Shown here piece by piece: positions 1 through 64,000 of a DNA stretch of 64,000 bases. The stretch comes from Haloferax larsenii JCM 13917 (GTDB taxonomy: Archaea > Halobacteriota > Halobacteria > Halobacteriales > Haloferacaceae). The stretch lies in the NCBI RefSeq assembly GCF_000336955.1, contig NZ_AOLI01000009.1, positions 1 to 64,000 on the forward strand, given 5' to 3'. The notes beneath the pieces were generated by a model that was not told the origin of the DNA, did not search any database, and worked only from the letters and a program-made list of their open reading frames with translations. Each line of letters begins with the position of its first letter. The stretch's first letter is position 1. Both the position numbers and the translations under genes were made by a program.

Positions 1-396
1 GCGGAAGGCGGCCGCGTCGTCGCGTGCGGGGTCGAACGTAATCGGGTAGAAGCCGACCTTGTCGGCGTAGCCTTCGGAGACGGAGTGAATCTGAACCTCG
101 CGAAGGGCGCTGATGAGGACCGGACAGACGGTCATGCAGTTGGTGAAAAAGAACGTGTGGAAGTGCGGCACGTCGATGTCGCGGACGGCGACGTCGGTCC
201 CGCTGAGTGGGTCTCGGAGCGTGACGTCAGGAACCTGCTGTCCCCACGCGGGGTACGGGAGTTGCTCGCTCGTCACGTCGTTTTCGCGGTCGGGTTTCGA
301 AAGCGAGACGTTCGGGTTTCCGCCGCCGCCCAGACAGCCGGCGAGCCCGATTGCCGCACCAGTGCCCACGGTGCGGAGGTAGGTTCGTCGATTCAT
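1..396 (-). CDS. Sco1/SenC-family lipoprotein, 3' part outside window
   Basis: The visible 132 codons start at ATG 396 and run off the left edge, so the C-terminal half is missing. The N-terminus has an arginine pair, a hydrophobic stretch and a lipobox LAGC (Cys21), so the protein is probably exported and lipid-anchored on the outer face of the membrane. A CxxxC pair (Cys87, Cys91, in NCMTVCP) is the copper/thiol motif of the Sco1 family. That family delivers copper to, or reduces cysteines of, cytochrome oxidase subunit II. The distal Sco histidine lies outside the window. It is divergent from the Tat lipoprotein gene that follows and sits near CcdA and two thioredoxin-fold lipoproteins, which fits an extracytoplasmic redox role. 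Confidence 0.85.
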   Translation of the reverse strand, partial: MNRRTYLRTVGTGAAIGLAGCLGGGGNPNVSLSKPDRENDVTSEQLPYPAWGQQVPDVTLRDPLSGTDVAVRDIDVPHFHTFFFTNCMTVCPVLISALREVQIHSVSEGYADKVGFYPITFDPARDDAAAFR

Positions 397-525
397 TACC
401 GACGTTATCGGTCCGAGAGCTAAATGCCGTTTGGTGTGCGTTTCGAACGCCAAGCCGTCGGTTTGGATTCGAGAGGCGAACCAATTTCAGGCGCACACCA
501 GAACCCACTTGCTTTCGAGGGCCAA

Positions 526-1821
526 ATGCAGGGTATGTTCGATGGGGAGTCATCCCGCAGAGCGTTCCTGAAAGCCGCCGTCGCAGCAGGCGGTGCAGCG
601 GCGCTTTCAGCGTGCCTCGACAGGGCACCCGACGAACCGGTCCCGTCGGGAACCGACGACCCCGCCGCCCTCCCGACTCGACAGCACGCCTGGAACGACG
701 CGTGTCGGACCGACGAATACGGAAACGTCGAGATTCCGTCCCATCAGATTCTGCTCTATCTGACTCTCGACGGCGACGGCCCGCCGACGAAATCGGAGCG
801 TGAGACCACCGAGAACGCCTTCCGCGTGCTCGACCGCGCATACGAACGAAGCCACGACGGACTGCTCTGGTCTGTCGCCTACTCGCCGCGGTACTTCTCT
901 CGCTTCGACGAGCCACTCCCAGAGTCACTCGACTTACCCGAACCGCGAGCCCTCTCGCCGTTCGAGACGCCGGAATTCGACCGACAGGACACACTCGTCC
1001 ACCTCGCATCTGACAGAGCGGACGTCGTCTTGGAAGCAGAGCAGGCGCTCACGGGCGAGGTGGACGAGGCAAACGGTGTCGCGGTCGACACCGACCTCTC
1101 GGGCGTCTTTTCGGTCGCTGCCAGACGCACCGGGTTCGTCGGCTCCGGCCTGCCGGCGAAACACCAGTCGGACGTGAACGGCATCCCCGACGGCAACCCC
1201 GTCCCGAAGGCGTCGCCGCTGTTCATGGGCTTCAAAGCCGGGTTCGCCAAGAATCAGGCCACCGAGGACTACGTCACGCTCGACGACGGGCCGTTCGCGG
1301 GCGGCACGACGAAACACGTCGCCAACGTCCGGCAGCGACTCTCCGACTGGTACGACGAAGAAGACCGGTACCACCGCGTGATGAAGTTGTTCTCGCCCGG
1401 GCACGCCGAGGGCGAACTGGTCGACGGAATCGGTGCGAACCTCGGCGACGACAGCGGTATCGACGACATGGTCGACCGCATCCGCGACGACGCCGAAGAG
1501 TTCGGCCACGTCGGCCACGCCCAGAAAGCGGCCCGCGCCAACCGCGACGAGGATGGAAACGTCAAACTCCTCCGGCGTCACTTCGAGTCGGCAGACGACG
1601 GCGTCGCCAGCCTGCACTTCCCCTCGCTTCAGCGCGGAATCTCGGATTTCGAGGCGGTCCGCGAGGCGATGAACGGCACCGACCTCACCGACATTCCGAC
1701 CATCCGCCAGCGGGTGAACAACGGGATTTTGGAGTACATCTTCGTCAAGCACCGCGGGAACTTCCTCGTGCCGCCGCGGGAGATTCGCGCGTTGCCGACG
1801 CCGACGGGCGACGCGCCGTAA
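526..1821 (+). CDS. Tat lipoprotein, possibly DyP-peroxidase-like
   Basis: About 431 residues. The frame is open from 424, but the Tat motif SSRRAFLK followed by a hydrophobic segment and lipobox LSAC argues for ATG 526 (or 535). The exported domain is rich in Asp, His and Arg, and has a GFKAGF segment and the late segment LHFPSLQRGISDF, which recall the fold of dye-decolorizing peroxidases. I do not see a complete DyP heme signature, so peroxidase activity is only an inference. Being divergent from the Sco-like gene suggests a shared redox or metal role at the cell surface. It may belong to a haloarchaeal domain-of-unknown-function family. Confidence 0.7.
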   Translation: MQGMFDGESSRRAFLKAAVAAGGAAALSACLDRAPDEPVPSGTDDPAALPTRQHAWNDACRTDEYGNVEIPSHQILLYLTLDGDGPPTKSERETTENAFRVLDRAYERSHDGLLWSVAYSPRYFSRFDEPLPESLDLPEPRALSPFETPEFDRQDTLVHLASDRADVVLEAEQALTGEVDEANGVAVDTDLSGVFSVAARRTGFVGSGLPAKHQSDVNGIPDGNPVPKASPLFMGFKAGFAKNQATEDYVTLDDGPFAGGTTKHVANVRQRLSDWYDEEDRYHRVMKLFSPGHAEGELVDGIGANLGDDSGIDDMVDRIRDDAEEFGHVGHAQKAARANRDEDGNVKLLRRHFESADDGVASLHFPSLQRGISDFEAVREAMNGTDLTDIPTIRQRVNNGILEYIFVKHRGNFLVPPREIRALPTPTGDAP

Positions 1822-1862
1822 CTGTCTTCGGGCCGCTTCGAGAACCACCCTGAAAGAGACCG

Positions 1863-1991
1863 ATGACGCTCGTCCAACTCACCCTCGAAAACTCGGGGCG
1901 ACTCGTCCAGTTCGTCGTCGGAGTCGTCTTCTTGTTCGGTGTGTTTCCCGCGGTGTACGTCCTCGGACGACTGTTCGACCGGGTGTTCTAA
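1863..1991 (+). CDS. Small single-span membrane protein (42 aa)
   Basis: A short frame from ATG 1863 to TAA 1991 encodes 42 residues with one hydrophobic helix (about residues 16-36, VQFVVGVVFLFGVFPAVYVL) flanked by charged ends. It starts 41 bases after the Tat lipoprotein stop, so it is likely cotranscribed with it. The composition is that of a bitopic membrane peptide, and codons are G/C-ending as in its neighbours, which supports translation. No family is recognised. It could be an accessory peptide of the upstream lipoprotein. Confidence 0.5.
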   Translation: MTLVQLTLENSGRLVQFVVGVVFLFGVFPAVYVLGRLFDRVF

Positions 1992-2012
1992 TCGGTGCGG
2001 CGGTACGCCGTC

Positions 2013-2681
2013 TCAGACGTACCCGAGGAACGAAAGCGCTAGCCAAATCTGCCAGCCACCGGCCAGCACCATCACGACGGCGGCGACTTTCTGCACCGAC
2101 CCGATGTACTGCGACAGCGACCTGATTCGACCGCTTCCGAGAGCGGCCAGTACAGTCACGATGGCGAGGGGGAGCGCCGCCGCCAGCGCGTACGCACCAA
2201 GCGAAATCACGGCCTGTGGCGTCGGCAGCGCGAGTGATTGCGCGACGACGCCGAAGAAGATAGGGACGACGCAGCCCGCCGCAGCGAGACCGTACACCGC
2301 CCCGAAGATGCCGAACCCGGCAACCGAAGACCGGTACTGGGGTAGGACGACGTGGAGGTTCGGCGCTCGACCAGTGTACAGGAGGACACCGAAGACGACG
2401 AGCGCCGCGCCGACGATTGGCTCGAAGAGGGCGATTCGAGAGGCGATTTGCTGCCCGACGAGGACGAGAACGCCGGCGATGGCGGCGAGGACGACGAGCG
2501 CCGCGAGCGAGGCGACACCCCCGCGAACCACGGCCCCGCCGAGGTCGGCCTCCTCACGCGAGAGGTAGTAGCCGACGTAGCCCGGAAGCAGCGGGTAGGC
2601 GCATGGGGCGAAGAACGTCGTGACACCCGCGCCCACCGCGAACGCGAGCGTCCCGGCGAAGGCGGGGTCGAGACCGAGCAT
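2013..2681 (-). CDS. ccdA: CcdA-type cytochrome c biogenesis / thiol-disulfide transporter
   Basis: 222 residues, about six membrane helices, typical CcdA length. It has the hallmark APCAYPLLPGY segment with Cys27 in helix 1, and a second Cys in the GCVVPIFFG segment of helix 4. In the CcdA/DsbD family this pair relays electrons from cytoplasmic thioredoxin to exported thiol proteins. ATG 2681 overlaps the stop of the TlpA-like gene (ATGA at 2680-2683), so the two are translationally coupled and probably work as a pair, CcdA reducing the lipoprotein. Confidence 0.92.
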   Translation of the reverse strand: MLGLDPAFAGTLAFAVGAGVTTFFAPCAYPLLPGYVGYYLSREEADLGGAVVRGGVASLAALVVLAAIAGVLVLVGQQIASRIALFEPIVGAALVVFGVLLYTGRAPNLHVVLPQYRSSVAGFGIFGAVYGLAAAGCVVPIFFGVVAQSLALPTPQAVISLGAYALAAALPLAIVTVLAALGSGRIRSLSQYIGSVQKVAAVVMVLAGGWQIWLALSFLGYV

Positions 2682-3262
2682 CAGCGCACGTCCTCGAGCG
2701 CCTCCCGGATGTTCGACTCGCTGGCGAGTCCGCGGTGCGTCCACGTTTTGGTGCCGCTCTCGTCGAAGACGACGAGGTACGGAAGACCGTTTGCGCGTAC
2801 AGCACGCATGAGTTCGCTCTCGGGGTCGTGGCCGACGGTCCAGTTGCCGTCGTGGTCGGCCCACCACGACCGGATATCGTCCATGGTGAGGCCGCCGCCG
2901 AGTCGTTCGTTCGTGACCGAGACGAAGGCCACGTCGTCGCCGAACTCGTCGTGGAGCGTCCGAAGCGACTCCATCTGCGCGACACACGGCGCACACCACG
3001 TGGCGAAGAGGTCGAGGATGGTCGGCGTCCCCGCGACTGGGACACTGACCTCGCCCGCTTCGGACCCCTGTGCGTCGATGGTATCGACGACTAACGGGAG
3101 GTCGCCACTGGCGGCGGACTCGGTGGACTCAGTGGCCGTTTCGGCCGTGTCAGTGGAACCGGCAGTATCGTCGGTTCCGCCGGGCGAACCGCCGCCGAGA
3201 CACCCGGCGATTCCCGAGAGGCCGACGCCCGCGAGTGCGCCGAGGTATCGACGGCGTCTCAC
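2681..3262 (-). CDS. TlpA/ResA-like thioredoxin lipoprotein
   Basis: 193 residues from a GTG start. An in-frame stop lies just upstream, and the signal RRRRYLGALAG followed by lipobox IAGC (Cys21) begins directly at this GTG. A Ser/Thr/Glu-rich linker (residues 25-53) precedes a thioredoxin fold with the active site WCAPC (Cys90, Cys93). TlpA/ResA proteins are membrane-tethered reductants for apocytochromes or copper-site cysteines. It overlaps ccdA by four bases, so CcdA is its likely electron donor. A mini-ORF ends exactly on its GTG. Confidence 0.9.
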   Translation of the reverse strand: MRRRRYLGALAGVGLSGIAGCLGGGSPGGTDDTAGSTDTAETATESTESAASGDLPLVVDTIDAQGSEAGEVSVPVAGTPTILDLFATWCAPCVAQMESLRTLHDEFGDDVAFVSVTNERLGGGLTMDDIRSWWADHDGNWTVGHDPESELMRAVRANGLPYLVVFDESGTKTWTHRGLASESNIREALEDVR

Positions 3263-3315
3263 GGGCCATCACCTCGGCGTCTCGGCATCGCCAATCGCGT
3301 CGCGTTCATACGCAT
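3259..3315 (-). promoter_or_regulatory. Possible upstream mini-ORF coupled to the TlpA-like gene
   Basis: On the minus strand ATG 3315 (or in-frame ATG 3309) opens an 18- or 16-codon frame whose TGA (3261-3259) overlaps the GTG start (3262-3260) of the lipoprotein gene. A weak TATA-like element (TTTAGG, about 3333-3338) lies about 27 bases before ATG 3309, the distance expected of a leaderless transcript. The peptide is short and basic with no recognisable function. I infer reinitiation or coupling, not a functional peptide. Confidence 0.3.
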
Positions 3316-3396
3316 GGCTAGTTCGTTTCCCCCTAAAGAACCGCTGGTGTCGTGCGCGAATCGCGCTTCAGAGATGGTGTGTGTCTCGAATTCGGC

Positions 3397-4086
3397 TTAT
3401 CGGGCGTTCTCGATGGCGGATTTCAGGTCTTCCCACCGCGCGGGGACCTGCTCGCCGTTCACGAGGACGGTCGGGGTCCCCTGGAAGCCACGGTTCTCCA
3501 CGGCGTCTTTTCGTTGCGCTTCGAGGAGTGGTCGATAGCGGTCGCGAGAGGCGGCAGCGGCGACCGAACATCCGTCGAGACCGGCGTCGTTCGCGAGGTC
3601 ACGGAGCGTCGAGAGGGACGCTTGGGTGTCGTTGCCACCGAACGTGGATTGGTTCTCGAACAGCGTGTGCGCGAAGGCGAAGAACGTCTCGTCATCGGCT
3701 TCGTCCTGTGCCGCGCGGGCGGCGGAGGCACCTTTCCACGACCACCACTCTTTGACCGGGAGCGGGAAGTCGTGGTGTCGGTACTGGACGACGCCGTCGG
3801 CGACGTACTCGGACTCGACCTGCGGAAGAACCTCCAGCGAGAAGGTCGCACAGTGAGGACAGGCGAAGTCTTCCCACGCATCGACGACGACAGGCGCGTC
3901 GTCGGGGCCCATCGTGGGTGTCGGGAGGGAATCGACTGGCTCGCGCTCCTCGATGCTGCAGCCGAGCGAAGCGATTGGGTCTTCTCCGTCGCTCTGGCTG
4001 TCACCACCGTTACCGAGGCACCCGGCAGTACCGAGCACCGCCGCCCCGGCCGTTGCTGCGAGGAACCTGCGTCGGGTCTGTTGCAT
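3397..4086 (-). CDS. DsbA-like thioredoxin-fold lipoprotein
   Basis: 229 residues from ATG 4086. The frame is open further upstream, but a twin-arginine signal QTRRRFLAATAG with lipobox TAGC (Cys23) fixes the start, and a TATA-like CCTAAG sits about 27 bases before it. The mature part has the DsbA/DsbG-type site CPHC (Cys76, Cys79) and a late GTPTVLVNG, which carries the cis-proline of this fold. It likely oxidises or isomerises thiols of exported proteins, or holds oxidised substrates. It lies next to CcdA and TlpA-like genes, completing an oxidising/reducing set. Confidence 0.9.
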   Translation of the reverse strand: MQQTRRRFLAATAGAAVLGTAGCLGNGGDSQSDGEDPIASLGCSIEEREPVDSLPTPTMGPDDAPVVVDAWEDFACPHCATFSLEVLPQVESEYVADGVVQYRHHDFPLPVKEWWSWKGASAARAAQDEADDETFFAFAHTLFENQSTFGGNDTQASLSTLRDLANDAGLDGCSVAAAASRDRYRPLLEAQRKDAVENRGFQGTPTVLVNGEQVPARWEDLKSAIENAR

Positions 4087-4249
4087 AGCCGTTGTGAAGG
4101 GTGTCCCGTACTTAGGCCCACCGAGGTCTGTCGTTGGCGTCGAGTCGGCTGCCGAAACCGACGCGTTCGAGTCAGACGCCGAGAACGACACGCTGGAGCC
4201 TGCTGTCGAGAACGACACGTCTTAACGCGCTCGTCGCATCTCTGCAGTC

Positions 4250-4600
4250 GTGCCAACCGTCCACTTCCGCGGGCGCGAAATCGAATGTGACCGCGGTGCA
4301 GTCCTCCGGGACGTCCTCCGCGAGGCCGGGGAGTCACCGTACAACGGGAACGCGTCGTGGGCCAACTGCCGGGGTGTCGGCTGTTGTGGGACGTGTGCGG
4401 TCTCCGTCGAAGGCCCGGTCACTCACCGGACGAAGATGGAGGGCTGGCGTCTGAACTTCCCGCCGCACGACGGGCAACTCGGCGTCCGACTATCGTGTCA
4501 AACGCTCGTGCTGGGAGACCTCTGGGTCGAGAAGTATCCCGGATTCTGGGGTGAGGAGATGCCCGAAGCCGAGGATGACGAGACGGAAGGCAGCGACTAG
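4250..4600 (+). CDS. 2Fe-2S ferredoxin
   Basis: 116 residues from GTG 4250; a TATA-like CTTAAC 26 bases upstream suggests a leaderless transcript. Four cysteines fit a [2Fe-2S] site: Cys40, Cys46, Cys49 (CX5CX2C) and Cys83. Cys45 is an extra residue next to the site. The CX5CX2C spacing matches adrenodoxin/ISC-type more than plant-type ferredoxins, and it lacks the long N-terminal extension of the abundant haloarchaeal plant-type ferredoxin. It shares its upstream region with the divergent DsbA-like gene. The partner is unknown; the C-terminal tail is acidic. Confidence 0.88.
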   Translation: MPTVHFRGREIECDRGAVLRDVLREAGESPYNGNASWANCRGVGCCGTCAVSVEGPVTHRTKMEGWRLNFPPHDGQLGVRLSCQTLVLGDLWVEKYPGFWGEEMPEAEDDETEGSD

Positions 4601-4666
4601 CGTCGCCGGGGCGGGTCGCCGTGGGCAATCATCGTTCTTTTATTCGGTGACGCGGAAGTGAGGAGT

Positions 4667-4885
4667 ATGAGCTTCGAGAAGGACGACAAGGTCGTTCTGC
4701 ACGACAAACACAGCGAGTTCGACGGCGAAACCGGGACGGTCACGCAGGTCATCGAGAGCATGTTCGGCGAGCCGACCTACACCATCAGCTTCGACGAGGG
4801 ACAGGAAGTCGGCATCCCGCAGGACCAGCTCGTCGCCGCCGGCGAAGCCGGAGACGCCGAAGACGCCGAAGCAGACGAAGAGTAA
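4667..4885 (+). CDS. Small acidic DUF1918-like protein
   Basis: 72 residues from ATG 4667. A TATA-like CTTTTATT lies about 27 bases upstream, so the nearer ATG is preferred over GTG 4658. The first 57 residues form a compact beta-rich unit (KVVLHDKHSEFDGETGTV, then EPTYTISFDEGQEVGIP) resembling DUF1918 or SH3/KOW-like barrels. The tail is a run of Glu/Asp/Ala. The role is unknown; nucleic-acid or protein binding is possible. Confidence 0.75.
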   Translation: MSFEKDDKVVLHDKHSEFDGETGTVTQVIESMFGEPTYTISFDEGQEVGIPQDQLVAAGEAGDAEDAEADEE

Positions 4886-4933
4886 CCTTCCGCACCGCCT
4901 CACCCGCGACATTTCTACATACGAACACACACG

Positions 4934-5362
4934 ATGGCACGCGTTCCCTTTCACTACATAGACCTCCGCACGTTCTGCTACGAGACGGAAGACGACAAAC
5001 GGGTCGAGGCGGCCCTCCGGACGTTCCTCCCCGAGGACTTCGAGATAGAGCGAATGGAGAGCACCGGACACCACGGCGACCGCATCATCGTCTTCTCCGC
5101 GCGAGTCGAGCGCGCCGACGAGGTGCGCTACGTGCTCTCGAAGATTCGCGACCTCCCCGACTTCGAGGGACTGCTGGACGAACTAGACGACCGCGTGACC
5201 GACAACACCGAGTTCTTCCTCCGACTCGACAAGCAGGCCGCATTCAAGGGAGAACCGCGGCGCGGGAACGGACTCACCCTCCGGGCCAAAGTCGAGGCGT
5301 ACCCGGCGAAAAAGGAAGCCGCAGTCGAGAACGCCCGTGAGGCGCTTCTCGGCGACGAGTAG
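4934..5362 (+). CDS. RNA-binding protein, COG1325-type (exosome-associated)
   Basis: 142 residues from ATG 4934. The N-terminal part (VPFHYIDLRTFCYETEDDKRV) and the late LDKQAAFKGEPRRGNG are characteristic of a small archaeal family predicted to bind RNA and often linked to exosome or ribosome-biogenesis genes. Length is normal. It follows the small acidic protein after 48 bases and may have its own promoter. Assignment is from remembered family features; the molecular activity has not been deduced here. Confidence 0.8.
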   Translation: MARVPFHYIDLRTFCYETEDDKRVEAALRTFLPEDFEIERMESTGHHGDRIIVFSARVERADEVRYVLSKIRDLPDFEGLLDELDDRVTDNTEFFLRLDKQAAFKGEPRRGNGLTLRAKVEAYPAKKEAAVENAREALLGDE

Positions 5363-5398
5363 CGAAAGTCGTCAGGCTCTCTTCTCTTCAGTTTCGTC

Positions 5399-5962
5399 TC
5401 AGTTTTCGGTCCACTTGATAGAACAGCCCTGTGACGGGTACGCTTCGACGGGAATGTCGTCACCGGCGAGGACCGCTTCGACCGCGTCGCGCATCTCGTA
5501 GTCGGTCACTTCGTCGTCGGGACTCATCGCGTCGTCGATACGGGAGTGGAACACGAGTTCGAACGCGTCACCGGTGTTCTCGAAGAGGAACGGGTCGGGC
5601 GTACAGACCGCGCCGTAGGCTCTCGCCACATCCTGACTCTCGTCGCGGAGATACGCGGTGTAGTCGATAGTGCCGTCGGCGACGAGTTCTTGCATCCGTT
5701 CGAACGAGTCGTCCGGGTAGTCTTCGTCGTCGTTCGGGTTGATGCCGACGACCGCGAGGTCGTCGTACGCGTCGGCGAGATAGTTCAGTTCGTCGAACTT
5801 CGCTTTCGCGTACGGGCAGTGGTTGCACGTGAACACGACGAGGAGCGCGTCGGAGTCGGCAAACGAGTCGAGTGAGTACGTCTCGCCGTCGGCACCAGGG
5901 AGTTCGAAGTCGGGTGCTTCGTCGCCGTGTTCCAGTTCCGAATCGGATTCCATCAAGACCAT
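5399..5962 (-). CDS. Peroxiredoxin/thioredoxin-family protein (AhpC/TSA fold)
   Basis: 187 residues. ATG 5962 has a TATA-like CTTTAG about 27 bases upstream, and ATG 5953 is an alternative. No signal peptide, so cytoplasmic. It opens with the AhpC-type GDEAPDFELPGADG and has CNHCPYA (Cys46, Cys49) where a peroxidatic or CxxC pair sits. The later GAVCTPDPFLF and the C-terminal GCSIKW are typical of a thioredoxin-family group often annotated alkyl-hydroperoxide reductase-like. It likely reduces peroxides or disulfides. It converges on the RNA-binding protein gene. Confidence 0.87.
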   Translation of the reverse strand: MVLMESDSELEHGDEAPDFELPGADGETYSLDSFADSDALLVVFTCNHCPYAKAKFDELNYLADAYDDLAVVGINPNDDEDYPDDSFERMQELVADGTIDYTAYLRDESQDVARAYGAVCTPDPFLFENTGDAFELVFHSRIDDAMSPDDEVTDYEMRDAVEAVLAGDDIPVEAYPSQGCSIKWTEN

Positions 5963-6027
5963 ACCACGGGATTGGAACTCAGGAGACTAAAGCCGTTGGC
6001 CCCTCCCCGACGGTGTGTCCGCCCGAA

Positions 6028-6453
6028 TCACTCGACAGAGACAAGAAAGACGGCGATGACGGCGAACGCGATTCCAGCGGCTTTTCGCGCCGTGACGGGT
6101 TCGCCGAGTGCGACGATACCCACGACCGAGGAGACGGCGAGGAACATCCCGAAGACAGGGGCGACGATGGACACGGGACCGAGCGCGAGCGCCCGGTAGT
6201 ACGAGAGGATACCGACCGCCAGACAGATACCGGCGAAGACGACGTAGGGGAGTTTCGAACTGACGATAGAGTCGGAGACGTTCTGCCCGGAGACGACGAT
6301 GACGCCGAGCGTGGCGGTGACGAGGATACCGTTCGCGACGAGGGCGGCCACGTCGCTCGGAATCTTCCCTTGCCCGGTCGTCGCGACCTTCATCAGCGGT
6401 GCGACGAGCGAGTACGCACCGAGTGCGATGACAGCCCACGAGAGATAGTTCAC
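6028..6453 (-). CDS. Single-domain EamA/DMT-family transporter
   Basis: About 141 residues from GTG 6453; reading further upstream gives non-membrane sequence, so GTG is the best start. It has five predicted helices and the EamA landmarks YYRALALGPVSIVAPV and ALGEPVTARKAAGI. Most EamA exporters carry two such domains in about 290 residues; this is a one-domain form, which would have to act as a dimer. Substrate unknown. The gene lies just upstream of the peroxiredoxin gene on the same strand. Confidence 0.82.
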   Translation of the reverse strand: MNYLSWAVIALGAYSLVAPLMKVATTGQGKIPSDVAALVANGILVTATLGVIVVSGQNVSDSIVSSKLPYVVFAGICLAVGILSYYRALALGPVSIVAPVFGMFLAVSSVVGIVALGEPVTARKAAGIAFAVIAVFLVSVE

Positions 6454-6654
6454 TGAATAATCACCGTTCGGGTACGGGGTCTCCGTGGGGTATAGGGTTA
6501 CGATTCGCCGAAACGAGCGTGACGCTGTAGCAAATTGTGTCGAGTCGTGGTGAGAGTTTACTAGGTCGTAGTAATACCATTCAGAATTTGAACTAGTAGA
6601 GTGAATTTTGAGATGTAGGAAACGTTTATCAAGTATTGTGGTGTATAGGTAGAC

Positions 6655-6852
6655 ATGTCCCAGGAAGTATCCCCCTCGGTCACCGCACACACGTGGGACG
6701 ACCCGACCCGCTGCCCGTTTTGCCTCGCACAACTGGAGAGCGAAGGAGCAGGATTCATCGACCACCTCGACGAGAGCCCAATCTGCCAACAAGGATTCGG
6801 CATGTGGCGCGACGCCGTCGCAGACGACGTCGGCGGCGAGTGGTCCGGGTAA
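6655..6852 (+). CDS. Small zinc-finger-like protein (65 aa)
   Basis: 65 residues from ATG 6655 in a relatively AT-rich surrounding (6530-6655), which supplies an archaeal promoter. Cys20, Cys23, His37 and Cys44 give a CX2C-X13-H-X6-C pattern (TRCPFCLAQL then DHLDESPIC), a likely zinc-binding mini-domain. It belongs to the large set of small zinc-finger proteins common in haloarchaea; the exact family is not certain. Possible roles are nucleic-acid or protein binding. Confidence 0.75.
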   Translation: MSQEVSPSVTAHTWDDPTRCPFCLAQLESEGAGFIDHLDESPICQQGFGMWRDAVADDVGGEWSG

Positions 6853-6900
6853 GCGACCGTCACTCCCCTTTTCCAAAAATAGTCGACGACGGATACTCGG

Positions 6901-7347
6901 TTATCCGGACAGCGTGCCGAGTTGTTCCATCATGTCCATCGTGTCTGCGCTGTTCCACTGCTCGACGACGAGGCCGCCCTCGAAGCGGACTTCGAACATC
7001 CCCCAGGTGTCGATTTTCCGGTTCGTCGCGGGAATCTCTCCCTGCGGACTTTCGAGCGTTCCGTCGTGGGTCCCCGTGAGTCGGTAGCGGCCGTAGACGA
7101 ACTCGTCTCTCGCAATCACGTCGAAGACTTCGATGTGGAAATCGGAGAACGCGTCGTGGTACTTCTTCGCCCAGTCCTTGACGTCCTGCGTCCCGACTAA
7201 CCCATCTGGCTCGGTCACGGCGTGCGTTTCGGCCAACGGGTCGTACATCTCGTCGACGATGTCGTAGTTCCCTTTGTTCCACAACTCTTCGGCAATCCGA
7301 AGCGCTGTCTCTCGGTTCTGTTGCTCCTGTTCGGTCGTTGCTGACAT
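6901..7347 (-). CDS. SnoaL-like/ester cyclase family protein
   Basis: 148 residues from ATG 7347. The N-terminal helix (QNRETALRIAEELWNKGNYDIVDEMY) followed by the beta sheet ending EVRFEGGLVVEQWNSADTM is the NTF2-like fold of the SnoaL polyketide-cyclase family. Haloarchaeal members are annotated ester cyclases, but the substrate cannot be told from sequence. No operon partners: the gene converges on the small zinc-finger gene. Confidence 0.85.
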   Translation of the reverse strand: MSATTEQEQQNRETALRIAEELWNKGNYDIVDEMYDPLAETHAVTEPDGLVGTQDVKDWAKKYHDAFSDFHIEVFDVIARDEFVYGRYRLTGTHDGTLESPQGEIPATNRKIDTWGMFEVRFEGGLVVEQWNSADTMDMMEQLGTLSG

Positions 7348-7500
7348 CTCTACTCCCCCATGCTGAGAGACGACCGGTGACGACTTAGTAATGAATTGTT
7401 GCTGTCACGAACGTCCAGAGAGAATTCAACGAACGGTGTCGTTCAGGTTAACTTGCGACGGACTCAGAAGTCAAAAACTATCAGTGGTTAAACAATAGTG

Positions 7501-7674
7501 GTGTTCGTGCCCGAAACTGTCTCGCCAGTCGCGGTCTTCGTCCCCGCAATCGTCTTCGGCGGCATCGGTCTCTTCGTGTTCGACACGCTCGGGGCCGGTA
7601 TCGGGGTCGTCCTCGGCGTCGCAATCGGCGTCCTCATGAGTCGCAGCGAGCGCCCTCGTGAGAACGCCGGTTAG
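7501..7674 (+). CDS. Small hydrophobic membrane protein (57 aa)
   Basis: Frame from GTG 7501 (or GTG 7507) to TAG 7674. The translation is strongly hydrophobic with two short spans: PVAVFVPAIVFGGIGLFVF and a Gly/Val-rich second span ending VGIGVLM-like, then a polar tail. It is preceded by an AT-rich stretch (7460-7500) that could hold the promoter. Codon ends are G/C-rich as in the neighbours. No family recognised; a two-helix hairpin is likely. Confidence 0.5.
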   Translation: MFVPETVSPVAVFVPAIVFGGIGLFVFDTLGAGIGVVLGVAIGVLMSRSERPRENAG

Positions 7675-7700
7675 GTGCCTATCGCGGTACCAGTGGCCGA

Positions 7701-8939
7701 TTAGTCACTCGTCGCGACGTGTGGGTCACGCGCCGACCCATCCACGCGGCCCAGTAGCCACCACGTCAGTCCCAGCGAGACGAACCCGAGGACCGCGACG
7801 ACCCCGAAAGCGACACGAACACTCGCGAGGTCGATGAGCGCGCCGAACGCCGGCGGTGCGACCGCGCCGCCGAGAGAGATACCGATTGTCACGACGGCGA
7901 ACGTCTTGCCGAGGTCCGAACGCTCCGAGAGCCGGTCTGCGAGCGTCGAGCGCGCGGGCCGCGAGACGCTAATCGTCCCGCTGAAGGGTAAGACGAGGAC
8001 GAGCAAGACGAGCGGGAGCGCGCCGGTCGCCAGCACCGCGGCGAGAATTCCGAGGGCCGCGTAGCCACCGAGTGCGACGTTTCCGGGACCGATGCGGTCC
8101 GTGAGCGCGCCGCCGAGTAAGATAGTCCCCGCACCAGTCACGAGCATGCCCGAGACGAGGAGGTTCGCCGTCCCGGGGTCGAGTGGGTAGGCTACGGAGA
8201 GGAGTTGCGGTGAGTACGTCCGAATACACCACGCGGCCGCCGAGGTCAGAAACGAGAGGAGCGCGAGTCCCAGCAGCCCCGACGAGGAGACGAGACCACG
8301 CGCACCCTGCCGAACGCCAGCCAGCGTCGGCCGCGAGTCGGGGCGGTCTTCGGGCGCTGGCTTTGCGACTTCGGGGCGAAGCGTGCGAGCGACTGGGAGT
8401 GCAACAAGCGCATATGCACCGCCGAGAATGGCGACGATACCGATGACCCAGCGCCACTCCAACCCGGCCGCGTCGGTGGCCGCGGCGATGGCGTAGGGTG
8501 CGGCAAAGCCGATTGACCCGCCGAGCGCGTGAATCGAGTAGGCGCGGCCGCGATTCGCTTCCGCAGTCGCCGCCGCGAGAAGCGGGTAGTGGGCGGGATG
8601 GTGGCCCGCGATACCGACGCCGAGGAGCGCCTGAGAGACGAGCAGCCACTCGTACGTGGGCGCGAGCGCGGTGGCGACGATACCGAGCGTCCCGACCACG
8701 AGCGAGATGGCGAACACGAGCGTTCGGCTTCGGGTGTCCGAGAGGTAGCCGAAGGGGAGTTGCAGGAGCGTCACGACGGCCCCCTGGACGCCGATTGCGA
8801 GGCCGATAGCCGCGATGCTCACGTCGAACTCGCCAGCGACGGTGCCGATGACGGGTGCGAGCGCGACCAGATAGGCGTGGTTGACGACGTGCGACCCGGC
8901 GACGAGGCCGACGACTCGCTTTCCCTGCGTCTCTGTCAC
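7701..8939 (-). CDS. MFS transporter (fosmidomycin-resistance-like group)
   Basis: 412 residues from GTG 8939, twelve predicted helices. It has the MFS loop 2-3 signature GYLSDTRSRT and the GHHPAHYPLLAAA segment reminiscent of the Fsr/fosmidomycin-resistance group. The first helix begins VGLVAGSHVVNHAYL. Probably a proton-coupled efflux pump; the substrate is unknown. It starts 63 bases after the DUF58 gene on the same strand, so it may be the last gene of the MoxR/vWA operon or an independent unit. Confidence 0.88.
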   Translation of the reverse strand: MTETQGKRVVGLVAGSHVVNHAYLVALAPVIGTVAGEFDVSIAAIGLAIGVQGAVVTLLQLPFGYLSDTRSRTLVFAISLVVGTLGIVATALAPTYEWLLVSQALLGVGIAGHHPAHYPLLAAATAEANRGRAYSIHALGGSIGFAAPYAIAAATDAAGLEWRWVIGIVAILGGAYALVALPVARTLRPEVAKPAPEDRPDSRPTLAGVRQGARGLVSSSGLLGLALLSFLTSAAAWCIRTYSPQLLSVAYPLDPGTANLLVSGMLVTGAGTILLGGALTDRIGPGNVALGGYAALGILAAVLATGALPLVLLVLVLPFSGTISVSRPARSTLADRLSERSDLGKTFAVVTIGISLGGAVAPPAFGALIDLASVRVAFGVVAVLGFVSLGLTWWLLGRVDGSARDPHVATSD

Positions 8940-9002
8940 GGGAGAGTGGTCGCTTGCGGCAGTGAAAAGTGACTCGTCCGCGGTGATACCGACCGCCGAG
9001 TC

Positions 9003-9890
9003 TTACCGTCTCGCTCGTTCCTGGCCGACTTGCATCCCCAACCAGAGGCTCGCGAAGGTGTCGAAGAAGTCCGCCCCCGTGTTCACAAGTTCGTGTTCGA
9101 CGCCGAGCGACCGGCATCGGTCGTCTACGTCCTCGATGTGACGCTGGAGGCGCTCGTCGTACCGCTGTGCGGCCGACCCGCCGAAGTAGACGCGCTGTGT
9201 CTCGTCGGATTCGGGGTCTTCGAAGACGGCGTCGCCGGCGGCTTCGGGGCCGAGTTCTTCCGGCGTCAACACCTGTGCGACGAGCACGTCGTTGCGGGCG
9301 AGCGCGGCGAGACCCGCGGCCACGTCGTCGACGTCGAACAGCGCGTCGGTGACGACGAGGACGAGCGACCGCGAGTGGATGGTGTCGGCGTACGATTCCA
9401 GTGCCGTCTGAACGTCGCCGTCACCTGACGGGGTTGTCTCGTTGAGGTGGTCGACGAGACGCAGTATCTCCCCTCGGCTCGACCCGCCGGTGTCGATTCG
9501 CTCCGCCGAGTCCCCGACGAGCGAGAACCTGAAGTCGTTGTTCTCTTCGGACGTGAGGTGGCAGAACCCGAGACCGAGCTTCGCCGCATATTCGAACTTG
9601 TGCGTCTCTCCCTCGCCGAAGTCCATCGAGGCCGTGGCGTCGAGGAGGACGTGAACGGTCAGGTTTCGCTCCGCCTCGTAGCGCTTGATGAACAGTTCCT
9701 CGGTGCGAGCGTAGACTTTCCAGTCGATGAGACGCGGGTCGTCGCCGGCGACGTACCGGCGGTGGTCGCTGAAGGTCAGCCCCTCGCCAACGTCTTGGGA
9801 TTGCTGCTCGCCTTGGAGTTGCGCGTTCGACAGTCGCTTCAGCGAGGTGTCGAACCGGTCGAGTTCGTCGAGGAAGCCGGGGTCTATCAT
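9003..9890 (-). CDS. DUF58 domain protein of the MoxR operon
   Basis: 295 residues, ATG 9890. The DUF58 hallmark RRYVAGDDPRLIDWKVYART is at about residues 45-63, followed by a vWA-like core with LLDATASMDFGEG, a DxTxS variant of the metal-binding site, then LVVTDALFDVDD. No membrane helices, so cytoplasmic. DUF58 proteins are encoded beside MoxR ATPases and are thought to be their adaptor or client. ATG overlaps the MoxR stop by four bases, giving tight coupling. Confidence 0.93.
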   Translation of the reverse strand: MIDPGFLDELDRFDTSLKRLSNAQLQGEQQSQDVGEGLTFSDHRRYVAGDDPRLIDWKVYARTEELFIKRYEAERNLTVHVLLDATASMDFGEGETHKFEYAAKLGLGFCHLTSEENNDFRFSLVGDSAERIDTGGSSRGEILRLVDHLNETTPSGDGDVQTALESYADTIHSRSLVLVVTDALFDVDDVAAGLAALARNDVLVAQVLTPEELGPEAAGDAVFEDPESDETQRVYFGGSAAQRYDERLQRHIEDVDDRCRSLGVEHELVNTGADFFDTFASLWLGMQVGQERARR

Positions 9891-10915
9891 TCGAGCAGGC
9901 GCTGGATGGCGTCGTCGGGCGTGAGTCCCTCACGTTCGGCGCGGAAGTCGAGGATGATGCGGTGGCGGATGACCGGTGGTGCCATCTCGGCCACGTCCTC
10001 CCACGAGACGTGGGTGCGGCCGTGGATGAACGCGCGCGCCTTGGCCGCGAGGACGAGCGCCATGCTCGCGCGGGGACTGGCTCCGAACTCGATGGCGTCG
10101 TCGTTGCGCGTCTTTCTGACCAGTTCGATGGCTCTGTCGCGGATGTCGTCGGCGATAGGGACCTGCCGGACGAGTTGCTGTGCCGCCAGCAAGTGCTTCC
10201 GGGGGAGGACGCGCTCGATTTCGGGGACAGTCCCGCCTTCGGCGTACTGCTGGACGATGGTTCGCTCCTCGTCGAACTCCGGGTAGGTGACGAGAATCTT
10301 CATCAGGAAGCGGTCGGTCTGCGCCTCCGGAAGCGGGTAGGTCCCGCCCTGGTCGATAGGGTTCTGCGTCGCGAGGACGAAGAACGGTTTCGGGAGTTGG
10401 TACGTTTCGCCCGCGGCAGTGACCTGCTTTTCCTGCATCGCTTCGAGCAGGGCGGCCTGCGTCTTCGGTGTCGCCCGGTTTATCTCGTCGGCGAGGACGA
10501 CGTTCGCGAAGATGGGGCCGCGTTCGAAGACGAACTCGCGGCCGTCGGACGTCTCGCGGATAATCTCGGTGCCGGTGATGTCAGACGGCATCAAGTCCGG
10601 CGTGTTCTGGATGCGAGAGAACTGGAGGTCCGTCGCCTCGGTCAGTGCTCTGACGAGCGTCGTCTTCCCGAGTCCGGGGTTCGATTCGAGCAGTGCGTTC
10701 CCGTCACAGAGGATACAGACGAGCAGTCGCTCGACGACCTCGTGTTGGCCGATGATTCGCTTTCCGACCTCTGATTTGACGGCCGCGACGCTCGATTGGA
10801 GGTCTTCGAGACTCATCTCCGAGAGCGCCACGCCCGAGGTCGCGGACGTGTCGGTTCCTGTCTGTACGTCGGTGTCGCCGGGGGTATCCCAATTCCAGTC
10901 TTGTTCGTCACTCAT
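9887..10915 (-). CDS. MoxR-family AAA+ ATPase
   Basis: 342 residues from ATG 10915. Walker A NPGLGKTTLVRAL, Walker B VVLADEINRA, and the MoxR stretches ALLEAMQEKQVTAAGETY and FVLATQNPIDQGGTYPLPEAQ are all visible. An acidic, poorly conserved N-terminus of about 30 residues precedes the AAA+ core. MoxR ATPases act as chaperones that mature or activate complexes with vWA proteins, which are present in this operon. It overlaps the upstream gene by eight bases and DUF58 by four. Confidence 0.96.
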   Translation of the reverse strand: MSDEQDWNWDTPGDTDVQTGTDTSATSGVALSEMSLEDLQSSVAAVKSEVGKRIIGQHEVVERLLVCILCDGNALLESNPGLGKTTLVRALTEATDLQFSRIQNTPDLMPSDITGTEIIRETSDGREFVFERGPIFANVVLADEINRATPKTQAALLEAMQEKQVTAAGETYQLPKPFFVLATQNPIDQGGTYPLPEAQTDRFLMKILVTYPEFDEERTIVQQYAEGGTVPEIERVLPRKHLLAAQQLVRQVPIADDIRDRAIELVRKTRNDDAIEFGASPRASMALVLAAKARAFIHGRTHVSWEDVAEMAPPVIRHRIILDFRAEREGLTPDDAIQRLLE

Positions 10916-11840
10916 CGTCTTGGTCGCGTATCTTGAGCGTGTAGTCGCGAATCAGTGCAGCATCGTCGAGGGTGTCGTCGGCGAGATAGCCCGCGCGCTG
11001 GCTCTCGACGTCGGCGTCGCTACTGTACCCCGTCGAGTCGTAGGCTGTCGCCGACGACGACGGAGAGTCGTCTCCTTGACCGGTCCCGCCGAGCGTCGCG
11101 TTCAGTTCGTCGGACCCCGCCGAGACGTCTTCGGGGTCTCCAAGAATCGAACTTCCGTTTTCCAGTTCGCTCTGGCGGTAGCTCCCGTCTCTGTCGCTGT
11201 CGGCGAGTTGGCCGTCCCCACCGTTGATTCCCGCCACTTCGATGTCGGCGATGGCGACGTGAATACTCGCCGCCGAGAGCGCGATGACGACGACCACCGT
11301 GAGAGCGACGCGGCGAGTCGGAAGCAACTCCACAGAGGAAGCCGAGCGTAACCGCGAAAGGACGTCTTCGTAGAGTGCGACGACCATTCGAGAGTCGCTG
11401 TCGTCGTCGAGCGTGTCCCGTGCCGTCCGGAGCGCCTCGGACACCTCAGGGTTCACCGACTCGAACTGCTCGACCGGTGGCCGTCGCATCCGAAACGCGT
11501 ACTCGCCGAGCGCGACGAGGACGCCGACGAGGAGGGCAATCGGAACGGCAGGGTGAATCGAGACGGCGGAGTCGATGCCGGGAACGCGAGCGAGCGAGAG
11601 TTCGGTCGGAAGCGCCGAGATGCGGATGGTTCGGAGCGCGACGTTAGTCAGAAGCGCCGCGACCGCACCGTCGGCGACACTCGGAACGATGGCCGCTTTC
11701 TTCGCCTCCCGACGGACGGCCCGAACGGCCCCGTTCATCTGCGTCGAGAGGTCGTCCGCCGACGAGTCAGACGCAGAAGCGCGTTCGTCACTCGCGGGAG
11801 CGCTGTCGGCTTCGTCGGGTGTGGAGTCGTCAGATGGCAT
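10908..11840 (-). CDS. Membrane protein of the MoxR/vWA operon, unknown family
   Basis: 310 residues from ATG 11840. An upstream GTG 11849 is possible, but ATG 11840 shares its A with the TAA of the preceding gene, a typical coupling. The first 35 residues are Ser/Asp/Ala-rich and probably disordered. Hydrophobic spans follow at about residues 60-75, 95-120 and 175-200, then an acidic Ser/Gly/Asp-rich extracytoplasmic part and a short charged end. It resembles DUF4129-like partners found in MoxR operons in position only. Probably a structural or anchoring component. Confidence 0.75.
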   Translation of the reverse strand: MPSDDSTPDEADSAPASDERASASDSSADDLSTQMNGAVRAVRREAKKAAIVPSVADGAVAALLTNVALRTIRISALPTELSLARVPGIDSAVSIHPAVPIALLVGVLVALGEYAFRMRRPPVEQFESVNPEVSEALRTARDTLDDDSDSRMVVALYEDVLSRLRSASSVELLPTRRVALTVVVVIALSAASIHVAIADIEVAGINGGDGQLADSDRDGSYRQSELENGSSILGDPEDVSAGSDELNATLGGTGQGDDSPSSSATAYDSTGYSSDADVESQRAGYLADDTLDDAALIRDYTLKIRDQDDE

Positions 11841-12454
11841 TACGTACACACATCCGGTTTGTCACCCTCGATTTCGGCACAGGCGGTGTCGAGGTCGTCT
11901 TGGAGGTCGTCGATTTGGTCTTCGAGTTGGTTGATTTCGACTTCGAGGTCGTCGATTTGCTCGTTGAGTTTCTCGTTCGTCTCGGAGAGGTCTTCGTTGC
12001 CCGCTTCGAGGTCGTTGATGCGGTTCTGTAACTTGTTTTTATCCGCCTGAAGCTGTTCGATACTGCCGCGGGCGTCACGGAGTTCAGCCCGTGCTTGCAG
12101 GAGTTCGTCTTTGGTCTCGAAGAGTTCCTCTTCCGTCGTCGACAGCTCTTGTCTGGACGATTCGAGCTGTTCTTCGGTCTCTTCGAGGTCTTTCGAGACC
12201 TGCGAGACGTCACCCCGCGTTCGAGAGAGACTCTCGTTTAACTCTCTGAGGTCTGTCCTGACTGCAGAGAGGTTTTCGCGCGTCTGCGAGAGTTCCGATT
12301 CGAGCGCCTCGTTTCGGTCCCGAAGCTGGTCGTTCTGCTGGTCGAGAGAGTCGACAGAGTGTTGATAATACATCGTTGCCCCGACTGTCCCGGTCGTCAG
12401 AAGGACGACGAGGGCAACGAGACTGAGGTTCAGGGACCGGCCGATGAAACTCAT
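11840..12454 (-). CDS. Membrane-anchored coiled-coil protein
   Basis: 204 residues from ATG 12454. One N-terminal helix (LNLSLVALVVLLTTGTVGATMYY) anchors a nearly continuous coiled coil (about residues 35-190) rich in Glu, Gln, Leu, Asn and Ser, such as EETEEQLESSRQELS. It ends with two cysteines (ACAEIEGDKPDVC), possibly forming a disulfide outside the cell. It overlaps the large vWA gene by four bases. A spacer or scaffold linking the exported parts of the complex is a reasonable inference. Confidence 0.8.
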   Translation of the reverse strand: MSFIGRSLNLSLVALVVLLTTGTVGATMYYQHSVDSLDQQNDQLRDRNEALESELSQTRENLSAVRTDLRELNESLSRTRGDVSQVSKDLEETEEQLESSRQELSTTEEELFETKDELLQARAELRDARGSIEQLQADKNKLQNRINDLEAGNEDLSETNEKLNEQIDDLEVEINQLEDQIDDLQDDLDTACAEIEGDKPDVCT

Positions 12455-14832
12455 ATCAATCCACCTTCACTTCGCGTTCGACCCCGATACACTTGAACTC
12501 GCCGGAGGAGCACCTCGCCGAGGTAGAGGAGGAACGCTGCGAGGACGAACGCCCTCGCCCAGTCGTCGCGTACGGGTCGCACACCGGATGCATTGTCGCG
12601 AGCGGACGTGGCTATTTCGGCTGCCTGGTCCGGCGAGTACAGTTGCCCGCCGGTGTCGGAGACGGCGGCTTTGAGCTGTGGCGATAGCCCGAACCCGGCG
12701 TACTCGGCTGGGTAGTTCGCAGCGAACGACGTGTCGAGCACGCTGTGGAAGCCCTGCTCGGTCGGCGTGGCAGTCGCGTGGTAGACGCCAGGGTTGACCG
12801 ACGAGAACGTGAGGTTTCCGCCGCTCGGTCGGGACTCGCCGCGATAGACGACCGTTACGGGCGTCCCGACACGAGTGTCACCGACGGTGGTGACGCCGGT
12901 GGCCTTCCGGTCTGGGTCGCCGACGACGTAATTCGTGGACTTCGTGAGTAACAGCGAGTCGGGGCGGCTGAGCAGGCCATCGAGCGAGCCGTCAGCCCCG
13001 TAGGTCGTGATGGTTGCAACCCGCCCGAGTCCGTACCGCCACGACGCCACGGCGGGCGTTCCGTCGTCCGACGCGACGAGGAAGTTCGCACCGCTTCGGA
13101 TAGAGACGTCGTTGGTGTTTCCGGGGTTCGCGGTCAGCTTCACGCCGGAGGTGACGAAGTCGTTCTGGTCGACGATAGTCAGTCCGCTCCCCGCGTACTG
13201 CCTGTTTGCGCCGCCGAAGAGGATTCTGAGTCGGCTCGTTTCGTCGGCGCGCAAGTAGTTGCCACCGGAGGCTTGCGCAATCGAGCGCAGGGTCTGTTCG
13301 TTCGGATTCGGTCCGGTGCCGATAGTCACGACACGGACGCCCTCTCGGCCGAGTTGCTCCGCGATGACCGACGCGTCTTCGAATCGGTCGTGACCGTCAC
13401 TGATGAGGATAATCGTCCCGCGCTGGTCGTCGAGGAGTTGTGACGCTCCATCGAGTCCGACGGCGATGTCCGTTGCCCCACCCGAGGAGAGACGACGGAT
13501 GAGGTCGGCCGTCGATTCGCGGTTCGGGCCGAGTGGGCGAAGCGGAGCGACCTCGTAGGCGCGGTAGTTGAACCCGACGATGCCGATTTTGTTGTCGTCG
13601 CCGAGTTGGTCGAGTGCGTCGAGTGCGACGGCCTTCTGGACGCGCATTCCCGACTCCGCGCTGCCGGAGACGTCGATTGCGAAGACGAGATTCGTACTTT
13701 GGCCGGTGCTCTCGCCGGTCGTGACGGGGAGGGTCGACGCGAGTTGTGACCCTTTGTAGGCACCGTTCTCGAAGGAATTCGCACCGCCTGCGACGAGCAG
13801 TCCGCCGCCGTCGATGACGAATCGCTGGAGCGCGTCGACGTTGCCGACGTCACGGGCGTGCATATCCTGCAAGACGACAGCGTGGTACGGCGAGAGGTCG
13901 TCAGGAACCTCCTCTGCGACCTCTAAATCGTACAACTCCGAGAGGTAGTCGCGGAAGGGGTACGACCCCCGCGAGACGTACAGCACCTTCGGCGGTTCGA
14001 CGACGCGAACCGTCTTGTGGAAGACGTCGTTGGTGTCGAACTGGTCGTCGGCGTCGATGCGCGCGGTCAGTTGGTACGTGCCGACGGTGTCGAACGTCTG
14101 CGTGAACTCGACCGAGCCGGGCGATGCGACCGTCTCACGCCGAATCTCCTGTCCGTCGACTTCGACGACGAGTTCGACGCTCTGGGTCTCGTCCGGTGAG
14201 ACGCCGCCGACCTGCGCGAGGAAGGCGTTTTCGACGCCGACGCTCGTCTTCGCCGGGCCGTTGAGCGAGACGTACTGCTCGGCGGATTCCGGTTCGGGAG
14301 CGACGGCACTCACCGTCGCGTTCATACTCCGAGCCAACTCGGTCGCGGAGGCGAGGGTGCGCCCGCTCGTCACGCGCCCGTCAGATAGCAGGACGACAGT
14401 GCCATCGGGCCGCGTGTTCGCGGCGAGAGCGTTTCCGAGCGGGGATTCGTCACCCTGTGCGACCGTCGAGACAGTCGCCGGCACGCCCTCGTCTTCGATT
14501 CGGCTAGCGAGACCGGATGCGATGTCGGGTGAGACGGCCATACTGTCGGATTCGTCCACCAGAAGCGTCACGTGGGGTTCGCCCTCGGTCTGTCTGGTTT
14601 CGATAGTGTACGGTCCTGCCGCGGCGACGACGAGGAAGACGATGACGAGGATGCGCGAGGCGAGGAGCAACCGGCGAGACCGTTCACCCGCAGTTCCCGC
14701 CGTGCGCCTGAAGATGATGCCCCAGGCGAGGATGACCGCCACTGGAATCACGAGCAGGAACAGCGGCCGTTCGAGGCCGAGCGTCCGCCCGGCAATCTCT
14801 GTCGTCCACGCGAGGAGCGGAAGCACAGCCAT
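12451..14832 (-). CDS. Large vWA-domain membrane protein
   Basis: 793 residues from ATG 14832. Helices lie at about 23-41 and 55-75, and a C-terminal one at about 760-780 (DWARAFVLAAFLLYLGEVLL). Between them are two vWA-like regions: LLVDESDSMAVS and FAIDVSGSAESGM, both with an intact DxSxS metal-binding motif, and GTIILISDGHDRF further on. The bulk probably faces outside. It resembles a family annotated glutamine-amidotransferase-like/BatA-type membrane proteins. It follows the other vWA gene with a one-base overlap at 14832. Confidence 0.88.
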   Translation of the reverse strand: MAVLPLLAWTTEIAGRTLGLERPLFLLVIPVAVILAWGIIFRRTAGTAGERSRRLLLASRILVIVFLVVAAAGPYTIETRQTEGEPHVTLLVDESDSMAVSPDIASGLASRIEDEGVPATVSTVAQGDESPLGNALAANTRPDGTVVLLSDGRVTSGRTLASATELARSMNATVSAVAPEPESAEQYVSLNGPAKTSVGVENAFLAQVGGVSPDETQSVELVVEVDGQEIRRETVASPGSVEFTQTFDTVGTYQLTARIDADDQFDTNDVFHKTVRVVEPPKVLYVSRGSYPFRDYLSELYDLEVAEEVPDDLSPYHAVVLQDMHARDVGNVDALQRFVIDGGGLLVAGGANSFENGAYKGSQLASTLPVTTGESTGQSTNLVFAIDVSGSAESGMRVQKAVALDALDQLGDDNKIGIVGFNYRAYEVAPLRPLGPNRESTADLIRRLSSGGATDIAVGLDGASQLLDDQRGTIILISDGHDRFEDASVIAEQLGREGVRVVTIGTGPNPNEQTLRSIAQASGGNYLRADETSRLRILFGGANRQYAGSGLTIVDQNDFVTSGVKLTANPGNTNDVSIRSGANFLVASDDGTPAVASWRYGLGRVATITTYGADGSLDGLLSRPDSLLLTKSTNYVVGDPDRKATGVTTVGDTRVGTPVTVVYRGESRPSGGNLTFSSVNPGVYHATATPTEQGFHSVLDTSFAANYPAEYAGFGLSPQLKAAVSDTGGQLYSPDQAAEIATSARDNASGVRPVRDDWARAFVLAAFLLYLGEVLLRRVQVYRGRTRSEGGLI

Positions 14833-16628
14833 CAGAGGTCACCCCGCTTTCGGAGGTACGCGAGTTCGACGAACGTGATTGCGAGTGCGACCAGCGCGGC
14901 CCACTCGGTCAGCGGGTCGGGAACCAGCCGTTCTTCGACCCGCGTCGGAGCGGCCGACGACCGCTCTTGGTCGTCGAGCGACTCGGCGGCGACGTCCGAT
15001 TCAGACTCGCTGAGCAGGCCGGCGGCGTACGTGTTCTCACCCGCGCTGTAGAAGCCGGACTCGTCGAGTAGGACCTCCGGGCCGGTCGCGGTCCCACTCG
15101 GCGTCTGTACCGATTCATTCGGCCCGACTCTGAGCGTCCCGCCGGTCTGCCGGTTCAGTTCGGCCAATGTCGGCCGCCCGGCGAGGTGAAACACCGCCCG
15201 CTTCCAGAAGACCGGGTACTGGTAGTTGTACTTGAACGCGGAGTCGTCTTCCATGAAGCCGTAGTAGAGAATCCGGCCCGCACCGCGGTCGGCGGTGGCG
15301 ACGAGGGGCGACCCATCTTCTGCCGTGACGTGTGCGCTCCCCTCTCGCAACTGGCCGACGTGGTACTTGTTCGGCGGTGGGAACGTGATATCCCGAGTGA
15401 GTTCGTGGTCCGAGACGGTGCCGATAGTCGGGTTCGCTTTCATGCCCTCCGATTCGACCAAGAGTAAGTTCCCGTAGTCAGGCAGTTCCGACTGGGCCTG
15501 TATCGCGACACCCCCGCCGTCTTCGACGACTTCACGTCCCGCGTCGATGTTCCCTCTGAGGATGCGCTCTTTGTTGACGTTGCTGTAGACGATGACGTCG
15601 TAGTCCGGCGTGACGCTCGTCGGCGGGTTGTCGACCGTCAGCGTCACTTCGGGGATGACGGAGAGTGCGGCCGTGAGGAATCGGTTCTCGTCGTTGGTGA
15701 GGACGAGCACGTCGATAGACTCGTCTGTCGGCGCGGCGATTGCCAGTTGGTCGTCGGTCGAGAAGTCGTCACCCGGTGAGAGGGAGACTCGGCCGCCGCC
15801 CGACGGAACCGGGAACGTGGCCGTTCCCACGTCGCCCGCGCCGAGTGTGACCTGTCGGGAGGTCCCTGAAAGCGACACCGTTCGCGTCACCTCGGCGTCG
15901 CCGTAGTTCTTCACCGTCACCGTGACGTTCTGCCCGGAGAAGCGCCGGTCGACGATACCCACGTTCGCGTCGCCACCGCCTGCGAACTGACGCAGTTCGA
16001 CGACGATGTCGCGGGCGCGCGCCTCACGGACTGCATCCTGCCACGGCGAGTCGTCCGCGAAGTCGCTGAGGACCACGATTCGAGCGTCTTTTCCGGCGAC
16101 TGCCGCGGCAGTCGTGATTGCTGCTCTGAGGTCGCCCGACGCGGCAGTCACAGAGATACCGTCGAGGGTCGCCCGTGCGTCGGTTGCGCTACCGCGGCGG
16201 AGCGCGACACTATCGGTCGGTCCGGAGACGACCACCGACGTCGTGCCGCTCACCTCGTCGCGGGCGGCATCGAGTGCCCGCTGAAAGCGCGTTCCACCGC
16301 CGTCCGAGACCCCCATACTCGCGCTGGCGTCGACGACGAGCACTGTCTCGGAGACGGTCTCCGACTCCGGCACGAGCACGTACGGAGTCGCGAGCGAGCC
16401 AACCAGCGCCACGATAGCCAACAGTTGCACGAGCAAGAGAACACTTCGGAGAAGTCTGTCAAATATCGGATTCGATGCGTTTCGCCCCGCCGAATCTGCG
16501 AGGAACCGAAACGTCGGGAGCGTGCGACGAACCGGCTCCGGCCGCAGGAAGTAGAGGATGACGAGGGGTATAGCCCCGATCAGGGCGACCAGCCCCAGCG
16601 GAAATAAGAAGAACTCTTCGAGGACCAT
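14832..16628 (-). CDS. BatA-type vWA membrane protein, first gene of the operon
   Basis: 598 residues from ATG 16628. The N-terminal BatA-like region has a helix (FFLFPLGLVALIGAIPLVIL), the FLRPEPVRRTLPTFRF loop and a second helix, then a vWA core with VVDASASMGVSDG (DxSxS) and IVVLSDFADDSPW. A final hydrophobic span (ALVALAITFVELAYL) precedes a charged tail. Family length is typical. It begins the minus-strand operon ending at the DUF58 or MFS gene. Promoter not clearly seen, though 16640-16830 is AT-rich. Confidence 0.9.
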   Translation of the reverse strand: MVLEEFFLFPLGLVALIGAIPLVILYFLRPEPVRRTLPTFRFLADSAGRNASNPIFDRLLRSVLLLVQLLAIVALVGSLATPYVLVPESETVSETVLVVDASASMGVSDGGGTRFQRALDAARDEVSGTTSVVVSGPTDSVALRRGSATDARATLDGISVTAASGDLRAAITTAAAVAGKDARIVVLSDFADDSPWQDAVREARARDIVVELRQFAGGGDANVGIVDRRFSGQNVTVTVKNYGDAEVTRTVSLSGTSRQVTLGAGDVGTATFPVPSGGGRVSLSPGDDFSTDDQLAIAAPTDESIDVLVLTNDENRFLTAALSVIPEVTLTVDNPPTSVTPDYDVIVYSNVNKERILRGNIDAGREVVEDGGGVAIQAQSELPDYGNLLLVESEGMKANPTIGTVSDHELTRDITFPPPNKYHVGQLREGSAHVTAEDGSPLVATADRGAGRILYYGFMEDDSAFKYNYQYPVFWKRAVFHLAGRPTLAELNRQTGGTLRVGPNESVQTPSGTATGPEVLLDESGFYSAGENTYAAGLLSESESDVAAESLDDQERSSAAPTRVEERLVPDPLTEWAALVALAITFVELAYLRKRGDL

Positions 16629-16689
16629 GCGGGAGTCGTGGCACGCTTCTGTGAAGGAGCTTTCCCTCTGAGTGACACGTTCCCGAAAT

Positions 16690-16805
16690 CCGAACAGTTT
16701 ACTCCGCCTATGGAATCAAATATGCTTGACACGCATTTAGTTGTCAGATTAGAATACGACAATGCATAACAATGCACTTGATTCATATTACGACAATATT
16801 TTATG
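16690..16805. promoter_or_regulatory. AT-rich divergent control region with short direct repeats
   Basis: The gap between the BatA-type gene and nhaC is much richer in A/T than its surroundings. ACGACAAT occurs at 16756-16763 and 16790-16797 (34 bases apart), and AATGCA at 16761-16766 and 16771-16776. A TATA-like ATATTTTAT (about 16796-16804) overlaps the second repeat and is about 30 bases before the nhaC ATG, so a factor binding the repeats could control nhaC. No known operator is recognised. Confidence 0.45.
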
Positions 16806-16830
16806 CTCTAAGGTAATTCTCTGAGCTACG

Positions 16831-18288
16831 ATGGTAACTGACAGATACACGCCGCGGTCGTACGACGACCTCGAACCCGAGACGCGCCCGAGTTTTGCAC
16901 AGGCGCTCGTCCCGGTCGTCGGGCTCGTCTTGTTCCTCGGCATCGGGTCGGCGCTGTTGAAGCTCGACCCTCACATCCCACTCATCTGGAGTATCGCGCT
17001 CGTCGGGCTTCTCGGCCGATACGTCTGGGGCTACTCCTGGGACGACCTCTACGCCGGTATCGACCGCAGTCTCTCGATGGGGCTGCAAGCACTCCTCATC
17101 CTGTTTACTATCTACGGCGTCGTCGCGACGTGGGTCGCCGCGGGGACGATTCCGACGCTGATGGCCTACGGACTCGACCTGCTTTCTCCGCAAGTGTTCC
17201 TCCCGGCGACCGCCCTGCTCGTCGGTGTCGCCACGTTCGCAATCGGGTCGTCGTGGACGGCGGTCGGAACACTCGGCGTCGCCTTCATCGGCATCGGCTC
17301 GGGACTCGGCGTTCCCGAACCGATGACTGCCGGTGCTATCCTCACCGGCGCGTACGCAGGTGACAAGCAGTCGCCGCTCTCGGACACGACGAACCTCGCG
17401 GCGGCCGTCACCAACACCGACCTCTACGACCACATCCGCGCGATGCGGACTGGGACGCTCGTCGCGTTCGGCCTCTCTGTCGCCGGGTTTGCCGTACTCG
17501 GACTGGGCGTTTCCGGTACCATCCCCGCGGGCCAAATCGCCGACATCCAAGCCGCGCTCGCATCCACCTACGACATCACGCTCCTCGCGTTCCTCCCGCT
17601 CGTCGTCACGTTCGGCCTCGCCGCCGCCGGTTTCCCCGCACTGACTGTCCTTCTCGCGGGGGCGTTCGCAGGTGCCTTCACGAGCATTCTCGTGCAGGGC
17701 GCGTCCTTCGTCGACGCGTGGCAGGTCTTCATGAGCGGAACGTCCCCGGAAACGGGCTCTGAACTCGTCAACAGCCTGCTCGCGTCCGGCGGTGTCTCCG
17801 GGTCCGCGTGGACAATCGCCATCGTCGTCGCAGCACTGACGCTCGGCGGCCTCCTCGAACAGACGGGCGTCCTCGCCGTCCTCGCCCACCGCCTCGAACA
17901 GGGCGTGAAAAACACCGGGTCGCTGGTGGCTGCGACCGGTGTCTCCGCAATCCTGACCAACGCGCTGACCGCTCAACAGTACATGAGCATCGTCGTCCCC
18001 GGCATGACGCTCCGCAACACCTACGACGAGTTCGGACTCGACAACTCGGACCTCTCGCAGGCAATCGAATCCGCCGGGACGCCGACCGGCGCGCTGTTCC
18101 CGTGGCACGCTGGTGGCGCGTACATGTCCGGCGTTCTCGGGGTTGCGACGCTCTCGTACGCACCGTACTACCTGTTCGGCTACCTCTCGCCGCTCGTGTT
18201 GTTCGCCTTCGTCGTCGCGGGTGTCGGGTTCGCTGGGGATGCCTCACCGCAGTCCGAGCACCCGTCGGCGAGCCCTGCGGACGACTGA
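16831..18288 (+). CDS. nhaC: Na+/H+ antiporter, NhaC family
   Basis: 485 residues from ATG 16831, about eleven to twelve membrane helices. NhaC landmarks include SSWTAVGTLGVAFIGIG, GAYAGDKQSPLSDTTNLAAA and a late TPTGALFPWHAGGAY. It exchanges Na+ for H+ across the membrane, a central task for a halophile. It is monocistronic, with an AT-rich promoter region containing direct repeats upstream and a 23-base tandem repeat directly after the stop. Confidence 0.94.
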   Translation: MVTDRYTPRSYDDLEPETRPSFAQALVPVVGLVLFLGIGSALLKLDPHIPLIWSIALVGLLGRYVWGYSWDDLYAGIDRSLSMGLQALLILFTIYGVVATWVAAGTIPTLMAYGLDLLSPQVFLPATALLVGVATFAIGSSWTAVGTLGVAFIGIGSGLGVPEPMTAGAILTGAYAGDKQSPLSDTTNLAAAVTNTDLYDHIRAMRTGTLVAFGLSVAGFAVLGLGVSGTIPAGQIADIQAALASTYDITLLAFLPLVVTFGLAAAGFPALTVLLAGAFAGAFTSILVQGASFVDAWQVFMSGTSPETGSELVNSLLASGGVSGSAWTIAIVVAALTLGGLLEQTGVLAVLAHRLEQGVKNTGSLVAATGVSAILTNALTAQQYMSIVVPGMTLRNTYDEFGLDNSDLSQAIESAGTPTGALFPWHAGGAYMSGVLGVATLSYAPYYLFGYLSPLVLFAFVVAGVGFAGDASPQSEHPSASPADD

Positions 18289-18343
18289 GTAGCGAACGGT
18301 CGTCGAACCGAGTAGCGAACGGTCGTCGAACCGAGTAGCGAAC
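18287..18343. repeat. 23-base tandem repeat after nhaC (2 copies plus 11 bases)
   Basis: The unit GAGTAGCGAACGGTCGTCGA + ACC occurs at 18287-18309 and 18310-18332 without mismatch, followed by the first 11 bases again at 18333-18343. The first copy begins inside the nhaC stop region (TGA 18286-18288). Probably a slippage duplication. The copy number may vary between strains. No terminator-like T-run is inside it. Confidence 0.9.
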
Positions 18344-18532
18344 TTCCATCGAGCGATAGTTTCCGTGGGCACACGATATTGGACAGGCATCCTCAAATCG
18401 ACTTGATAAACGACCAAGAGAGCGGTGGCGGTGCTCCGCGCCGCCACAGACTGTTATCAAAATAGATGATTCCCCCGAAAAGTATTACTGCTGGATGTCC
18501 GGAACTTCGAAGCAGCCACGCGGCGACTAGTC

Positions 18533-19927
18533 ATGGACACTCCTAAAGAGCGCCAGATACACTTCGACCAAGCCCAGGAGATTGCCGACATCGGGAGTTG
18601 GCACCTGGACCTCCGTGAAGATTCACTTCACTGGTCGAAGAACTGCTATCGAATCTTCGGGGTTCCCCAGAACGTGTCGATGACGTTCGAGCGGTTTCTG
18701 AGTCGAGTCCATCCCGACGACCGAAGCGAGGTCGAAGCGGAGTGGAACGCCGCCCTCGACGGAGACCCGTACGATATCGAACATCGAATCGTGGTCGACG
18801 GCGAGACGAGGTGGGTCCGCGAACGGGGGGAACTAGAGTACGATTCCACCGGCGAGCCAGTACGCGCTATCGGCGTCGTCATGGACATCACCACCCGGAA
18901 AGCCCGCGAACGAGAGATACAAGTACGGAAGCGCCGGTATCAATCACTCTTTAACAGCATCCGAGACACCATTCTCGTCGCCGACGCCGACCGGACAATC
19001 GTCGACGGCAACCCCGCGTTCACCGACCTCTTCGGGTACGAACTCGACGATGTACTCGGGGAGTCAGTTCGAGTCATCTACGCGAGCGAGGCGGAGTTCC
19101 GCGAGGTCGGTCAGCGACTCGCGGAAAACTCTGACAAGCACATCACTGTCACGGCACAGTGCCAGAAGCGCTCCGGGCAGGTGTTCCCGGCCGAGATGAC
19201 TATCGTCAGACGCAACGACACTGACGGGACGACACTCGGGTTCGTCGGCGTCATTCGAGACGTCTCGGAACGCGAGGACCGACTCCAGCAGATGAAAGTC
19301 ATCGACCGCGTCCTTCGACACAACCTGCGGAACGACCTGAATCTCGTTCAAGGCTCCGCCGAGATGATTCTCGAATCGTCGGCGGAGTGTCCCGACTGCA
19401 ACGCCCAGACGATTCTCGACACGAGTCGGCGACTGCTCGATACGGCACAGAAGTGGCGTCGAATCACGACGTTCCTCGCGGACCCGCCGGCGGACGACGT
19501 CATCGACGTCGGGTCCGTCGTGGACTCGGTCGTCTCTCGGGTTCGACAACGACACCCCAATGCGACCGTCACGGCCGACCAACCAGACGACTGTCGTGTC
19601 GATGCGACACAGGCCATCGGAGAAGCCATCGAGGAACTCCTCGAAAATGCGGTCGTCCACTCGGGACAGACGGCGGCGAACGTGGCACTCCTCGTGAGCC
19701 ACAGAGACGCAGTCGTCGAGATTCGTGTCGTCGACGACGGCCCGCGAATCCCCGAGATGGAGCGGAAGGTACTGACGCGAGAAGAGGAGATAGAGCCACT
19801 GTACCACGGGAGCGGACTCGGGCTGTGGCTGGTCAATTTAATCGTTCGACAGTCGGGCGGGATGTTAGAGTTCGACGAAAACGAACCGCAGGGGAACATC
19901 GTGACCATCTTGCTCCCAACCGTCTGA
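18533..19927 (+). CDS. Sensor histidine kinase with two PAS domains
   Basis: 464 residues from ATG 18533, no membrane helices, so a soluble cytoplasmic sensor. A PAS/PAC unit (about 15-125, ending VVMDITTRKARERE) is followed by a second (about 130-250, ending GVIRDVSEREDRL), then the phosphoacceptor helix LRHNLRND with His263, and an HATPase domain (ENAVVHS N-box, VVDDGP G1, GSGLGLWL G2). CPDC (about residues 287-290) follows the phosphoacceptor helix. No response regulator is adjacent, as is usual for haloarchaeal orphan kinases. Confidence 0.94.
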   Translation: MDTPKERQIHFDQAQEIADIGSWHLDLREDSLHWSKNCYRIFGVPQNVSMTFERFLSRVHPDDRSEVEAEWNAALDGDPYDIEHRIVVDGETRWVRERGELEYDSTGEPVRAIGVVMDITTRKAREREIQVRKRRYQSLFNSIRDTILVADADRTIVDGNPAFTDLFGYELDDVLGESVRVIYASEAEFREVGQRLAENSDKHITVTAQCQKRSGQVFPAEMTIVRRNDTDGTTLGFVGVIRDVSEREDRLQQMKVIDRVLRHNLRNDLNLVQGSAEMILESSAECPDCNAQTILDTSRRLLDTAQKWRRITTFLADPPADDVIDVGSVVDSVVSRVRQRHPNATVTADQPDDCRVDATQAIGEAIEELLENAVVHSGQTAANVALLVSHRDAVVEIRVVDDGPRIPEMERKVLTREEEIEPLYHGSGLGLWLVNLIVRQSGGMLEFDENEPQGNIVTILLPTV

Positions 19928-19962
19928 ACAGCGTTCGAGCAGTCAGAGGGGCGGTCTGGAGA

Positions 19963-20490
19963 CTATTCGACTGCCGCGCGGAGCGCCCGAACTTCTTCGA
20001 GCACGGCAGTCCACTGTTCGACCGTCCCCGGAATCTCGTCGCGGTCGAGGTGTCGGTCGATTTCGGCTCGGACCTCGTGTGGGTCGTTGACCTTCTGGAA
20101 GCGAATCGCGCCACCACCGGCCGCTTCGGCCGAGATAGTGCCGTAGCCAAACAGCGACCCGGTGATGTCCTGGGACAGCATGCTGTTTTGGATGCGGTCG
20201 AGCGAGACGCGCCGGACGTTCCGGGAGAGGACGCCCGTCTTCTTGTAGAGGGCTTCAGTGGTGACGACGTAGCGAGTGTTGACCACCCGGAGGTACGACC
20301 AGACCGGCGCGACGACTCCGAGGACGCCGACCAGAGCGAAGAGCGGTTGGTTCACCTGCACGGCGACGAGGGCAGCGCCTGCGAGGATGACCACGGCGGC
20401 GACGACCGCGGGGATGACTGTCTGGATGCGCGGGCGGCCATCCCAAACGACGGCCTCGTCCGTCTCGCCGAGCCACTCGATGTCGCTCAT
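19963..20490 (-). CDS. Membrane protein with bacterial PH-like domain (bPH2/DUF304)
   Basis: 175 residues from ATG 20490. Two helices (TVIPAVVAAVVILAGAALVAV and FALVGVLGVVAPVWSYL) are followed by a bPH2 domain with NTRYVVTTEALYKKTGVL, RVSLDRIQNS and LFGYGTISAEAAGG. These proteins sit at the membrane and are thought to organise lipids or protein complexes. ATG overlaps the stop of the paralogous upstream gene by four bases; the two likely form a heteromer, as with YdbS/YdbT pairs. Confidence 0.88.
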   Translation of the reverse strand: MSDIEWLGETDEAVVWDGRPRIQTVIPAVVAAVVILAGAALVAVQVNQPLFALVGVLGVVAPVWSYLRVVNTRYVVTTEALYKKTGVLSRNVRRVSLDRIQNSMLSQDITGSLFGYGTISAEAAGGGAIRFQKVNDPHEVRAEIDRHLDRDEIPGTVEQWTAVLEEVRALRAAVE

Positions 20491-21251
20491 CGGTCGTCAG
20501 TCACCGACGCGTCGAACTCGAATTCGGTCGGCTCCAGTGGGTCCGGTGAGCTTCCGGTCTGGTCCGAGTTCGAATCAGGCTGGCCCGTGTTCGAATCGGG
20601 TGGTGAGTTGGGTGCCGAATCAGACGTCGAGTCGGATGTCGAGTCTGACGTCAGGTCGAAATCGTGCTCGCCCGTTTCGGTCGGTGACGTACCGGATGAG
20701 GTGCCCATCGCGTGGCTGGCGTCGCCCTCGACCGACTGGCTGGCGTCGCCTTCGATTGCTTCTCGAATTGCACGGAGTTCGGTGACGATGTCGTCGAGAA
20801 CGGCTTCTTTCCCCTTCGAACCGGCGTCGCCGCTCCGACCGCGCTTGAGTCGCTCGTTGACCAGACTCTGTAGCGACTGCGGTTCGGCCACGTTCTGGAA
20901 ACTCATCTCCACGCCGCTTCCGCCGGCGGTGCTGATATCGACGGTTCCGTAGCCGAACTGCGCGCCGAAGAACGTCTGGCTGTAGGACGTATCCTGGACT
21001 TTGTCGAATTCGATGCGCTGGACGCTCCGAGAGAGGACGCCCGTCTTCTTGTAGAGCGCCTCGGTTGTGACGACGTAGTTCGTATTCTTGAACGAGAGAT
21101 ACGACCCCACGAGAAGCGGGATACCGATGATAACCAGCGAGAGTGGCACACCCACGATAAGCGCGGGGACGAGACTGTACGGATGCGGTGTGTCCGCCCA
21201 GAGGACTTCCTCCTCCTCGTCGAGGGTCAGCCAATCGAATTCTGTCTCCAT
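20487..21251 (-). CDS. Membrane PH-like domain protein, paralog with long acidic tail
   Basis: 254 residues from ATG 21251. Same architecture as its downstream paralog: two helices, then NTNYVVTTEALYKKTGVL, RIEFDKVQDTSYSQ, and FGYGTVDISTAGG. It has an extra C-terminal tail of about 100 residues made of Ser, Asp, Thr, Pro and Glu with short repeats (DSTSDSTSDS), likely disordered. It is the first gene of the pair. A tandem duplication followed by tail divergence is the simple explanation. Confidence 0.87.
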   Translation of the reverse strand: METEFDWLTLDEEEEVLWADTPHPYSLVPALIVGVPLSLVIIGIPLLVGSYLSFKNTNYVVTTEALYKKTGVLSRSVQRIEFDKVQDTSYSQTFFGAQFGYGTVDISTAGGSGVEMSFQNVAEPQSLQSLVNERLKRGRSGDAGSKGKEAVLDDIVTELRAIREAIEGDASQSVEGDASHAMGTSSGTSPTETGEHDFDLTSDSTSDSTSDSAPNSPPDSNTGQPDSNSDQTGSSPDPLEPTEFEFDASVTDDR

Positions 21252-21418
21252 AGTTGAAACGTTTCTCGCAGGAGATGGATAGGTTTTCCGCAGGCCGCTC
21301 GGGGGGGTGTGGACACAGCTATGCCAACATATGACATTCTCGAAAGAAACAATTAGTTATCACTACGCGCCCGCTTGCTTGGGTAAACCATTTCAATGAT
21401 GCCTGCAACGGAGTGGCC

Positions 21419-21904
21419 ATGGACAAGCGGTCACTGCTCGACCTGCTGCGTCGCGATGCTCGCGAGAGTGTAGACGACATTGCCCGACAACTGGGCGCAG
21501 ACGCCGAGGCAGTGGCAGCAGCGCTCGACGAACTCGAAGCCGACGGGGTCGTCCGGGGCTACCAGGCCGTCGTGGACTGGGACCGCGTCGCGGACGAGCA
21601 CGTCCGCGCGCAAGTCGAAGTCGACGTCGAACTCGACCGCGAGACGGGATACGAAGAGATTGCGACCCGAATCGCGCGATTCCCCGAAGTCGCCACGCTC
21701 AGACTCGTCTCCGGCGACTACGACTTCTTCATCGAGGTCGAAGGCGAGTCGATGCACGACGTGTCGAACTTCGTCTCCGAGCGCATCGCCCCCATCCCGG
21801 AAGTCACCAAGACGGTGACGCACTTCGTGATGGACTCCTACAAGGAGGAGGGCATCGAACTCGGTGACGGCGACGACGACGACCGTCTCTCAGTGTCACC
21901 ATGA
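21419..21904 (+). CDS. Lrp/AsnC-family transcriptional regulator
   Basis: 161 residues from ATG 21419 (GTG 21413 in frame is an alternative). N-terminal winged-helix (LLDLLRRDARESVDDIARQLG) and a C-terminal RAM/AsnC domain with TLRLVSGDYDFFIEVEG. The last residues are acidic. Its TGA overlaps the ATG of the aminotransferase (21901-21904), so it probably senses an amino acid handled by that enzyme and controls its own operon. Confidence 0.92.
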   Translation: MDKRSLLDLLRRDARESVDDIARQLGADAEAVAAALDELEADGVVRGYQAVVDWDRVADEHVRAQVEVDVELDRETGYEEIATRIARFPEVATLRLVSGDYDFFIEVEGESMHDVSNFVSERIAPIPEVTKTVTHFVMDSYKEEGIELGDGDDDDRLSVSP

Positions 21905-23055
21905 CGTTCGGCGACCACCTCTCGGAGCGCGTCGAACAGGTGCCACCGTCTGGAATCCGGCGGTTCTTCGAACTCGCCGAGGAAGTAGACGACGTCATCT
22001 CTCTCGGTGTCGGCGAACCGGACTTCTCGGCCCCGTGGGCCGCCCGAACTGCGGCCATCGACTCGCTCGAACGCGGCAAAACCTCGTACACGTCCAACCG
22101 TGGGATGCGCGAACTCCGTGAAGCCATCTCGGAGCGCGTCACTCGCTACGGACAGGAGTACGACCCCGAAGACGAGATTATCGTCACGACCGGTGCGAGC
22201 GAAGCGGTCGACCTCGCCTTCCGGGCGTTCGTCGACCAGGGCGACGTCGTCGCCATCCCACAACCGTCGTACATCTCGTACACGCCGGGGGCACTCTTCG
22301 CCGGTGGCGAGCCACTTCCGGTGCCGACCCACGCGGAAGACGAGTTCAAACTGACGCCCGAGGCGCTGGAAGCCGCCGGTGCCGACGAGGCCGACGTGTT
22401 GGTGCTCTGCTATCCGAACAACCCGACCGGCGCGGTGATGACCGACGACGAACTGGCCGACGTCGCCGAGTTCGTCCGGGAACACGACCTCATCGTCCTC
22501 TCGGACGAAATCTACGCCGACCTCCGGTACGAAGACGACCACGCCTCCATCGCGACCCACCCGGGCATGCGCGAGCGAACCATCGTGTTCAACGGCTTTT
22601 CGAAGGCGTACGCGATGACCGGCCTGCGTCTCGGGTACGCCATGGGACCGCCGGAGGCTATCGACGCGATGAACAAGGTCCACCAGTACGCGATGCTGTC
22701 GGCTCCGACGACCGCGCAGTACGCCGCGCTCGAAGCGTTGCGGTCCTGTGACGACGCCGTCGAGGAGATGGTAAGCGAGTACGACCGCCGCCGCCGGTTC
22801 GTTCTCGCCCGGTTCGAAGAGATGGGCATGGACTGCTTCGAAGCGAAAGGCGCGTTCTACGTCTTCCCCGAGGTTCCCGACGGCGACGACGAAGCGTTCG
22901 CCGAAGGTCTCCTCGAAGAGCAGAACGTCGCCCTCGTGCCGGGGAGCGTCTTCGGCTCCGGCGGTGAGGGCCATCTCCGCGTCTCCTACGCGACGAGCAT
23001 GAAGGAACTTCGCGTGGCGATGAACCGCATCGAGGCGTACGTCACAGGCACATAG
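21901..23055 (+). CDS. PLP-dependent class I/II aminotransferase
   Basis: 384 residues. Fold-type I aminotransferase with GVGEPDFSAP, CYPNNPTGAVM, the Asp-containing LSDEIYADLRY and the PLP-lysine segment NGFSKAYAMTGLRLGYAMG, with the Arg near the C-terminus (LRVSYATS). Likely acts on aspartate or aromatic amino acids with 2-oxoglutarate; specificity cannot be decided by eye. Coupled to the Lrp-type regulator by a four-base overlap. Confidence 0.93.
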   Translation: MTFGDHLSERVEQVPPSGIRRFFELAEEVDDVISLGVGEPDFSAPWAARTAAIDSLERGKTSYTSNRGMRELREAISERVTRYGQEYDPEDEIIVTTGASEAVDLAFRAFVDQGDVVAIPQPSYISYTPGALFAGGEPLPVPTHAEDEFKLTPEALEAAGADEADVLVLCYPNNPTGAVMTDDELADVAEFVREHDLIVLSDEIYADLRYEDDHASIATHPGMRERTIVFNGFSKAYAMTGLRLGYAMGPPEAIDAMNKVHQYAMLSAPTTAQYAALEALRSCDDAVEEMVSEYDRRRRFVLARFEEMGMDCFEAKGAFYVFPEVPDGDDEAFAEGLLEEQNVALVPGSVFGSGGEGHLRVSYATSMKELRVAMNRIEAYVTGT

Positions 23056-23175
23056 TCGGGACGTACGTCACAGATATCTCATCGAGGCCGCCGTTACAGA
23101 GTCTAACTCGGCTTCGGCATCCGATAATTCCTCGTGTGCGAAGGGTTGACACTCTTCGGGCACGTACGTTCTGGT

Positions 23176-23604
23176 ATGTACGACGAGATACTGCTTCCAG
23201 TCGATGGGAGTCCTGCGTCTGAGCAAGCGATTCCTCACGTGTTCGGCTTCGCAGAGATGTACGACGCGACCGTCCACGTGCTATTCGTCGCAGACACCGA
23301 ACACGACGGCGTGGGCGGCATCGTTGGCGGCGAAGTCCTCGCAGGACTCGAAAATGAAGGTCAGAAACTCGTCGATGGCATCGTCAATCGAGCACACGAA
23401 CGCGACATCGACGCGGTGGGTGTCGTCGAGAGGGGGTCGCCACACGAGACGATACTTGAGTACGCCACCGACCACGACATCGACGTCATCGTGATGGCCA
23501 CCCACGGACGGACGGGTATCGAACGTGTATTGCTCGGAAGCGTGACCGAACGTGTCGTCAGACAAGCATCTGTGCCGGTGTTGACGGTCCGGGAAGCGAC
23601 GTAA
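23176..23604 (+). CDS. Universal stress protein (UspA family)
   Basis: 142 residues. The frame is open from 23134, but the family N-terminus MYDEILLPVDGSPASEQA fixes ATG 23176. The ATP-binding motif MATHGRTGIERVLLGSVTERV (shown by its G-x2-G-x9-GS(T) spacing) is near the C-terminus. Cytoplasmic; likely binds ATP and helps in stress survival. Monocistronic. Confidence 0.93.
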   Translation: MYDEILLPVDGSPASEQAIPHVFGFAEMYDATVHVLFVADTEHDGVGGIVGGEVLAGLENEGQKLVDGIVNRAHERDIDAVGVVERGSPHETILEYATDHDIDVIVMATHGRTGIERVLLGSVTERVVRQASVPVLTVREAT

Positions 23605-23790
23605 ACGACGTAGGCGACGGACACAGGAGAAGCGACAGTACCCGAAGGAAAACGCGAGACTCTCGTCGTACTATCGGTCTGGGAACTCAGCGGTCACACT
23701 ATCGTGGGTCGTGGGCAATGTTAGCGTGCTTGAGTCGCTGCAATAATTGTGTTAGTTGCCACCATTGTTCGAGAGACCAACACGCAAAGT

Positions 23791-23800
23791 ATTATTAAAT
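23791..23800 (+). promoter_or_regulatory. TATA-like promoter of the RecA-like/CHAT cluster
   Basis: ATTATTAAAT ends 23 bases before ATG 23823, giving about 26 bases from the TATA centre to the start codon, as expected for leaderless haloarchaeal transcripts. The preceding 23605-23790 shows no gene. Confidence 0.6.
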
Positions 23801-23822
23801 ATGGTTTCGTCAACCAACATGA

Positions 23823-24533
23823 ATGGCGTCGGGAGGAAATACGGAGACGACTATCGCCGACAAGAAGTCCGAGTTCCAACTCGGGTTAGAAGCACTCAAA
23901 CAACGCGGAAGTGCACTTCTTGTCGTTGGTTCCGTCCCGACTGAACTGTACGCGAGGGCCTCGAAACAGATGCTCGGGGCCCCCGACGAGTCGCGACGCC
24001 GTCTCCTCGTGTTGAACAGTACGACATCGGTGGTGAATCGTCTCGACCCGTCCATCGAACGCTCTACAGAGTGTACCCGGACGATTCGGTATACGGCACT
24101 CGCTCGCGGGACAGCCGCAGCCACCCCGCACGAACCGTCGCTAATCTCTGATTCCTGTGAACGGCACGTCACTGGCGAGATGGGCCAACTCGGTGCCGAG
24201 ATTACGACAGACATCACGGAATTCGACAGACTCGCAAACGGCCTCGACCCGGCCGAACTTCGCGTCGCATTCGACTGCCTTCCAACACTGCTCGAAGAAT
24301 ACGACAAAGAGCACGTCTTTCGGTTCTTGCACGTGCTGACGACGCACGTTCGTTCGAGAAAGGGGATGATTCACGTGTGGTCCCCCGGCAAACGAGACGA
24401 CGTGGTCAACAGAACACTGGAACCGCTTTTCGACGCTGTCGTCGAGCTAACCGTCGATGGGACCGAAGCCAAGCAGCGGTGGCACCTCAACACCGTCGAC
24501 GTATCGTCCGGCTGGTTCGTCCTCGAACCCTGA
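23823..24533 (+). CDS. RecA/KaiC-like signalling protein, DUF7504-like
   Basis: 236 residues from ATG 23823. A hydrophobic strand LLVVGSVPTELYARASKQML stands where a Walker A would be, without an intact GxxxxGKT/S. Later, LRVAFDCLPTLLEEYDKEHV and FRFLHVLTTHVRSRKGMIHVW match the Walker B-like region and helix of a haloarchaeal KaiC/RecA-related family (I think DUF7504). Probably an inactive or non-hydrolysing nucleotide-binding-fold protein. It is followed after 50 bases by the CHAT-like gene on the same strand and is near a HalX regulator, so a signalling role beside the protease is inferred. Confidence 0.72.
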   Translation: MASGGNTETTIADKKSEFQLGLEALKQRGSALLVVGSVPTELYARASKQMLGAPDESRRRLLVLNSTTSVVNRLDPSIERSTECTRTIRYTALARGTAAATPHEPSLISDSCERHVTGEMGQLGAEITTDITEFDRLANGLDPAELRVAFDCLPTLLEEYDKEHVFRFLHVLTTHVRSRKGMIHVWSPGKRDDVVNRTLEPLFDAVVELTVDGTEAKQRWHLNTVDVSSGWFVLEP

Positions 24534-24583
24534 AACTCGCCCTACCAATACGCTTTTCACTCGAATCACGACATATACTAACA

Positions 24584-26686
24584 ATGGAACAGTCCGGTCT
24601 GGGTGAAGGGTCCGACGCCTCCGTGGGCCTGGAGGTTGGGTTTTCACTCCCGTCAGACAGTGCTGGCCTACTCGTTCGAGACCAAATTGAACGACATCAA
24701 TTCAGGTTGGAAACGCCCGCACCAGTCACTCCCAAACCGGTAGACGAGACCCGATTTTGGTTCCCGACAGACGCCGCAGTCTGCATCGAAACCGACCGCA
24801 TCGACATCGCTGCCAACACGGTCGTCTGCGTTCGCGACGATGCTGGCTCGATGCTTGCACAGGTCGACCAGCGCCGCGCCGAGCAGTTCGGACCGGGAAC
24901 GTACAGTCTCGAACTGTTCGGGCCCGTGAAGACGTATCTCAAAGTCGACGGTCCGTTCACTATCGATGCCAAACCGCTGGAGACGAGCATCTCTCTCGAC
25001 GAATCGCAGGGTGTTCTGGTCGGTGCTCGCTCGTCGCACGAGTCGCCGGCCGCGACTATCACGACGACGGACGACCCGGCAGACGTGATGAAAGCCGTCT
25101 CGGCGTTCAGTTCGGCACTCAAGACGACGAGCGTCGAGCGGTCCTACCCCACACTCAGGGGCCATCCGCCGCTTTTGGAACTCGGAGACGAACTCGATAT
25201 TCCGGAGGGGATGCACGCCGCCGACACCGGCATCCGACTCGAAATCCCGCCGGACCTACGACATATCTTCGTCGTGGCACCGCTCGCGTACTATCTCGGT
25301 GCCGAACTCGTCTCGGGGCCTCGACCGCGACTCGTCACTGACAGCGGTTTCGTTCACGAGTTCGATGGTCCGCGCGCGTTCGAAGACGACGTTGCACGCG
25401 CGCTCAAACAGACGTTTTTCCTCGACTGCGTCGTCCGAACGGAGGGAATCTACGCCGTCGACCTGCACGAACGCGAAGTGGTCGAGTCTCGCCTCGACAT
25501 CGATGCCGAGGCACTGTACGACGCACCGCTTGGAGAGCAACTCAAGGCCTATTTCGACGTCCCATACGAGCAAATCAAGGACCTCGTTCCCGAGTGGAAG
25601 CTGACAACACACGTTGCCCCCCAACCCGACAACGTCGAACTGCTTCCCTTCGTGACGAACGACTTGGCCGTGGTTCGAACACCAGACGGCACGGAAGTCC
25701 CCCACTCGGAAGTCGAGGCGTCGGCCGTAGACGACTTCCTTCGAGACGATATCGTGCGGAGTACGGGGGCGACGACCGGACGAGAGACCTACGTCAAGCC
25801 GCAATCGACCGACTCGGTCGAACAGGCGTGGATTAGCGACGGAACGCCCGTCGGCGCGAGTAAGACGACACCGGCGGCGTATCAGAACAGACTCCAGCGC
25901 AAACCAGCAGACGGTGACATCGGTATAACCGTCGTCTGCAACGACCAGGAGATGTTGGCCGAAAGCGACGTCGTCGACGAGGTGTACGGGTCACGCGAGG
26001 AACTCGCGTTCGACGTCGACGCCCACTACGACCTCTCTCGCGACGAGTTACGCTCGGTCCTTGCAGAACCAACTGACTTCCTGCACTATATCGGTCATAT
26101 CGACGGCGAGGGCTTCCAATGCCGTGATGGGAAGGTCGACGCCGAGACGCTAGACCACGTCGGAACCGGGGCGTTCTTCCTCAACGCTTGTCAGTCGTAC
26201 GACCAGGGACTAGCGCTCGTCGAAGCAGGAGCTATCGGCGGTATCGTCACGTTCAGCGACGTTATCAACAGTCAAGCGGTCGGCGTGGGTCGAACGCTTG
26301 CACGATTGTTGAATACTGGATTCCCACTGCAGACTTCTCTTGATGTCGTCCGAAAAGACAGCGATGTTGCACACCAATACGGTGTTGTTGGTGATGGTGG
26401 AATCTCTGTCGTGCAAACTGAAAATGGAACTGCGGTCCTATGCGAAGTAACCCAAGTAGATAATGATGCGTATCACCTTTCGTATCAAGTGTATCCAACC
26501 TCTCGGTGTGGTCTTGGGTCTCTAATCATTCCGGCATTTCCAAATAATGAGCAGTACTATTTGGGATCGCAGAAAATAAATGGTGTTAATATGACTGAAG
26601 AAGAACTTAGAGACTTCTTATCATTGGAACAGATGCCGATTATCTACGACGACACCATTTACTGGGAAGATGGATTCCTAAGTTGA
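24584..26686 (+). CDS. CHAT-domain (caspase/separase-like) protease candidate, 700 aa
   Basis: From ATG 24584 (frame open upstream, but 24584 follows the previous stop with a fair AT-rich leader). Residues 1 to about 440 are of unknown, mostly beta-rich type. At about 440-600 a CHAT-like fold is suggested by LHYIGHIDGEGF (His505), FFLNACQSYDQG (Cys536) and EAGAIGGIVTFSDVINSQA, which match the catalytic His, Cys and following glycine-rich helix of CHAT proteases. The last about 115 residues are encoded by DNA far poorer in G+C (35-45% in three counted lines) than the rest. No signal peptide or membrane helix, so cytoplasmic. It converges on a 47-residue membrane peptide gene. Protease function is inferred. 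Confidence 0.75.
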   Translation: MEQSGLGEGSDASVGLEVGFSLPSDSAGLLVRDQIERHQFRLETPAPVTPKPVDETRFWFPTDAAVCIETDRIDIAANTVVCVRDDAGSMLAQVDQRRAEQFGPGTYSLELFGPVKTYLKVDGPFTIDAKPLETSISLDESQGVLVGARSSHESPAATITTTDDPADVMKAVSAFSSALKTTSVERSYPTLRGHPPLLELGDELDIPEGMHAADTGIRLEIPPDLRHIFVVAPLAYYLGAELVSGPRPRLVTDSGFVHEFDGPRAFEDDVARALKQTFFLDCVVRTEGIYAVDLHEREVVESRLDIDAEALYDAPLGEQLKAYFDVPYEQIKDLVPEWKLTTHVAPQPDNVELLPFVTNDLAVVRTPDGTEVPHSEVEASAVDDFLRDDIVRSTGATTGRETYVKPQSTDSVEQAWISDGTPVGASKTTPAAYQNRLQRKPADGDIGITVVCNDQEMLAESDVVDEVYGSREELAFDVDAHYDLSRDELRSVLAEPTDFLHYIGHIDGEGFQCRDGKVDAETLDHVGTGAFFLNACQSYDQGLALVEAGAIGGIVTFSDVINSQAVGVGRTLARLLNTGFPLQTSLDVVRKDSDVAHQYGVVGDGGISVVQTENGTAVLCEVTQVDNDAYHLSYQVYPTSRCGLGSLIIPAFPNNEQYYLGSQKINGVNMTEEELRDFLSLEQMPIIYDDTIYWEDGFLS

Positions 26687-26830
26687 TTATGGTCCATAAA
26701 TAACACCTGCACTCCCACCTGCTGCCGCACTACCTGCTTGCGATAGGAGGAGGATCAGCGTGAACAGGGCGCCCATCATCCGGGGATTCTGACGAAGGTA
26801 CGAAACCATCGAGTTGGTGTTGTCGGACAT
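26687..26830 (-). CDS. 47-residue single-span membrane peptide, DUF7503-like
   Basis: ATG 26830 to TAA 26687. A polar N-terminus (MSDNTNSMVSYLRQNPRM) precedes one hydrophobic helix GALFTLILLLSQAGSAA and a short Gly-rich end AGGSAGVIYGP. It matches my memory of a family of tiny haloarchaeal peptides (DUF7503) with an NPRM segment before the helix and a terminal GP. The stop codon abuts the stop of the CHAT-like gene with no base between. It has its own strong TATA element. A membrane-active effector or substrate of the protease is a hypothesis; a signal peptide-like small secreted product is an alternative. Confidence 0.72.
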   Translation of the reverse strand: MSDNTNSMVSYLRQNPRMMGALFTLILLLSQAGSAAAGGSAGVIYGP

Positions 26831-26859
26831 GTACACTTCGTTCGAGGAGCGGCTACAAA

Positions 26860-26867
26860 ATATAAAT
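26860..26867 (-). promoter_or_regulatory. TATA element of the 47-residue peptide gene
   Basis: On the minus strand the sequence reads ATTTATAT, an excellent haloarchaeal TATA box, with its centre about 33 bases before ATG 26830, giving a leader of roughly 5-8 bases. The surrounding 26850-26960 is very AT-rich and otherwise shows no gene. Confidence 0.65.
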
Positions 26868-27014
26868 TTTCGTGTAGTTCTGATATATAATTAACTTAAT
26901 TAAGTCATGTCAATAACACATTAATCGAAGGACAGTAGTCTAAGACCTCTATTACCGAAAGTTGGAAGGAAAAAGCCGCGGAACAGTTCCCGGATCGTTA
27001 TCGCTTCGACCGGT

Positions 27015-27605
27015 CTACGAATCTTGGGAGTCAGACGACTCACCGATGTCTCGGTACACTGCCGTGACCCCTTTGGTATCGTCAAGTTGTCCAAGTGTTT
27101 CGTCTAACTCAGCGCGCAGTTCGTTCAGCTGCGCGGTGAGTTCTTGGTACTCCTCGTTGTCTTTGAGCGTCGCTTCGTCTTTCTCTGATTCGAGCAGGGC
27201 TTTCTTGGACGCGAGAGAAAAGAGGTCCTGAATCCCTGTATCGTAGTCGTTTCGCAACAGGAGGTTCGAGACGGTTTCAGTCAACGCCTCGCGAGAGACC
27301 GGTTTCACGAGGTAGTCGTCGAAGCCCATGGCGATGATGTCGAAGTCAGGTTCGACGGCTGTCACCATCGCGACGCGGCACTCGAAGCCGCGGTCGCGGA
27401 TTTCGGCGAGGGCCTCGTCTCCCGAGAGGTCGGGCATCCGACGGTCGAGGAGAACAACGTTGACCTCGTTGTCCAGTTTCTCAAGGGCTTCGCGACCACC
27501 GTAAGCGACACGAACACGGTAGTCTTTCCTAAGCCAGGTTGCGTACAGATCGGCGAGGTCCGGCTCATCTTCGACGATGAGCACGAGTGGCTGTTCATCA
27601 CTCAT
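27015..27605 (-). CDS. HalX-type response regulator
   Basis: 196 residues from ATG 27605 (frame open to 27710, but MSDEQPLVLIVEDEPDLAD is a clean receiver start). Receiver domain with acidic pocket Glu12-Asp13, phosphoacceptor Asp54 (LLDRRMPDLSG) and Lys in YLVKPVSREAL. The C-terminal 80 residues form a helical HalX domain (SLASKKALLESEKD, EEYQELTAQLNELRAELDETL). HalX regulators are haloarchaeal, with no DNA-binding domain of known type. It is next to the CHAT cluster on the strand of the small peptide and may report to it. Confidence 0.92.
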   Translation of the reverse strand: MSDEQPLVLIVEDEPDLADLYATWLRKDYRVRVAYGGREALEKLDNEVNVVLLDRRMPDLSGDEALAEIRDRGFECRVAMVTAVEPDFDIIAMGFDDYLVKPVSREALTETVSNLLLRNDYDTGIQDLFSLASKKALLESEKDEATLKDNEEYQELTAQLNELRAELDETLGQLDDTKGVTAVYRDIGESSDSQDS

Positions 27606-27756
27606 TGGTAGTTCAGTGGTGTTCCGGGAACACTCACGAAATTGAATGTCGTGCGGTGGTATATCAAAATACCCCTTGTCAGTCGTGGTGTCCTGAACAG
27701 GTTTGTACAAAATATGCGGCCTACGTGTTGTTATACATTTCGGCGATGATGACTGT

Positions 27757-28830
27757 TCAAGAAATCACTTCGATGGTAATTCTGTTCGCCTCGACCTCTT
27801 CGAGAACTGCACCCCACCCACCGACCGAATATGTCTCGTCTTCGGTTTCGACCGTCAAGCAGACCTGTCCCGCAAGTTCAGAAAACGACAGTGAGTCGTT
27901 TGGTGTCGAGACCGCCGTGTAATAGAGGTCGGTTAGCTCTCCGGTGAACTCGACTGACTCACCGCTTTCTGTCTCGTGCCCGACAATATTCGTGACGATG
28001 CGCTTGCCCTCGTCGAGCAACGGCTTTGCATCCTGAACGAAGTTCCGGATATCAGAGTAGATAATTGGTGGTTCGTTCGAATGCGTGCAGTAGATGACGT
28101 CCCAGACCTCCCAGAGAGCCGTCTGGAAGTACCAGTGGAACACGTACGTCATCGTGTAGTCGTCGACGAGCACCCCGTATTGGTTGACCGAGTTCGCGTG
28201 CGGGGCGAAGCACGTTCCAGTCCTGTCGACGATGGCGATAAACGGTGTCGGGAGTGTCCGACGGCGGACTTCTGTCGCCACTCCCTCGAACAATCGTTTG
28301 TCGACCGAGTCGAGTGTGTCTCCCTGTTCGGGGTGCAGAGAGACTTTCACCAGTGCGCCGTTTTCGTGCGCCCGCGACAACGCAGGCCTGAGTGCTTCGA
28401 GTTGCTCCGGCGTGACAGAGACTTGAACCTCGCTCGTCGCGTCCCGAATCAGCTCTTCGGCCCGACCGAACACTGTTTCGAATCGCTTGACGATACTCAG
28501 CATGTGCCGGTCGACCGCCGGCTCTTGCCAGCGCGTCTCAATCTCTGACGCCGCCTTGTCGAGTTGGTTTGCTCTGTTCTTGAGATCCTCCATAACCGTT
28601 TCTGGGTTGCACGCCCGTGCGTGGAGGCTGTCCTGTTCGTACGTTTCGATATACCCGTTTGCTTCGAGGTCACGGAGAACGTCGTATATTCGCGCCGTTG
28701 GAACGGCACACGCGTCGGCTAACTCCGTCGCACTCGCCGCCCCCAGCTGAAGAAGTGCAACGTACGCCTCCGCTTGATACTGTGATAATCCAGCGTTTCG
28801 AAGCGCGGTACGCAGCTCCGCGGAATCCAT
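27757..28830 (-). CDS. trmB: TrmB-family transcriptional regulator
   Basis: 357 residues from ATG 28830, the same length I recall for Halobacterium TrmB. N-terminal winged helix (LSQYQAEAYVALLQLGAASATELADACAV spans it; recognition part PTARIYDVLRDLEANGYIE), short coiled linker, then the TrmB C-terminal ligand domain with QVSVTPEQLEAL and a beta-rich end (GQVCLTVETEDETYSVGGWG). Halobacterial TrmB switches between glycolytic and gluconeogenic genes in response to sugar. Its own promoter is near 28860. No sugar transporter is adjacent. Confidence 0.9.
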   Translation of the reverse strand: MDSAELRTALRNAGLSQYQAEAYVALLQLGAASATELADACAVPTARIYDVLRDLEANGYIETYEQDSLHARACNPETVMEDLKNRANQLDKAASEIETRWQEPAVDRHMLSIVKRFETVFGRAEELIRDATSEVQVSVTPEQLEALRPALSRAHENGALVKVSLHPEQGDTLDSVDKRLFEGVATEVRRRTLPTPFIAIVDRTGTCFAPHANSVNQYGVLVDDYTMTYVFHWYFQTALWEVWDVIYCTHSNEPPIIYSDIRNFVQDAKPLLDEGKRIVTNIVGHETESGESVEFTGELTDLYYTAVSTPNDSLSFSELAGQVCLTVETEDETYSVGGWGAVLEEVEANRITIEVIS

Positions 28831-29000
28831 CGCTCTGTAGATGCAGGGTATGCTTCCCTATTAATCATCCTCTATGACTTCGGCTGCGTGCAGAACGCAC
28901 ACACGCTACATATAGTGTAGTCGCAGTCGCCGCGTTCGACGGACAGGCCGTGCTCATCCCGTCAGGACCACGATTCACCCCAATAGTGTCGATTGGAAAT

Positions 29001-29010
29001 GTATATAAAA
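29001..29010 (+). promoter_or_regulatory. TATA box of the glycosyltransferase gene
   Basis: GTATATAAAA is centred 26-27 bases before ATG 29032, which fits a leaderless transcript and supports that start. Confidence 0.65.
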
Positions 29011-29031
29011 AATCAATAATGTAGTCGATGC

Positions 29032-29949
29032 ATGAGTGACCCACCGGCGACAACCATCCTCCTTCCGACGATTCGGTGGACAGATGCATGCGAGGAAGTC
29101 GCAAAGCAACTCACACCGGAGGACGAACTGCTACTCGTCTGTGACGACGAGTCCGACCCCATCACAAGCCGAGAGGGTGGGCTGCCGGACGGGGTTCGAA
29201 TCGTGAACGCCGGAGAACCGGCGGGGTGCTCCGGGAAGGCGAACGCGATTATCGCGGGCATGCGCGAAGCCAAACACGACCGCATCGTCTGGACGGACGA
29301 CGACTTCTATCACCCACCAGACTGGCTGGCGAAGCTACACGCCGCCTACGAGGAACACGGACCGGTCACCGAGATGCCGTTTTTCGTCGGCCGCGACCCG
29401 CTTTCGATGCTCCTCGAACCGATTTACGCCGTCGGCGGGACGCTCAGCGTCTACGCGGACGACATCGTCTGGGGTGGCTCGGTGATGTTCGAGCGGTCGG
29501 ACCTCGACGTCGAGGCGTTCTTCGCCGACCTTGAGTGCACGGTGAGCGACGACGGAATTCTCACCGAGCACCTCGACGTAACACCGCTTCGACGCACGCG
29601 GCGCGTCCCAGTCGGCGGGTCGATTCGCGACACGCTCGAACGGCACGTCCGATTCACGCAAATCGTTCGCTATCACGACCCGAAGGGGATGGTCGTGATG
29701 GTCCTCCTCGCAACGCTCGTCTCGGTTGGGGCTGTCGCGTTCCCGCTTCCTGCCCTCGTGCTCTTGACGCTCTTCCAACTGGGCCTCTACGCTGCCGTCG
29801 GTGAGCCTCGGTGGACGTTCCTTCTGGCGTACCCCGCGGCACTCGCCCAAGTCCCGCTTTTCCTGTACGGGCTGGCGCGTCGGACCTTCGTCTGGGGCGG
29901 CCGTCGCTACCGCTGGCGCAAGAAGTTCGACGTGGAGGTCGTCTTCTGA
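29032..29949 (+). CDS. Membrane glycosyltransferase family 2
   Basis: 305 residues from ATG 29032. GT-A catalytic region with TTILLPTIRWTDAC, EPAGCSGKANAII and the metal-binding TDDDFYHP (DxD). Two C-terminal helices (MVVMVLLATLVSVGAVAFPL and FLLAYPAALAQVPLFLY) and a basic cytoplasmic end. Resembles ceramide-glucosyltransferase-like processive enzymes, so the acceptor is likely lipid or polysaccharide. No other glycan genes adjacent. Confidence 0.88.
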   Translation: MSDPPATTILLPTIRWTDACEEVAKQLTPEDELLLVCDDESDPITSREGGLPDGVRIVNAGEPAGCSGKANAIIAGMREAKHDRIVWTDDDFYHPPDWLAKLHAAYEEHGPVTEMPFFVGRDPLSMLLEPIYAVGGTLSVYADDIVWGGSVMFERSDLDVEAFFADLECTVSDDGILTEHLDVTPLRRTRRVPVGGSIRDTLERHVRFTQIVRYHDPKGMVVMVLLATLVSVGAVAFPLPALVLLTLFQLGLYAAVGEPRWTFLLAYPAALAQVPLFLYGLARRTFVWGGRRYRWRKKFDVEVVF

Positions 29950-29951
29950 AG

Positions 29952-30059
29952 ATGGCGTTCCTCGATGGAATTTCGAACGCCGAGGTGTTCCGAGAAGATA
30001 GCGACCGGTCCGAAAGCGGAATAAAGAGCGTTCTGAGCGTCGAGTCCAACAAAAGGTGA
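29952..30059 (+). CDS. Doubtful 35-codon ORF
   Basis: ATG 29952 to TGA 30059, two bases after the glycosyltransferase stop. The peptide (MAFLDGISNAEVFREDSDRS, then ESGIKSVLSVESNKR) is polar with no motif. It fits the spacing of a coupled small gene, but codon use is not strongly biased and it may be chance. Confidence 0.2.
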   Translation: MAFLDGISNAEVFREDSDRSESGIKSVLSVESNKR

Positions 30060-30084
30060 CGAACGCGAACGCGTTCCCGTGGGG

Positions 30085-31581
30085 TTACTCGCTCGGACTG
30101 TAGTTCGGCGCTTCGTCGGTAATCATCACGTCGTGGGGGTGGCCTTCGGTCTGGCCAGCGGCGGAGACGCGAACGAAGCGAGCGCGCTCTTTGACTTCCG
30201 GAATCGTCTCGGCACCGACGTAGCCCATGCCGGACTGCATGCCACCGACGAGCTGGTGGAGTTCAGACGCGAGCGACCCCTTGTACGGCGTCGCGGCCTC
30301 GACGCCCTCGGGGACGTACTCTTCGTCTTCGTTGTCTTCCTTGAGGTAGCGGTCGGCACCGCCGGACTGCATCGCACCGACGGACCCCATGCCACGGTAC
30401 TGCTTGTACTTCTTGCCGTTCATCGTGATGACGCGGCCGGGGGCCTCGTCTGTGCCTGCGAAGTACGAACCGAGCATGACGGCGTCGGCACCGGCGGCGA
30501 CGGCCTTGATGGCGTCGCCGGAGTAGCGGATGCCACCGTCGGCGATGACGGGCACGTCGTACTCGGCGGCGACGTCAGCGACTTCTGCGACGGCCGTAAT
30601 CTGGGGCATACCAGACCCGGAAACGACGCGGGTCGTACAGATGGAACCGGGGCCGATACCGACCTTGAGACCGTCTGCGAAGTCGACGATTTCCGCGGCC
30701 GCTTCGCGCGTGCCGACGTTGCCGACGACGACGTCGGCCTCGACGGTCTCTTTGATTTCGCGGGCGGCGTCGATGACGTTGAGGTTGTGCGCGTGGGCGC
30801 AGTCGATGAAGATGACGTCTGCACCGGCCTCGTCGGCCATCTGGGCGCGCTCGTCGTCGAACGGGCCGACTGCGACACCACAGACGAGGCGGCCGTCATC
30901 GTCGCGGGCGGCGTTCTCGTGTTCGCGGCGCTGGAGGATGCCCTGCATCGTGACGAGGCCGACGAGTCGGCTGTCGTCGTCGACGATGGGGACGCGCTCG
31001 ATTTTGTGGTCGTACATGAGTTCGAGGGCGTCCCGGGCGCTCACGTCGCGTGTGGCCGTGATGACCTCGTCTGTCATGGCTTCGCGGACTTCGTCGGCCT
31101 CGCCGACTTCGAGGTACGGGCGGATGTCCGTGCCGGAGATGATGCCGAGGACGACGTCGTCCTCGCCGACGACGGGTGCACCGGAGACGCCGGCGCGCTC
31201 CATCATCTCGTCGACCTCGCTGATGGTCTGTTCGGGTCGCGCCGTGACCACGTCGTCGCGGCGGATGACCAGTTCGTCGGCGCGCTTGACGCGCTCTATC
31301 TCTTGGACCATCGCCTCTGCGTCCATGTTGCGGTGCAGAACACCGAGGCCGCCCTCGCGGGCCATCCCGATGGCCATCCGGCTCTCGGTGACAGTGTCCA
31401 TCGCAGCAGAGAGAATCGGAATATTGAGTTCGACGTTCTTCGAGACGCGCGTCGAGACGTCCGCGTCGTCTGGCTCGACCCGGCTTTCCATGGGTCGGAG
31501 CAGTACGTCGTCGAATGTGAGGGATTCGGGTACCCGAAGCTTCTCGGTGAAGGGTTCTTGGTCAGGAACGTCGTTCGCCAT
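30085..31581 (-). CDS. guaB: IMP dehydrogenase
   Basis: 498 residues, usual length. The frame extends to 31647, but MANDVPDQEPFTEKL starting at ATG 31581 is the natural N-terminus. Two CBS domains (about 105-225) interrupt the TIM barrel (SARDALELMYDHKIERVPIV is one). The active-site loop GPGSICTTRVVSGSG carries the catalytic Cys, and the flap KKYKQYRGMGSVGAM follows. Converts IMP to XMP with NAD, the rate-limiting step of GMP synthesis. Monocistronic. Confidence 0.97.
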   Translation of the reverse strand: MANDVPDQEPFTEKLRVPESLTFDDVLLRPMESRVEPDDADVSTRVSKNVELNIPILSAAMDTVTESRMAIGMAREGGLGVLHRNMDAEAMVQEIERVKRADELVIRRDDVVTARPEQTISEVDEMMERAGVSGAPVVGEDDVVLGIISGTDIRPYLEVGEADEVREAMTDEVITATRDVSARDALELMYDHKIERVPIVDDDSRLVGLVTMQGILQRREHENAARDDDGRLVCGVAVGPFDDERAQMADEAGADVIFIDCAHAHNLNVIDAAREIKETVEADVVVGNVGTREAAAEIVDFADGLKVGIGPGSICTTRVVSGSGMPQITAVAEVADVAAEYDVPVIADGGIRYSGDAIKAVAAGADAVMLGSYFAGTDEAPGRVITMNGKKYKQYRGMGSVGAMQSGGADRYLKEDNEDEEYVPEGVEAATPYKGSLASELHQLVGGMQSGMGYVGAETIPEVKERARFVRVSAAGQTEGHPHDVMITDEAPNYSPSE

Positions 31582-31872
31582 ATCAAGCGTGGTTTCGGGG
31601 GCAACAAAAGGGTTGCGAGATGGCACAGGCGTGCAGATGTTTGGCAAACCTGGCGGGCGAGATATACACGGTGGTGGTTACATTCGCGCGACTTGATGAG
31701 TTCACTCGTGTGCAAGTGTGACAGACTATCGTAATGCAAGTCGGTCGTGAATAATCATCATGTTCACGAACGTGTACCACAGTATCATAGGCCACTAGAG
31801 AAATATCCGAAGATTTCACACCGACATTTAAAAAAGAGCCAAATATGTCTGTGTTCCATGCGGTCGTATCCC

Positions 31873-31910
31873 ACACAACGTTTAATACTCCTGTCCGAAA
31901 TTCGTTGTGT
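31873..31910. repeat. Perfect 8-base inverted repeat flanking a TATA-like element
   Basis: ACACAACG (31873-31880) and CGTTGTGT (31903-31910) are exact reverse complements separated by 22 bases, and TTTAATA (31881-31887) starts immediately after the left arm. The right arm ends on the base before ATG 31911. This could be an operator that covers TATA and start site, or an RNA hairpin. Confidence 0.6.
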
Positions 31911-32108
31911 ATGGACTCCACGTGTCCCGTTGCATCGCGTATTGCCGGTCAGATGAACCTCGACTCCGGCATTCTCTTTACACCGATGTGGCAGACATTT
32001 AAACGGGAGTTCAAACCAGGACACAATGGACGAAACGTACGAACCTCTCGTACGCGTTTGTCTGAATTGCGTCCTTATCGCCGCTTGGGCCATGGTCAAG
32101 GCCAATAA
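31911..32108 (+). CDS. Doubtful 65-codon ORF behind the inverted repeat
   Basis: ATG 31911 lies 27 bases after the centre of TTTAATA, a good leaderless spacing. The product (begins MDSTCPVASRIAGQMNLDSG) has a basic Arg-rich end with no motif, and its second half overlaps the better-supported 29-codon ORF in another frame. It may instead be a non-coding transcript or leader. Confidence 0.25.
   Translation: MDSTCPVASRIAGQMNLDSGILFTPMWQTFKREFKPGHNGRNVRTSRTRLSELRPYRRLGHGQGQ
31998..32003 (+). promoter_or_regulatory. TATA box of the 29-codon ORF/DUF5794 unit
   Basis: TTTAAA centred about 25.5 bases before ATG 32026, so the transcript would start at or next to that ATG. Confidence 0.55.
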
Positions 32109-32115
32109 CACGTAA
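32026..32115 (+). CDS. 29-residue leaderless mini-protein coupled to the next gene
   Basis: ATG 32026 to TAA 32113-32115; the final A is the first base of the next ATG (TAATG). The peptide begins MDETYEPLVRVCLNCVLIAA and has a CLNC pair followed by a short hydrophobic stretch (VLIAAWAMV). TATA spacing makes it the first codon of the transcript. It could be a real Cys-containing mini-protein or a leader that loads ribosomes on the DUF5794-type gene. Confidence 0.5.
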   Translation: MDETYEPLVRVCLNCVLIAAWAMVKANNT

Positions 32116-33122
32116 TGAGTGTCTCACGTCACCCAGTCGCCCTTCGTCTAGAGCAACAGGTAGGTGGTGCGACCCGGCTTCTCGCCACCGTCATGGCGCT
32201 CCCTCTCGTCGACGGAATCTTCCCCGCGCTCATCATCGCGGGGGCGTTGAACTCCGTCACGGGTATCTTACAGACTGGTCTCCTCATCTTCGGTGGGTCG
32301 GCGACGGTCGCCGTCATCCTCGCAGAGATGGAGGGCTCGCGCCGCGAGCAGCTCACGTCTATCCTGCTCCTGGGCGCGTTCCTCATCCCGATTGCGGTCA
32401 CCGAGGCCGCCATCGCGGAGACCATCGAGACGCTACTCAACTTCGAGGTCTTCCACCGCTTCGCCGGGCTGGTCATCCTGGCCATCGCCGCGAAGACGGC
32501 TTCCTCGAAGGTCGGCGAATATCTCCCGTCACCAAGTGTCATCATCGGTCTCGGTCTCGTTGCCAGCTTCAACCCCGCGGGCGCTGAACTCGTCGTCAGC
32601 CCGGACCCGTCCCGGCTCATCAACGCCGGTGCGGCCGCCGGAACCGGCGTCGGCTTCGCCGGTGCTGTCGCCATCTTCGCGCCCCGTCTGCGCGGCAACG
32701 TCGACATCGACCTCTTCCGCTTCGGGAGTTCGGTCGCGCTCGGCATGCTCGCGCTCGACGTCCTCGGCCTGATGCCGACGCAGGCACCCGTCGCACTCGG
32801 CGTCCTCGGCGTCACGGCGCTTTTCGCCTTCGACCCCGGGTCGGCAGCCGACCCCGAATCCGACGTCGCGGCCGACGCTTCGTCTGCCGGTGCCGACTTC
32901 GACGACGCACCCGCAGTCGAGTCCCCGTCATCCCACTCGGTCGATGGCGCGGTCGCCGACGGTGGTGACGACGTTTCGGGCGGTGTCTCAGCCGGCGACG
33001 TTGCTGGTGAGGCGGTCGTCGCCGACGCCGACGACGCAGTCGTCGAAGACACGGACGACGACTCGCCCGAACCCGGATACGGCTATCCCGGCGAGGGAGA
33101 GTCACGCGCGCCGTGGCTGTAG
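32115..33122 (+). CDS. DUF5794-type membrane protein
   Basis: 335 residues from ATG 32115. About seven hydrophobic segments in the first 235 residues, starting with RLEQQVGGATRLLATVMALP; then an acidic Ala/Asp/Val-rich cytoplasmic or external tail of about 95 residues ending GYPGEGESRAPWL. I recognise the N-terminal part as a haloarchaeal family that I believe is DUF5794; function unknown. One-base overlap with the mini-ORF means coupled translation. A T-run after the stop is a likely terminator. Confidence 0.82.
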   Translation: MSVSRHPVALRLEQQVGGATRLLATVMALPLVDGIFPALIIAGALNSVTGILQTGLLIFGGSATVAVILAEMEGSRREQLTSILLLGAFLIPIAVTEAAIAETIETLLNFEVFHRFAGLVILAIAAKTASSKVGEYLPSPSVIIGLGLVASFNPAGAELVVSPDPSRLINAGAAAGTGVGFAGAVAIFAPRLRGNVDIDLFRFGSSVALGMLALDVLGLMPTQAPVALGVLGVTALFAFDPGSAADPESDVAADASSAGADFDDAPAVESPSSHSVDGAVADGGDDVSGGVSAGDVAGEAVVADADDAVVEDTDDDSPEPGYGYPGEGESRAPWL

Positions 33123-33134
33123 TTCAGGGTCTCA

Positions 33135-33140
33135 TTTTTT
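33135..33140 (+). terminator. T6 run after the DUF5794-type gene
   Basis: Six T residues 13 bases after the stop at 33122, matching the simple poly-T terminators of archaea. Another T5 run follows near 33157. Confidence 0.45.
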
Positions 33141-33185
33141 CGCATCACGAGCCGTCTTTTTCCACCTGCGCACCGAACGCGGTGT

Positions 33186-33572
33186 ATGCGCCGAACCTTC
33201 GACATCCAGACCGACCGTCGTCTCCAGGCTATCGACGTCACTCGGCAGGTCTCTAAGGCGCTCCCGTCGGACGCGGACGGCGTCTGTACCGTCTTTTCGC
33301 GTCACACGACGACGGGCGTCTGCGTCAACGAGGCGGAGTCACGACTCTTGGGAGATATCGAGACGATGCTCGCCGAGAGCGTCCCCGACGACGGCTGGGA
33401 CCACGACACACTCGACGGGAACGCCGACTCGCATCTTCGCGCGCTTCTCGTCGGCAACGGTGTCTCGATACCTGTCGTCGACGGCGAGTTAGACCTCGGT
33501 CGCTGGCAGTCGGTCCTTCTCGTCGAGTGCGACGGCCCGCGGACGCGAACCGTGACCGTGGCGATGCCGTAA
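33186..33572 (+). CDS. YjbQ-family protein (UPF0047)
   Basis: 128 residues from ATG 33186. The family signature SRHTTTGVCVNEAESRLL is present, with a second conserved part DGNADSHLRALLVG and a C-terminal ECDGPRTRTVTVAM. YjbQ proteins have weak thiamine-phosphate-synthase activity in bacteria and are ubiquitous; their real substrate is uncertain. It lies between two haloarchaeal conserved genes on the same strand. Confidence 0.9.
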   Translation: MRRTFDIQTDRRLQAIDVTRQVSKALPSDADGVCTVFSRHTTTGVCVNEAESRLLGDIETMLAESVPDDGWDHDTLDGNADSHLRALLVGNGVSIPVVDGELDLGRWQSVLLVECDGPRTRTVTVAMP

Positions 33573-33623
33573 CTCGGGTCCAGTGCCGGAGGGCTTACTT
33601 ACCTCGGCGCGTTTCGTCGGGAC

Positions 33624-33851
33624 ATGAGTAACCGCGTCGTACAAGGGCGGATGGTCACTCCAGAGACGCTGGCCGAACTCGTCGAAGGCGAGCGGCCGAT
33701 GGAAGCCGAAGCGATTCAGGACGCCGACTTCGACTGCCCCGAATGCGGAGAGAACGTCATCTCGGTCGGCTACATGCCGAGTATTACGGAATTCGTGACC
33801 GCCTACAAGTGCCAAGAGTGCGACTGGGCGGACGACGACCGCGACGAGTAG
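33624..33851 (+). CDS. Small zinc-ribbon protein, DUF5795-type
   Basis: 75 residues from ATG 33624. Two CxxC pairs, DCPECGENVI and KCQECDWA, form a zinc ribbon after a 35-residue acidic N-terminus. I think it is the haloarchaeal DUF5795 family, often near DUF5794 and YjbQ. Role unknown, probably nucleic-acid or protein binding. Confidence 0.82.
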   Translation: MSNRVVQGRMVTPETLAELVEGERPMEAEAIQDADFDCPECGENVISVGYMPSITEFVTAYKCQECDWADDDRDE

Positions 33852-33862
33852 AATCGAAACCC

Positions 33863-33870
33863 CTTTAAGA
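33863..33870 (+). promoter_or_regulatory. tRNA-Trp promoter (TATA)
   Basis: CTTTAAGA about 35-40 bases before the mature tRNA 5' end, leaving a short leader for RNase P trimming. Confidence 0.5.
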
Positions 33871-33902
33871 AAAATCGCCATACGAAAGAGTGCACGCAAA
33901 TC

Positions 33903-34079
33903 GGGGCTGTGGCCAAGCCCGGCATGGCGACTGACTCCAGAGGCTTGGCGCCCGGGACGACACTCCAGCTGATATACAGAGCGGCCGACTGATCATCGGT
34001 CGTGTTGAAGACCCTCTGGAGTTCCGAGGCGCACACCGGAGATATCAGTCGATCGGGGGTTCAAATCCCTCCGGCCCCA
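33903..34079 (+). tRNA. trnW: tRNA-Trp (CCA) with 103-base intron
   Basis: Acceptor stem GGGGCTG pairs with CGGCCCC (34072-34078) with discriminator A34079. The anticodon stem ACTGA (33930-33934) pairs with TCAGT (34045-34049), and the loop is CTCCAG|A with anticodon CCA at 33937-33939. The T-arm is GGGGG-TTCAAAT-CCCTC. The intron sits between positions 37 and 38, the canonical archaeal site, and would be removed by the bulge-helix-bulge endonuclease. CCA is not encoded at the 3' end. A T-run follows at 34080. Confidence 0.95.
33941..34043 (+). ncRNA. tRNA-Trp intron with box C/D-like guide sequences
   Basis: The 103-base length agrees with what is known for Haloferax volcanii tRNA-Trp. CGACTGATC (33986-33994) is complementary to the spliced exon part GATCAGTCG, and CTCTGGAGT (34014-34022) is complementary over seven or more bases to the anticodon region ACTCCAG. 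In this family the intron is a box C/D guide for 2'-O-methylation of C34 and U39. CTGA-type D boxes occur at 33969 and 33989. Confidence 0.8.
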
Positions 34080-34248
34080 TTTTCTCTCGAAAATCACCGT
34101 CTTAGCGGGCGCTCCGTCGCTCGTGGACAGCGTGGTTTACAACGGTGTATAACCTCTCAATCTGTGATGCGTTATTGAGATCGTGCTGAATACAGGGCGC
34201 GTGTCGGGCGAGGAGACGATTCGGTTCATAACGTGCTCCGAGCGAGGC

Positions 34249-35511
34249 TCACGACAGGAGCAAGAACACTGGGTACGAGGTGGCCACCGCCAGCGAGGGC
34301 GTCAAGACCCACATCGAAACGATACGTTTGGCCGCCGCGGAGTCGAAGAGACTCTTTTCGTCGAGGTCAACCGGTCCCTTCTCACCAACGTCAGGCACGT
34401 CCGGTATCTCCGCAGGCTTCTCCGCCGGCTCTTCGTGACGAGCGATGTCCCCAATGGTTGGACTGGTCGGCACCTCCTCGTCCCGTGAGGTAGCCAACGC
34501 TCCCGTGGCAACCTCCACGTCCACCGCCGCAGACTGGGGAGACGGCGTCGCCAATTCCGCCAGTGTCGCCGCCCGACTCGCTCGACCCCAGCCCAGTCCG
34601 ATAATCGTGGAGGTCGTACTCACCGCGAGACTCGCGGGGATACCGAGGTAGGACAGTATCGTAATAACCGTCCCACCAACGATAGAGACGATGAGTGACG
34701 CGAGAATCGGGAGTTCGGTGATGTTGTCACCCACCGTATCCAGCGTGCGACGAGCGATGGTGAAGCTTCCCAGCCCGAAGGCCGCCACCGCGAGCAACAC
34801 CCCCTGATTCACGGTCAGCGGGCCACCCGCGCCGACGAGGGGGGCAACGGCGTTCGCTGCGTTCGAGGCCCCCGCTGAAAACGCCATATAACAGGCGATG
34901 ACGACCACCGAAATCGAACCCACGATGTCTTGCAGTGATGCGTTTTGGTTGAGGTGCGGGCGTGGAACCGACCCGGAGCGGTCGATTTGGATGAGGTGAA
35001 GGTCGAACTTCGTGAATGCGACGTAGCGGTCGAGATACGGGTAGACGTACCGTCCAATCACGAGGCCGACGGCGAAACTCAACAGCGGTGCGACGATCCA
35101 CGCCGAGACGATGACGAACATCAGTGCTTGGTTGAGCGTCCCCGACGCGAGGCCCAGTCCGATGATAGCTCCGACAGCCGTCATCGACGTCGAAGCCGGA
35201 ACACCGTACAGATTCGAGACGAGCAACGAGAGTCCAGTGAAGAACAGGACGACGACACTCGCGACGGGTGTGAACTGAACCGCCGGGACGATACTGCTAC
35301 TCATGGTGGTTATGACGTTTCGACCGACGGTCCACGCGCCGAGGAACGCGAACCCGATGAACAGCGCCGCGGCAGTCGTTTTCCGAGTGAGCCGCGACCC
35401 GACCGCCGGCCCGAATGCCACGCCTGTCGATGAGCCACCGATATTGAATCCCACGAATACCGCTGCGGCGACTCCAGCGACCAGCAACAGTGATACCATT
35501 CGACCATCCAT
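34249..35511 (-). CDS. PiT-family inorganic phosphate transporter
   Basis: 420 residues from ATG 35511. About ten helices with the two inverted PiT signature repeats: FVGFNIGGSSTGVAFGPAVG near the start and FSAGASNAANAVAPLVGAG after residue 210. A cytoplasmic acidic insert (about residues 330-385, VATGALATSRDEE onward) precedes the last helix. It imports phosphate coupled to Na+ or H+. Alone on this strand; the tRNA gene converges on it. Confidence 0.92.
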   Translation of the reverse strand: MDGRMVSLLLVAGVAAAVFVGFNIGGSSTGVAFGPAVGSRLTRKTTAAALFIGFAFLGAWTVGRNVITTMSSSIVPAVQFTPVASVVVLFFTGLSLLVSNLYGVPASTSMTAVGAIIGLGLASGTLNQALMFVIVSAWIVAPLLSFAVGLVIGRYVYPYLDRYVAFTKFDLHLIQIDRSGSVPRPHLNQNASLQDIVGSISVVVIACYMAFSAGASNAANAVAPLVGAGGPLTVNQGVLLAVAAFGLGSFTIARRTLDTVGDNITELPILASLIVSIVGGTVITILSYLGIPASLAVSTTSTIIGLGWGRASRAATLAELATPSPQSAAVDVEVATGALATSRDEEVPTSPTIGDIARHEEPAEKPAEIPDVPDVGEKGPVDLDEKSLFDSAAAKRIVSMWVLTPSLAVATSYPVFLLLS

Positions 35512-35714
35512 TGACGCCGCTCGGATAAAATGTACGGCTTCATTGGCAGGTCACACGGACCGAACCATTTCACAGAATCCATCCTTCCGCTTGTCGTCTC
35601 GCGATTACTCGTCGAGGAACCGCATTTCTGATCTGCTGACTACACCTTCTGTCTGTGCCACGCGGTTCGTGTCACATTCTGGGGCGCTCGTCACGATGTC
35701 TCATCCACTCCCAA

Positions 35715-36062
35715 TCAGTGAAGTCCAGACCTGAAGTACTGGAGAATAATCACAGACCAAAGGAAGATACCGATGCCATAGCAGATGAGGACGAGTCGAA
35801 TACTGAGTCTCCCCGCTGCCGATGCCGCGTGAATATCTACGTTGGCCTCTGTCTCGATACCCCCCTCTTCGTGGACACCGCCCTCGGTCACGTTCGTCCG
35901 TCCTGCTTGGCCACCACCCAACGCCAACAAGAGGAGTCCGGCAATTGCGGCAAAGACGAGATACAGTCCGGAGTGTGTCGTGTAGTAGATGGTCCCGACG
36001 GTCGCCAGACCTGCAATAATAGTAAAGACGAGAACAGCCATCGCGATAGCTCGCTTGTCCAT
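35715..36062 (-). CDS. Small membrane protein, unknown family (115 aa)
   Basis: From ATG 36062 (a TTG 36080 in frame is less likely). Helices at about 6-26 and 32-48 (LVFAAIAGLLLLALGG), a polar His/Glu loop, and a third near the C-terminus (IRLVLICYGIGIFLWSVIIL). It starts 433 bases before the divergent MFS gene. The function is not recognised; it is a plausible partner of the phosphate transporter that follows downstream on the same strand at 203 bases. Confidence 0.65.
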   Translation of the reverse strand: MDKRAIAMAVLVFTIIAGLATVGTIYYTTHSGLYLVFAAIAGLLLLALGGGQAGRTNVTEGGVHEEGGIETEANVDIHAASAAGRLSIRLVLICYGIGIFLWSVIILQYFRSGLH

Positions 36063-36493
36063 ACCGGCGATAGGACCCAAATTGGTTTATTCTTTGTCAC
36101 ATGGTGTGTGGGAGGAAGGACAGACCACCCGAGGGTGCACGTCTCGAACCGACTTGGGAGTCGGACTCGCTCCTACCGATGACGGCGGTCGGTTCTCCCT
36201 GCAACCCCCACCAACACCTGCCACACGCATTGTCCACCTGTCTCACGGAAAACATAATATACTCGATTACGAATGAATATTCGCTGCCGTCAGAGGCACG
36301 CCCCCTGCGACGACATTGTCGCCAACCCTCTTGCAGGTCTTCGATTCACCAAAGTGCAGGTACCGACGGACGTCGTCACCGACTCGCCGCCACGAGAGCG
36401 CACCGGGCATCACGCGCTCGCCGGGACGTGGAGGCGTCGTCGACGTCCGGACCGTGCGTACATTGATACGACCATCGTCCTTACGCACCGCCG
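36063..36493. other. 431-base gap between divergent small membrane and MFS genes
   Basis: Only a doubtful 47-codon minus-strand ORF is visible. The left part (36075-36260) is moderately AT-rich with a TATA-like ATAATATAC near 36250. No RNA gene or repeat found. Confidence 0.5.
36267..36410 (-). CDS. Doubtful 47-codon ORF, possibly a gene remnant
   Basis: ATG 36410 to TAA 36267. The peptide starts MPGALSWRRVGDDVRRYLHF and ends GGVPLTAANIHS. It has no TATA at leaderless spacing and no recognised family. It could be a fragment of a degraded gene or chance. Confidence 0.2.
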   Translation of the reverse strand: MPGALSWRRVGDDVRRYLHFGESKTCKRVGDNVVAGGVPLTAANIHS

Positions 36494-37783
36494 ATGGGTT
36501 CCTCCCTCGACAGTCGAATCCTCGCGCTCGCGATGGCACGAATGGTCGATGCGCTCGCCAACTCGTTTCTCGTCGTCGTGCTGCCGCTGTATATCGGGAG
36601 CCAACTCGTCGAACTCCCGTCGTTCGTCGGGACGACTGTCGCACTCGGTGTCGCCGAGTTCACGGTGACAGCCGAACTCCTCATCGGAATCGTCCTCTCG
36701 CTTTTCGGCTTCCTCAACAGCTTCAGTCAGCCGGTCACGGGGTCGATATCGGACAAGACCGGCCGTCGGAAAGTGTTTCTACTGACCGGGTTGGCGCTCG
36801 TCGCAATCGGGAGCGCCGGGTACATCGTCTTCACCGATTACCTCTCGATACTGCTGATGCGCGGGTTGCAGGGCATCGGCGCGGCGTTCACCATCCCGGT
36901 CACGGTCGCGCTCGTAAACGAACTGTCGGCCGAGGACGAACGCGGTGGGAACTTCGGCCTGTTCAATACGTTCAGACTCCTCGGATTCGGCGTCGGCCCG
37001 CTGGTGGCTGGGGGCGTCGTCGCTGCCGGGCCTTACACGCTGTTCGCGATACCGATATCCGGCTTCGAAGCCGCGTTCCTCGTCGCGGTCGTCGGGGCAG
37101 TCCTCAGCTTTGGACTCATCGTCGCCCTCATCGACGACCCGGAGCGCACCGAAAGCGAGGCGGCCGACGACATCTCGCTCACGATTCGGGACCCCGACGG
37201 GTCGGGTCTCGACCCGGTGTTCGCGCTCGGACTCGCGACTATCGTGATGGCGCTGAGTCTCGCTATCTTCGCCCCGCTGGCCAACCTCGTCAACGCCCGC
37301 CTCGACCAGGGGACGTTTCTCTTCGCCGTCCAGTTCGGGGCGACAGTGCTGGCGAACGTGATGTTCCAGTACCCAATCGGTCGGCTCAGCGACCGCTACG
37401 GCCGACGACCGTTCCTGCTCGGTGGCTTCGTGCTCCTCTTACCGACCACGCTCGCACAGGGGTTCGTACAGGAACCGCTGTTGATGATTCTCGCGCGGTT
37501 CTTGCAAGGAATCGCCGTCGCGGCTGTGTTCGCCCCCTCGCTCGCTCTCGCGGGCGACCTCGCCAAGGAGGGCCAGTCGGGGTCGACGCTCTCGATTTTG
37601 ACGATGGGGTTCGGGCTCGGGGTCGCCTTCGGGACACTGTTTTCCGGTATCCTCGTCGGATTCGGGTTTGCGGTGCCCTTCGTCGTCGCCACCGCACTCG
37701 GTGCCGTTGGACTCCTCGTCGTGTACACCCAGGTCAGAGAGACGATAGGTGAGTCGGCGACGACGCCGATGGCGGGTGACTAA
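36494..37783 (+). CDS. MFS transporter
   Basis: 429 residues from ATG 36494, twelve predicted helices. The loop motifs GSISDKTGRRKVFL (helices 2-3) and GRLSDRYGRRPFLLGG (helices 8-9) are intact, so both halves are complete. The extracytoplasmic side is typical of drug or metabolite exporters; the substrate is unknown. It has a short intergenic distance to the next membrane protein (147 bases). Confidence 0.9.
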   Translation: MGSSLDSRILALAMARMVDALANSFLVVVLPLYIGSQLVELPSFVGTTVALGVAEFTVTAELLIGIVLSLFGFLNSFSQPVTGSISDKTGRRKVFLLTGLALVAIGSAGYIVFTDYLSILLMRGLQGIGAAFTIPVTVALVNELSAEDERGGNFGLFNTFRLLGFGVGPLVAGGVVAAGPYTLFAIPISGFEAAFLVAVVGAVLSFGLIVALIDDPERTESEAADDISLTIRDPDGSGLDPVFALGLATIVMALSLAIFAPLANLVNARLDQGTFLFAVQFGATVLANVMFQYPIGRLSDRYGRRPFLLGGFVLLLPTTLAQGFVQEPLLMILARFLQGIAVAAVFAPSLALAGDLAKEGQSGSTLSILTMGFGLGVAFGTLFSGILVGFGFAVPFVVATALGAVGLLVVYTQVRETIGESATTPMAGD

Positions 37784-37930
37784 CTGAGGATAACTGGTCG
37801 CTGGTGCGACTCGCACTCGACGCGACGCTGTCTTGCGTGGCTGTTTTGCTACTTGTGTAGCCGTTTTACTACCGTAATGCATGATAAACACACGCACACT
37901 TTTGCTGTGTGGTGTCCAACGTGACAACAA

Positions 37931-38689
37931 ATGAGCACCCAGACAGTCCGCGGAACAATCGGAGGCATGGCACAGCGGGCGAATCCGTCGTTCGCGGGGG
38001 GCGTTGTCACCATCTCGGTTGTTGCCCTCACGTACGTCCTTACCGTCGGGTCGGTGCAGATACACACCTACGTCCACGTGATGACGGGCGTCCTCTGGAC
38101 GGGGACGGACCTGTTTCTCGGGGCCATCCTCGGTCCGGTGCTCGGCGGTCTCGACGCGGACGACAGTGCGGCAGTGTTCGAACGATTGACGCCGAAGCTA
38201 TCGTTTTTCTTACCGTCGATGGCGTTTCTCACCATCGCGACCGGACTGGCTCTCGCGCTCCGCGTCGGGCTGTTTCCGAACCCGGACCCGTGGCTCGCGC
38301 TCTTCACTGCGGTCAACATCATTCCGATATTCTTGCTGTTAGGATGGCGGTTGAACGCGTGGTCCGATTGGCGGTGGCGGATACCCTTCGCCGTCGCGAC
38401 CATCGGGTCGCTCGTCTGGGTCGTCTTGACCATCGGCGACCTGCAAATGACGACGCCCGCTGTCGTCGTGGCGCTGGCTATCGTGACGATTCTCTCCGTT
38501 CAGGGGTTCGGCTTCTTGATGCCCGGCGAAGTCAGAATCTACCTGGAGATGACCTCGCCGACTCCCGATTCCGAAGTAATCGCCGGGGTCGGACAGCAAA
38601 ACGCGATGCTCGGCGGCGTGCAGGGACTGTTCCAACTTATCCTCATCGTGGATATGGTCTACCTGCGATACGGAGGGCTCCCGTTTTGA
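37931..38689 (+). CDS. Multi-span membrane protein, unknown
   Basis: 252 residues from ATG 37931 with about six helices. The VQIHTYVHVMTGVLWTGTDL segment has a His followed by a Trp-Thr-Gly turn like that of DUF2269/CopD-type proteins, in which His residues may bind heme or copper. No clear catalytic set. The end GGVQGLFQLILIVDMVYLRYG is hydrophobic. Followed by an AT-rich 38760-38846 that forms the next promoter. Confidence 0.7.
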   Translation: MSTQTVRGTIGGMAQRANPSFAGGVVTISVVALTYVLTVGSVQIHTYVHVMTGVLWTGTDLFLGAILGPVLGGLDADDSAAVFERLTPKLSFFLPSMAFLTIATGLALALRVGLFPNPDPWLALFTAVNIIPIFLLLGWRLNAWSDWRWRIPFAVATIGSLVWVVLTIGDLQMTTPAVVVALAIVTILSVQGFGFLMPGEVRIYLEMTSPTPDSEVIAGVGQQNAMLGGVQGLFQLILIVDMVYLRYGGLPF

Positions 38690-38846
38690 GTACCTCTGTG
38701 GTGACTTCTCGACCGAACACGGGAGGTTGCAAGCTGAGACACGACCTCGTATAAACTCTGTTCAGCGACACTGACTGTCTCATCTTCTTACTAATTTAAC
38801 CTAGTTGACAATTTTATACTCTCTCAGGTTGTACTGTACCGATAGA

Positions 38847-40175
38847 ATGCCCCTCCACTCTCGTCGTTCGTTCCTCGCCGGAGCAGCGGCACTCGGGACG
38901 TTGGCCCTCGCGGGGTGTGGTGGACGCGCCACCGAGGACACGGTCACGACGGAGACACCAGCCACGCCCACGCGAACGGACACGGTGACAGAGACACCCG
39001 AGCCAAACGTCGTCGACCCCGAAGACGCGGAGAACGTCTACTACGTCGACCCGAGGGATGGGTCGGACGACAACAGTGGTGACTCACTGGACGCGCCGTT
39101 CGAAACCCTTCGGCCCGTGATGTACGACGCCGAATTCGAACTCGGTGCGGGCGACGTCGTCTATCTCCGCGGTGGCGTCCACAAACTCCGAGGAGACGGC
39201 AGTATCAACCTCTCGTACCTCACGGGAACCGAAGAAAAACCGATTACCATTCAGGCGCTTCCCGGTGAGCGACCCGTCATCGACGTCAACATGAAAGGGT
39301 CGAACGGGATTTCGATGTTCGGAAGCGAGCACATCCATCTCCGGGGATTCGAACTCAAGAACGTCAAGCGAAACGGCATCGCGTGCAGCGAGTCGAACGA
39401 CGGGCCAGCGAAGTCGTGCGTGTTCGAGGATTTAGAGATTCACCACTACGGGCAAGGAGACGACCGAAACGGTAACGGAATCAGTTTCTACGGGCACTCG
39501 TTCGACCACTTCGTTCGGCGGGTTACGGCCCACCACGGCGGGTCGAAAAACAGCTCCGACGGCTTCTACATCGGCGGCGAGGGAGACCGCTTGAGCGGCG
39601 GTCACCGCTTCGAAGAGTGCGTCGCGTATCTGAACGCCGACGACGGCTTCGACTTCTACCGTTCGGACCCGACGCGCGGCAGTCTCGTCGTCAACTCCGT
39701 CGCCTACAAGAACGGAACCGACGGCAACGGAACCACGGGCGACGGAAACGGCTTCAAGATGGGCGGCGGGTGGGAGACCGGCGGCAACCGCTGTTATCGC
39801 TGTGTCGCCTACGACAACACCGCCTACGGGTTCGACAACAACGGTGCGAGCGTCGCCAACACCTACGACCACTGCACGTCGTTCCGAAACGGGACCTTCG
39901 GATTCAGCTTCACCGGCAACACCGAACCGGACAACATCGCGCGCAACTCGCTGGCGTGGCTCAACGGAGAGGGTGCGGTGTTTCAGGCGTTCAACGTCCG
40001 AAGCGAGCGGAATTCGTGGGACCTCGACATCGACGACCCCGAGTTCGCGAGGACGGTGACAGGCGACGATTTCCTCCGCTTGACGAAAGGCTCGCCGTGT
40101 ATCGATGCCGGTGTCGATATCGGCGAACCATATCTCGGTGCAGCGCCCGACCTCGGCGCGTTCGAATTCACCTAA
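38847..40175 (+). CDS. Parallel beta-helix (pectate-lyase-like) Tat lipoprotein
   Basis: 442 residues. ATG 38847 gives SRRSFLAGAAALGTLALAGC, a Tat signal ending in lipobox Cys. A Thr/Glu-rich linker (residues 30-60) leads to YYVDPRDGSDDNSGDS (DUF1565/PL9-type start), then right-handed beta-helix coils rich in Asn/Gly: NGTDGNGTTGDGNGFKMGG. The C-terminal CIDAGVDIGEPYLGAAPDLGAF is the typical end of this group. Likely degrades acidic polysaccharides at the cell surface; a Ca2+ site and base residue cannot be proved by eye. Confidence 0.87.
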   Translation: MPLHSRRSFLAGAAALGTLALAGCGGRATEDTVTTETPATPTRTDTVTETPEPNVVDPEDAENVYYVDPRDGSDDNSGDSLDAPFETLRPVMYDAEFELGAGDVVYLRGGVHKLRGDGSINLSYLTGTEEKPITIQALPGERPVIDVNMKGSNGISMFGSEHIHLRGFELKNVKRNGIACSESNDGPAKSCVFEDLEIHHYGQGDDRNGNGISFYGHSFDHFVRRVTAHHGGSKNSSDGFYIGGEGDRLSGGHRFEECVAYLNADDGFDFYRSDPTRGSLVVNSVAYKNGTDGNGTTGDGNGFKMGGGWETGGNRCYRCVAYDNTAYGFDNNGASVANTYDHCTSFRNGTFGFSFTGNTEPDNIARNSLAWLNGEGAVFQAFNVRSERNSWDLDIDDPEFARTVTGDDFLRLTKGSPCIDAGVDIGEPYLGAAPDLGAFEFT

Positions 40176-40187
40176 GCACGTTAGGAG

Positions 40188-41312
40188 TCACTCGATGGTC
40201 CGACCCCGACCCGTCGCGGCCGTCGTGCCCATCGAGCCCGTCGCAGTTCCCTCGGCGACCGCACGCACGAACTCGCGGACTGTCGCTGCCGTCTCGTCCC
40301 ACGTCACGTGGTCGAGGTACCGCCGTCGGGCGGCCAACGAGTGAGCGACGAGGCGTTCGGAGTCCCGACACAGCGGCGCGATAGCGTCGGTAATCTCGGA
40401 TGGGTCCGTCGGGTCGACGAGGTAGCCGTCTTCGCGGTGCGTGACGAGTTCGCTCCCACCGCCAGCGGTCGAAACGATAGCTGGCAGCCCGAACCCCATC
40501 GCTTCGAGCGCGGCGATGCCGAAACCCTCGTAGTGGGAGGGGAGGGCGAACACGTGTGACTCACGCAGTGTCGCAGCGAGTTCGGCATCGGGGAGTCGGC
40601 CGGTGAAGGTGACGTAGTCCTCGATACCGAGGTCAGACACGAGCGCCCGAAGCCGTCGTTCGTATCCGGCGTCGACCGCTGCGCCGACCACCGTCAACTC
40701 CCACTCCCACCGGACGCGAGAGAGCCCGCGGAGCAGTCCATCGACGTTTTTCCGCGGTTCGAGGTTGCCGACGGTGACGACTTGGAGGGGGCCGTCGGTC
40801 GCCCGCTCGCCAATCGCTTCGGGCGTCAGCGGGGCACCGAACTCGGAAAATCGGTCGCCCGCGGGATACGCGACGACGCTCGGCTCGGTCGTCGTGAGGT
40901 CTGTGACGCTCTCCCGAGTGGTCTCGCTGTTGAACACGAACGCGTCGACCGAGTCGAGATAGCGTGCTTCGACGAGTTGGCGGAGTCGGCGTCGCCACGG
41001 GTGGAAGTTCTCTCGGGAGTGGAGGTGGTGGACGACCGAGACGAGCGGCGTGTCGTCGTCGAGACCGGCGTTCGCGGCAGCCAGCGACGGGTGACACAAC
41101 TCGTCTTGGAGCAGTACGTCGACGTCCAGATTTCGCAACCGCCGGAACGCCGTGGCGTTGTCTCCGAGACGCGCCCAGTACGGTCGCTCGGGGAGCGAGA
41201 CGACCGTCACCTCGTCGCCCGCCTCGCGGAACCGACGGACGAGTTCGAGGTCGTATCGGTAGCCACCGGAGCGGTCGTCGAGCGGGCCGTAGACGACGAA
41301 TCCCAGATGCAC
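40188..41312 (-). CDS. GT4-family glycosyltransferase, last gene of pterin-like operon
   Basis: 374 residues from ATG 41312. GT-B fold: an N-terminal VVYGPLDDRSGGYRYDLELV and the nucleotide-sugar site HYEGFGIAALEAMGFGLP (E-x7-E motif). No membrane segment, so soluble. It starts one base after the stop of the PTPS-like gene. GT4 enzymes use UDP- or GDP-sugars; being the last of a GTP-cyclohydrolase/PTPS operon suggests that it glycosylates a pterin product (inference), although cell-wall glycans are possible. Confidence 0.88.
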   Translation of the reverse strand: MHLGFVVYGPLDDRSGGYRYDLELVRRFREAGDEVTVVSLPERPYWARLGDNATAFRRLRNLDVDVLLQDELCHPSLAAANAGLDDDTPLVSVVHHLHSRENFHPWRRRLRQLVEARYLDSVDAFVFNSETTRESVTDLTTTEPSVVAYPAGDRFSEFGAPLTPEAIGERATDGPLQVVTVGNLEPRKNVDGLLRGLSRVRWEWELTVVGAAVDAGYERRLRALVSDLGIEDYVTFTGRLPDAELAATLRESHVFALPSHYEGFGIAALEAMGFGLPAIVSTAGGGSELVTHREDGYLVDPTDPSEITDAIAPLCRDSERLVAHSLAARRRYLDHVTWDETAATVREFVRAVAEGTATGSMGTTAATGRGRTIE

Positions 41313-41313
41313 G

Positions 41314-41691
41314 TTAGAGGTCCGTCTCGTAGGTCGCGCTCGCGACGTCGTCTTCCCAGATTCGGACCGAGAGGTGTGTTGGCTGTGTTAACTCCGCGGC
41401 ATCGACGAACCGTCCGCACACCTCGCGAGCGAATCGCTCGACACTCGGGTTCTTCCCCTCGAACTCGGGGAGGTCGTTCATCGTCTCGTCTCGATAGCGA
41501 GCGAGGGTCGCATCCAGCGCCGATTTCACGTCGTCGATATCGACGAGATAGCCGTATTCGTCGAGTTCTGGACCGGTTAGTTCCACTTCGACAGTGAAGG
41601 CGTGCGAGTGGCGCTCGCCTTCCGGACCGGGGTCGGGGACCGTCAGGTAGTGCTGCGCGATAATATCTTGGCGAACCGACACGCGATACAT
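41314..41691 (-). CDS. PTPS/QueD-like 6-pyruvoyltetrahydropterin synthase homolog
   Basis: 125 residues from ATG 41691. The fold is that of the PTPS/QueD family with zinc ligands His14, His28 and His30 (HSH) and the conserved DIDDVKSALD. The catalytic Cys four residues before HxH in QueD is replaced here by Glu24 (PEGERHSH). The family uses dihydroneopterin triphosphate. With this change the chemistry may differ from QueD, perhaps like PTPS-III which uses Glu. Operon partners are GTP cyclohydrolase III, an MDR enzyme and GT4. Confidence 0.85.
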   Translation of the reverse strand: MYRVSVRQDIIAQHYLTVPDPGPEGERHSHAFTVEVELTGPELDEYGYLVDIDDVKSALDATLARYRDETMNDLPEFEGKNPSVERFAREVCGRFVDAAELTQPTHLSVRIWEDDVASATYETDL

Positions 41692-41697
41692 ACCACC

Positions 41698-42696
41698 TCA
41701 ACCGTCTCCGTACGTAAAGAGGATTTGGACGGCGTCGTCGGGTTCGTCTTCCAGTAACTCGTATGCGCGGGCGGCGTCGCCGACGTCGAGACGGTGCGTG
41801 ACGAGCGATTCGAGAGGGATGTCTTCGAGGAAGTCCCACGCGAGCGAGAACCGTCGTTCCGTGTCCCAGCGACCGCTAAGTTCCGGGTCGATGGTGCTCA
41901 CCTGACTGCTCTCGACGCTGATTCGAGAGCGGTGGAACCGCCCGCCGAGGTCGAGTGAGGCGCGCTTGGTGCCGTACCACGAGCCGACGACAACCCGGCC
42001 GTCGTAGCGCGTCACGTCGAGCGCGTCGTCGAGCGCGTCGGGGTCTCCGGACAGTTCGAACGTCAGGTCGGCACCGTCGGCGGGGTGGTCGAGCGACTCG
42101 GGGGAGACCGCAGCGTCGGCACCGAGTTCGCGTGCGAGTTGTCGCCGTTCGGGGACGCAATCGACGGCGGTGAGACTCCCGAGCGGGAATTTGGCGAGGA
42201 GCCACGTCGTGACGAGACCGACGATTCCCTGCCCGAAGACGACGACGTGTTCGCCGACGAGCGGGCGGCCGTCCATCACGAAGTTGAGCGCCGTCTCCAT
42301 CGTCGGCAAGAGGGCGGCCCGGCCGTCGCTCACGTCGTCTGGAATCGACCTGAGTTCCGACGGACGGGTGAGAAAGCAGCCCTCGTGAGGATGGAAGGAA
42401 AACACTCGCTCTCCGAGGAGCGACGCGTCGACAGCATCACCGACCGCGTCGACCTCGCCGACGGCGGCGTAACCGTAGGTGAGCGGAAACGAGAGGTCGC
42501 CCTCGAGCGCGGCGATAGATTCGTCTGCGGGGAGGTCCGTGGGTGCCTCACCGCGATAGACGAGTCGCTCGGTTCCCGAACTCACAGCGGAGAGGTGGGT
42601 TCGAACACGCACTTGGTGGCGGTCGGGGGCTGGAACGTCGTGGTCGCGAACCTCGACCTCCTTCGGACCGACGAAGTAGACCGCGCGTCCGTGCAT
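41698..42696 (-). CDS. MDR-family dehydrogenase/reductase without usual zinc Cys
   Basis: 332 residues from ATG 42696. MDR fold with SAVSSGTERLVYRG at the place of the catalytic GxCGTDxH loop, Ser replacing the Cys, and Rossmann motif VVVFGQGIVGLVTTWLL. The C-terminal RLDVGDAARAYELL is the usual MDR end. It resembles BchC/zinc-independent sugar dehydrogenases. It sits between GTP cyclohydrolase III (3-base gap) and PTPS (6-base gap), implying a reduction or oxidation step on the same small molecule. Confidence 0.85.
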   Translation of the reverse strand: MHGRAVYFVGPKEVEVRDHDVPAPDRHQVRVRTHLSAVSSGTERLVYRGEAPTDLPADESIAALEGDLSFPLTYGYAAVGEVDAVGDAVDASLLGERVFSFHPHEGCFLTRPSELRSIPDDVSDGRAALLPTMETALNFVMDGRPLVGEHVVVFGQGIVGLVTTWLLAKFPLGSLTAVDCVPERRQLARELGADAAVSPESLDHPADGADLTFELSGDPDALDDALDVTRYDGRVVVGSWYGTKRASLDLGGRFHRSRISVESSQVSTIDPELSGRWDTERRFSLAWDFLEDIPLESLVTHRLDVGDAARAYELLEDEPDDAVQILFTYGDG

Positions 42697-42699
42697 CGG

Positions 42700-43482
42700 T
42701 CAGTCGTCTGCGGCGAGTGGCGCGTCGGCGAACTCGACTATCGTCCCGCGGTGACGGCAGTCTTCGAGGGCGTGCTTGGCGGCGAAGCCCGCTTCGTGGG
42801 CGTTCGAGGCCGTCCCGACGCCGACTTTGAGTTCGACGCCCGCTTCTCCCTCGACGTGGTCGATGGCTGCGCGGTACTGACTCGCGGTGAGGTCGGGTGT
42901 GACCGAGATGATGTTGTCGCCGCCGACGAAGAACGACAGCGCGCCGTGTTCTTCTCTGAGGTGGCGCATGAGCGAGGCGTAGCCCTGCTCGATTTGGATG
43001 AACGTATCGAACTCGTTGAGGCGGTCTGTGTACTTGCCGGTCGCGTCGTTCACGTCGAAGTGAGCGATTTGCACGTCCGAGTCGGTTCGGTCTTCCATCG
43101 GGAGCGTCTCCCCGGAGAGAACTTCGCGTCGCTCGTGGTCCTGTGCACTACCGGCGCGCTGGACGACGTCTGTGGCGCGTTCGAGTGCAACCGCGGGATT
43201 GCGGTCGACGCCGATACCGAGACTGAGCGTCACCGGATAGCGGTTGGCGATAGACTCTTGGAGGAGTTCGTGGTCGTCACGGTCCAGGCCGTTGGTGACG
43301 GCGACCATGTTGTCGAATCGGGTAAAGAAGACGTACCCGTCGCGAGAGCCGACGAACTGGGCCAGGTCGGCAAAGAGCCGCGACTGGAGCGTCTGGAGGT
43401 CCATCTCCCGTCGAGGCTCGGGTGTTACGGTCCACGGCCCGTAGTTGTCGATTTGGACGAGTGTCAGCTGCGTATTCGTCAC
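42700..43482 (-). CDS. gch3: GTP cyclohydrolase III
   Basis: 260 residues from ATG 43482. Nucleotide-cyclase-like fold with QLTLVQIDNYGPWTVTPEPR, the metal loop FFTRFDNMVAVTNG and the second FFVGGDNIISVTP, as in archaeal ArfA/GCH III. Converts GTP to the formylamidopyrimidine 5'-phosphate used for riboflavin and F420. Here it leads an operon ending in PTPS-like and GT4 genes, so it may also serve pterin-type synthesis. Promoter lies within 43483-43598. Confidence 0.92.
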   Translation of the reverse strand: MTNTQLTLVQIDNYGPWTVTPEPRREMDLQTLQSRLFADLAQFVGSRDGYVFFTRFDNMVAVTNGLDRDDHELLQESIANRYPVTLSLGIGVDRNPAVALERATDVVQRAGSAQDHERREVLSGETLPMEDRTDSDVQIAHFDVNDATGKYTDRLNEFDTFIQIEQGYASLMRHLREEHGALSFFVGGDNIISVTPDLTASQYRAAIDHVEGEAGVELKVGVGTASNAHEAGFAAKHALEDCRHRGTIVEFADAPLAADD

Positions 43483-43598
43483 AGTAGACGAGTCGGGCGA
43501 AGCGCATATCGTTCTTTGGTTCTGCGACGGGTCTGCCGAGACTCTGTCTCCGAGGATATCGAAGGCTGAAAGCAGAAGACTGCGGGACGACCCAGTTT

Positions 43599-43880
43599 CT
43601 ATGCCGCGTCTTCACTGAGGAGGTAACTCGCCGTAATGTCGAGAATAGCCCACATCACGACCCAAACGGTGAGTCCGACGAGGACGATAACTGTCGATGA
43701 CAACAGCGGCACGGTGAACGCGAGCGTCGCGACGGCCGTGTAGGTCAAAAAGAGCGCGACCATCGCCGTCACCAACCCGTAGACTCCCATGGCGCTATTT
43801 CCGGTCGCTGGACCGCGTAACCACCCGACGACTCGCTCGGAGGACACACTCATACTGAGTCGTACGATACCAAGTGACAT
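43599..43880 (-). CDS. Two-span membrane protein, unknown
   Basis: 93 residues from ATG 43880 (or 84 from ATG 43853). Two helices: MGVYGLVTAMVALFLTYTAV and VIVLVGLTVWVVMWAILDI. The basic stretch VSSERVVGWLRGP before helix 1 suggests an inside N-terminus. It precedes the GTP cyclohydrolase operon by 116 bases on the same strand; no functional link shown. Confidence 0.6.
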   Translation of the reverse strand: MSLGIVRLSMSVSSERVVGWLRGPATGNSAMGVYGLVTAMVALFLTYTAVATLAFTVPLLSSTVIVLVGLTVWVVMWAILDITASYLLSEDAA

Positions 43881-43931
43881 AATTGTTCTCTCGGGAGAAC
43901 GTTCAATCAGTCGGCCTCCGAATGGCCAGTG

Positions 43932-44714
43932 ATGGAATACCGAGGAGTGGTCCTCGACGTCGACGGCACAGTCGTCCGCGGTGACGAAGCGATACCGGGC
44001 GCGCTCGACGGCTTGGCAGCTATCGAAGCGGCCGGGCTCGACCGCCTGTTCGTCTCGAACAATCCCACGAAGAAACCGCTAGCCTACGAAGAACGACTTC
44101 GCGGTGCCGGTATCGACGCCACAGCCGACGAAATCGTCACGTCGGGCACGACCACGACATCGTACGTCGCCGAGCAACATCCGGGTGCGAAGACCTTCTG
44201 TATCGGCGAGGAGGGACTGCGCGACCAACTTCGAGAGGCCGGATTAGAACTCGTTTCCGCGTCGGACGACCCCGACGTCGTCGTCGTTTCTATCGACCGC
44301 GAGTTCCACTACGACGACTTGCGCGACGCCTACGTCGCCCTGCGTGACGGTGCGACGTTCTACGGCACCGACCCCGACATCGTCATTCCGGCTGCCGATG
44401 GCGACATTCCGGGGTCGGGCGCGATTATCCACGCCGTCTCCGGGGTCGCCGGGCGTGACCCTGATGCGATTCTCGGGAAGCCCTCGCCGGTCGCACGGGG
44501 TATCGTCCTCGACAGGCTCGGCCTCGAACCCGAGGAGGTCCTCGTCGTCGGCGACAGACTCGATACGGACATCGCGTTGGGGACGACCGCTGGAATGGGA
44601 ACCGCAGTCGTCCGAACCGGCGTGACCGACGACGCGACACTCGCGGCCAGCGACTACGAACCGGACTACGTCCTCGACAGTCTCGGCGATATCGAGTCGA
44701 TTCTGTCGGGCTGA
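43932..44714 (+). CDS. HAD-IIA (NagD-like) phosphatase
   Basis: 260 residues from ATG 43932 (GTG 43929 in frame). HAD motif [13 protein letters not shown] (DxDGT), motif [11 protein letters not shown], motif III Lys in [10 protein letters not shown], motif [14 protein letters not shown]. The cap is the C2 IIA type. Acts on phosphate esters such as sugar phosphates, nucleotides or p-nitrophenyl phosphate. Monocistronic; DJ-1 protein gene follows with its own promoter. Confidence 0.93.
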
Positions 44715-44845
44715 CCTCGTCTTTCTGTCCGACCTCTCGGTCAATTGTCCGAACTTTTCCGTCACGTGTCCGAGTTTCCGACAGTCATCTGCTCCTGCAC
44801 AATCATTATTATTCTGACGTAACAACTTCTGCGCGGGGAAACTCC

Positions 44846-45445
44846 ATGACTGGAAAGAAAATTCTGCTCATCGCAGGCGACTTCGTCGAAGACTACGAGA
44901 TTATGGTCCCGTTCCAGGCACTCCAGATGGTCGGCCACGAGGTCCACGCGGTGTGCCCCGAGAGAGAAGACGGCGACGTGTGTAAGACGGCCGTCCACGA
45001 CTTCCGCGGCGACCAGACGTATCTGGAGACCCGCGGCCACGACTTCGCGCTGAACGCCACCTTCGCAGATATCGACCCGGCGGACTACGACGCACTCGTC
45101 GTCCCCGGCGGGCGCGCACCCGAGTATCTCCGTGGCTACGACGAGGTGCTCGACACAGTCCGGCACTTCTTCGAGGCGGAAAAGCCGGTCGCGGCAATCT
45201 GCCACGGACCGCAGATTCTCGCCGCTGCGGGCGTCCTCGACGGCTACGAGATGACGTCGTATCCCGCCGTCCGAGCGGAAGTCGAGAACGCCGGTTGCTC
45301 GTGGGTCGATGGCGTCGTCGTCGACGACAACCTCGTCACGGGACAGGCGTGGCCGGACCACTCCGAGTGGCTGTCGGCGTTCCTCGACGTCCTCGGGACC
45401 GAAATCAGCCACACGCCGACTGCGCAGGCCGCGGGCGACGACTAG
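44846..45445 (+). CDS. DJ-1/PfpI-family protein
   Basis: 199 residues from ATG 44846. Catalytic triad landmarks are the nucleophile elbow [14 protein letters not shown] with Cys, Glu in [12 protein letters not shown], and a neighbouring His. DJ-1/PfpI members are proteases, deglycases or chaperones; activity here is open. The GC-poor upstream 44810-44845 likely has its promoter. Confidence 0.9.
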
Positions 45446-45493
45446 TCAGTATTCTCACACCGTGAATACCACGAGTGAGAATGTCTGACAAAG

Positions 45494-45501
45494 GTTTTTA
45501 A
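45494..45501 (+). promoter_or_regulatory. TATA-like box of the 44-residue ORF
   Basis: GTTTTTAA lies 26-27 bases before ATG 45524. Confidence 0.5.
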
Positions 45502-45523
45502 GTGGTGCAGCGTAGGGTCTCGT

Positions 45524-45658
45524 ATGGAAGAGCCGAACAGCCCATACTTCCGCGAACAGGTCGACGATGCCGTCGAGACGAACCCACAAGAGGGGGAGGT
45601 CGTAATCGTGGAGGGTCAAGCGATGAGCCTTCGAGCCTACAAGAAGCGTCACGACTAA
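45524..45658 (+). CDS. Small conserved-looking protein (44 aa)
   Basis: ATG 45524 to TAA 45658. The peptide (MEEPNSPYFREQVDDAVETN, then PQEGEVVIVEGQAMSLRAYKKRHD) is polar and acidic at the start and basic at the end, with codons ending in G/C. A TATA box at leaderless spacing and an intrinsic-like terminator 40 bases later (45698-45718) frame it as an independent gene. No family recognised. Confidence 0.6.
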   Translation: MEEPNSPYFREQVDDAVETNPQEGEVVIVEGQAMSLRAYKKRHD

Positions 45659-45697
45659 TCGGTCGGGACACCCGTAGGTCTCGGTGGTGGTGGTGTT

Positions 45698-45718
45698 CGG
45701 TCACGCGGACCGTTTTTT
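45698..45718 (+). terminator. GC hairpin plus T6
   Basis: CGGTC (45698-45702) pairs with GACCG (45708-45712) with a 5-base loop, and TTTTTT (45713-45718) follows. Lies between the 44-aa ORF and the convergent OsmC gene, so it ends the former. Confidence 0.5.
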
Positions 45719-45789
45719 GTGGGGAACACAGCCGGAGCGAAGCGTATCCGCTCCTCGGTGTCCACCCCACTGACCGAGTCCCGTAGCCG

Positions 45790-46188
45790 TTAGAACGCCG
45801 CGTCGTAGACGTTCACGTCCGCGTGCAGGCCATCACGGAGCGCCGTGTGGACGTGGCAGATGTCTTCGGCGAGGTCCGTTATCTTAGCTACCGCCTCGTC
45901 TGAGAGGGCCGCTTCGACGTAGACGTCGAAACTGACGCTCGTGAGGTCGTCGTCGCCGTCGACCGTGGCGTCCGCGTCGATTTGAATCTTCCCGAGGTCG
46001 TCGAAGCCCGTCTTCTGGCCACCGACACGGAAAGCCGGGAGGAAACAGGAGGCATACGTCGCCACGAGTGTCTCGTTCGGGGACGGTCCAGTCTCGTTGA
46101 GCGCGTCAATCTGCAGGTCGAAGTCGCCGACGCGACTCGTACTCGAAAATCCGTCTTCGCTGATGGTTGAGGTCTGAATATCGGACAT
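45790..46188 (-). CDS. OsmC-family peroxide reductase
   Basis: 132 residues from ATG 46188 (frame open to 46215, but MSDIQTSTISEDG fits better). Two Cys, YASCFLPAF and EDICHVHTAL, correspond to the peroxidatic and resolving cysteines of OsmC/Ohr. It should reduce organic hydroperoxides. Monocistronic. Confidence 0.88.
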   Translation of the reverse strand: MSDIQTSTISEDGFSSTSRVGDFDLQIDALNETGPSPNETLVATYASCFLPAFRVGGQKTGFDDLGKIQIDADATVDGDDDLTSVSFDVYVEAALSDEAVAKITDLAEDICHVHTALRDGLHADVNVYDAAF

Positions 46189-46275
46189 CCACTCGGTTCG
46201 ACGGACTGTCTTCACCTAACGGTTGGTCGGTCGGGTAGCGCCACACACAATACCCAAAAAATCAAACGGCGCGGG

Positions 46276-46992
46276 CTATTCGAGCGAGAACGACTCGTCG
46301 CCGTCGAGGACGTGGACTTCGGCGTGACTGCCGGCCGCCTTCACTTCGCGCTCGAAGTCCTGAACGTCGATTTCGATGGGCGGGAACGTGTCGTAGTGCA
46401 TCGGGAAGACGTGGTCGACGTCCAGCCAATCGGTTGCGACGGCCGCCTGCCACGGTCCCATCGTGAAGTGGTCGCCGACCGGCAGCGCCGCGGCGTCGGG
46501 TTCGTAGTACGGCCCGAAGATTTCGCGCATGTCGGTCATCAGACCAGTGTCGCCCGCGTGGTAGAACGTCGTCGCCTCGGCGTCGGACTCTTGTGTCGGC
46601 ACCGAATCGCTAATTACGTATCCGCCAGGGACGCCCGCGTCGTACTCGTAGCCCGTGTTGATGCCGTTCGTGTGGTCTGCACGGACCATCGAGACGTACG
46701 CGTCTCCGAGTTCGACGGTGCCGCCGATGTTCATTCCGATGGTCTCGTCGACGCCCATCTCGGCTTCGACGTAGCCGGTGAGTTCGGGTGTGGCGACGAC
46801 TGTCGCGCCATCGAACTCGCCTGCGTGGGCGATGTGGTCGGCGTGGCCGTGCGTCAGAAGGACGTAGTCCGGCGTTTCTACGTCGCTCGGCTCCAGCGAC
46901 GTGAACGGATTGTCGAAGAACGGGTCGATGAGAATCGAAGTGCTTCCGACCGTGACGTGCCACGTCGAGTGGCCGTGCCAGATGAGCTCCAT
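46276..46992 (-). CDS. Metal-dependent hydrolase, UPF0173 (metallo-beta-lactamase fold)
   Basis: 238 residues from ATG 46992, chosen because [13 protein letters not shown] is the family N-terminus while the upstream extension (to 47097) looks unrelated. The MBL motif [10 protein letters not shown] and later YHAGDTGLM supply zinc/iron ligands. Family members hydrolyse phosphate or other esters with unknown substrates. The promoter is within the AT-rich 46993-47144, which also serves the divergent small gene. Confidence 0.92.
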
Positions 46993-47144
46993 AGCACCCG
47001 AAGTTACTCGTGAAATACACAAAAAGGTATTCGGAGACGTGAGATGGCACGGAGATAAGAAAGAGACTGGCGACGGTGTCGTGAACAATCCCCACAAATC
47101 CAGCGTGGGGCAAATATTATGCCAAATCGTGATATTCTCTGGAC

Positions 47145-47534
47145 ATGGTCACGGAGATGGCACGTCGTCTCAAGGAGTTCTTCGAAGAGCGAACGACAGG
47201 CGACCTGCGAAGTGTCGTCGTATACGAGCAAAACGAGTTCGAGGTGAGCTATCTTCGGGACGACGTCGCAGCGGAATACACGGAGCGCGAGGTCGCCACG
47301 GCCGTCGACGACACGAGAACGGAGTCGTTGATGGCTCCCGTCTACGGCGACCTCTACACTGACGACCACGACGACCTGATTTGTACCATCAAGGTGTTCC
47401 CTTCGGTCGTCGAGATGAACTTCGTCCGTTCGAGTGCCGAAGGCGTCGCGGTCGCACTCGATGCGGGCGTCTTCGAAGACTCAGATGGGTTAGTCACCGA
47501 GGCGCGAGCAGTTGCGGCTGACGACCAGGTGTGA
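47145..47534 (+). CDS. Small acidic haloarchaeal protein, unknown (129 aa)
   Basis: 129 residues from ATG 47145 with TATA-like ATATTA 28 bases upstream. Alpha-beta composition ([20 protein letters not shown], later [20 protein letters not shown]). No catalytic residues are obvious. It resembles haloarchaeal families of this size (possibly DUF7522), but I am not sure. Followed by a two-span membrane protein after 35 bases. Confidence 0.65.
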
Positions 47535-47569
47535 CACATTCATAACACTACGGGGCAGTCATGTGAGCT

Positions 47570-47827
47570 ATGGTCGAGAAACAGGAGCGGGACCTCCGCC
47601 GAGACGAACTGTTATTCCTTATCGGGGTGACGGGTCTCGCTGTCCTCGAACTGGGACCACAACCAGCGTCGGCAGACGGGGTTGTGATGCTACGCGGGTT
47701 CCTCTTCGGCGGTGCGCTCGGGATACTGCTCTCGGGCGTGTTCCGCGCGACTGACAGACAAGCCCTCGTCTCGACGCTTTCCCTCGCTGTCGGCTTCGCC
47801 GTGGGCAGCGTCATCAACGTCTTTTGA
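47570..47827 (+). CDS. Two-span membrane protein (85 aa)
   Basis: ATG 47570, with TATA-like ATTCATAAC about 27 bases upstream. After a charged start (VEKQERDLRRDEL) helices LLFLIGVTGLAVLEL and, after a short loop, GALGILLSGVF then LVSTLSLAVGFAVGSVINV. No family recognised. Confidence 0.6.
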   Translation: MVEKQERDLRRDELLFLIGVTGLAVLELGPQPASADGVVMLRGFLFGGALGILLSGVFRATDRQALVSTLSLAVGFAVGSVINVF

Positions 47828-47943
47828 GCTGCCGGTAATCAACGTCGTCTGGGCTGTCGGTAATCGGAGGTTCCGCGCGCAGAAACCGGCCGAACACGTG
47901 GTGAGTGTAAAGACCTATCACGCCCCACACAGACTCGTCGCGC

Positions 47944-48675
47944 ATGCATCACGTTCGATTCCGCGACCCGGCTGGCGCGGTCCGACAAGGCGAATGGCAC
48001 GGTGACTCGGTCTCCTTTGGCGGCGAGACGTACGCCCTCGACGAGGTCGACGTGCTCCCCCCGTGTGAGCCGACGAAAATCGTCTGTATCGGCCGCAACT
48101 ACGCCAAGCACGCCGAGGAGCGCGACGAAGACGTTCCCGACCGCCCACTCTTGTTTCTCAAGCCCCCGAACGCGGTTGCGGGCCACGGCGACACCGTCAC
48201 GCTTCCAGCAGGAAAGGAGAACGTCGAACACGAGGCCGAACTGGCCGTCGTCATCGGCGAACAGTGCCGAAACGTCGCGGTCGAAGATGCCGAGGACGTG
48301 ATTGCCGGCTACACCGTCATGAACGACGTGTCCAACCGCGACGACCAGGACGTCGAAACCAACTGGGTTCGCGGAAAGGCGTTCGACGGCGCGGCCCCAC
48401 TCGGCCCGGTACTCGCCGACCCCGAGCACCTCCCAGAGGACGCGAGCGTCTCCCTGCGAGTTAACGGCGAGACCCGGCAGGACTCCAGTATCGAACACCT
48501 CATCTTCTCCATCCCGGAACTCATCGCCGAGATTACGACGTATCTGACGCTCGAACCGGGCGACGTGATTTCGACCGGCACGCCCGAGGGCGTCGGCCCG
48601 CTCGAAGACGGCGACCACGTCGAAGTCGAAGTCGAGGGCGTCGGCGTCCTCGAACACGACGTGCGACAGGATTGA
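47944..48675 (+). CDS. Fumarylacetoacetate hydrolase-family protein
   Basis: 243 residues from ATG 47944. FAH landmarks: KIVCIGRNYAKHAEE, EHEAELAVVIGEQCRNV (metal Glu), YTVMNDVSNRDDQ, GDVISTGTPEGVGPLEDGD. These metal enzymes cleave C-C bonds of dioxo acids or decarboxylate oxaloacetate; substrate unclear. Three bases before the next start, so likely cotranscribed with the DUF1648-like gene. Confidence 0.93.
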   Translation: MHHVRFRDPAGAVRQGEWHGDSVSFGGETYALDEVDVLPPCEPTKIVCIGRNYAKHAEERDEDVPDRPLLFLKPPNAVAGHGDTVTLPAGKENVEHEAELAVVIGEQCRNVAVEDAEDVIAGYTVMNDVSNRDDQDVETNWVRGKAFDGAAPLGPVLADPEHLPEDASVSLRVNGETRQDSSIEHLIFSIPELIAEITTYLTLEPGDVISTGTPEGVGPLEDGDHVEVEVEGVGVLEHDVRQD

Positions 48676-48678
48676 GAG

Positions 48679-49065
48679 ATGCGCGTCCATCGGATGACAC
48701 TCCTCGGCGTCGCAATCTTCGCCATCACCGCGCTCGCGAGCCTCGCTCTCCTGCCGCGTCTGCCGTCCGAAGTAGCGATTCACTTCGGCATCGGCGGCGA
48801 ACCTGATTCGTTCGTCGCGGCACCGGCCGGCGTCCTCTTGCTTCCGGGCATCGGGCTGGCCACGCTCGTCTTCACCAGAGTCGCTGGCTCGGTCGGTATC
48901 GGAACCAGCGCACCGCCGGTGTTCGACCCGCTTCTCGCCACGTTCCTCGGGTACGTGCAGGCACTCGTTCTCGCGTACAACCTCGGCGTACGAATCAACG
49001 TGACGACCGCGCTCGCTCCCGCACTCGTCACGTTCGTCGTTGTCGTGTTCGTTATCCAACGCTAG
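48679..49065 (+). CDS. DUF1648-like membrane protein
   Basis: 128 residues from ATG 48679 with four helices. LPRLPSEVAIHFGIGGEPD is the DUF1648 hallmark seen at the N-terminus of SdpI-type proteins. It lacks the second half of SdpI. Three bases after the FAH gene; possibly stands alone in function. Confidence 0.82.
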   Translation: MRVHRMTLLGVAIFAITALASLALLPRLPSEVAIHFGIGGEPDSFVAAPAGVLLLPGIGLATLVFTRVAGSVGIGTSAPPVFDPLLATFLGYVQALVLAYNLGVRINVTTALAPALVTFVVVVFVIQR

Positions 49066-49114
49066 AGTCGACAGAGGGCAAGCCATATGTTTAGGCTCGC
49101 CTAATCCCCGCCGA

Positions 49115-49759
49115 ATGCGACTGACTCGACGCGACGCGATTGCAGTTCTCGCCGGTCTCGGCGTGGTTGGAGGGGGCGCTGTCGCGGTCGACCAGTTCGA
49201 CCCGCCGACCGCAGAGACGGCGGAGACTGGAGAAACCGGAGACGGCGGCGGCGATGGCGCGCTGTCGGCGACCGTCACTGCCACGATGACCGCCGCGGCA
49301 GCGGTCGTCTACCCGAGTCAGACCGAAGGCGTCGCCGACTTCGTCGAGACGTACGTCGTCGGCCGCGCGAGAGACGAGTCGCGTCGGGACGCCATGCGCG
49401 ATGCGGCGCTCGAACTCGACGCCATCGCCCGCGACTGGTACGGCGACGACTTCGCCGACCTCTCTGCGGACGACCGCGACTCGCTGCTTCGTGAACTCGG
49501 CGTCGCCGCCGCCGACCCGGTAGCCGACGGGACCGTCTCCGAGCGAATCCGGTTCCACGTCGTGAACGAACTGCTCTACGCCTTCTACGCCTCGCCGACG
49601 GGGGGTAGACTCGTCGGCATCGAGAACCCAATCGGCCACGCTGGCGGCACAGAAAGCTACCAGCGGGCGACGATGCTCGAAGACGATGCTGGGCGTGTCG
49701 AACGCGCCGAACGCGCAGGCGATGCTGAGGACGTCGAGGGGAGTGAGGCCGATGAGTAA
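49115..49759 (+). CDS. Gluconate 2-dehydrogenase subunit 3-like, Tat-type signal
   Basis: 214 residues from ATG 49115; further upstream (to 49040) the frame is open but overlaps the previous gene. MRLTRRDAIAVLAGLGVVGG is a short Tat-like signal, followed by an acidic Gly-rich linker and an alpha-helical part (VYPSQTEGVADFVETYVVG). The family is the small subunit of membrane-bound GMC dehydrogenases. Its end overlaps the GMC gene by eight bases, so the two form one enzyme. No cytochrome subunit follows. Confidence 0.85.
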   Translation: MRLTRRDAIAVLAGLGVVGGGAVAVDQFDPPTAETAETGETGDGGGDGALSATVTATMTAAAAVVYPSQTEGVADFVETYVVGRARDESRRDAMRDAALELDAIARDWYGDDFADLSADDRDSLLRELGVAAADPVADGTVSERIRFHVVNELLYAFYASPTGGRLVGIENPIGHAGGTESYQRATMLEDDAGRVERAERAGDAEDVEGSEADE

Positions 49760-51395
49760 CCCCGCCGAGAGTGACCGGACGCCCGCCGAAATTGACCGAA
49801 TGCCCGCCGAAATTGACCGAACACCAGTCGAAGACGCCGACGTGTGTGTCGTCGGTGCGGGTCCGGCAGGGGGAATCGTCGCCCATCGCCTCGCAGAATC
49901 GGGAGCGTCCGTGGTCGTTCTCGAAGCGGGGCCGCGATTCGACGGCGACAGACAGGAGCAACTGGAACAACACCTCCGCCCCGGACTCGACGACCCGTGG
50001 GGGATGGGCGGCCCGCGCGACGAATTCACGTCGTCTGGCGACTCGTTTTACCCGCTGAACGCCGCCCGCGTGAAGGGTGTCGGCGGGTCGACGCTCCACT
50101 GGCAGGGGATGGTGATGCGCCTCCACGAGCGCGACTTCGAACTCGACTCACGACACGGCGTGGGAGCTGACTGGCCCATCTCGTACGACGACCTGCGCCC
50201 GTTCTACGCCGAAGCGGAGCGCGAACTCGGTGTCGCGGGCGCGATGGACAACCCGTACGCCCCGCCTCGCGAGGAACCGCATCCGCTTCCGGCGTTCCCG
50301 CCGTCGCACTCGGATTCCATCTTCGCGGAGGCCTGCGAGCGACTCGGCATCGACATGCACTCGGTCCCGAACGCCCGCAACTCCGAACCCTACGACGGCC
50401 GCAGCCCGTGTGTCGGCTACGGGACGTGCAAGCCGGTCTGTCCGTCCGGTGCGAAGTACACCGCCGAGTCGCACGTCGAGAAGGCCGAGTCGGCGGGGGC
50501 GCGAGTCATCGACCGCGCCCGCGTGCGCCGACTCGAACACGACTCGACAGGCGAGCGCGTCGTCGCCGCGACCTACACGACACCCGATGGAGAGACCCAC
50601 CGCCAGACTGCGGACCAGTTTGTCCTCGGCTGTGGCGGCGTCGAGAACGTCCGCCTGCTCCTGCTTTCGGAGTCCGAGCAGTACCCAGACGGTCTCGCGA
50701 ACTCCTCGGGACTCGTCGGTCGGTACCTCATGGACCACCTGTTTGCCGGGATGGGCGGTCGGCTCGACAGACCGACCAGACAGAACCACGTCGGCTTCAA
50801 CACCAGCGAAACCCACCAGTTCTACGACGACGCGGAGCCGGTCAACGGTCTCAAACTGGAGTTTCTCAACTACGCCGGGCCGTCGCCCGTCATCGGCGCT
50901 CTCCACGCCGACACGTGGGGCGACGACCTCTTGGGACAGTTGAAGGCAGACTACGGAACCCACGTCGCCATGGGCGCGCTGGTCGAGCAACTCCCCGACG
51001 AGGATAACTACGTCACCATCGACCCGGAGACCACAGACGACCTCGGCGACCCCGTTCCGGCGGTCCACTGGTCTATCGACGACCAGACGAAGGCGGCACT
51101 CGAACGTGCAAACGAGATTCAGCGGACGGTTCTGGAGGAACTCGGTGTCGACGTTGAGTGGGCGGTCGGCCCGGACAACACCGGCCCGGCGTTCCACCAC
51201 ATGGGGACGACTCGAATGGGTGACGACCCCGAATCGAGCGTCGTGAACGCGGAGTGTCGAACACACGACCTACAGAACCTCTGGATAGCCGGGTCGAGTG
51301 TCTTCCCCACCGGCGGCGCGATGAATCCGACGCTCACCATCGCCGCGCTCGCGGTCCGACTTTCGCAGTCGGTCAAGCAGCGAGTGCGAAACTGA
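49752..51395 (+). CDS. GMC-family dehydrogenase (gluconate dehydrogenase-like alpha subunit)
   Basis: 547 residues from ATG 49752 in the overlap with the small subunit. FAD motif VCVVGAGPAGGIVAHRL after an unusual repetitive N-terminus; the Cys-containing CVGYGTCKPVCPSGAKY typical of this dehydrogenase group; C-terminal GSSVFPTGGAMNPTLTIAAL with the active-site His region HHMGTTRMG. It oxidises a sugar acid or sugar alcohol and passes electrons to the membrane. No signal of its own; export likely rides on the Tat-tagged partner. Confidence 0.92.
   Translation: MSNPAESDRTPAEIDRMPAEIDRTPVEDADVCVVGAGPAGGIVAHRLAESGASVVVLEAGPRFDGDRQEQLEQHLRPGLDDPWGMGGPRDEFTSSGDSFYPLNAARVKGVGGSTLHWQGMVMRLHERDFELDSRHGVGADWPISYDDLRPFYAEAERELGVAGAMDNPYAPPREEPHPLPAFPPSHSDSIFAEACERLGIDMHSVPNARNSEPYDGRSPCVGYGTCKPVCPSGAKYTAESHVEKAESAGARVIDRARVRRLEHDSTGERVVAATYTTPDGETHRQTADQFVLGCGGVENVRLLLLSESEQYPDGLANSSGLVGRYLMDHLFAGMGGRLDRPTRQNHVGFNTSETHQFYDDAEPVNGLKLEFLNYAGPSPVIGALHADTWGDDLLGQLKADYGTHVAMGALVEQLPDEDNYVTIDPETTDDLGDPVPAVHWSIDDQTKAALERANEIQRTVLEELGVDVEWAVGPDNTGPAFHHMGTTRMGDDPESSVVNAECRTHDLQNLWIAGSSVFPTGGAMNPTLTIAALAVRLSQSVKQRVRN
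49760..49822. repeat. Three 21-base in-frame repeats at the GMC N-terminus
   Basis: Copies at 49760-49780 (degenerate), 49781-49801 and 49802-49822 (last two nearly identical, GCCCGCCGAAATTGACCGAA each) encode a heptad PAE(S/I)DR(T/M). Each is 7 codons, so length change keeps the frame. No repeat of this kind is seen in other GMC enzymes I recall. Confidence 0.85.
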
Positions 51396-51461
51396 ATCCG
51401 ATTCCATCGTTCTGGGAACGACACCGGTACTGTTTATCCCCGGGATCGCAAACCACGGACT

Positions 51462-52400
51462 ATGAGGAGGCGGCGCTACGTCCACGCAGTGGGTGCGCTC
51501 GGTATCGCCGGTGTCGCGGGGTGTCTCGGCGGAGACGAGAGCCGCCCGAACACCGACGCGGCGGGAAGCGCCGAGACAGAACGCGGCGAGGGGTCTGGCA
51601 GCGGCGAGCGCGACATCGTCCTCGCGACAGCGACGACCGCCTACGACACGGGACTGCTCGACGCACTCCACGAAGAGTTCACCGCACGATTCGGTATCCG
51701 GGTCAAGACGCTCGTACAGGGGACCGGAGCAGCCCTCAGAACCGCGGCTGACGGCGACGCGGATGTCGTCATCGCCCACGCCCGCGAGGCCGAAGACGAG
51801 TTCCTCCGGGCGGGACACGGTATCAACCGCCGAGATTTGATGCACAATGACTTCCTCGTCGTCGGTCCCGAGTCGGACCCGGCAGGCGTCGATTCCGTTG
51901 GGAACGACCCCCTTGCAGCCTTCCAAACAATCGCCGAGAGCGAGTCGCTGTTTCTCTCCCGCGGCGACGACTCCGGGACTCATCGCCGAGAACAGACGCT
52001 GTGGGAACGCTCGCCGGCGACCCCCTCGGGACGATGGTATCAGGCCACCGGCGACGGGATGGGCGACACGCTCAGGCAGGCCAGCAGACGCGGCGCGTAC
52101 ACCCTCGTCGACCGGGGGACGTTCCGCGTCTACGGCGACTCGATTTCACTCGACTCCTTCGTCGAAGGGCCACTCGGCGACGGCCCCGAGAGTCTCCGAA
52201 ACGACTACGGAATCATCCCGACGAACCCCGCCAGACACGACGTTGACTACCCGTCGGCGATGGCCTACGTCGGGTTCCTGACGGGGCGCACAGGGCAGAA
52301 AATTATTCGGACGTTCGGCGAGTCCACCCTGTTCGTTCCAGACGCACTCGGCGACGACCCGACGTTCGACCAGTACGTGCCGGTCGCAGACGACGCCTGA
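51462..52400 (+). CDS. TupA/WtpA-like tungstate or molybdate binding lipoprotein, orphan
   Basis: 312 residues from ATG 51462 with TATA-like GTTTATC 28 bases upstream. Signal RRRRYVHAVGALGIAGVAGC ends in lipobox Cys. The binding protein core starts LATATTAYDTGLLDAL, then VQGTGAALRTAADGDADVVIAHA, MHNDFLVVGPESDPAG, SRGDDSGTHRRE. These match tungstate-binding TupA. No permease or ATPase genes follow; hisC starts 83 bases later. The permease may be elsewhere, or this is a surface sensor. Confidence 0.88.
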   Translation: MRRRRYVHAVGALGIAGVAGCLGGDESRPNTDAAGSAETERGEGSGSGERDIVLATATTAYDTGLLDALHEEFTARFGIRVKTLVQGTGAALRTAADGDADVVIAHAREAEDEFLRAGHGINRRDLMHNDFLVVGPESDPAGVDSVGNDPLAAFQTIAESESLFLSRGDDSGTHRREQTLWERSPATPSGRWYQATGDGMGDTLRQASRRGAYTLVDRGTFRVYGDSISLDSFVEGPLGDGPESLRNDYGIIPTNPARHDVDYPSAMAYVGFLTGRTGQKIIRTFGESTLFVPDALGDDPTFDQYVPVADDA

Positions 52401-52483
52401 AATCGAGCGCTGAGAGACTCGATTCGCAGCAGTATCGACCGCGAGTACGCACCCTTAAGAACCGCGACCCGCATCTTTCGACC

Positions 52484-53569
52484 ATGCAACCACGGGACCT
52501 CTCCGCGCACACTCCCTACGTTCCCGGCCGCGGAACAGAGGAGGTCGCCCGCGAACTCGGGGTGGACCCCGAGGACCTGACGAAACTCTCTTCGAACGAG
52601 AATCCTCACGGTCCGAGTCAACAGGCCGTCGCCGCCATTCAGGACGCCGCGCCGACGGTGAGCGTCTACCCGAAGACGGCTCACACCGACCTGACGGAGA
52701 AGCTGGCCGACAAGTGGGACCTCACGCCCGAACAGGTGTGGGTTTCGCCCGGTGCCGACGGGGCAATCGACTACCTGACGCGAGCGATGCTCGAACCCGA
52801 CGACCGCGTCCTCGAACCGTCGCCCGGCTTTACCTACTACTCGATGAGCGCTCGCTACCACCACGGCGACGCCGTCCAGTACGAGGTGTCGAAGGACGAC
52901 GACTTCGAACAGACCGCCGAGTCGGTCCTCGACGCCTACGACGGCGAGCGCATGGTCTACCTGACGACGCCGCACAACCCGTCGGGGGCGACCTTCGCTA
53001 TCGACGAGATTCGAACCCTCGCCGAATCGGTCGAAGACCACACGCTCCTCGTCGTCGACGAAGCATACGGCGAGTTCTCCGACGAACCGTCGGCCATCGA
53101 CCTGCTCTCGGAGTACGACAACATCGCGGTGTTACGCACGTTCTCGAAGGCCTACGGTCTCGCCGGTCTTCGAATCGGCTACGCCTGCGTCCCCGAGTCG
53201 TGGGCGGACGCCTACGCCCGCGTGAACACGCCGTTCGCGGCCAGCGAACTCGCCTGCCGCGCCGCGCTCGCCGCCCTCGACGACGAGGACCACGTCGAGA
53301 AGACGGTCGAATCGGTCGAGTGGTCCCGCGACTACCTCCGCGCCGAACTCGACGTGCCGACGTGGGAGAGCGCCGGAAACTTCGTTCTCGCACAGGTGGG
53401 CGACGCCACCGCCGTCTCGGAGGCCTCCCAGCGCGAGGGCGTCATCGTCCGCGACTGCACAAGTTTCGGCCTGCCAGAGTGCATCCGCATCTCCTGTGGG
53501 ACGAAAGCACAGACCAAACGCGCCGTCGACGTGCTCAACCGAATCGTCTCGGAGGTGCCGCCCGCGTGA
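52484..53569 (+). CDS. hisC: Histidinol-phosphate aminotransferase
   Basis: 361 residues from ATG 52484 with TATA-like CTTAAG 28 bases upstream. HisC hallmarks: LSSNENPHGPS, YLTTPHNPSGATF, LVVDEAYGEFSD and the PLP-lysine region RTFSKAYGLAGLRIGYA. Converts imidazole acetol phosphate to histidinol phosphate. TGA overlaps the GTG start of AK6 by three bases; the other his genes are not present here, as usual for scattered haloarchaeal his genes. Confidence 0.94.
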   Translation: MQPRDLSAHTPYVPGRGTEEVARELGVDPEDLTKLSSNENPHGPSQQAVAAIQDAAPTVSVYPKTAHTDLTEKLADKWDLTPEQVWVSPGADGAIDYLTRAMLEPDDRVLEPSPGFTYYSMSARYHHGDAVQYEVSKDDDFEQTAESVLDAYDGERMVYLTTPHNPSGATFAIDEIRTLAESVEDHTLLVVDEAYGEFSDEPSAIDLLSEYDNIAVLRTFSKAYGLAGLRIGYACVPESWADAYARVNTPFAASELACRAALAALDDEDHVEKTVESVEWSRDYLRAELDVPTWESAGNFVLAQVGDATAVSEASQREGVIVRDCTSFGLPECIRISCGTKAQTKRAVDVLNRIVSEVPPA

Positions 53570-54075
53570 GAGTCGCCATCACCGGAACCCCCGGAACCGG
53601 GAAGACCACGGCGACGGACGCCGTCGCCGACGCGCTCGACCTCGACGTGGTCCACCTCAACCAACTCGTCAAAGACGAGGGACTGTGGACCGAACGGGAC
53701 GAAGACCGCGACACGCTCGTCGTCGACCTCGACGCCGTGCGCGACCACCTCGGCGACTGGGACGGCATCGTCGAGAGCCACCTCGCTCACCACCTCGATG
53801 CCGACCGAGTCGTCGTCCTTCGCTGCCGCCCGGATATCCTCGAACAGCGCCTGCTCGACCGCGGCGAACCCGAGGCGAAAGCTCGCGAGAACCGCGAGTC
53901 CGAAGCCCTCGACGTCGTTCTGGGCGAGGCCGTCGAGTTCCACGGCGAAGAGTCGGTCTACGAGATAGACACGACCGACCGCGACCCAGAAGCCGTCGCC
54001 GACGACATCGAAGCCGTCGTCTCGGGTGCGCGCGAACCGTCCGCCGGAACCGTCGATTTCATCGAATATCTATGA
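53566..54075 (+). CDS. AK6/Fap7-type adenylate kinase
   Basis: 169 residues from GTG 53566. The frame is open far upstream, but the P-loop VAITGTPGTGKTTATDA follows this start directly. Small nucleoside-monophosphate kinase fold with HLNQLVKDEGLW and LRCRPDILEQRLLDRG. Family members are broad NMP kinases involved in 18S/16S rRNA maturation. Overlaps hisC and the next gene by four bases each side (TGA/ATG). Confidence 0.9.
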   Translation: MRVAITGTPGTGKTTATDAVADALDLDVVHLNQLVKDEGLWTERDEDRDTLVVDLDAVRDHLGDWDGIVESHLAHHLDADRVVVLRCRPDILEQRLLDRGEPEAKARENRESEALDVVLGEAVEFHGEESVYEIDTTDRDPEAVADDIEAVVSGAREPSAGTVDFIEYL

Positions 54076-54674
54076 CGCTCGACCAGTATCGCGACACTGC
54101 CGACAAACTCCTCGTCCCGTTCGTCTCGGCCGCCGACACCGTGGGACTCACCCCCAACGGCGTGAGCGTCATCGCCTTCGGATTCGCCATCGCCGCGGGC
54201 GTCGCCTTCGGCCTCGCCGACCCCCTCTGGTACGGGGCAGGAGCCGTGTTCGTCTTCCTCAACGGCTGGCTTGACCTCGTCGACGGCGCGCTCGCACGCG
54301 AGCAGGGCGTCTCCTCGGAGGCCGGTGACCTGCTCGACCACGTACTCGACCGCTACGCAGACATCGTCGTGCTCGTCGGCCTCGCGGCCGGAATCGAGTC
54401 GTACGCGCTCGGGCTCGCCGCCGTCACGGGCGTCCTCATGACTTCCTACCTCGGGACGCAGATTCAGGCAGTCGGCCTCGGTCGCGCTTACGGCGGCCTC
54501 GTCGGTCGCGCCGACAGACTCGCGCTCATCGGTCTCGTCGGCGTCGCGTCGGCGGTCTACACCGACACCCTCGCCGGATTCACGCTCGTCGGGTGGCTGC
54601 TGGTGTTCTTCGCTATCATCGGCCACCTCACCGCGTTCCAGCGGTTCTGGGGCGCGTGGGGCGACCTAACGTAA
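54072..54674 (+). CDS. CDP-alcohol phosphatidyltransferase
   Basis: 200 residues from ATG 54072 (ATGA overlap with AK6). Motif DLVDGALAREQG-x5-GDLLDHVLDR is the CDP-OH transferase signature (DGxxAR...G...D...D). About five to six membrane helices. Makes a polar archaeal lipid head group (inositol-, glycerol- or serine-phosphate linkage); exact acceptor unknown. Ends the hisC chain. Confidence 0.9.
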   Translation: MTLDQYRDTADKLLVPFVSAADTVGLTPNGVSVIAFGFAIAAGVAFGLADPLWYGAGAVFVFLNGWLDLVDGALAREQGVSSEAGDLLDHVLDRYADIVVLVGLAAGIESYALGLAAVTGVLMTSYLGTQIQAVGLGRAYGGLVGRADRLALIGLVGVASAVYTDTLAGFTLVGWLLVFFAIIGHLTAFQRFWGAWGDLT

Positions 54675-54706
54675 GAAATTAATTCTTCTACATTTTCGGT
54701 CGAGGT

Positions 54707-55147
54707 GTGTCTTCCGTAGTTTCGCCACTTGGTCAGGCTGGTTCGATTGCGCTCCTCGGGACTCTCGTCGTCGCCGAGTCGGTCTGGCTCTCCGAGAATT
54801 CGGCGGCCCGCGGCCATCGATTTCCGAACGTCCTCGGCGCACTCCTCGCCGTGATTCCCATCGGCGCACTCGCGTATCTCGTCGCGTACCGTCCAGAACA
54901 CCCGCGGACGCGTCCCGCGAGTCCAGCCGAGCGAGTCGCACTGACGGTGTTTTTCGCGGCTGCCGGGTCGTTCGCCGCTGTCGGCCTCTTCCCGGTGTCG
55001 GCTTCGGGACTCCGCGAGCTGCTGTATCCGCTTGGTTTGGTCGTGTTGCTGCCGCTTTCGCACCTCGTCGTCTATCGGCGCGGCTATCGCGTGGTGGCCA
55101 GTCCGGTTAGTCGTCAGGTGGCGGCACTTCGCCGTCGCCGAGAATAG
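54707..55147 (+). CDS. Membrane protein, unknown (146 aa)
   Basis: From GTG 54707, 33 bases after the phosphatidyltransferase stop. Four hydrophobic segments: GSIALLGTLVVAESVWL, VLGALLAVIPIGALAYLV, VALTVFFAAAGSFAAVGLF and LLYPLGLVVLLPLSHLVV, then a basic end. No motif. Possibly cotranscribed with the lipid gene. Confidence 0.65.
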   Translation: MSSVVSPLGQAGSIALLGTLVVAESVWLSENSAARGHRFPNVLGALLAVIPIGALAYLVAYRPEHPRTRPASPAERVALTVFFAAAGSFAAVGLFPVSASGLRELLYPLGLVVLLPLSHLVVYRRGYRVVASPVSRQVAALRRRRE

Positions 55148-55239
55148 CAGGGCGAGCTGGGAGACGCGGCCGTGCTCACAATTCGCACCGCGTGGCCGGG
55201 GGCGTGTCTTTTATACGCGGCCGGGGGGTACGTGAGGGT

Positions 55240-55761
55240 ATGCCTCAGTGCGAGATGTGCGGCTCCAACCAAGCCTCTCTGAAGAAAGTGAAGGTGGAAG
55301 GCGCAGAACTACAACTGTGCGACGACTGCGCCGAGTTCGGCACGGAGGTCCGCACCGAGTCGACGTCCTCCAGCACGAGCACCAAGTACTCCACCTCCTC
55401 GTCGAGTTCGAAGGCGTCTCGCTCTTCGGGGTCGTCTTCGTCGTCGTCGAACACCCGCCGTCGTCGCGACATGTTCGACGACATGGACGAGATTGCGGCC
55501 GACTACGACGCTCGCATCCGCGACGCACGCGAGTCCCGCGGCATGAGCCAAGAGGACCTCGCACAGTCGCTCAACGAGAAGGCGAGTCTCATCCGCAAAC
55601 TCGAACGCGGCGACATCCTCCCACCGGACTCCGTCCGCACGAAACTCGAACGCAACCTCGACATCTCGCTCGTCGAGGGCGAAAGCGACGACGAGTCGGA
55701 GTGGTCCGGCGGCAGCGACACGACGACGACCCTCGGCGACGTCGTCAAGCGCAAAGACTGA
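55240..55761 (+). CDS. mbf1: Archaeal multiprotein bridging factor 1
   Basis: 173 residues from ATG 55240; TTTTATAC (55209-55216) is 27-28 bases upstream, supporting it over the longer frame from 55192. N-terminal zinc ribbon CEMCG...CDDC, then an unusually long Ser-rich linker (about residues 44-71, mostly Ser/Thr), then Cro-type HTH MSQEDLAQSLNEKASLIRKLE. aMBF1 binds the small ribosomal subunit and has been linked to translation rather than transcription in archaea. Monocistronic. Confidence 0.93.
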   Translation: MPQCEMCGSNQASLKKVKVEGAELQLCDDCAEFGTEVRTESTSSSTSTKYSTSSSSSKASRSSGSSSSSSNTRRRRDMFDDMDEIAADYDARIRDARESRGMSQEDLAQSLNEKASLIRKLERGDILPPDSVRTKLERNLDISLVEGESDDESEWSGGSDTTTTLGDVVKRKD

Positions 55762-55885
55762 CGAATTCGGTTCAGTTCGTTGCGGACGTCCGTTTCCTCA
55801 CGATTTTCAACGATAGAGACGCCGTCTCGTGGCAACGACGGCCCCGAAAACCAATTTATTAGTCTCGTCGCACCCCACCTTCGGT

Positions 55886-56530
55886 GTGTTCATCCTAGTC
55901 AATCTCAAGGCGTACCCGTGTGACCCCATCGAAGTAGCAACCGCCGCGCGCGACGTCGCCGAGGAGTCCGGCGTCCGCATCGCTGTCTCGCCGCAGGCAG
56001 CAGACATCTCCCGCGTCGCCGACACGGGCGTCGAGACGTGGGCACAGCACGTCGACCCCAACGGCTACGGGAGCCACACCGGAAGCACCCTCGCAGAGGC
56101 CGTCGCCGAAGCGGGGGCGGTCGGCACGCTCATCAACCACTCCGAGAACCGCCTCAAACTCGCCGACATCGACGGGTCGATTCAGGCGGCCGACCGCGCC
56201 GGACTGGAGACCTGTGTCTGTGGCAACAACCCCGCCCAAATCGGCGCTGTCGCCGCACTCGGTCCTGACTCGGTCGCCGTCGAACCGCCGGAACTCATCG
56301 GCGGCGACGTGTCCGTCGCGACTGCGGACCCCGGTATCGTCACCGACGCCGTCGACGCCGCGGCCAACGTAGACGAGGACGTAGACGTGTACTGTGGCGC
56401 TGGCATCTCGACCGGCGACGACGTGGTCACGGCCGAGGAACTCGGCGCGTCCGGTATCCTCCTCGCGTCCGGCGTCGCCAAGGCCGACGACCCGCGCGCG
56501 GCGCTCGAAGACCTCGTCTCGGGCCTGTAG
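55886..56530 (+). CDS. tpiA: Triosephosphate isomerase
   Basis: 214 residues from GTG 55886 (archaeal short form; the frame is open upstream to 55829). Strands with NLKAY (substrate Lys), INHSENR (catalytic His), VEPPELIG (catalytic Glu loop), [11 protein letters not shown] (phosphate loop). TATA-like AATTTATT lies about 30 bases upstream. Interconverts glyceraldehyde-3-phosphate and DHAP. Confidence 0.95.
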
Positions 56531-56562
56531 AACCGACTCGAAGAAGCTGTTTTCTGACGACG

Positions 56563-58389
56563 CTACTCGTCGCCGCCAGCGTCGCCGTCGGACAGTAGTT
56601 CGGCCCCGTCGGCAGTACCGCCGACGGCGTCGGCGACGGCGTCAGAGTCGGCGACTTCGTCGGTCTCGTCGAGGAACGCCGCTTCGATAGCCGCGACCGT
56701 CTCGGCCAACTCGTCGGGGTCGAGGAGGTCGTCGTACTCGTCGCGGACGAGGTCCGGCAGGGCGTACTCGTAGATACCACGCCCGGCGTGTCGGATGAAC
56801 CCTGCCCGACGAAGTGGCCTGTTTCGACCGTATGCGAGGTGCTGGTCGGCTGTCTCACCCGCCGCGACGTGCGCCGTGACCGGGTCGGAGACGTGCCGCT
56901 CGCGGTAGTGCTGGAGCATTCCGTGGTGAACGTCGCTCAGTGCGCCCACGACGGCCGTCATTCGGTCGACCACGTCGCGTCGGTCCTGCGCACCCGGTGC
57001 CGGTTGCAGGTCCGCCGGTTCGAAGTCGCCCATCTCGCTCTCGAAGTCGAACTCGTCGTCGGACCCTGATGCCGTGGTATCTTCGAGATGGCCGAACCCG
57101 TGGGTCGGCCACGGCGGCCCGTCGGGTGCTTCGAGCAGTGGTCTGGGAGGCGTGTCAGATGCGGCTTGCAGTTCGCTCGCATCGTCGGCAACCTCGGCGT
57201 CTGTGTTCGCCGTCGCCTCGGCAACGTCTTCGTCACTCGGTTCGCCAGCGCTCTGATTGTACTCTCCGAGCGCGGCTTGCTTCTCTTCGGGGCGATTCAG
57301 ATTTCTCCCCGAGCCACCGCGATAGGGCGCTTCCGCCTTCTGGAACATCGCCTGTGCGAACTGGTCTGCCATCCGCGAGAGGTCGCGGGCCTCCTCTAAC
57401 TCGCGTTCGAGTTGTCGGATTTTGGCCTCCTTCTTTTCGAGTTCCTGTTTCAAGTCGGCGATTTCGCTCTCACGGCGGGCTTTCTCGTCGGATATCTCTT
57501 TGAGGTCCGAGACGAGGTCGCCGTCGACAGACTTCAGGTCGGGACGCTCGAAGTCGTCGAGGCCGGGCGTCGCACCCGCGTCGAACGTCTGCTTCTTGTG
57601 GAACTGGACGCGCCGAATCGACTCCGACCAGTCGGTGACGAGGAATCCCTCGCCGTTGCCCATGTCCTCGATGGCGTCGGCGTACTCCGACCCGAGGATG
57701 CGACCGACGACTTTCGTGTCGTTGCGCCAGGTGAGGCGGTGCCAGACGAGCCAGTCACACTGGGTGATGAAGTCCTTCTTGACGTCCGCGGGGCGCTGTG
57801 AGATACCGACGACGCCGAGGCCGTGTTTTCGCCCGCGCTTGCCGATTTTGATGAGCATCTTGCCCGCTTCGTCCATCCCGCCCTTTTCGGGGATGTACTC
57901 GTGGCACTCCTCGATGAGCATCAAGAACGGCTTTTTCAGCTTCTTCTCCTTGGCGAAGAGGTGCTTTGCGACCTCGGTCACTAACTCGTCGGCCGCGGCG
58001 TCGTCGAGGTAGCCGGACACGTCGAGGATAATCGGCACGTTCTGTTCGAGCGCGAGCGTCGCGAGTCGCTCTGCGTGTTCGGGACTCACCTGAATGTCGC
58101 ACTCGTCGTCCGCGCCCGCGTGAAGCAGTTCGAACTCCTGTTTGAGTCCGTAGTACTCGCCGTCGGTGTCGACGATGAGCACTGGGAAGTTCGACGACAG
58201 CAGGTTCTCTATCATGACCGAGGCCGTGTTCGACTTCCCGGACCCGGATTTGCCCGTGATGAACCCCCGGCCGGTCAAGATATCGACGACCGGTAATTCG
58301 ACCGTCGTGCCCGGGTCTTCGGTGCCCACTCCCCCTGGACCGTCGCTAATCTCGGCAACCGAGATGGTTTCCGTGTCCGAATCCGTCAT
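56563..58389 (-). CDS. HerA-like ATPase (DUF87) with coiled coil
   Basis: 608 residues from ATG 58389 (frame open to 58443, upstream part not conserved-looking). Walker A FITGKSGSGKSNTASVM, Walker B FLMLIEECHEYIPEKGGMD, arginine-containing GLGVVGISQRPADVKKDF. A coiled coil (about 310-350, rich in Glu/Lys/Arg/Leu, EKARRESEIADLKQELEKKE) separates an acidic C-terminal part. HerA ATPases move DNA in repair or partition. A separate NurA gene is not adjacent. Divergent from the kinase gene (86 bases). Confidence 0.88.
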   Translation of the reverse strand: MTDSDTETISVAEISDGPGGVGTEDPGTTVELPVVDILTGRGFITGKSGSGKSNTASVMIENLLSSNFPVLIVDTDGEYYGLKQEFELLHAGADDECDIQVSPEHAERLATLALEQNVPIILDVSGYLDDAAADELVTEVAKHLFAKEKKLKKPFLMLIEECHEYIPEKGGMDEAGKMLIKIGKRGRKHGLGVVGISQRPADVKKDFITQCDWLVWHRLTWRNDTKVVGRILGSEYADAIEDMGNGEGFLVTDWSESIRRVQFHKKQTFDAGATPGLDDFERPDLKSVDGDLVSDLKEISDEKARRESEIADLKQELEKKEAKIRQLERELEEARDLSRMADQFAQAMFQKAEAPYRGGSGRNLNRPEEKQAALGEYNQSAGEPSDEDVAEATANTDAEVADDASELQAASDTPPRPLLEAPDGPPWPTHGFGHLEDTTASGSDDEFDFESEMGDFEPADLQPAPGAQDRRDVVDRMTAVVGALSDVHHGMLQHYRERHVSDPVTAHVAAGETADQHLAYGRNRPLRRAGFIRHAGRGIYEYALPDLVRDEYDDLLDPDELAETVAAIEAAFLDETDEVADSDAVADAVGGTADGAELLSDGDAGGDE

Positions 58390-58475
58390 CCGGTTTTTTC
58401 GACTCTTTCGGGGGTCATAGTTCCTCCCCTCCCGACGAGTCAAGTTTTATCACGCATCAACGTAAGTTCCGGTCG

Positions 58476-60326
58476 ATGATGGACGGGGACGGAGACGACA
58501 TCTCCATTCTTCACGTCGACGACGACCCGATGTTCTCTGAACTCGTTTCTCACAATCTCACGCGCCGCATCGACGGTGTGCACGTCGAGACCTACGAGCG
58601 GCCGGAGGCGGTACTCGACCGGGTCGAATCCGACGCGGTCGATTGTATCGTCTCGGATTACCAGATGCCGGATATGAACGGGGTCGAACTGCTGGAAGCG
58701 GTCCGCGAGTCGAGCGACGTTCCGTTTATCCTCTTTACGGGCCACGGCTCCGAGGCGGTCGCGAGCGACGCTATCGCCGCCGGCGTCACCGACTACGTCC
58801 AGAAGGACCCCGGAGGCGACCAGTGGGTCTTGCTCGCCAACCGCGTTCGACGGGCTGTTTCCGAACACCGAGCAGTAGAAGCTCAAAAAGAGTCGAACCG
58901 TCGGTTTTCGACGCTTATTCGAGCGATGCCCGGCGTCGCGTATCGTTCGCAAATCGACTCGACGTGGCCCATGGACTTCGTCTCCGAAGGCTGTCGAGCA
59001 CTCACCGGCTACGACCCCGCGGAACTCGAATCCGGCGAGGTCATGTGGGGTGCGGATATCGTCCACCCGGAACATCGGGGGGACGGCTGGGACGAAATCC
59101 TCGCCGCGGTCGAAGCGGGAGACCGATTCGACCGAACCTACCGAATTCGAACCCGCGACGGCGAGACGAAGTGGGTTCGAGAACAGGGCCTCGGCGTGAT
59201 GGAAGACGGCGAGGCCGTCGCCATCGAAGGCTACATCTTCGACGTGACCGACCAACACCGACGCAGTATCGAGTTGCGACAGAAGGAGACACTTCTCGAT
59301 TCGCTGTTCGAAAACGTCCCCGTGCACCTCTTCGTGAAGGACGACGAGGCCAGACACGTCCGCGTAAGCTCCGCCTTCGTCGACGACCCCGAATCGTTCG
59401 TCGGAAAGACCGACCTCGAAGCGTGTGTCTCCTCGGAGATGGAGCATCGCCAGCGTGCCTACGAAGACGACCGTCACATCCTCGAAACCGGCGACCCAAT
59501 CTTGGACAAAGAAGAGTACGTGTCCAACCTCGACCGGTGGAACCTCACCTCGAAGGTTCCGTGGACCGACGACGGGAACGTCGTCGGAATCATCGGCATC
59601 AGCTACGACATCACGGAGCGAAAGCGACGAAAACAGGCGCTCTCTCGGCAGAACGAACGGCTCGCGGAGTTCGCAAACATCGTCAGCCACGACCTTCGAA
59701 ACCCGCTGAGCGTCGCCCACGGCAACCTCGAACTCCTCCGGGAAGACATCGACGACGAGCGACTCGAAACAGTCGCCGACACGCTCGGCCGCATCGACGA
59801 CATCGTCGAGGACGTCCTCTCGATGGCACGCGGCGGTCGAAACGTCCTCGACAGAGAACGCGTCAGTCTCGCTGACGCCGTCGCGGAAGCGTGGCAGACC
59901 GTTCACGCGGGGGAAGTGACACTGGAGCTACCCGAATCGCTCGGGACGGTTCACTGCGACCGAGCGCGACTCGTTCGCCTCCTCGAAAACCTGCTTCGGA
60001 ACGCCACGGAACACGCCCTCACGGACGACCGAACGACACCGGAGATAACTGTCCAACGGCTCGGAGACGAGGTCGGATTCGCCGTGATAGACGACGGGCC
60101 GGGCATCCCGGACGCCGAACGAGAGTCGGTCTTCGAACGCGGGTACACGACCGACGAAGACGGGACCGGCTACGGGCTCGCCATCGTCTCCGAAATCGCC
60201 GACGCACACGACTGGGACGTTCGAATCCGAGACGCGGCGGGCGGTGGCGCACGAATCGAAGTCCGAACCGGACAGGGACTCGCTCCCGAGTCTGACGCTC
60301 AATCGAATTCGACGAGCGAGGACTGA
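58476..60326 (+). CDS. Hybrid receiver-PAS-PAS sensor histidine kinase
   Basis: 616 residues from ATG 58476; TATA-like TTTTATC about 28 bases upstream. Receiver domain with Asp15-Asp17 pocket, phosphoacceptor Asp61 (VSDYQMPDMNG) and Lys in YVQKDPGG; then two PAS/PAC units (about 140-265 and 270-390, ending SYDITERKRRKQ), then phosphoacceptor helix VSHDLRNPLSVAHG with His405 and HATPase (ENLLRNATEHALT, GPGIPDAERESVFERG, GTGYGLAIV). Soluble. Its 3' end overlaps dinB tail-to-tail by 28 bases. Confidence 0.95.
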   Translation: MMDGDGDDISILHVDDDPMFSELVSHNLTRRIDGVHVETYERPEAVLDRVESDAVDCIVSDYQMPDMNGVELLEAVRESSDVPFILFTGHGSEAVASDAIAAGVTDYVQKDPGGDQWVLLANRVRRAVSEHRAVEAQKESNRRFSTLIRAMPGVAYRSQIDSTWPMDFVSEGCRALTGYDPAELESGEVMWGADIVHPEHRGDGWDEILAAVEAGDRFDRTYRIRTRDGETKWVREQGLGVMEDGEAVAIEGYIFDVTDQHRRSIELRQKETLLDSLFENVPVHLFVKDDEARHVRVSSAFVDDPESFVGKTDLEACVSSEMEHRQRAYEDDRHILETGDPILDKEEYVSNLDRWNLTSKVPWTDDGNVVGIIGISYDITERKRRKQALSRQNERLAEFANIVSHDLRNPLSVAHGNLELLREDIDDERLETVADTLGRIDDIVEDVLSMARGGRNVLDRERVSLADAVAEAWQTVHAGEVTLELPESLGTVHCDRARLVRLLENLLRNATEHALTDDRTTPEITVQRLGDEVGFAVIDDGPGIPDAERESVFERGYTTDEDGTGYGLAIVSEIADAHDWDVRIRDAAGGGARIEVRTGQGLAPESDAQSNSTSED

Positions 60327-61681
60327 CCTCGCGGCTTCGAATTCGACGTGTGGTTGTCGTGGGTGCTGTCGTCGGGGGCGCGGTCATCTTGTTGGGAGCC
60401 TCGGTTGTCTTCTCGTTGGGGACCCCTCCCGTCTTCTCGTCGGGTTCCCTGACTGCTTTCTTGTCCGCCTTCGCGTTCACTGCCGCCGTTTTTCTCGTCG
60501 TCCGCTGACTCCCACCCGTCGAGGCTCGACTGGTCGGCCGAGGAAAACGAGAGGTTCGAGACGCGAACACCGAGCTTTCGAACCGTCTCGGTTTCGAACT
60601 CGGTTTCGAGCAGGTCGAGCGCCACGTCGGTCACGAGTTCGGGTTCGTCCACCGGGCCGGGCAGTGACCGCGCTCGGGTGTTGATGTCGAACGGCGGAAC
60701 GACCACCTTGATGCCAATCGTTCGGTACATCGCCCCCCGCGAGCGAGCGCGGTCGGCCACGTCGGCGGCGAGCGTGCGAACCACGTCGCGTTTGGCTTCG
60801 GGGTCGTCGGTTGGGTCGGTGAACGCCGATTCTCTGGAGAGGCTCTTCGGTCGCCCCGTGGGCGTGACTGCCCGGTCGTCGTCGCCGTTTGCCCGCTCGG
60901 CGAGTTCACGCCCTCGCGACCCAAAGCGCGATTCGAGCGTGCTCACGTCGGCGTCCGCGAGGTCCCCCGCGGTTTCGATGTCGAGCGACCGGAGTTCGCG
61001 GGCCGTGACCGGACCGACGCCGTGAATCTCGTCGACCGGAATGGGGGCGAGAAACGACCGCACCTCTCCGGGCGGGACGACGACCAGCCCGTCCGGTTTG
61101 TCGAAGTCGGACGCGATTTTCGCGGTCGACATGTTGGGCGCGACGCCAATCGACGCGGTGACGCCGACTTCGCGTTCGATGCGCTGTTTCACGTATCGTG
61201 CGAACCCCTCCGCGAGCGTCCGGTCCCCAGACGGAGCGTAGTCCCACGCCGTGCGCGCGGTCACGTCCAGATACGCCTCGTCGATGCTCACCTCGCGGAC
61301 GACGTCGGCGCAGTCGTGGAGTATCTCCTTGACGTCGGCGGCGACGTCCTTGTAGAAGTCGAGGTCGACCGGGCGATAGTAGCCTGCTGCATCGGGGTCG
61401 TCGTCGGGACCGAGGTCCTCGATTCGCGGGAGTCTGTCGAGCGCCGCCGAAATCGGCTGGGCGCTCTCGACGCCGAACGTTCGGGCTTCGTAACTCGCCG
61501 TGGCGACCGCGCCGTGTCCCTCACCCGCTTCGTAGCCCATACCGACGACGAGCGGTTCGCCGCGGAGTTCGGGTTCTCGCAGGCGCTCGCAAGCGGCGTA
61601 GAAACAGTCCATGTCGACATGGAGGACGATGCTGTCGGAGCGGTCGTCGGGCTCCGTTCCGGGCAGCGTCTCCCCCGCCAT
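60299..61681 (-). CDS. dinB: Y-family DNA polymerase IV
   Basis: 460 residues, ATG 61681. Catalytic residues in VLHVDMDCFYAACERL and VSIDEAYLDVT, HhH region VDEIHGVGPVTARELRSL, little-finger domain, then a long acidic disordered region (about 385-445) and the terminal QSSLVEFD, which looks like a PCNA-interacting motif. Translesion synthesis across damaged bases. Overlaps the hybrid kinase gene at the 3' end. Confidence 0.95.
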   Translation of the reverse strand: MAGETLPGTEPDDRSDSIVLHVDMDCFYAACERLREPELRGEPLVVGMGYEAGEGHGAVATASYEARTFGVESAQPISAALDRLPRIEDLGPDDDPDAAGYYRPVDLDFYKDVAADVKEILHDCADVVREVSIDEAYLDVTARTAWDYAPSGDRTLAEGFARYVKQRIEREVGVTASIGVAPNMSTAKIASDFDKPDGLVVVPPGEVRSFLAPIPVDEIHGVGPVTARELRSLDIETAGDLADADVSTLESRFGSRGRELAERANGDDDRAVTPTGRPKSLSRESAFTDPTDDPEAKRDVVRTLAADVADRARSRGAMYRTIGIKVVVPPFDINTRARSLPGPVDEPELVTDVALDLLETEFETETVRKLGVRVSNLSFSSADQSSLDGWESADDEKNGGSEREGGQESSQGTRREDGRGPQREDNRGSQQDDRAPDDSTHDNHTSNSKPRGQSSLVEFD

Positions 61682-61777
61682 GGTCGTGGGTTAGACGCGG
61701 ACGTACCTGAACCTTCAGATAGCGCGGTGAAAGTAAAGCACCGGGCGGTGTCGTGAGGGGAGCCGACGGAATGGTAT

Positions 61778-62206
61778 CTACTTCAGTCGCTCCTGCAAGA
61801 ACGAAGGATGCGCAGCGGTGACGCCGTCGATAGAGAGAATTTCGTCGGAGATAACGCCGCCGAGCGCGTCGCCGTCCGAGGCTCGGACCTCGGCCATCAA
61901 CATGTGGTCGCCGGACGAGGTGTACAGCGATTCGACCGATTCGAGGGATTTCAACGCCCGGGTGACTTCGACGTAGCGTTCGCTTGCGACCTCGATGCCG
62001 ACCATGGCGATAGACTGCCCGGTGAGCTTCTTCGGGTCGATGTCTGCCGAGTAGCCGATGATGACGCCGTCGTCTTCGAGTTTGTTGATGTACTTTCGAA
62101 CCGTCGGCTTCGACACGCCCGCCCGGTCCGCTATCTCGGCGTACGACGCTTTCGCGTCGTCCTCCAAGACGGCGAGGATGCGTCCCTCCGTGGACGTGGA
62201 TTCCAT
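61778..62206 (-). CDS. Lrp/AsnC-family transcriptional regulator
   Basis: 142 residues from ATG 62206. Winged-helix ILAVLEDDAKASYAEIADRAG with recognition helix SKPTVRKYINKLEDDG, then AsnC ligand part LYTSSGDHMLMAEVRAS. Family members sense amino acids. It lies downstream of korA/korB on the same strand, 108 bases after korB, so might respond to 2-oxoacid or amino acid supply. Confidence 0.93.
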   Translation of the reverse strand: MESTSTEGRILAVLEDDAKASYAEIADRAGVSKPTVRKYINKLEDDGVIIGYSADIDPKKLTGQSIAMVGIEVASERYVEVTRALKSLESVESLYTSSGDHMLMAEVRASDGDALGGVISDEILSIDGVTAAHPSFLQERLK

Positions 62207-62313
62207 GGCTTCAGGTTTTCCAAGGGGAGAAAAATATCTTGCGAATCCGAAAACGGTTCTCCGTCACGCCGAAGCCGGCGTCGAAGTCGGCGGTGACGGG
62301 CGGTGAACCGCCG

Positions 62314-63252
62314 TTATTTGTGCTTGTCGAGGAACTTGTCGTAGGACCGTTCCCACTCGTAGGAGTCGTCGAAGTAGCGCTCGGCGAGCGGTTCTTCGGG
62401 CATCTCGCCGATTTGCTTTTTCTCCTGCTGGTAGGACGGACGGTCCGAGTCGACGTAGTACCGGCCGGTGAGGACGGTCCCCTCGTGGAGTGCGTTCTCC
62501 GTCTCGAACATCATCTCGGAGGCCTCCGCACGGTTCGTGTTGTCGAACTCGTAGTCGTCGGACTCGTTGATGTCGATGTACGGGACGTACTGACGGGCGT
62601 CCTTGTTCCACGTCGGACACTGCGTGAGGAAGTCGACGTGGGAGAAGCCGTCGTGCTCGATGGCTTCCACGATGATTTCCTTGGCCTGGTTCGGGTTGAC
62701 CGCGGCCGTACGCGCGATGTAGGACGCACCCGCGTTCAGCGACAGCGAGAGCGGGCGCAGCGGCGTCTTGGCCGAGCCGTGAGGCTGGGTCTTCGACTTG
62801 TGACCCTTCGGCGACGTCGGGGACGTCTGTCCCTTCGTGAGGCCGAAAATCTCGTTGTTGAACACGATGTACGTGATGTCGTGGTTCTCACGGGCGGTGT
62901 GCATGAAGTGGTTGCCACCGATACCGTAGCCGTCACCGTCACCGCCAGCGGCAACCACGGTCAGACCGGGGTTGGCCAGCTTTGCGGCGCGGGCGATGGG
63001 CAGCGAGCGGCCGTGGATGGTGTGGAAGCCGTAGCTGTTGAAGTAGCTGTTGAGCTTCCCGGAACAGCCGATACCCGTCATGACCATCATCTCGTCGGGC
63101 GAGAGGCCGAGTTCGGCCGCCGCACCCTTCAGAGCCTTCAGGACACCGAAGTCACCACAGCCAGGACACCACGTCGGCTGGGGTTCGAGTCCGGGGGTGA
63201 ACTCGTTTTGGTCTTTCTCCGTTTCTTCACCGATTGCGCTGAATGCACTCAT
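62314..63252 (-). CDS. korB: 2-oxoacid:ferredoxin oxidoreductase beta subunit
   Basis: 312 residues from ATG 63252. TPP-binding core with TWCPGCGDFGVLKAL, GIGCSGKLNSY, GDGDGYGIGGNHFMHTA. Together with the alpha subunit it oxidises pyruvate or 2-oxoglutarate and reduces ferredoxin, the haloarchaeal replacement for 2-oxoacid dehydrogenases. Two bases separate it from the alpha subunit stop. Confidence 0.95.
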   Translation of the reverse strand: MSAFSAIGEETEKDQNEFTPGLEPQPTWCPGCGDFGVLKALKGAAAELGLSPDEMMVMTGIGCSGKLNSYFNSYGFHTIHGRSLPIARAAKLANPGLTVVAAGGDGDGYGIGGNHFMHTARENHDITYIVFNNEIFGLTKGQTSPTSPKGHKSKTQPHGSAKTPLRPLSLSLNAGASYIARTAAVNPNQAKEIIVEAIEHDGFSHVDFLTQCPTWNKDARQYVPYIDINESDDYEFDNTNRAEASEMMFETENALHEGTVLTGRYYVDSDRPSYQQEKKQIGEMPEEPLAERYFDDSYEWERSYDKFLDKHK

Positions 63253-63254
63253 GA

Positions 63255-64000
63255 TTATTCACCCACCTTGGGGACGAACTTCGTACGGTTGTCCGGGAGC
63301 GCCTCGCCTTCGAGGAGCGCCGTCTCGAACCCTTCGACGATGTCGAGCGGTTCGAACGGATTCCCGTTGTATTTGAGGAGACTCGACATCTTGTCGCCGT
63401 AGCCGCCGAGTTCCTTCTGGACGAGTCCGCGGAACTGCGCGGACGCCGTCATCTCCACGACGAGCGCCTCGTCGACGCTGTCGAGGAACGATTTGACCTG
63501 CTCTTTCGGGAACGGCATCAGTTCGGAGACGCCGAGGACCTTGACCGAGTGGCCCTTCTCGTTGAGTTCGGCTGCGGCCTCTTCGACGGTGCCCTGCTGG
63601 CTACCGAACGTGACGAGACCGTAGTCGGCGTCTTCCGGACCGTAGACCGTGTTGAACTCGCCGTCTTCGTCGAGTTCCTCGCGGATGGACTCGACCTTCT
63701 GCATGCGGCGGTTCATCTGAGCGATACGGTTGTCGGGGTCCTCCGAGATGTGACCCGCGGGCATGTGTTCGTTACCCGTCGCGAGGTAGCGACCGCCCTT
63801 CTGTCCGGGCAGCGAGCGCGGCGAGACACCGTTTTCGGTGTCGTGCTGGTAGCGCTGGTACTTGCCCGAGTCGTCGTGCGGTGCCTCTTCGAGTTCGGCT
63901 TCCGAGAGGACAGAGCCGAGGTCCGCGTTCGGCTCTTCGTCGAAGACCGACGCCGGGACGTTCGAGAGTTCGCCACCGAGCTTCTGGTCGTAGAGGACGA
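63255..64000 (-). CDS. korA: 2-oxoacid:ferredoxin oxidoreductase alpha subunit, 5' part outside window
   Basis: The frame is open to the window end, so only the C-terminal 248 codons are seen and the start lies beyond 64000. The region SLPGQKGGRYLATGNEHMPA and the middle YGLVTFGSQQGTVEEAAAEL are typical of the alpha chain domain II. The end is VPKVGE. Same operon as korB. Confidence 0.94.
   Translation of the reverse strand, partial: VLYDQKLGGELSNVPASVFDEEPNADLGSVLSEAELEEAPHDDSGKYQRYQHDTENGVSPRSLPGQKGGRYLATGNEHMPAGHISEDPDNRIAQMNRRMQKVESIREELDEDGEFNTVYGPEDADYGLVTFGSQQGTVEEAAAELNEKGHSVKVLGVSELMPFPKEQVKSFLDSVDEALVVEMTASAQFRGLVQKELGGYGDKMSSLLKYNGNPFEPLDIVEGFETALLEGEALPDNRTKFVPKVGE

Follow-up and report, generated by a model that had tools for sequence, protein, structure and literature searches.

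In the RRNPPA systems of Bacillota, which include Rap-Phr and the AimR-AimP arbitrium pair, a short precursor gene adjoins the gene for a cytoplasmic protein. The propeptides have a Sec-type leader and carry the signal at the very C-terminus, some of them carry tandem-duplicated peptides (PMC11343458), and the receptors are TPR proteins of 250-500 aa (PMC10075063). In ComQXPA, polymorphic and co-varying segments of the signal and its receptor define specificity groups (PMC4408185); in ComQXPA, as in agr, the receptor is a membrane kinase and the peptide is modified. A separate body of work concerns proteases with a caspase-like fold and a His/Cys pair, among them SAVED-CHAT, the Craspase TPR-CHAT, the CHAT-gasdermin modules and DdvA. 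Finally, a high caspase-like activity has been described in Haloferax volcanii for which the gene is unknown, and this has been ascribed to a lack of homologues (PMC3615174).

We analyzed a 64,000-nucleotide stretch of Haloferax larsenii DNA (the window) that contains a gene for a CHAT-like protein and, convergent with it, the gene for a DUF7503 microprotein. Like an RRNPPA pair, this locus places the gene for a short putative precursor beside that for a cytoplasmic protein, and the precursor has a similar anatomy, including a tandem form, although that form lacks the hydrophobic leader. Unlike RRNPPA, the larger partner is an archaeal, 700-aa caspase-fold protein that matches no TPR profile, and the two genes converge stop to stop. 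We do not consider the CHAT/DUF7503 pair a member of RRNPPA, though it may work in a similar way. The pair resembles ComQXPA and agr in that segments of the signal and of the putative receptor co-vary and recombine, but it has neither a membrane kinase receptor nor a modified peptide. The best reading of these comparisons is that the CHAT/DUF7503 cassette resembles comQXP, agr and Rap-Phr in its working and is unrelated to them.

With known CHAT proteases, the CHAT-like protein shares the predicted fold and the His/Cys pair. No SAVED, TPR or gasdermin partner was identified (there is no gasdermin gene beside the CHAT-like gene in the window), and the CHAT-like protein has instead its own N-terminal ~430 residues, a variable C-terminal segment and a 47-aa precursor as its partner. 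The window comes from the genus of H. volcanii, where DUF7503 is also present, and the CHAT-like protein is a natural candidate for the enzyme behind the orphan activity reported there. A search of the open-licence literature gave no paper that mentions DUF7503 or DUF7504 by name and none in which ‘CHAT domain’ and ‘haloarchaea’ occur together, and we found there no description of archaeal peptide-based communication or self-recognition. As far as that literature shows, the proposed peptide recognition by way of a caspase-like enzyme would be undescribed in archaea.

The AT-rich 3′ end of the CHAT-like gene

The CHAT-like reading frame begins with an ATG at 24584 and ends with a TGA at 26686. 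A GTG-started version from 24377 was judged too long, because homologs begin at 24584.

24584..26686, + strand: CHAT-like (caspase-fold) cysteine-peptidase-like protein, 700 aa (open reading frame; class-wide family; fold match of residues ~437-604 to CHAT/caspase structures)
26396..26683, + strand: hypervariable, AT-rich, putative C-terminal specificity segment, residues 605-700 (G+C, lower conservation, recombination, covariation with the peptide tail)

The initial annotation of this DNA had pointed to an AT-rich stretch inside the one open frame, with a switch in composition near residue 586. Both observations are borne out. G+C is 42.6% in 26330-26686 versus 60.5% in 24584-26329, third-position G+C is 37.3% versus 70.1%, and the switch lies at residue ~583-590. 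The hand counts given there (27, 21 and 22 G+C per 60-base line) captured the low G+C but were slightly too low; the lines from 26340 hold 29, 28, 27, 22, 22 and 23. Windows of 354 nt with ≤43% G+C make up 0.19% of those within the 64 kb. Over 95 long open reading frames, drawn from the window and from 11 related 14-kb loci, G+C in the last 118 codons changes by a mean of -1.1 points (s.d. 5.0), which rules out a general AT-richness at the 3′-ends of haloarchaeal genes. The ten largest drops in this set all belong to members of the CHAT-like family; the drop is therefore real, well beyond chance and specific to the family.

Homologs of the CHAT-like protein are present in 365 of the 391 Halobacteria genomes searched and relatives in all 15 genomes of the genus, the nearest named one being that of H. 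elongans (95% identity). A 39-residue match in a bacterial bin (L069, a Rhodospirillales MAG; E 1e-4) is probably due to chance or mis-binning. When 57 homologs are aligned, the C-terminus is co-linear and nearly ungapped, its G+C is reduced in every one of them (mean -7.7 points) and its third-position G+C is lower in 52. An alignment check proposed in the initial annotation came out as it had anticipated: the C-terminus varies more than the core, with mean identities among distant members of 0.42 in residues 583-700 versus 0.64 in residues 440-582. For the window gene, the nearest relatives of the core and of the C-terminus both lie in Haloferax. Because the C-terminus is co-linear across the class, lower in identity and closest to Haloferax sequences, it is an old, homologous and fast-changing part of the protein.

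These alignments bear directly on the initial interpretation, in which the C-terminus is a foreign AT-rich module gained by horizontal transfer. The sharp G+C step in the window fits such a module, but a segment that is homologous and ungapped throughout the class, that shows the drop in all 57 homologs, and whose closest relatives belong to the same genus makes this reading hardly credible, and we reject it. Simple replacement also fails by the refuting condition that the initial annotation itself had set, as some alleles of the same C-terminus are closer to normal G+C (67-68% in L028 and L049). Reduced G+C characterizes the family as a whole, so the drop by itself is the wrong evidence from which to infer exchange. 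We would read the AT-richness as a side effect: the segment would undergo continual turnover of alleles, with little tuning of its codons.

Predicted caspase fold and invariant His and Cys residues

The middle part of the protein holds the elements on which its classification depends.

25892..26395, + strand: predicted caspase-fold (CHAT) catalytic core, residues ~437-604 (fold search; invariant His505/Cys536)
26096-26098, + strand: codon of His505 (invariant in 129/129 sequences)
26189-26191, + strand: codon of Cys536 (invariant in 129/129 sequences)

His505, in the motif HYIGH, follows a strand at 497-503, and Cys536, in NAC, follows a strand at 528-533; these are the positions expected for a caspase-type pair. 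When residues 425-700 were modelled (mean pLDDT 63), the structure matched SAVED-CHAT 8tl0 with a Foldseek E of 4.0e-06, and the VIA Z scores were 11.8 for DdvA, 11.6 for SAVED-CHAT, 10.3 for Craspase TPR-CHAT and ~9-10 for caspases, with separase also among the matches. The structural matches span residues ~437-610 and none covers residues beyond ~610. Mean pLDDT values of 54 and 63 give the structure models modest confidence, and the full-length model is poor. At the sequence level, the CHAT-like protein of the window matched no Pfam or NCBIfam family, none of 12 homologs matched a CHAT or caspase profile in these collections, and a PDB sequence search returned one chance match only. Because the sequence profiles do not match, we file the protein by fold only, as a predicted divergent relative of the CHAT/caspase fold (clan CD); the ‘CHAT-like’ of the initial annotation is right at that level. 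The models and the invariant residues suggest a putative caspase-fold cysteine peptidase.

A convergent microprotein with a hypervariable tail

Directly beyond the CHAT-like stop lies a gene that the initial annotation overlooked, and this partner gene, DUF7503, probably explains the C-terminal exchange.

26687..26830, - strand: DUF7503 microprotein, 47 aa, convergent (PF24335 match; same place class-wide)
26717..26830, - strand: signal-peptide/TM-like leader of the microprotein, YLRQNPRMMGALFTLILLLSQAGSAAAG (low per-position entropy, 112 sequences)
26690..26716, - strand: C-terminal tail GSAGVIYGP, hypervariable and a putative peptide, with Gly-Pro at its end (entropy; count of GP ends)

The two stops abut directly in the window (TGA followed by TTA), and the gap is zero in 15/15 Haloferax species. 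Across 114 loci where a microprotein was found, its end lies -20 to +12 nt from the CHAT stop at 98, and all 40 loci fetched later have a convergent microprotein at up to about 125 nt. DUF7503 occurs exactly once in each of 14 genomes of the genus, where the CHAT-like gene is likewise present once per genome. None of the 20 listed CHAT-negative genomes is among the 164 that are DUF7503-positive. Several genomes scored as CHAT-positive and DUF7503-negative, G067, G072 and G076 among them (loci L019, L026 and L024), in fact have a divergent tandem microprotein that escapes the Pfam model. A phylum-wide sample yielded no member of the DUF7503 family outside the order. Some CHAT-like paralogs have no detectable partner microprotein; at L066:9100-11214, a second paralog lies downstream of the first and none of its own was detected. 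One locus (G177:C1:486534-486796) has two tandem DUF7503 genes, with 11 bases separating the matches.

Alignment of the microproteins from their C-termini reveals a conserved leader pattern, YLxxNPRMxGVLFTxxLLLSQAG..AA, followed by a tail in which the seven positions -3 to -9 have entropies of 2.0-3.2 bits. The C-terminal end is GP in 117 of 126 microproteins. Within the g21 clade, mean identity is 93% in the leader and 56% in the tail. About half of the species of genus g17 have, in place of the hydrophobic segment, the tail repeated in 2-14 tandem copies, for example (GNGGGISGP-YTAD)n; such tandem-tail microproteins lie downstream of CHAT at L016, L017, L019, L021, L022, L024, L025, L026 and L030. 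The g17 spacer (Y/F/M)(T/N)AD before GN resembles a caspase-type site. It is plausible from these sequences that the residue before ‘GN’ marks a putative cut site in both precursor forms. This residue would be the Ala after A-x-A in the leader form and the Asp before Gly in the tandem form, and cleavage there is plausible in each.

Allelic exchange of the C-terminal segment

Comparison of close relatives indicates how the C-terminus changes. Over 7 kb, H. gibbonsii (L059) and H. prahovense (L061) share ~98% identity; within CHAT codons ~600-680 this falls to ~69%, with 4-fold silent identity near 0.4. This loss of silent identity points to the import of a divergent allele, not to rapid protein evolution. 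Divergence dies away within the tail of the microprotein, and beyond it the leader and the promoter match exactly once more. Comparison of the window gene with that of H. elongans places a divergence hot spot at the same place. The gibbonsii/prahovense pair has a second short divergent block (72-77% in 100-nt windows) some 1.4-1.5 kb before the start of the CHAT-like gene.

Trees of the core and of the C-terminus reject each other in AU tests. Specifically, a grouping of marisrubri, prahovense and L006 is rejected by codons 1-582 (AU p 6e-10) and supported at 100/100 by codons 605-700, and the tail GNTGVIYGP is identical in these three; the grouping of gibbonsii, prahovense and L006 shows the reverse pattern and is rejected by the C-terminus (AU p 2.5e-4). 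Of 43 disjoint closest pairs, 42 have less silent identity in the C-terminus, with a mean drop of 0.32 (Wilcoxon p 1e-12). By these comparisons, residues ~605-700 are a hypervariable allelic segment exchanged by homologous recombination. The exchange is allelic and inside the family. The initial suggestion of horizontal exchange thus survives as recombination between species in a segment much more variable than the core, and not as the gain of an unrelated or foreign module.

A hypervariable, recombining C-terminus could reflect an arms race with viruses. The C-terminal segment would then be a sensor pressed by viral inhibitors, and the microprotein a guarded or cleaved bait or substrate leading to membrane damage in the manner of CHAT-gasdermin. 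CHAT proteases do act in defence modules, and Craspase and SAVED-CHAT are structural matches here. However, the distribution is near-universal and chromosomal in the class, usually at one conserved locus, and PADLOC gave no defence profile for the CHAT-like protein except a weak JAB match. No relative was found in viral contigs, although a single pattern scan is weak evidence. The conserved GP end and the tandem tails, moreover, suit a ligand better than a pore former. We consider an arms race distinctly unlikely.

Covariation of the peptide tail and the C-terminus

To relate the two hypervariable parts, we compared tail identity with C-terminal identity, corrected for identity of the rest of the protein. 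In pooled close pairs the partial r is 0.53 (within-clade permutation p 0.0002), compared with 0.14 for the core and -0.29 for the leader. Two replication clades fetched after the test was fixed gave 0.46 (g34) and 0.50 (g21), both with p 0.0002; g17 gave 0.53 and Haloferax alone 0.36, such that p≤0.001 in all four clades. Pairs with identical tails keep their C-terminus (86% versus 58%, p 0.0007). The signal is not free of exceptions: the core also correlates with the tail in Haloferax (0.42) and g17 (0.44), leader identity does so in g34 (0.38) and g17 (0.44), and the pairs L086/L088 and L032/L036 have a common tail and different C-termini. Class-wide, a partial Mantel test is weak and unspecific (C-terminus 0.126, p 0.003; core 0.106, p 0.007). 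A clear signal is confined to close relatives, which is what saturation of the distant comparisons would produce. The initial annotation had likened the C-terminus to a variable sensing domain; a sensing or specificity role is plausible, as the segment covaries with the adjacent peptide tail.

Because the tail and the C-terminus are physically adjacent, part of this covariation may be joint transfer without function. Taken to its extreme, this becomes a neutral hot spot, in which a weakly constrained gene end often recombines and joint variation arises from adjacency alone; the lower conservation and lower third-position G+C of the C-terminus and the weak class-wide partial signal would agree with this. 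Yet the leader just past the tail remains conserved, GP and the scaffold residues G603, G645 and W694 are held, and pairs with identical tails retain the C-terminus. Along the protein the signal lies at 590-700, and windows at 630-669 equal or exceed those at 670-700 in all four clades; the absence of an increase on approach to the tail speaks against linkage as the sole cause, although linkage must have a share in the signal. A purely neutral origin therefore seems to us improbable.

A proposed cognate peptide-protease cassette

On balance, the CHAT-like protein and DUF7503 probably form a cognate peptide-protease pair with specificity parts encoded tail to tail, which serves peptide signalling or self-recognition with a proteolytic output. 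Computation gives the linkage and co-occurrence of the genes, the precursor anatomy, the tandem tails, the caspase fold with its His/Cys pair, the recombination of the C-terminus and its covariation with the tail; from these we infer that the peptide is released or exported and recognized by the C-terminus, that the protease is controlled and that there is a biological output. We propose that the two convergent genes, for the CHAT-like protein and for DUF7503, share one exchangeable specificity cassette made up of their 3′ ends. DUF7503 would be the precursor of a short hypervariable peptide that comprises its last ~9 residues and has Gly-Pro at its end. A conserved signal-peptide-like leader would bear this peptide; in one genus the peptide would instead sit, in 2-14 tandem copies, behind a soluble leader. 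The C-terminal segment (~605-700) would recognize the cognate tail, recognition would switch the caspase-fold peptidase on or off, and the pair would thereby act as a peptide-signalling or self-recognition device. The broader proposal is that, across the class, a hypervariable ribosomal peptide from a 47-residue precursor directly controls a caspase-like protease via a recombining specificity domain, and that this archaeal system possibly gives rise to the orphan Haloferax activity; it is more tentative and falls a little short of probable.

Two versions fit the cognate pair: a secreted signal, to which the leader and A-x-A correspond, or a self-marker holding the protease off, to which the tandem cytosolic form corresponds. 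In the second version, the cell’s own CHAT protease would be kept off by the peptide, acting as a cognate inhibitor in the cytoplasm or displayed on the membrane and not as a secreted pheromone. A mismatched or missing peptide after fusion, DNA exchange or infection would free the protease and damage the cell, much as in the incompatibility pairs of fungi, which are polymorphic, or in toxin-antitoxin pairs. Haloarchaea fuse and exchange DNA, the pair is polymorphic and co-exchanged, and the tandem-tail form, which without a hydrophobic leader is a poor fit to simple Sec export, would share the cytoplasm with the protease. Most forms, however, have a signal-peptide/TM-like leader, and its positive-inside pattern predicts that the tail lies outside. 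We regard allorecognition of this kind as unlikely, though worth considering.

Under the cognate-pair reading, most Halobacteria would have a caspase-fold protein paired with a hypervariable peptide precursor, with specificity parts that are exchanged together. Caspase-type proteolysis would be linked to polymorphic peptide recognition outside eukaryotes, and the pair offers a testable ligand and protease in a genetically tractable archaeon.

Promoter and neighboring genes

Upstream of DUF7503 are elements that Haloferax has in common with several other genera, and next to the CHAT-like gene is a second family.

26857..26903, - strand: microprotein promoter region (both elements are repeated in Haloferax loci and in several further genera of the alignment)
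26889-26903, - strand: TTAATTAAGTTAATT element of the microprotein promoter (same recurrence)
26857-26872, - strand: BRE/TATA-like CGAAAATTTATATTTT of the microprotein promoter (same recurrence)
23823..24533, + strand: DUF7504 protein, directly upstream of the CHAT-like gene (PF24336, E 2.9e-54)

These elements give the region upstream of DUF7503 the look of a regulated promoter that includes an operator. A PDB sequence search with DUF7504 gave no relative. DUF7504 lies upstream of the CHAT-like gene in most of 57 loci, a frequent but not universal arrangement; at some loci it is on the other strand or downstream. In the window, the neighbors of the CHAT-like gene are DUF7503, DUF7504, a HalX response regulator and a TrmB regulator.
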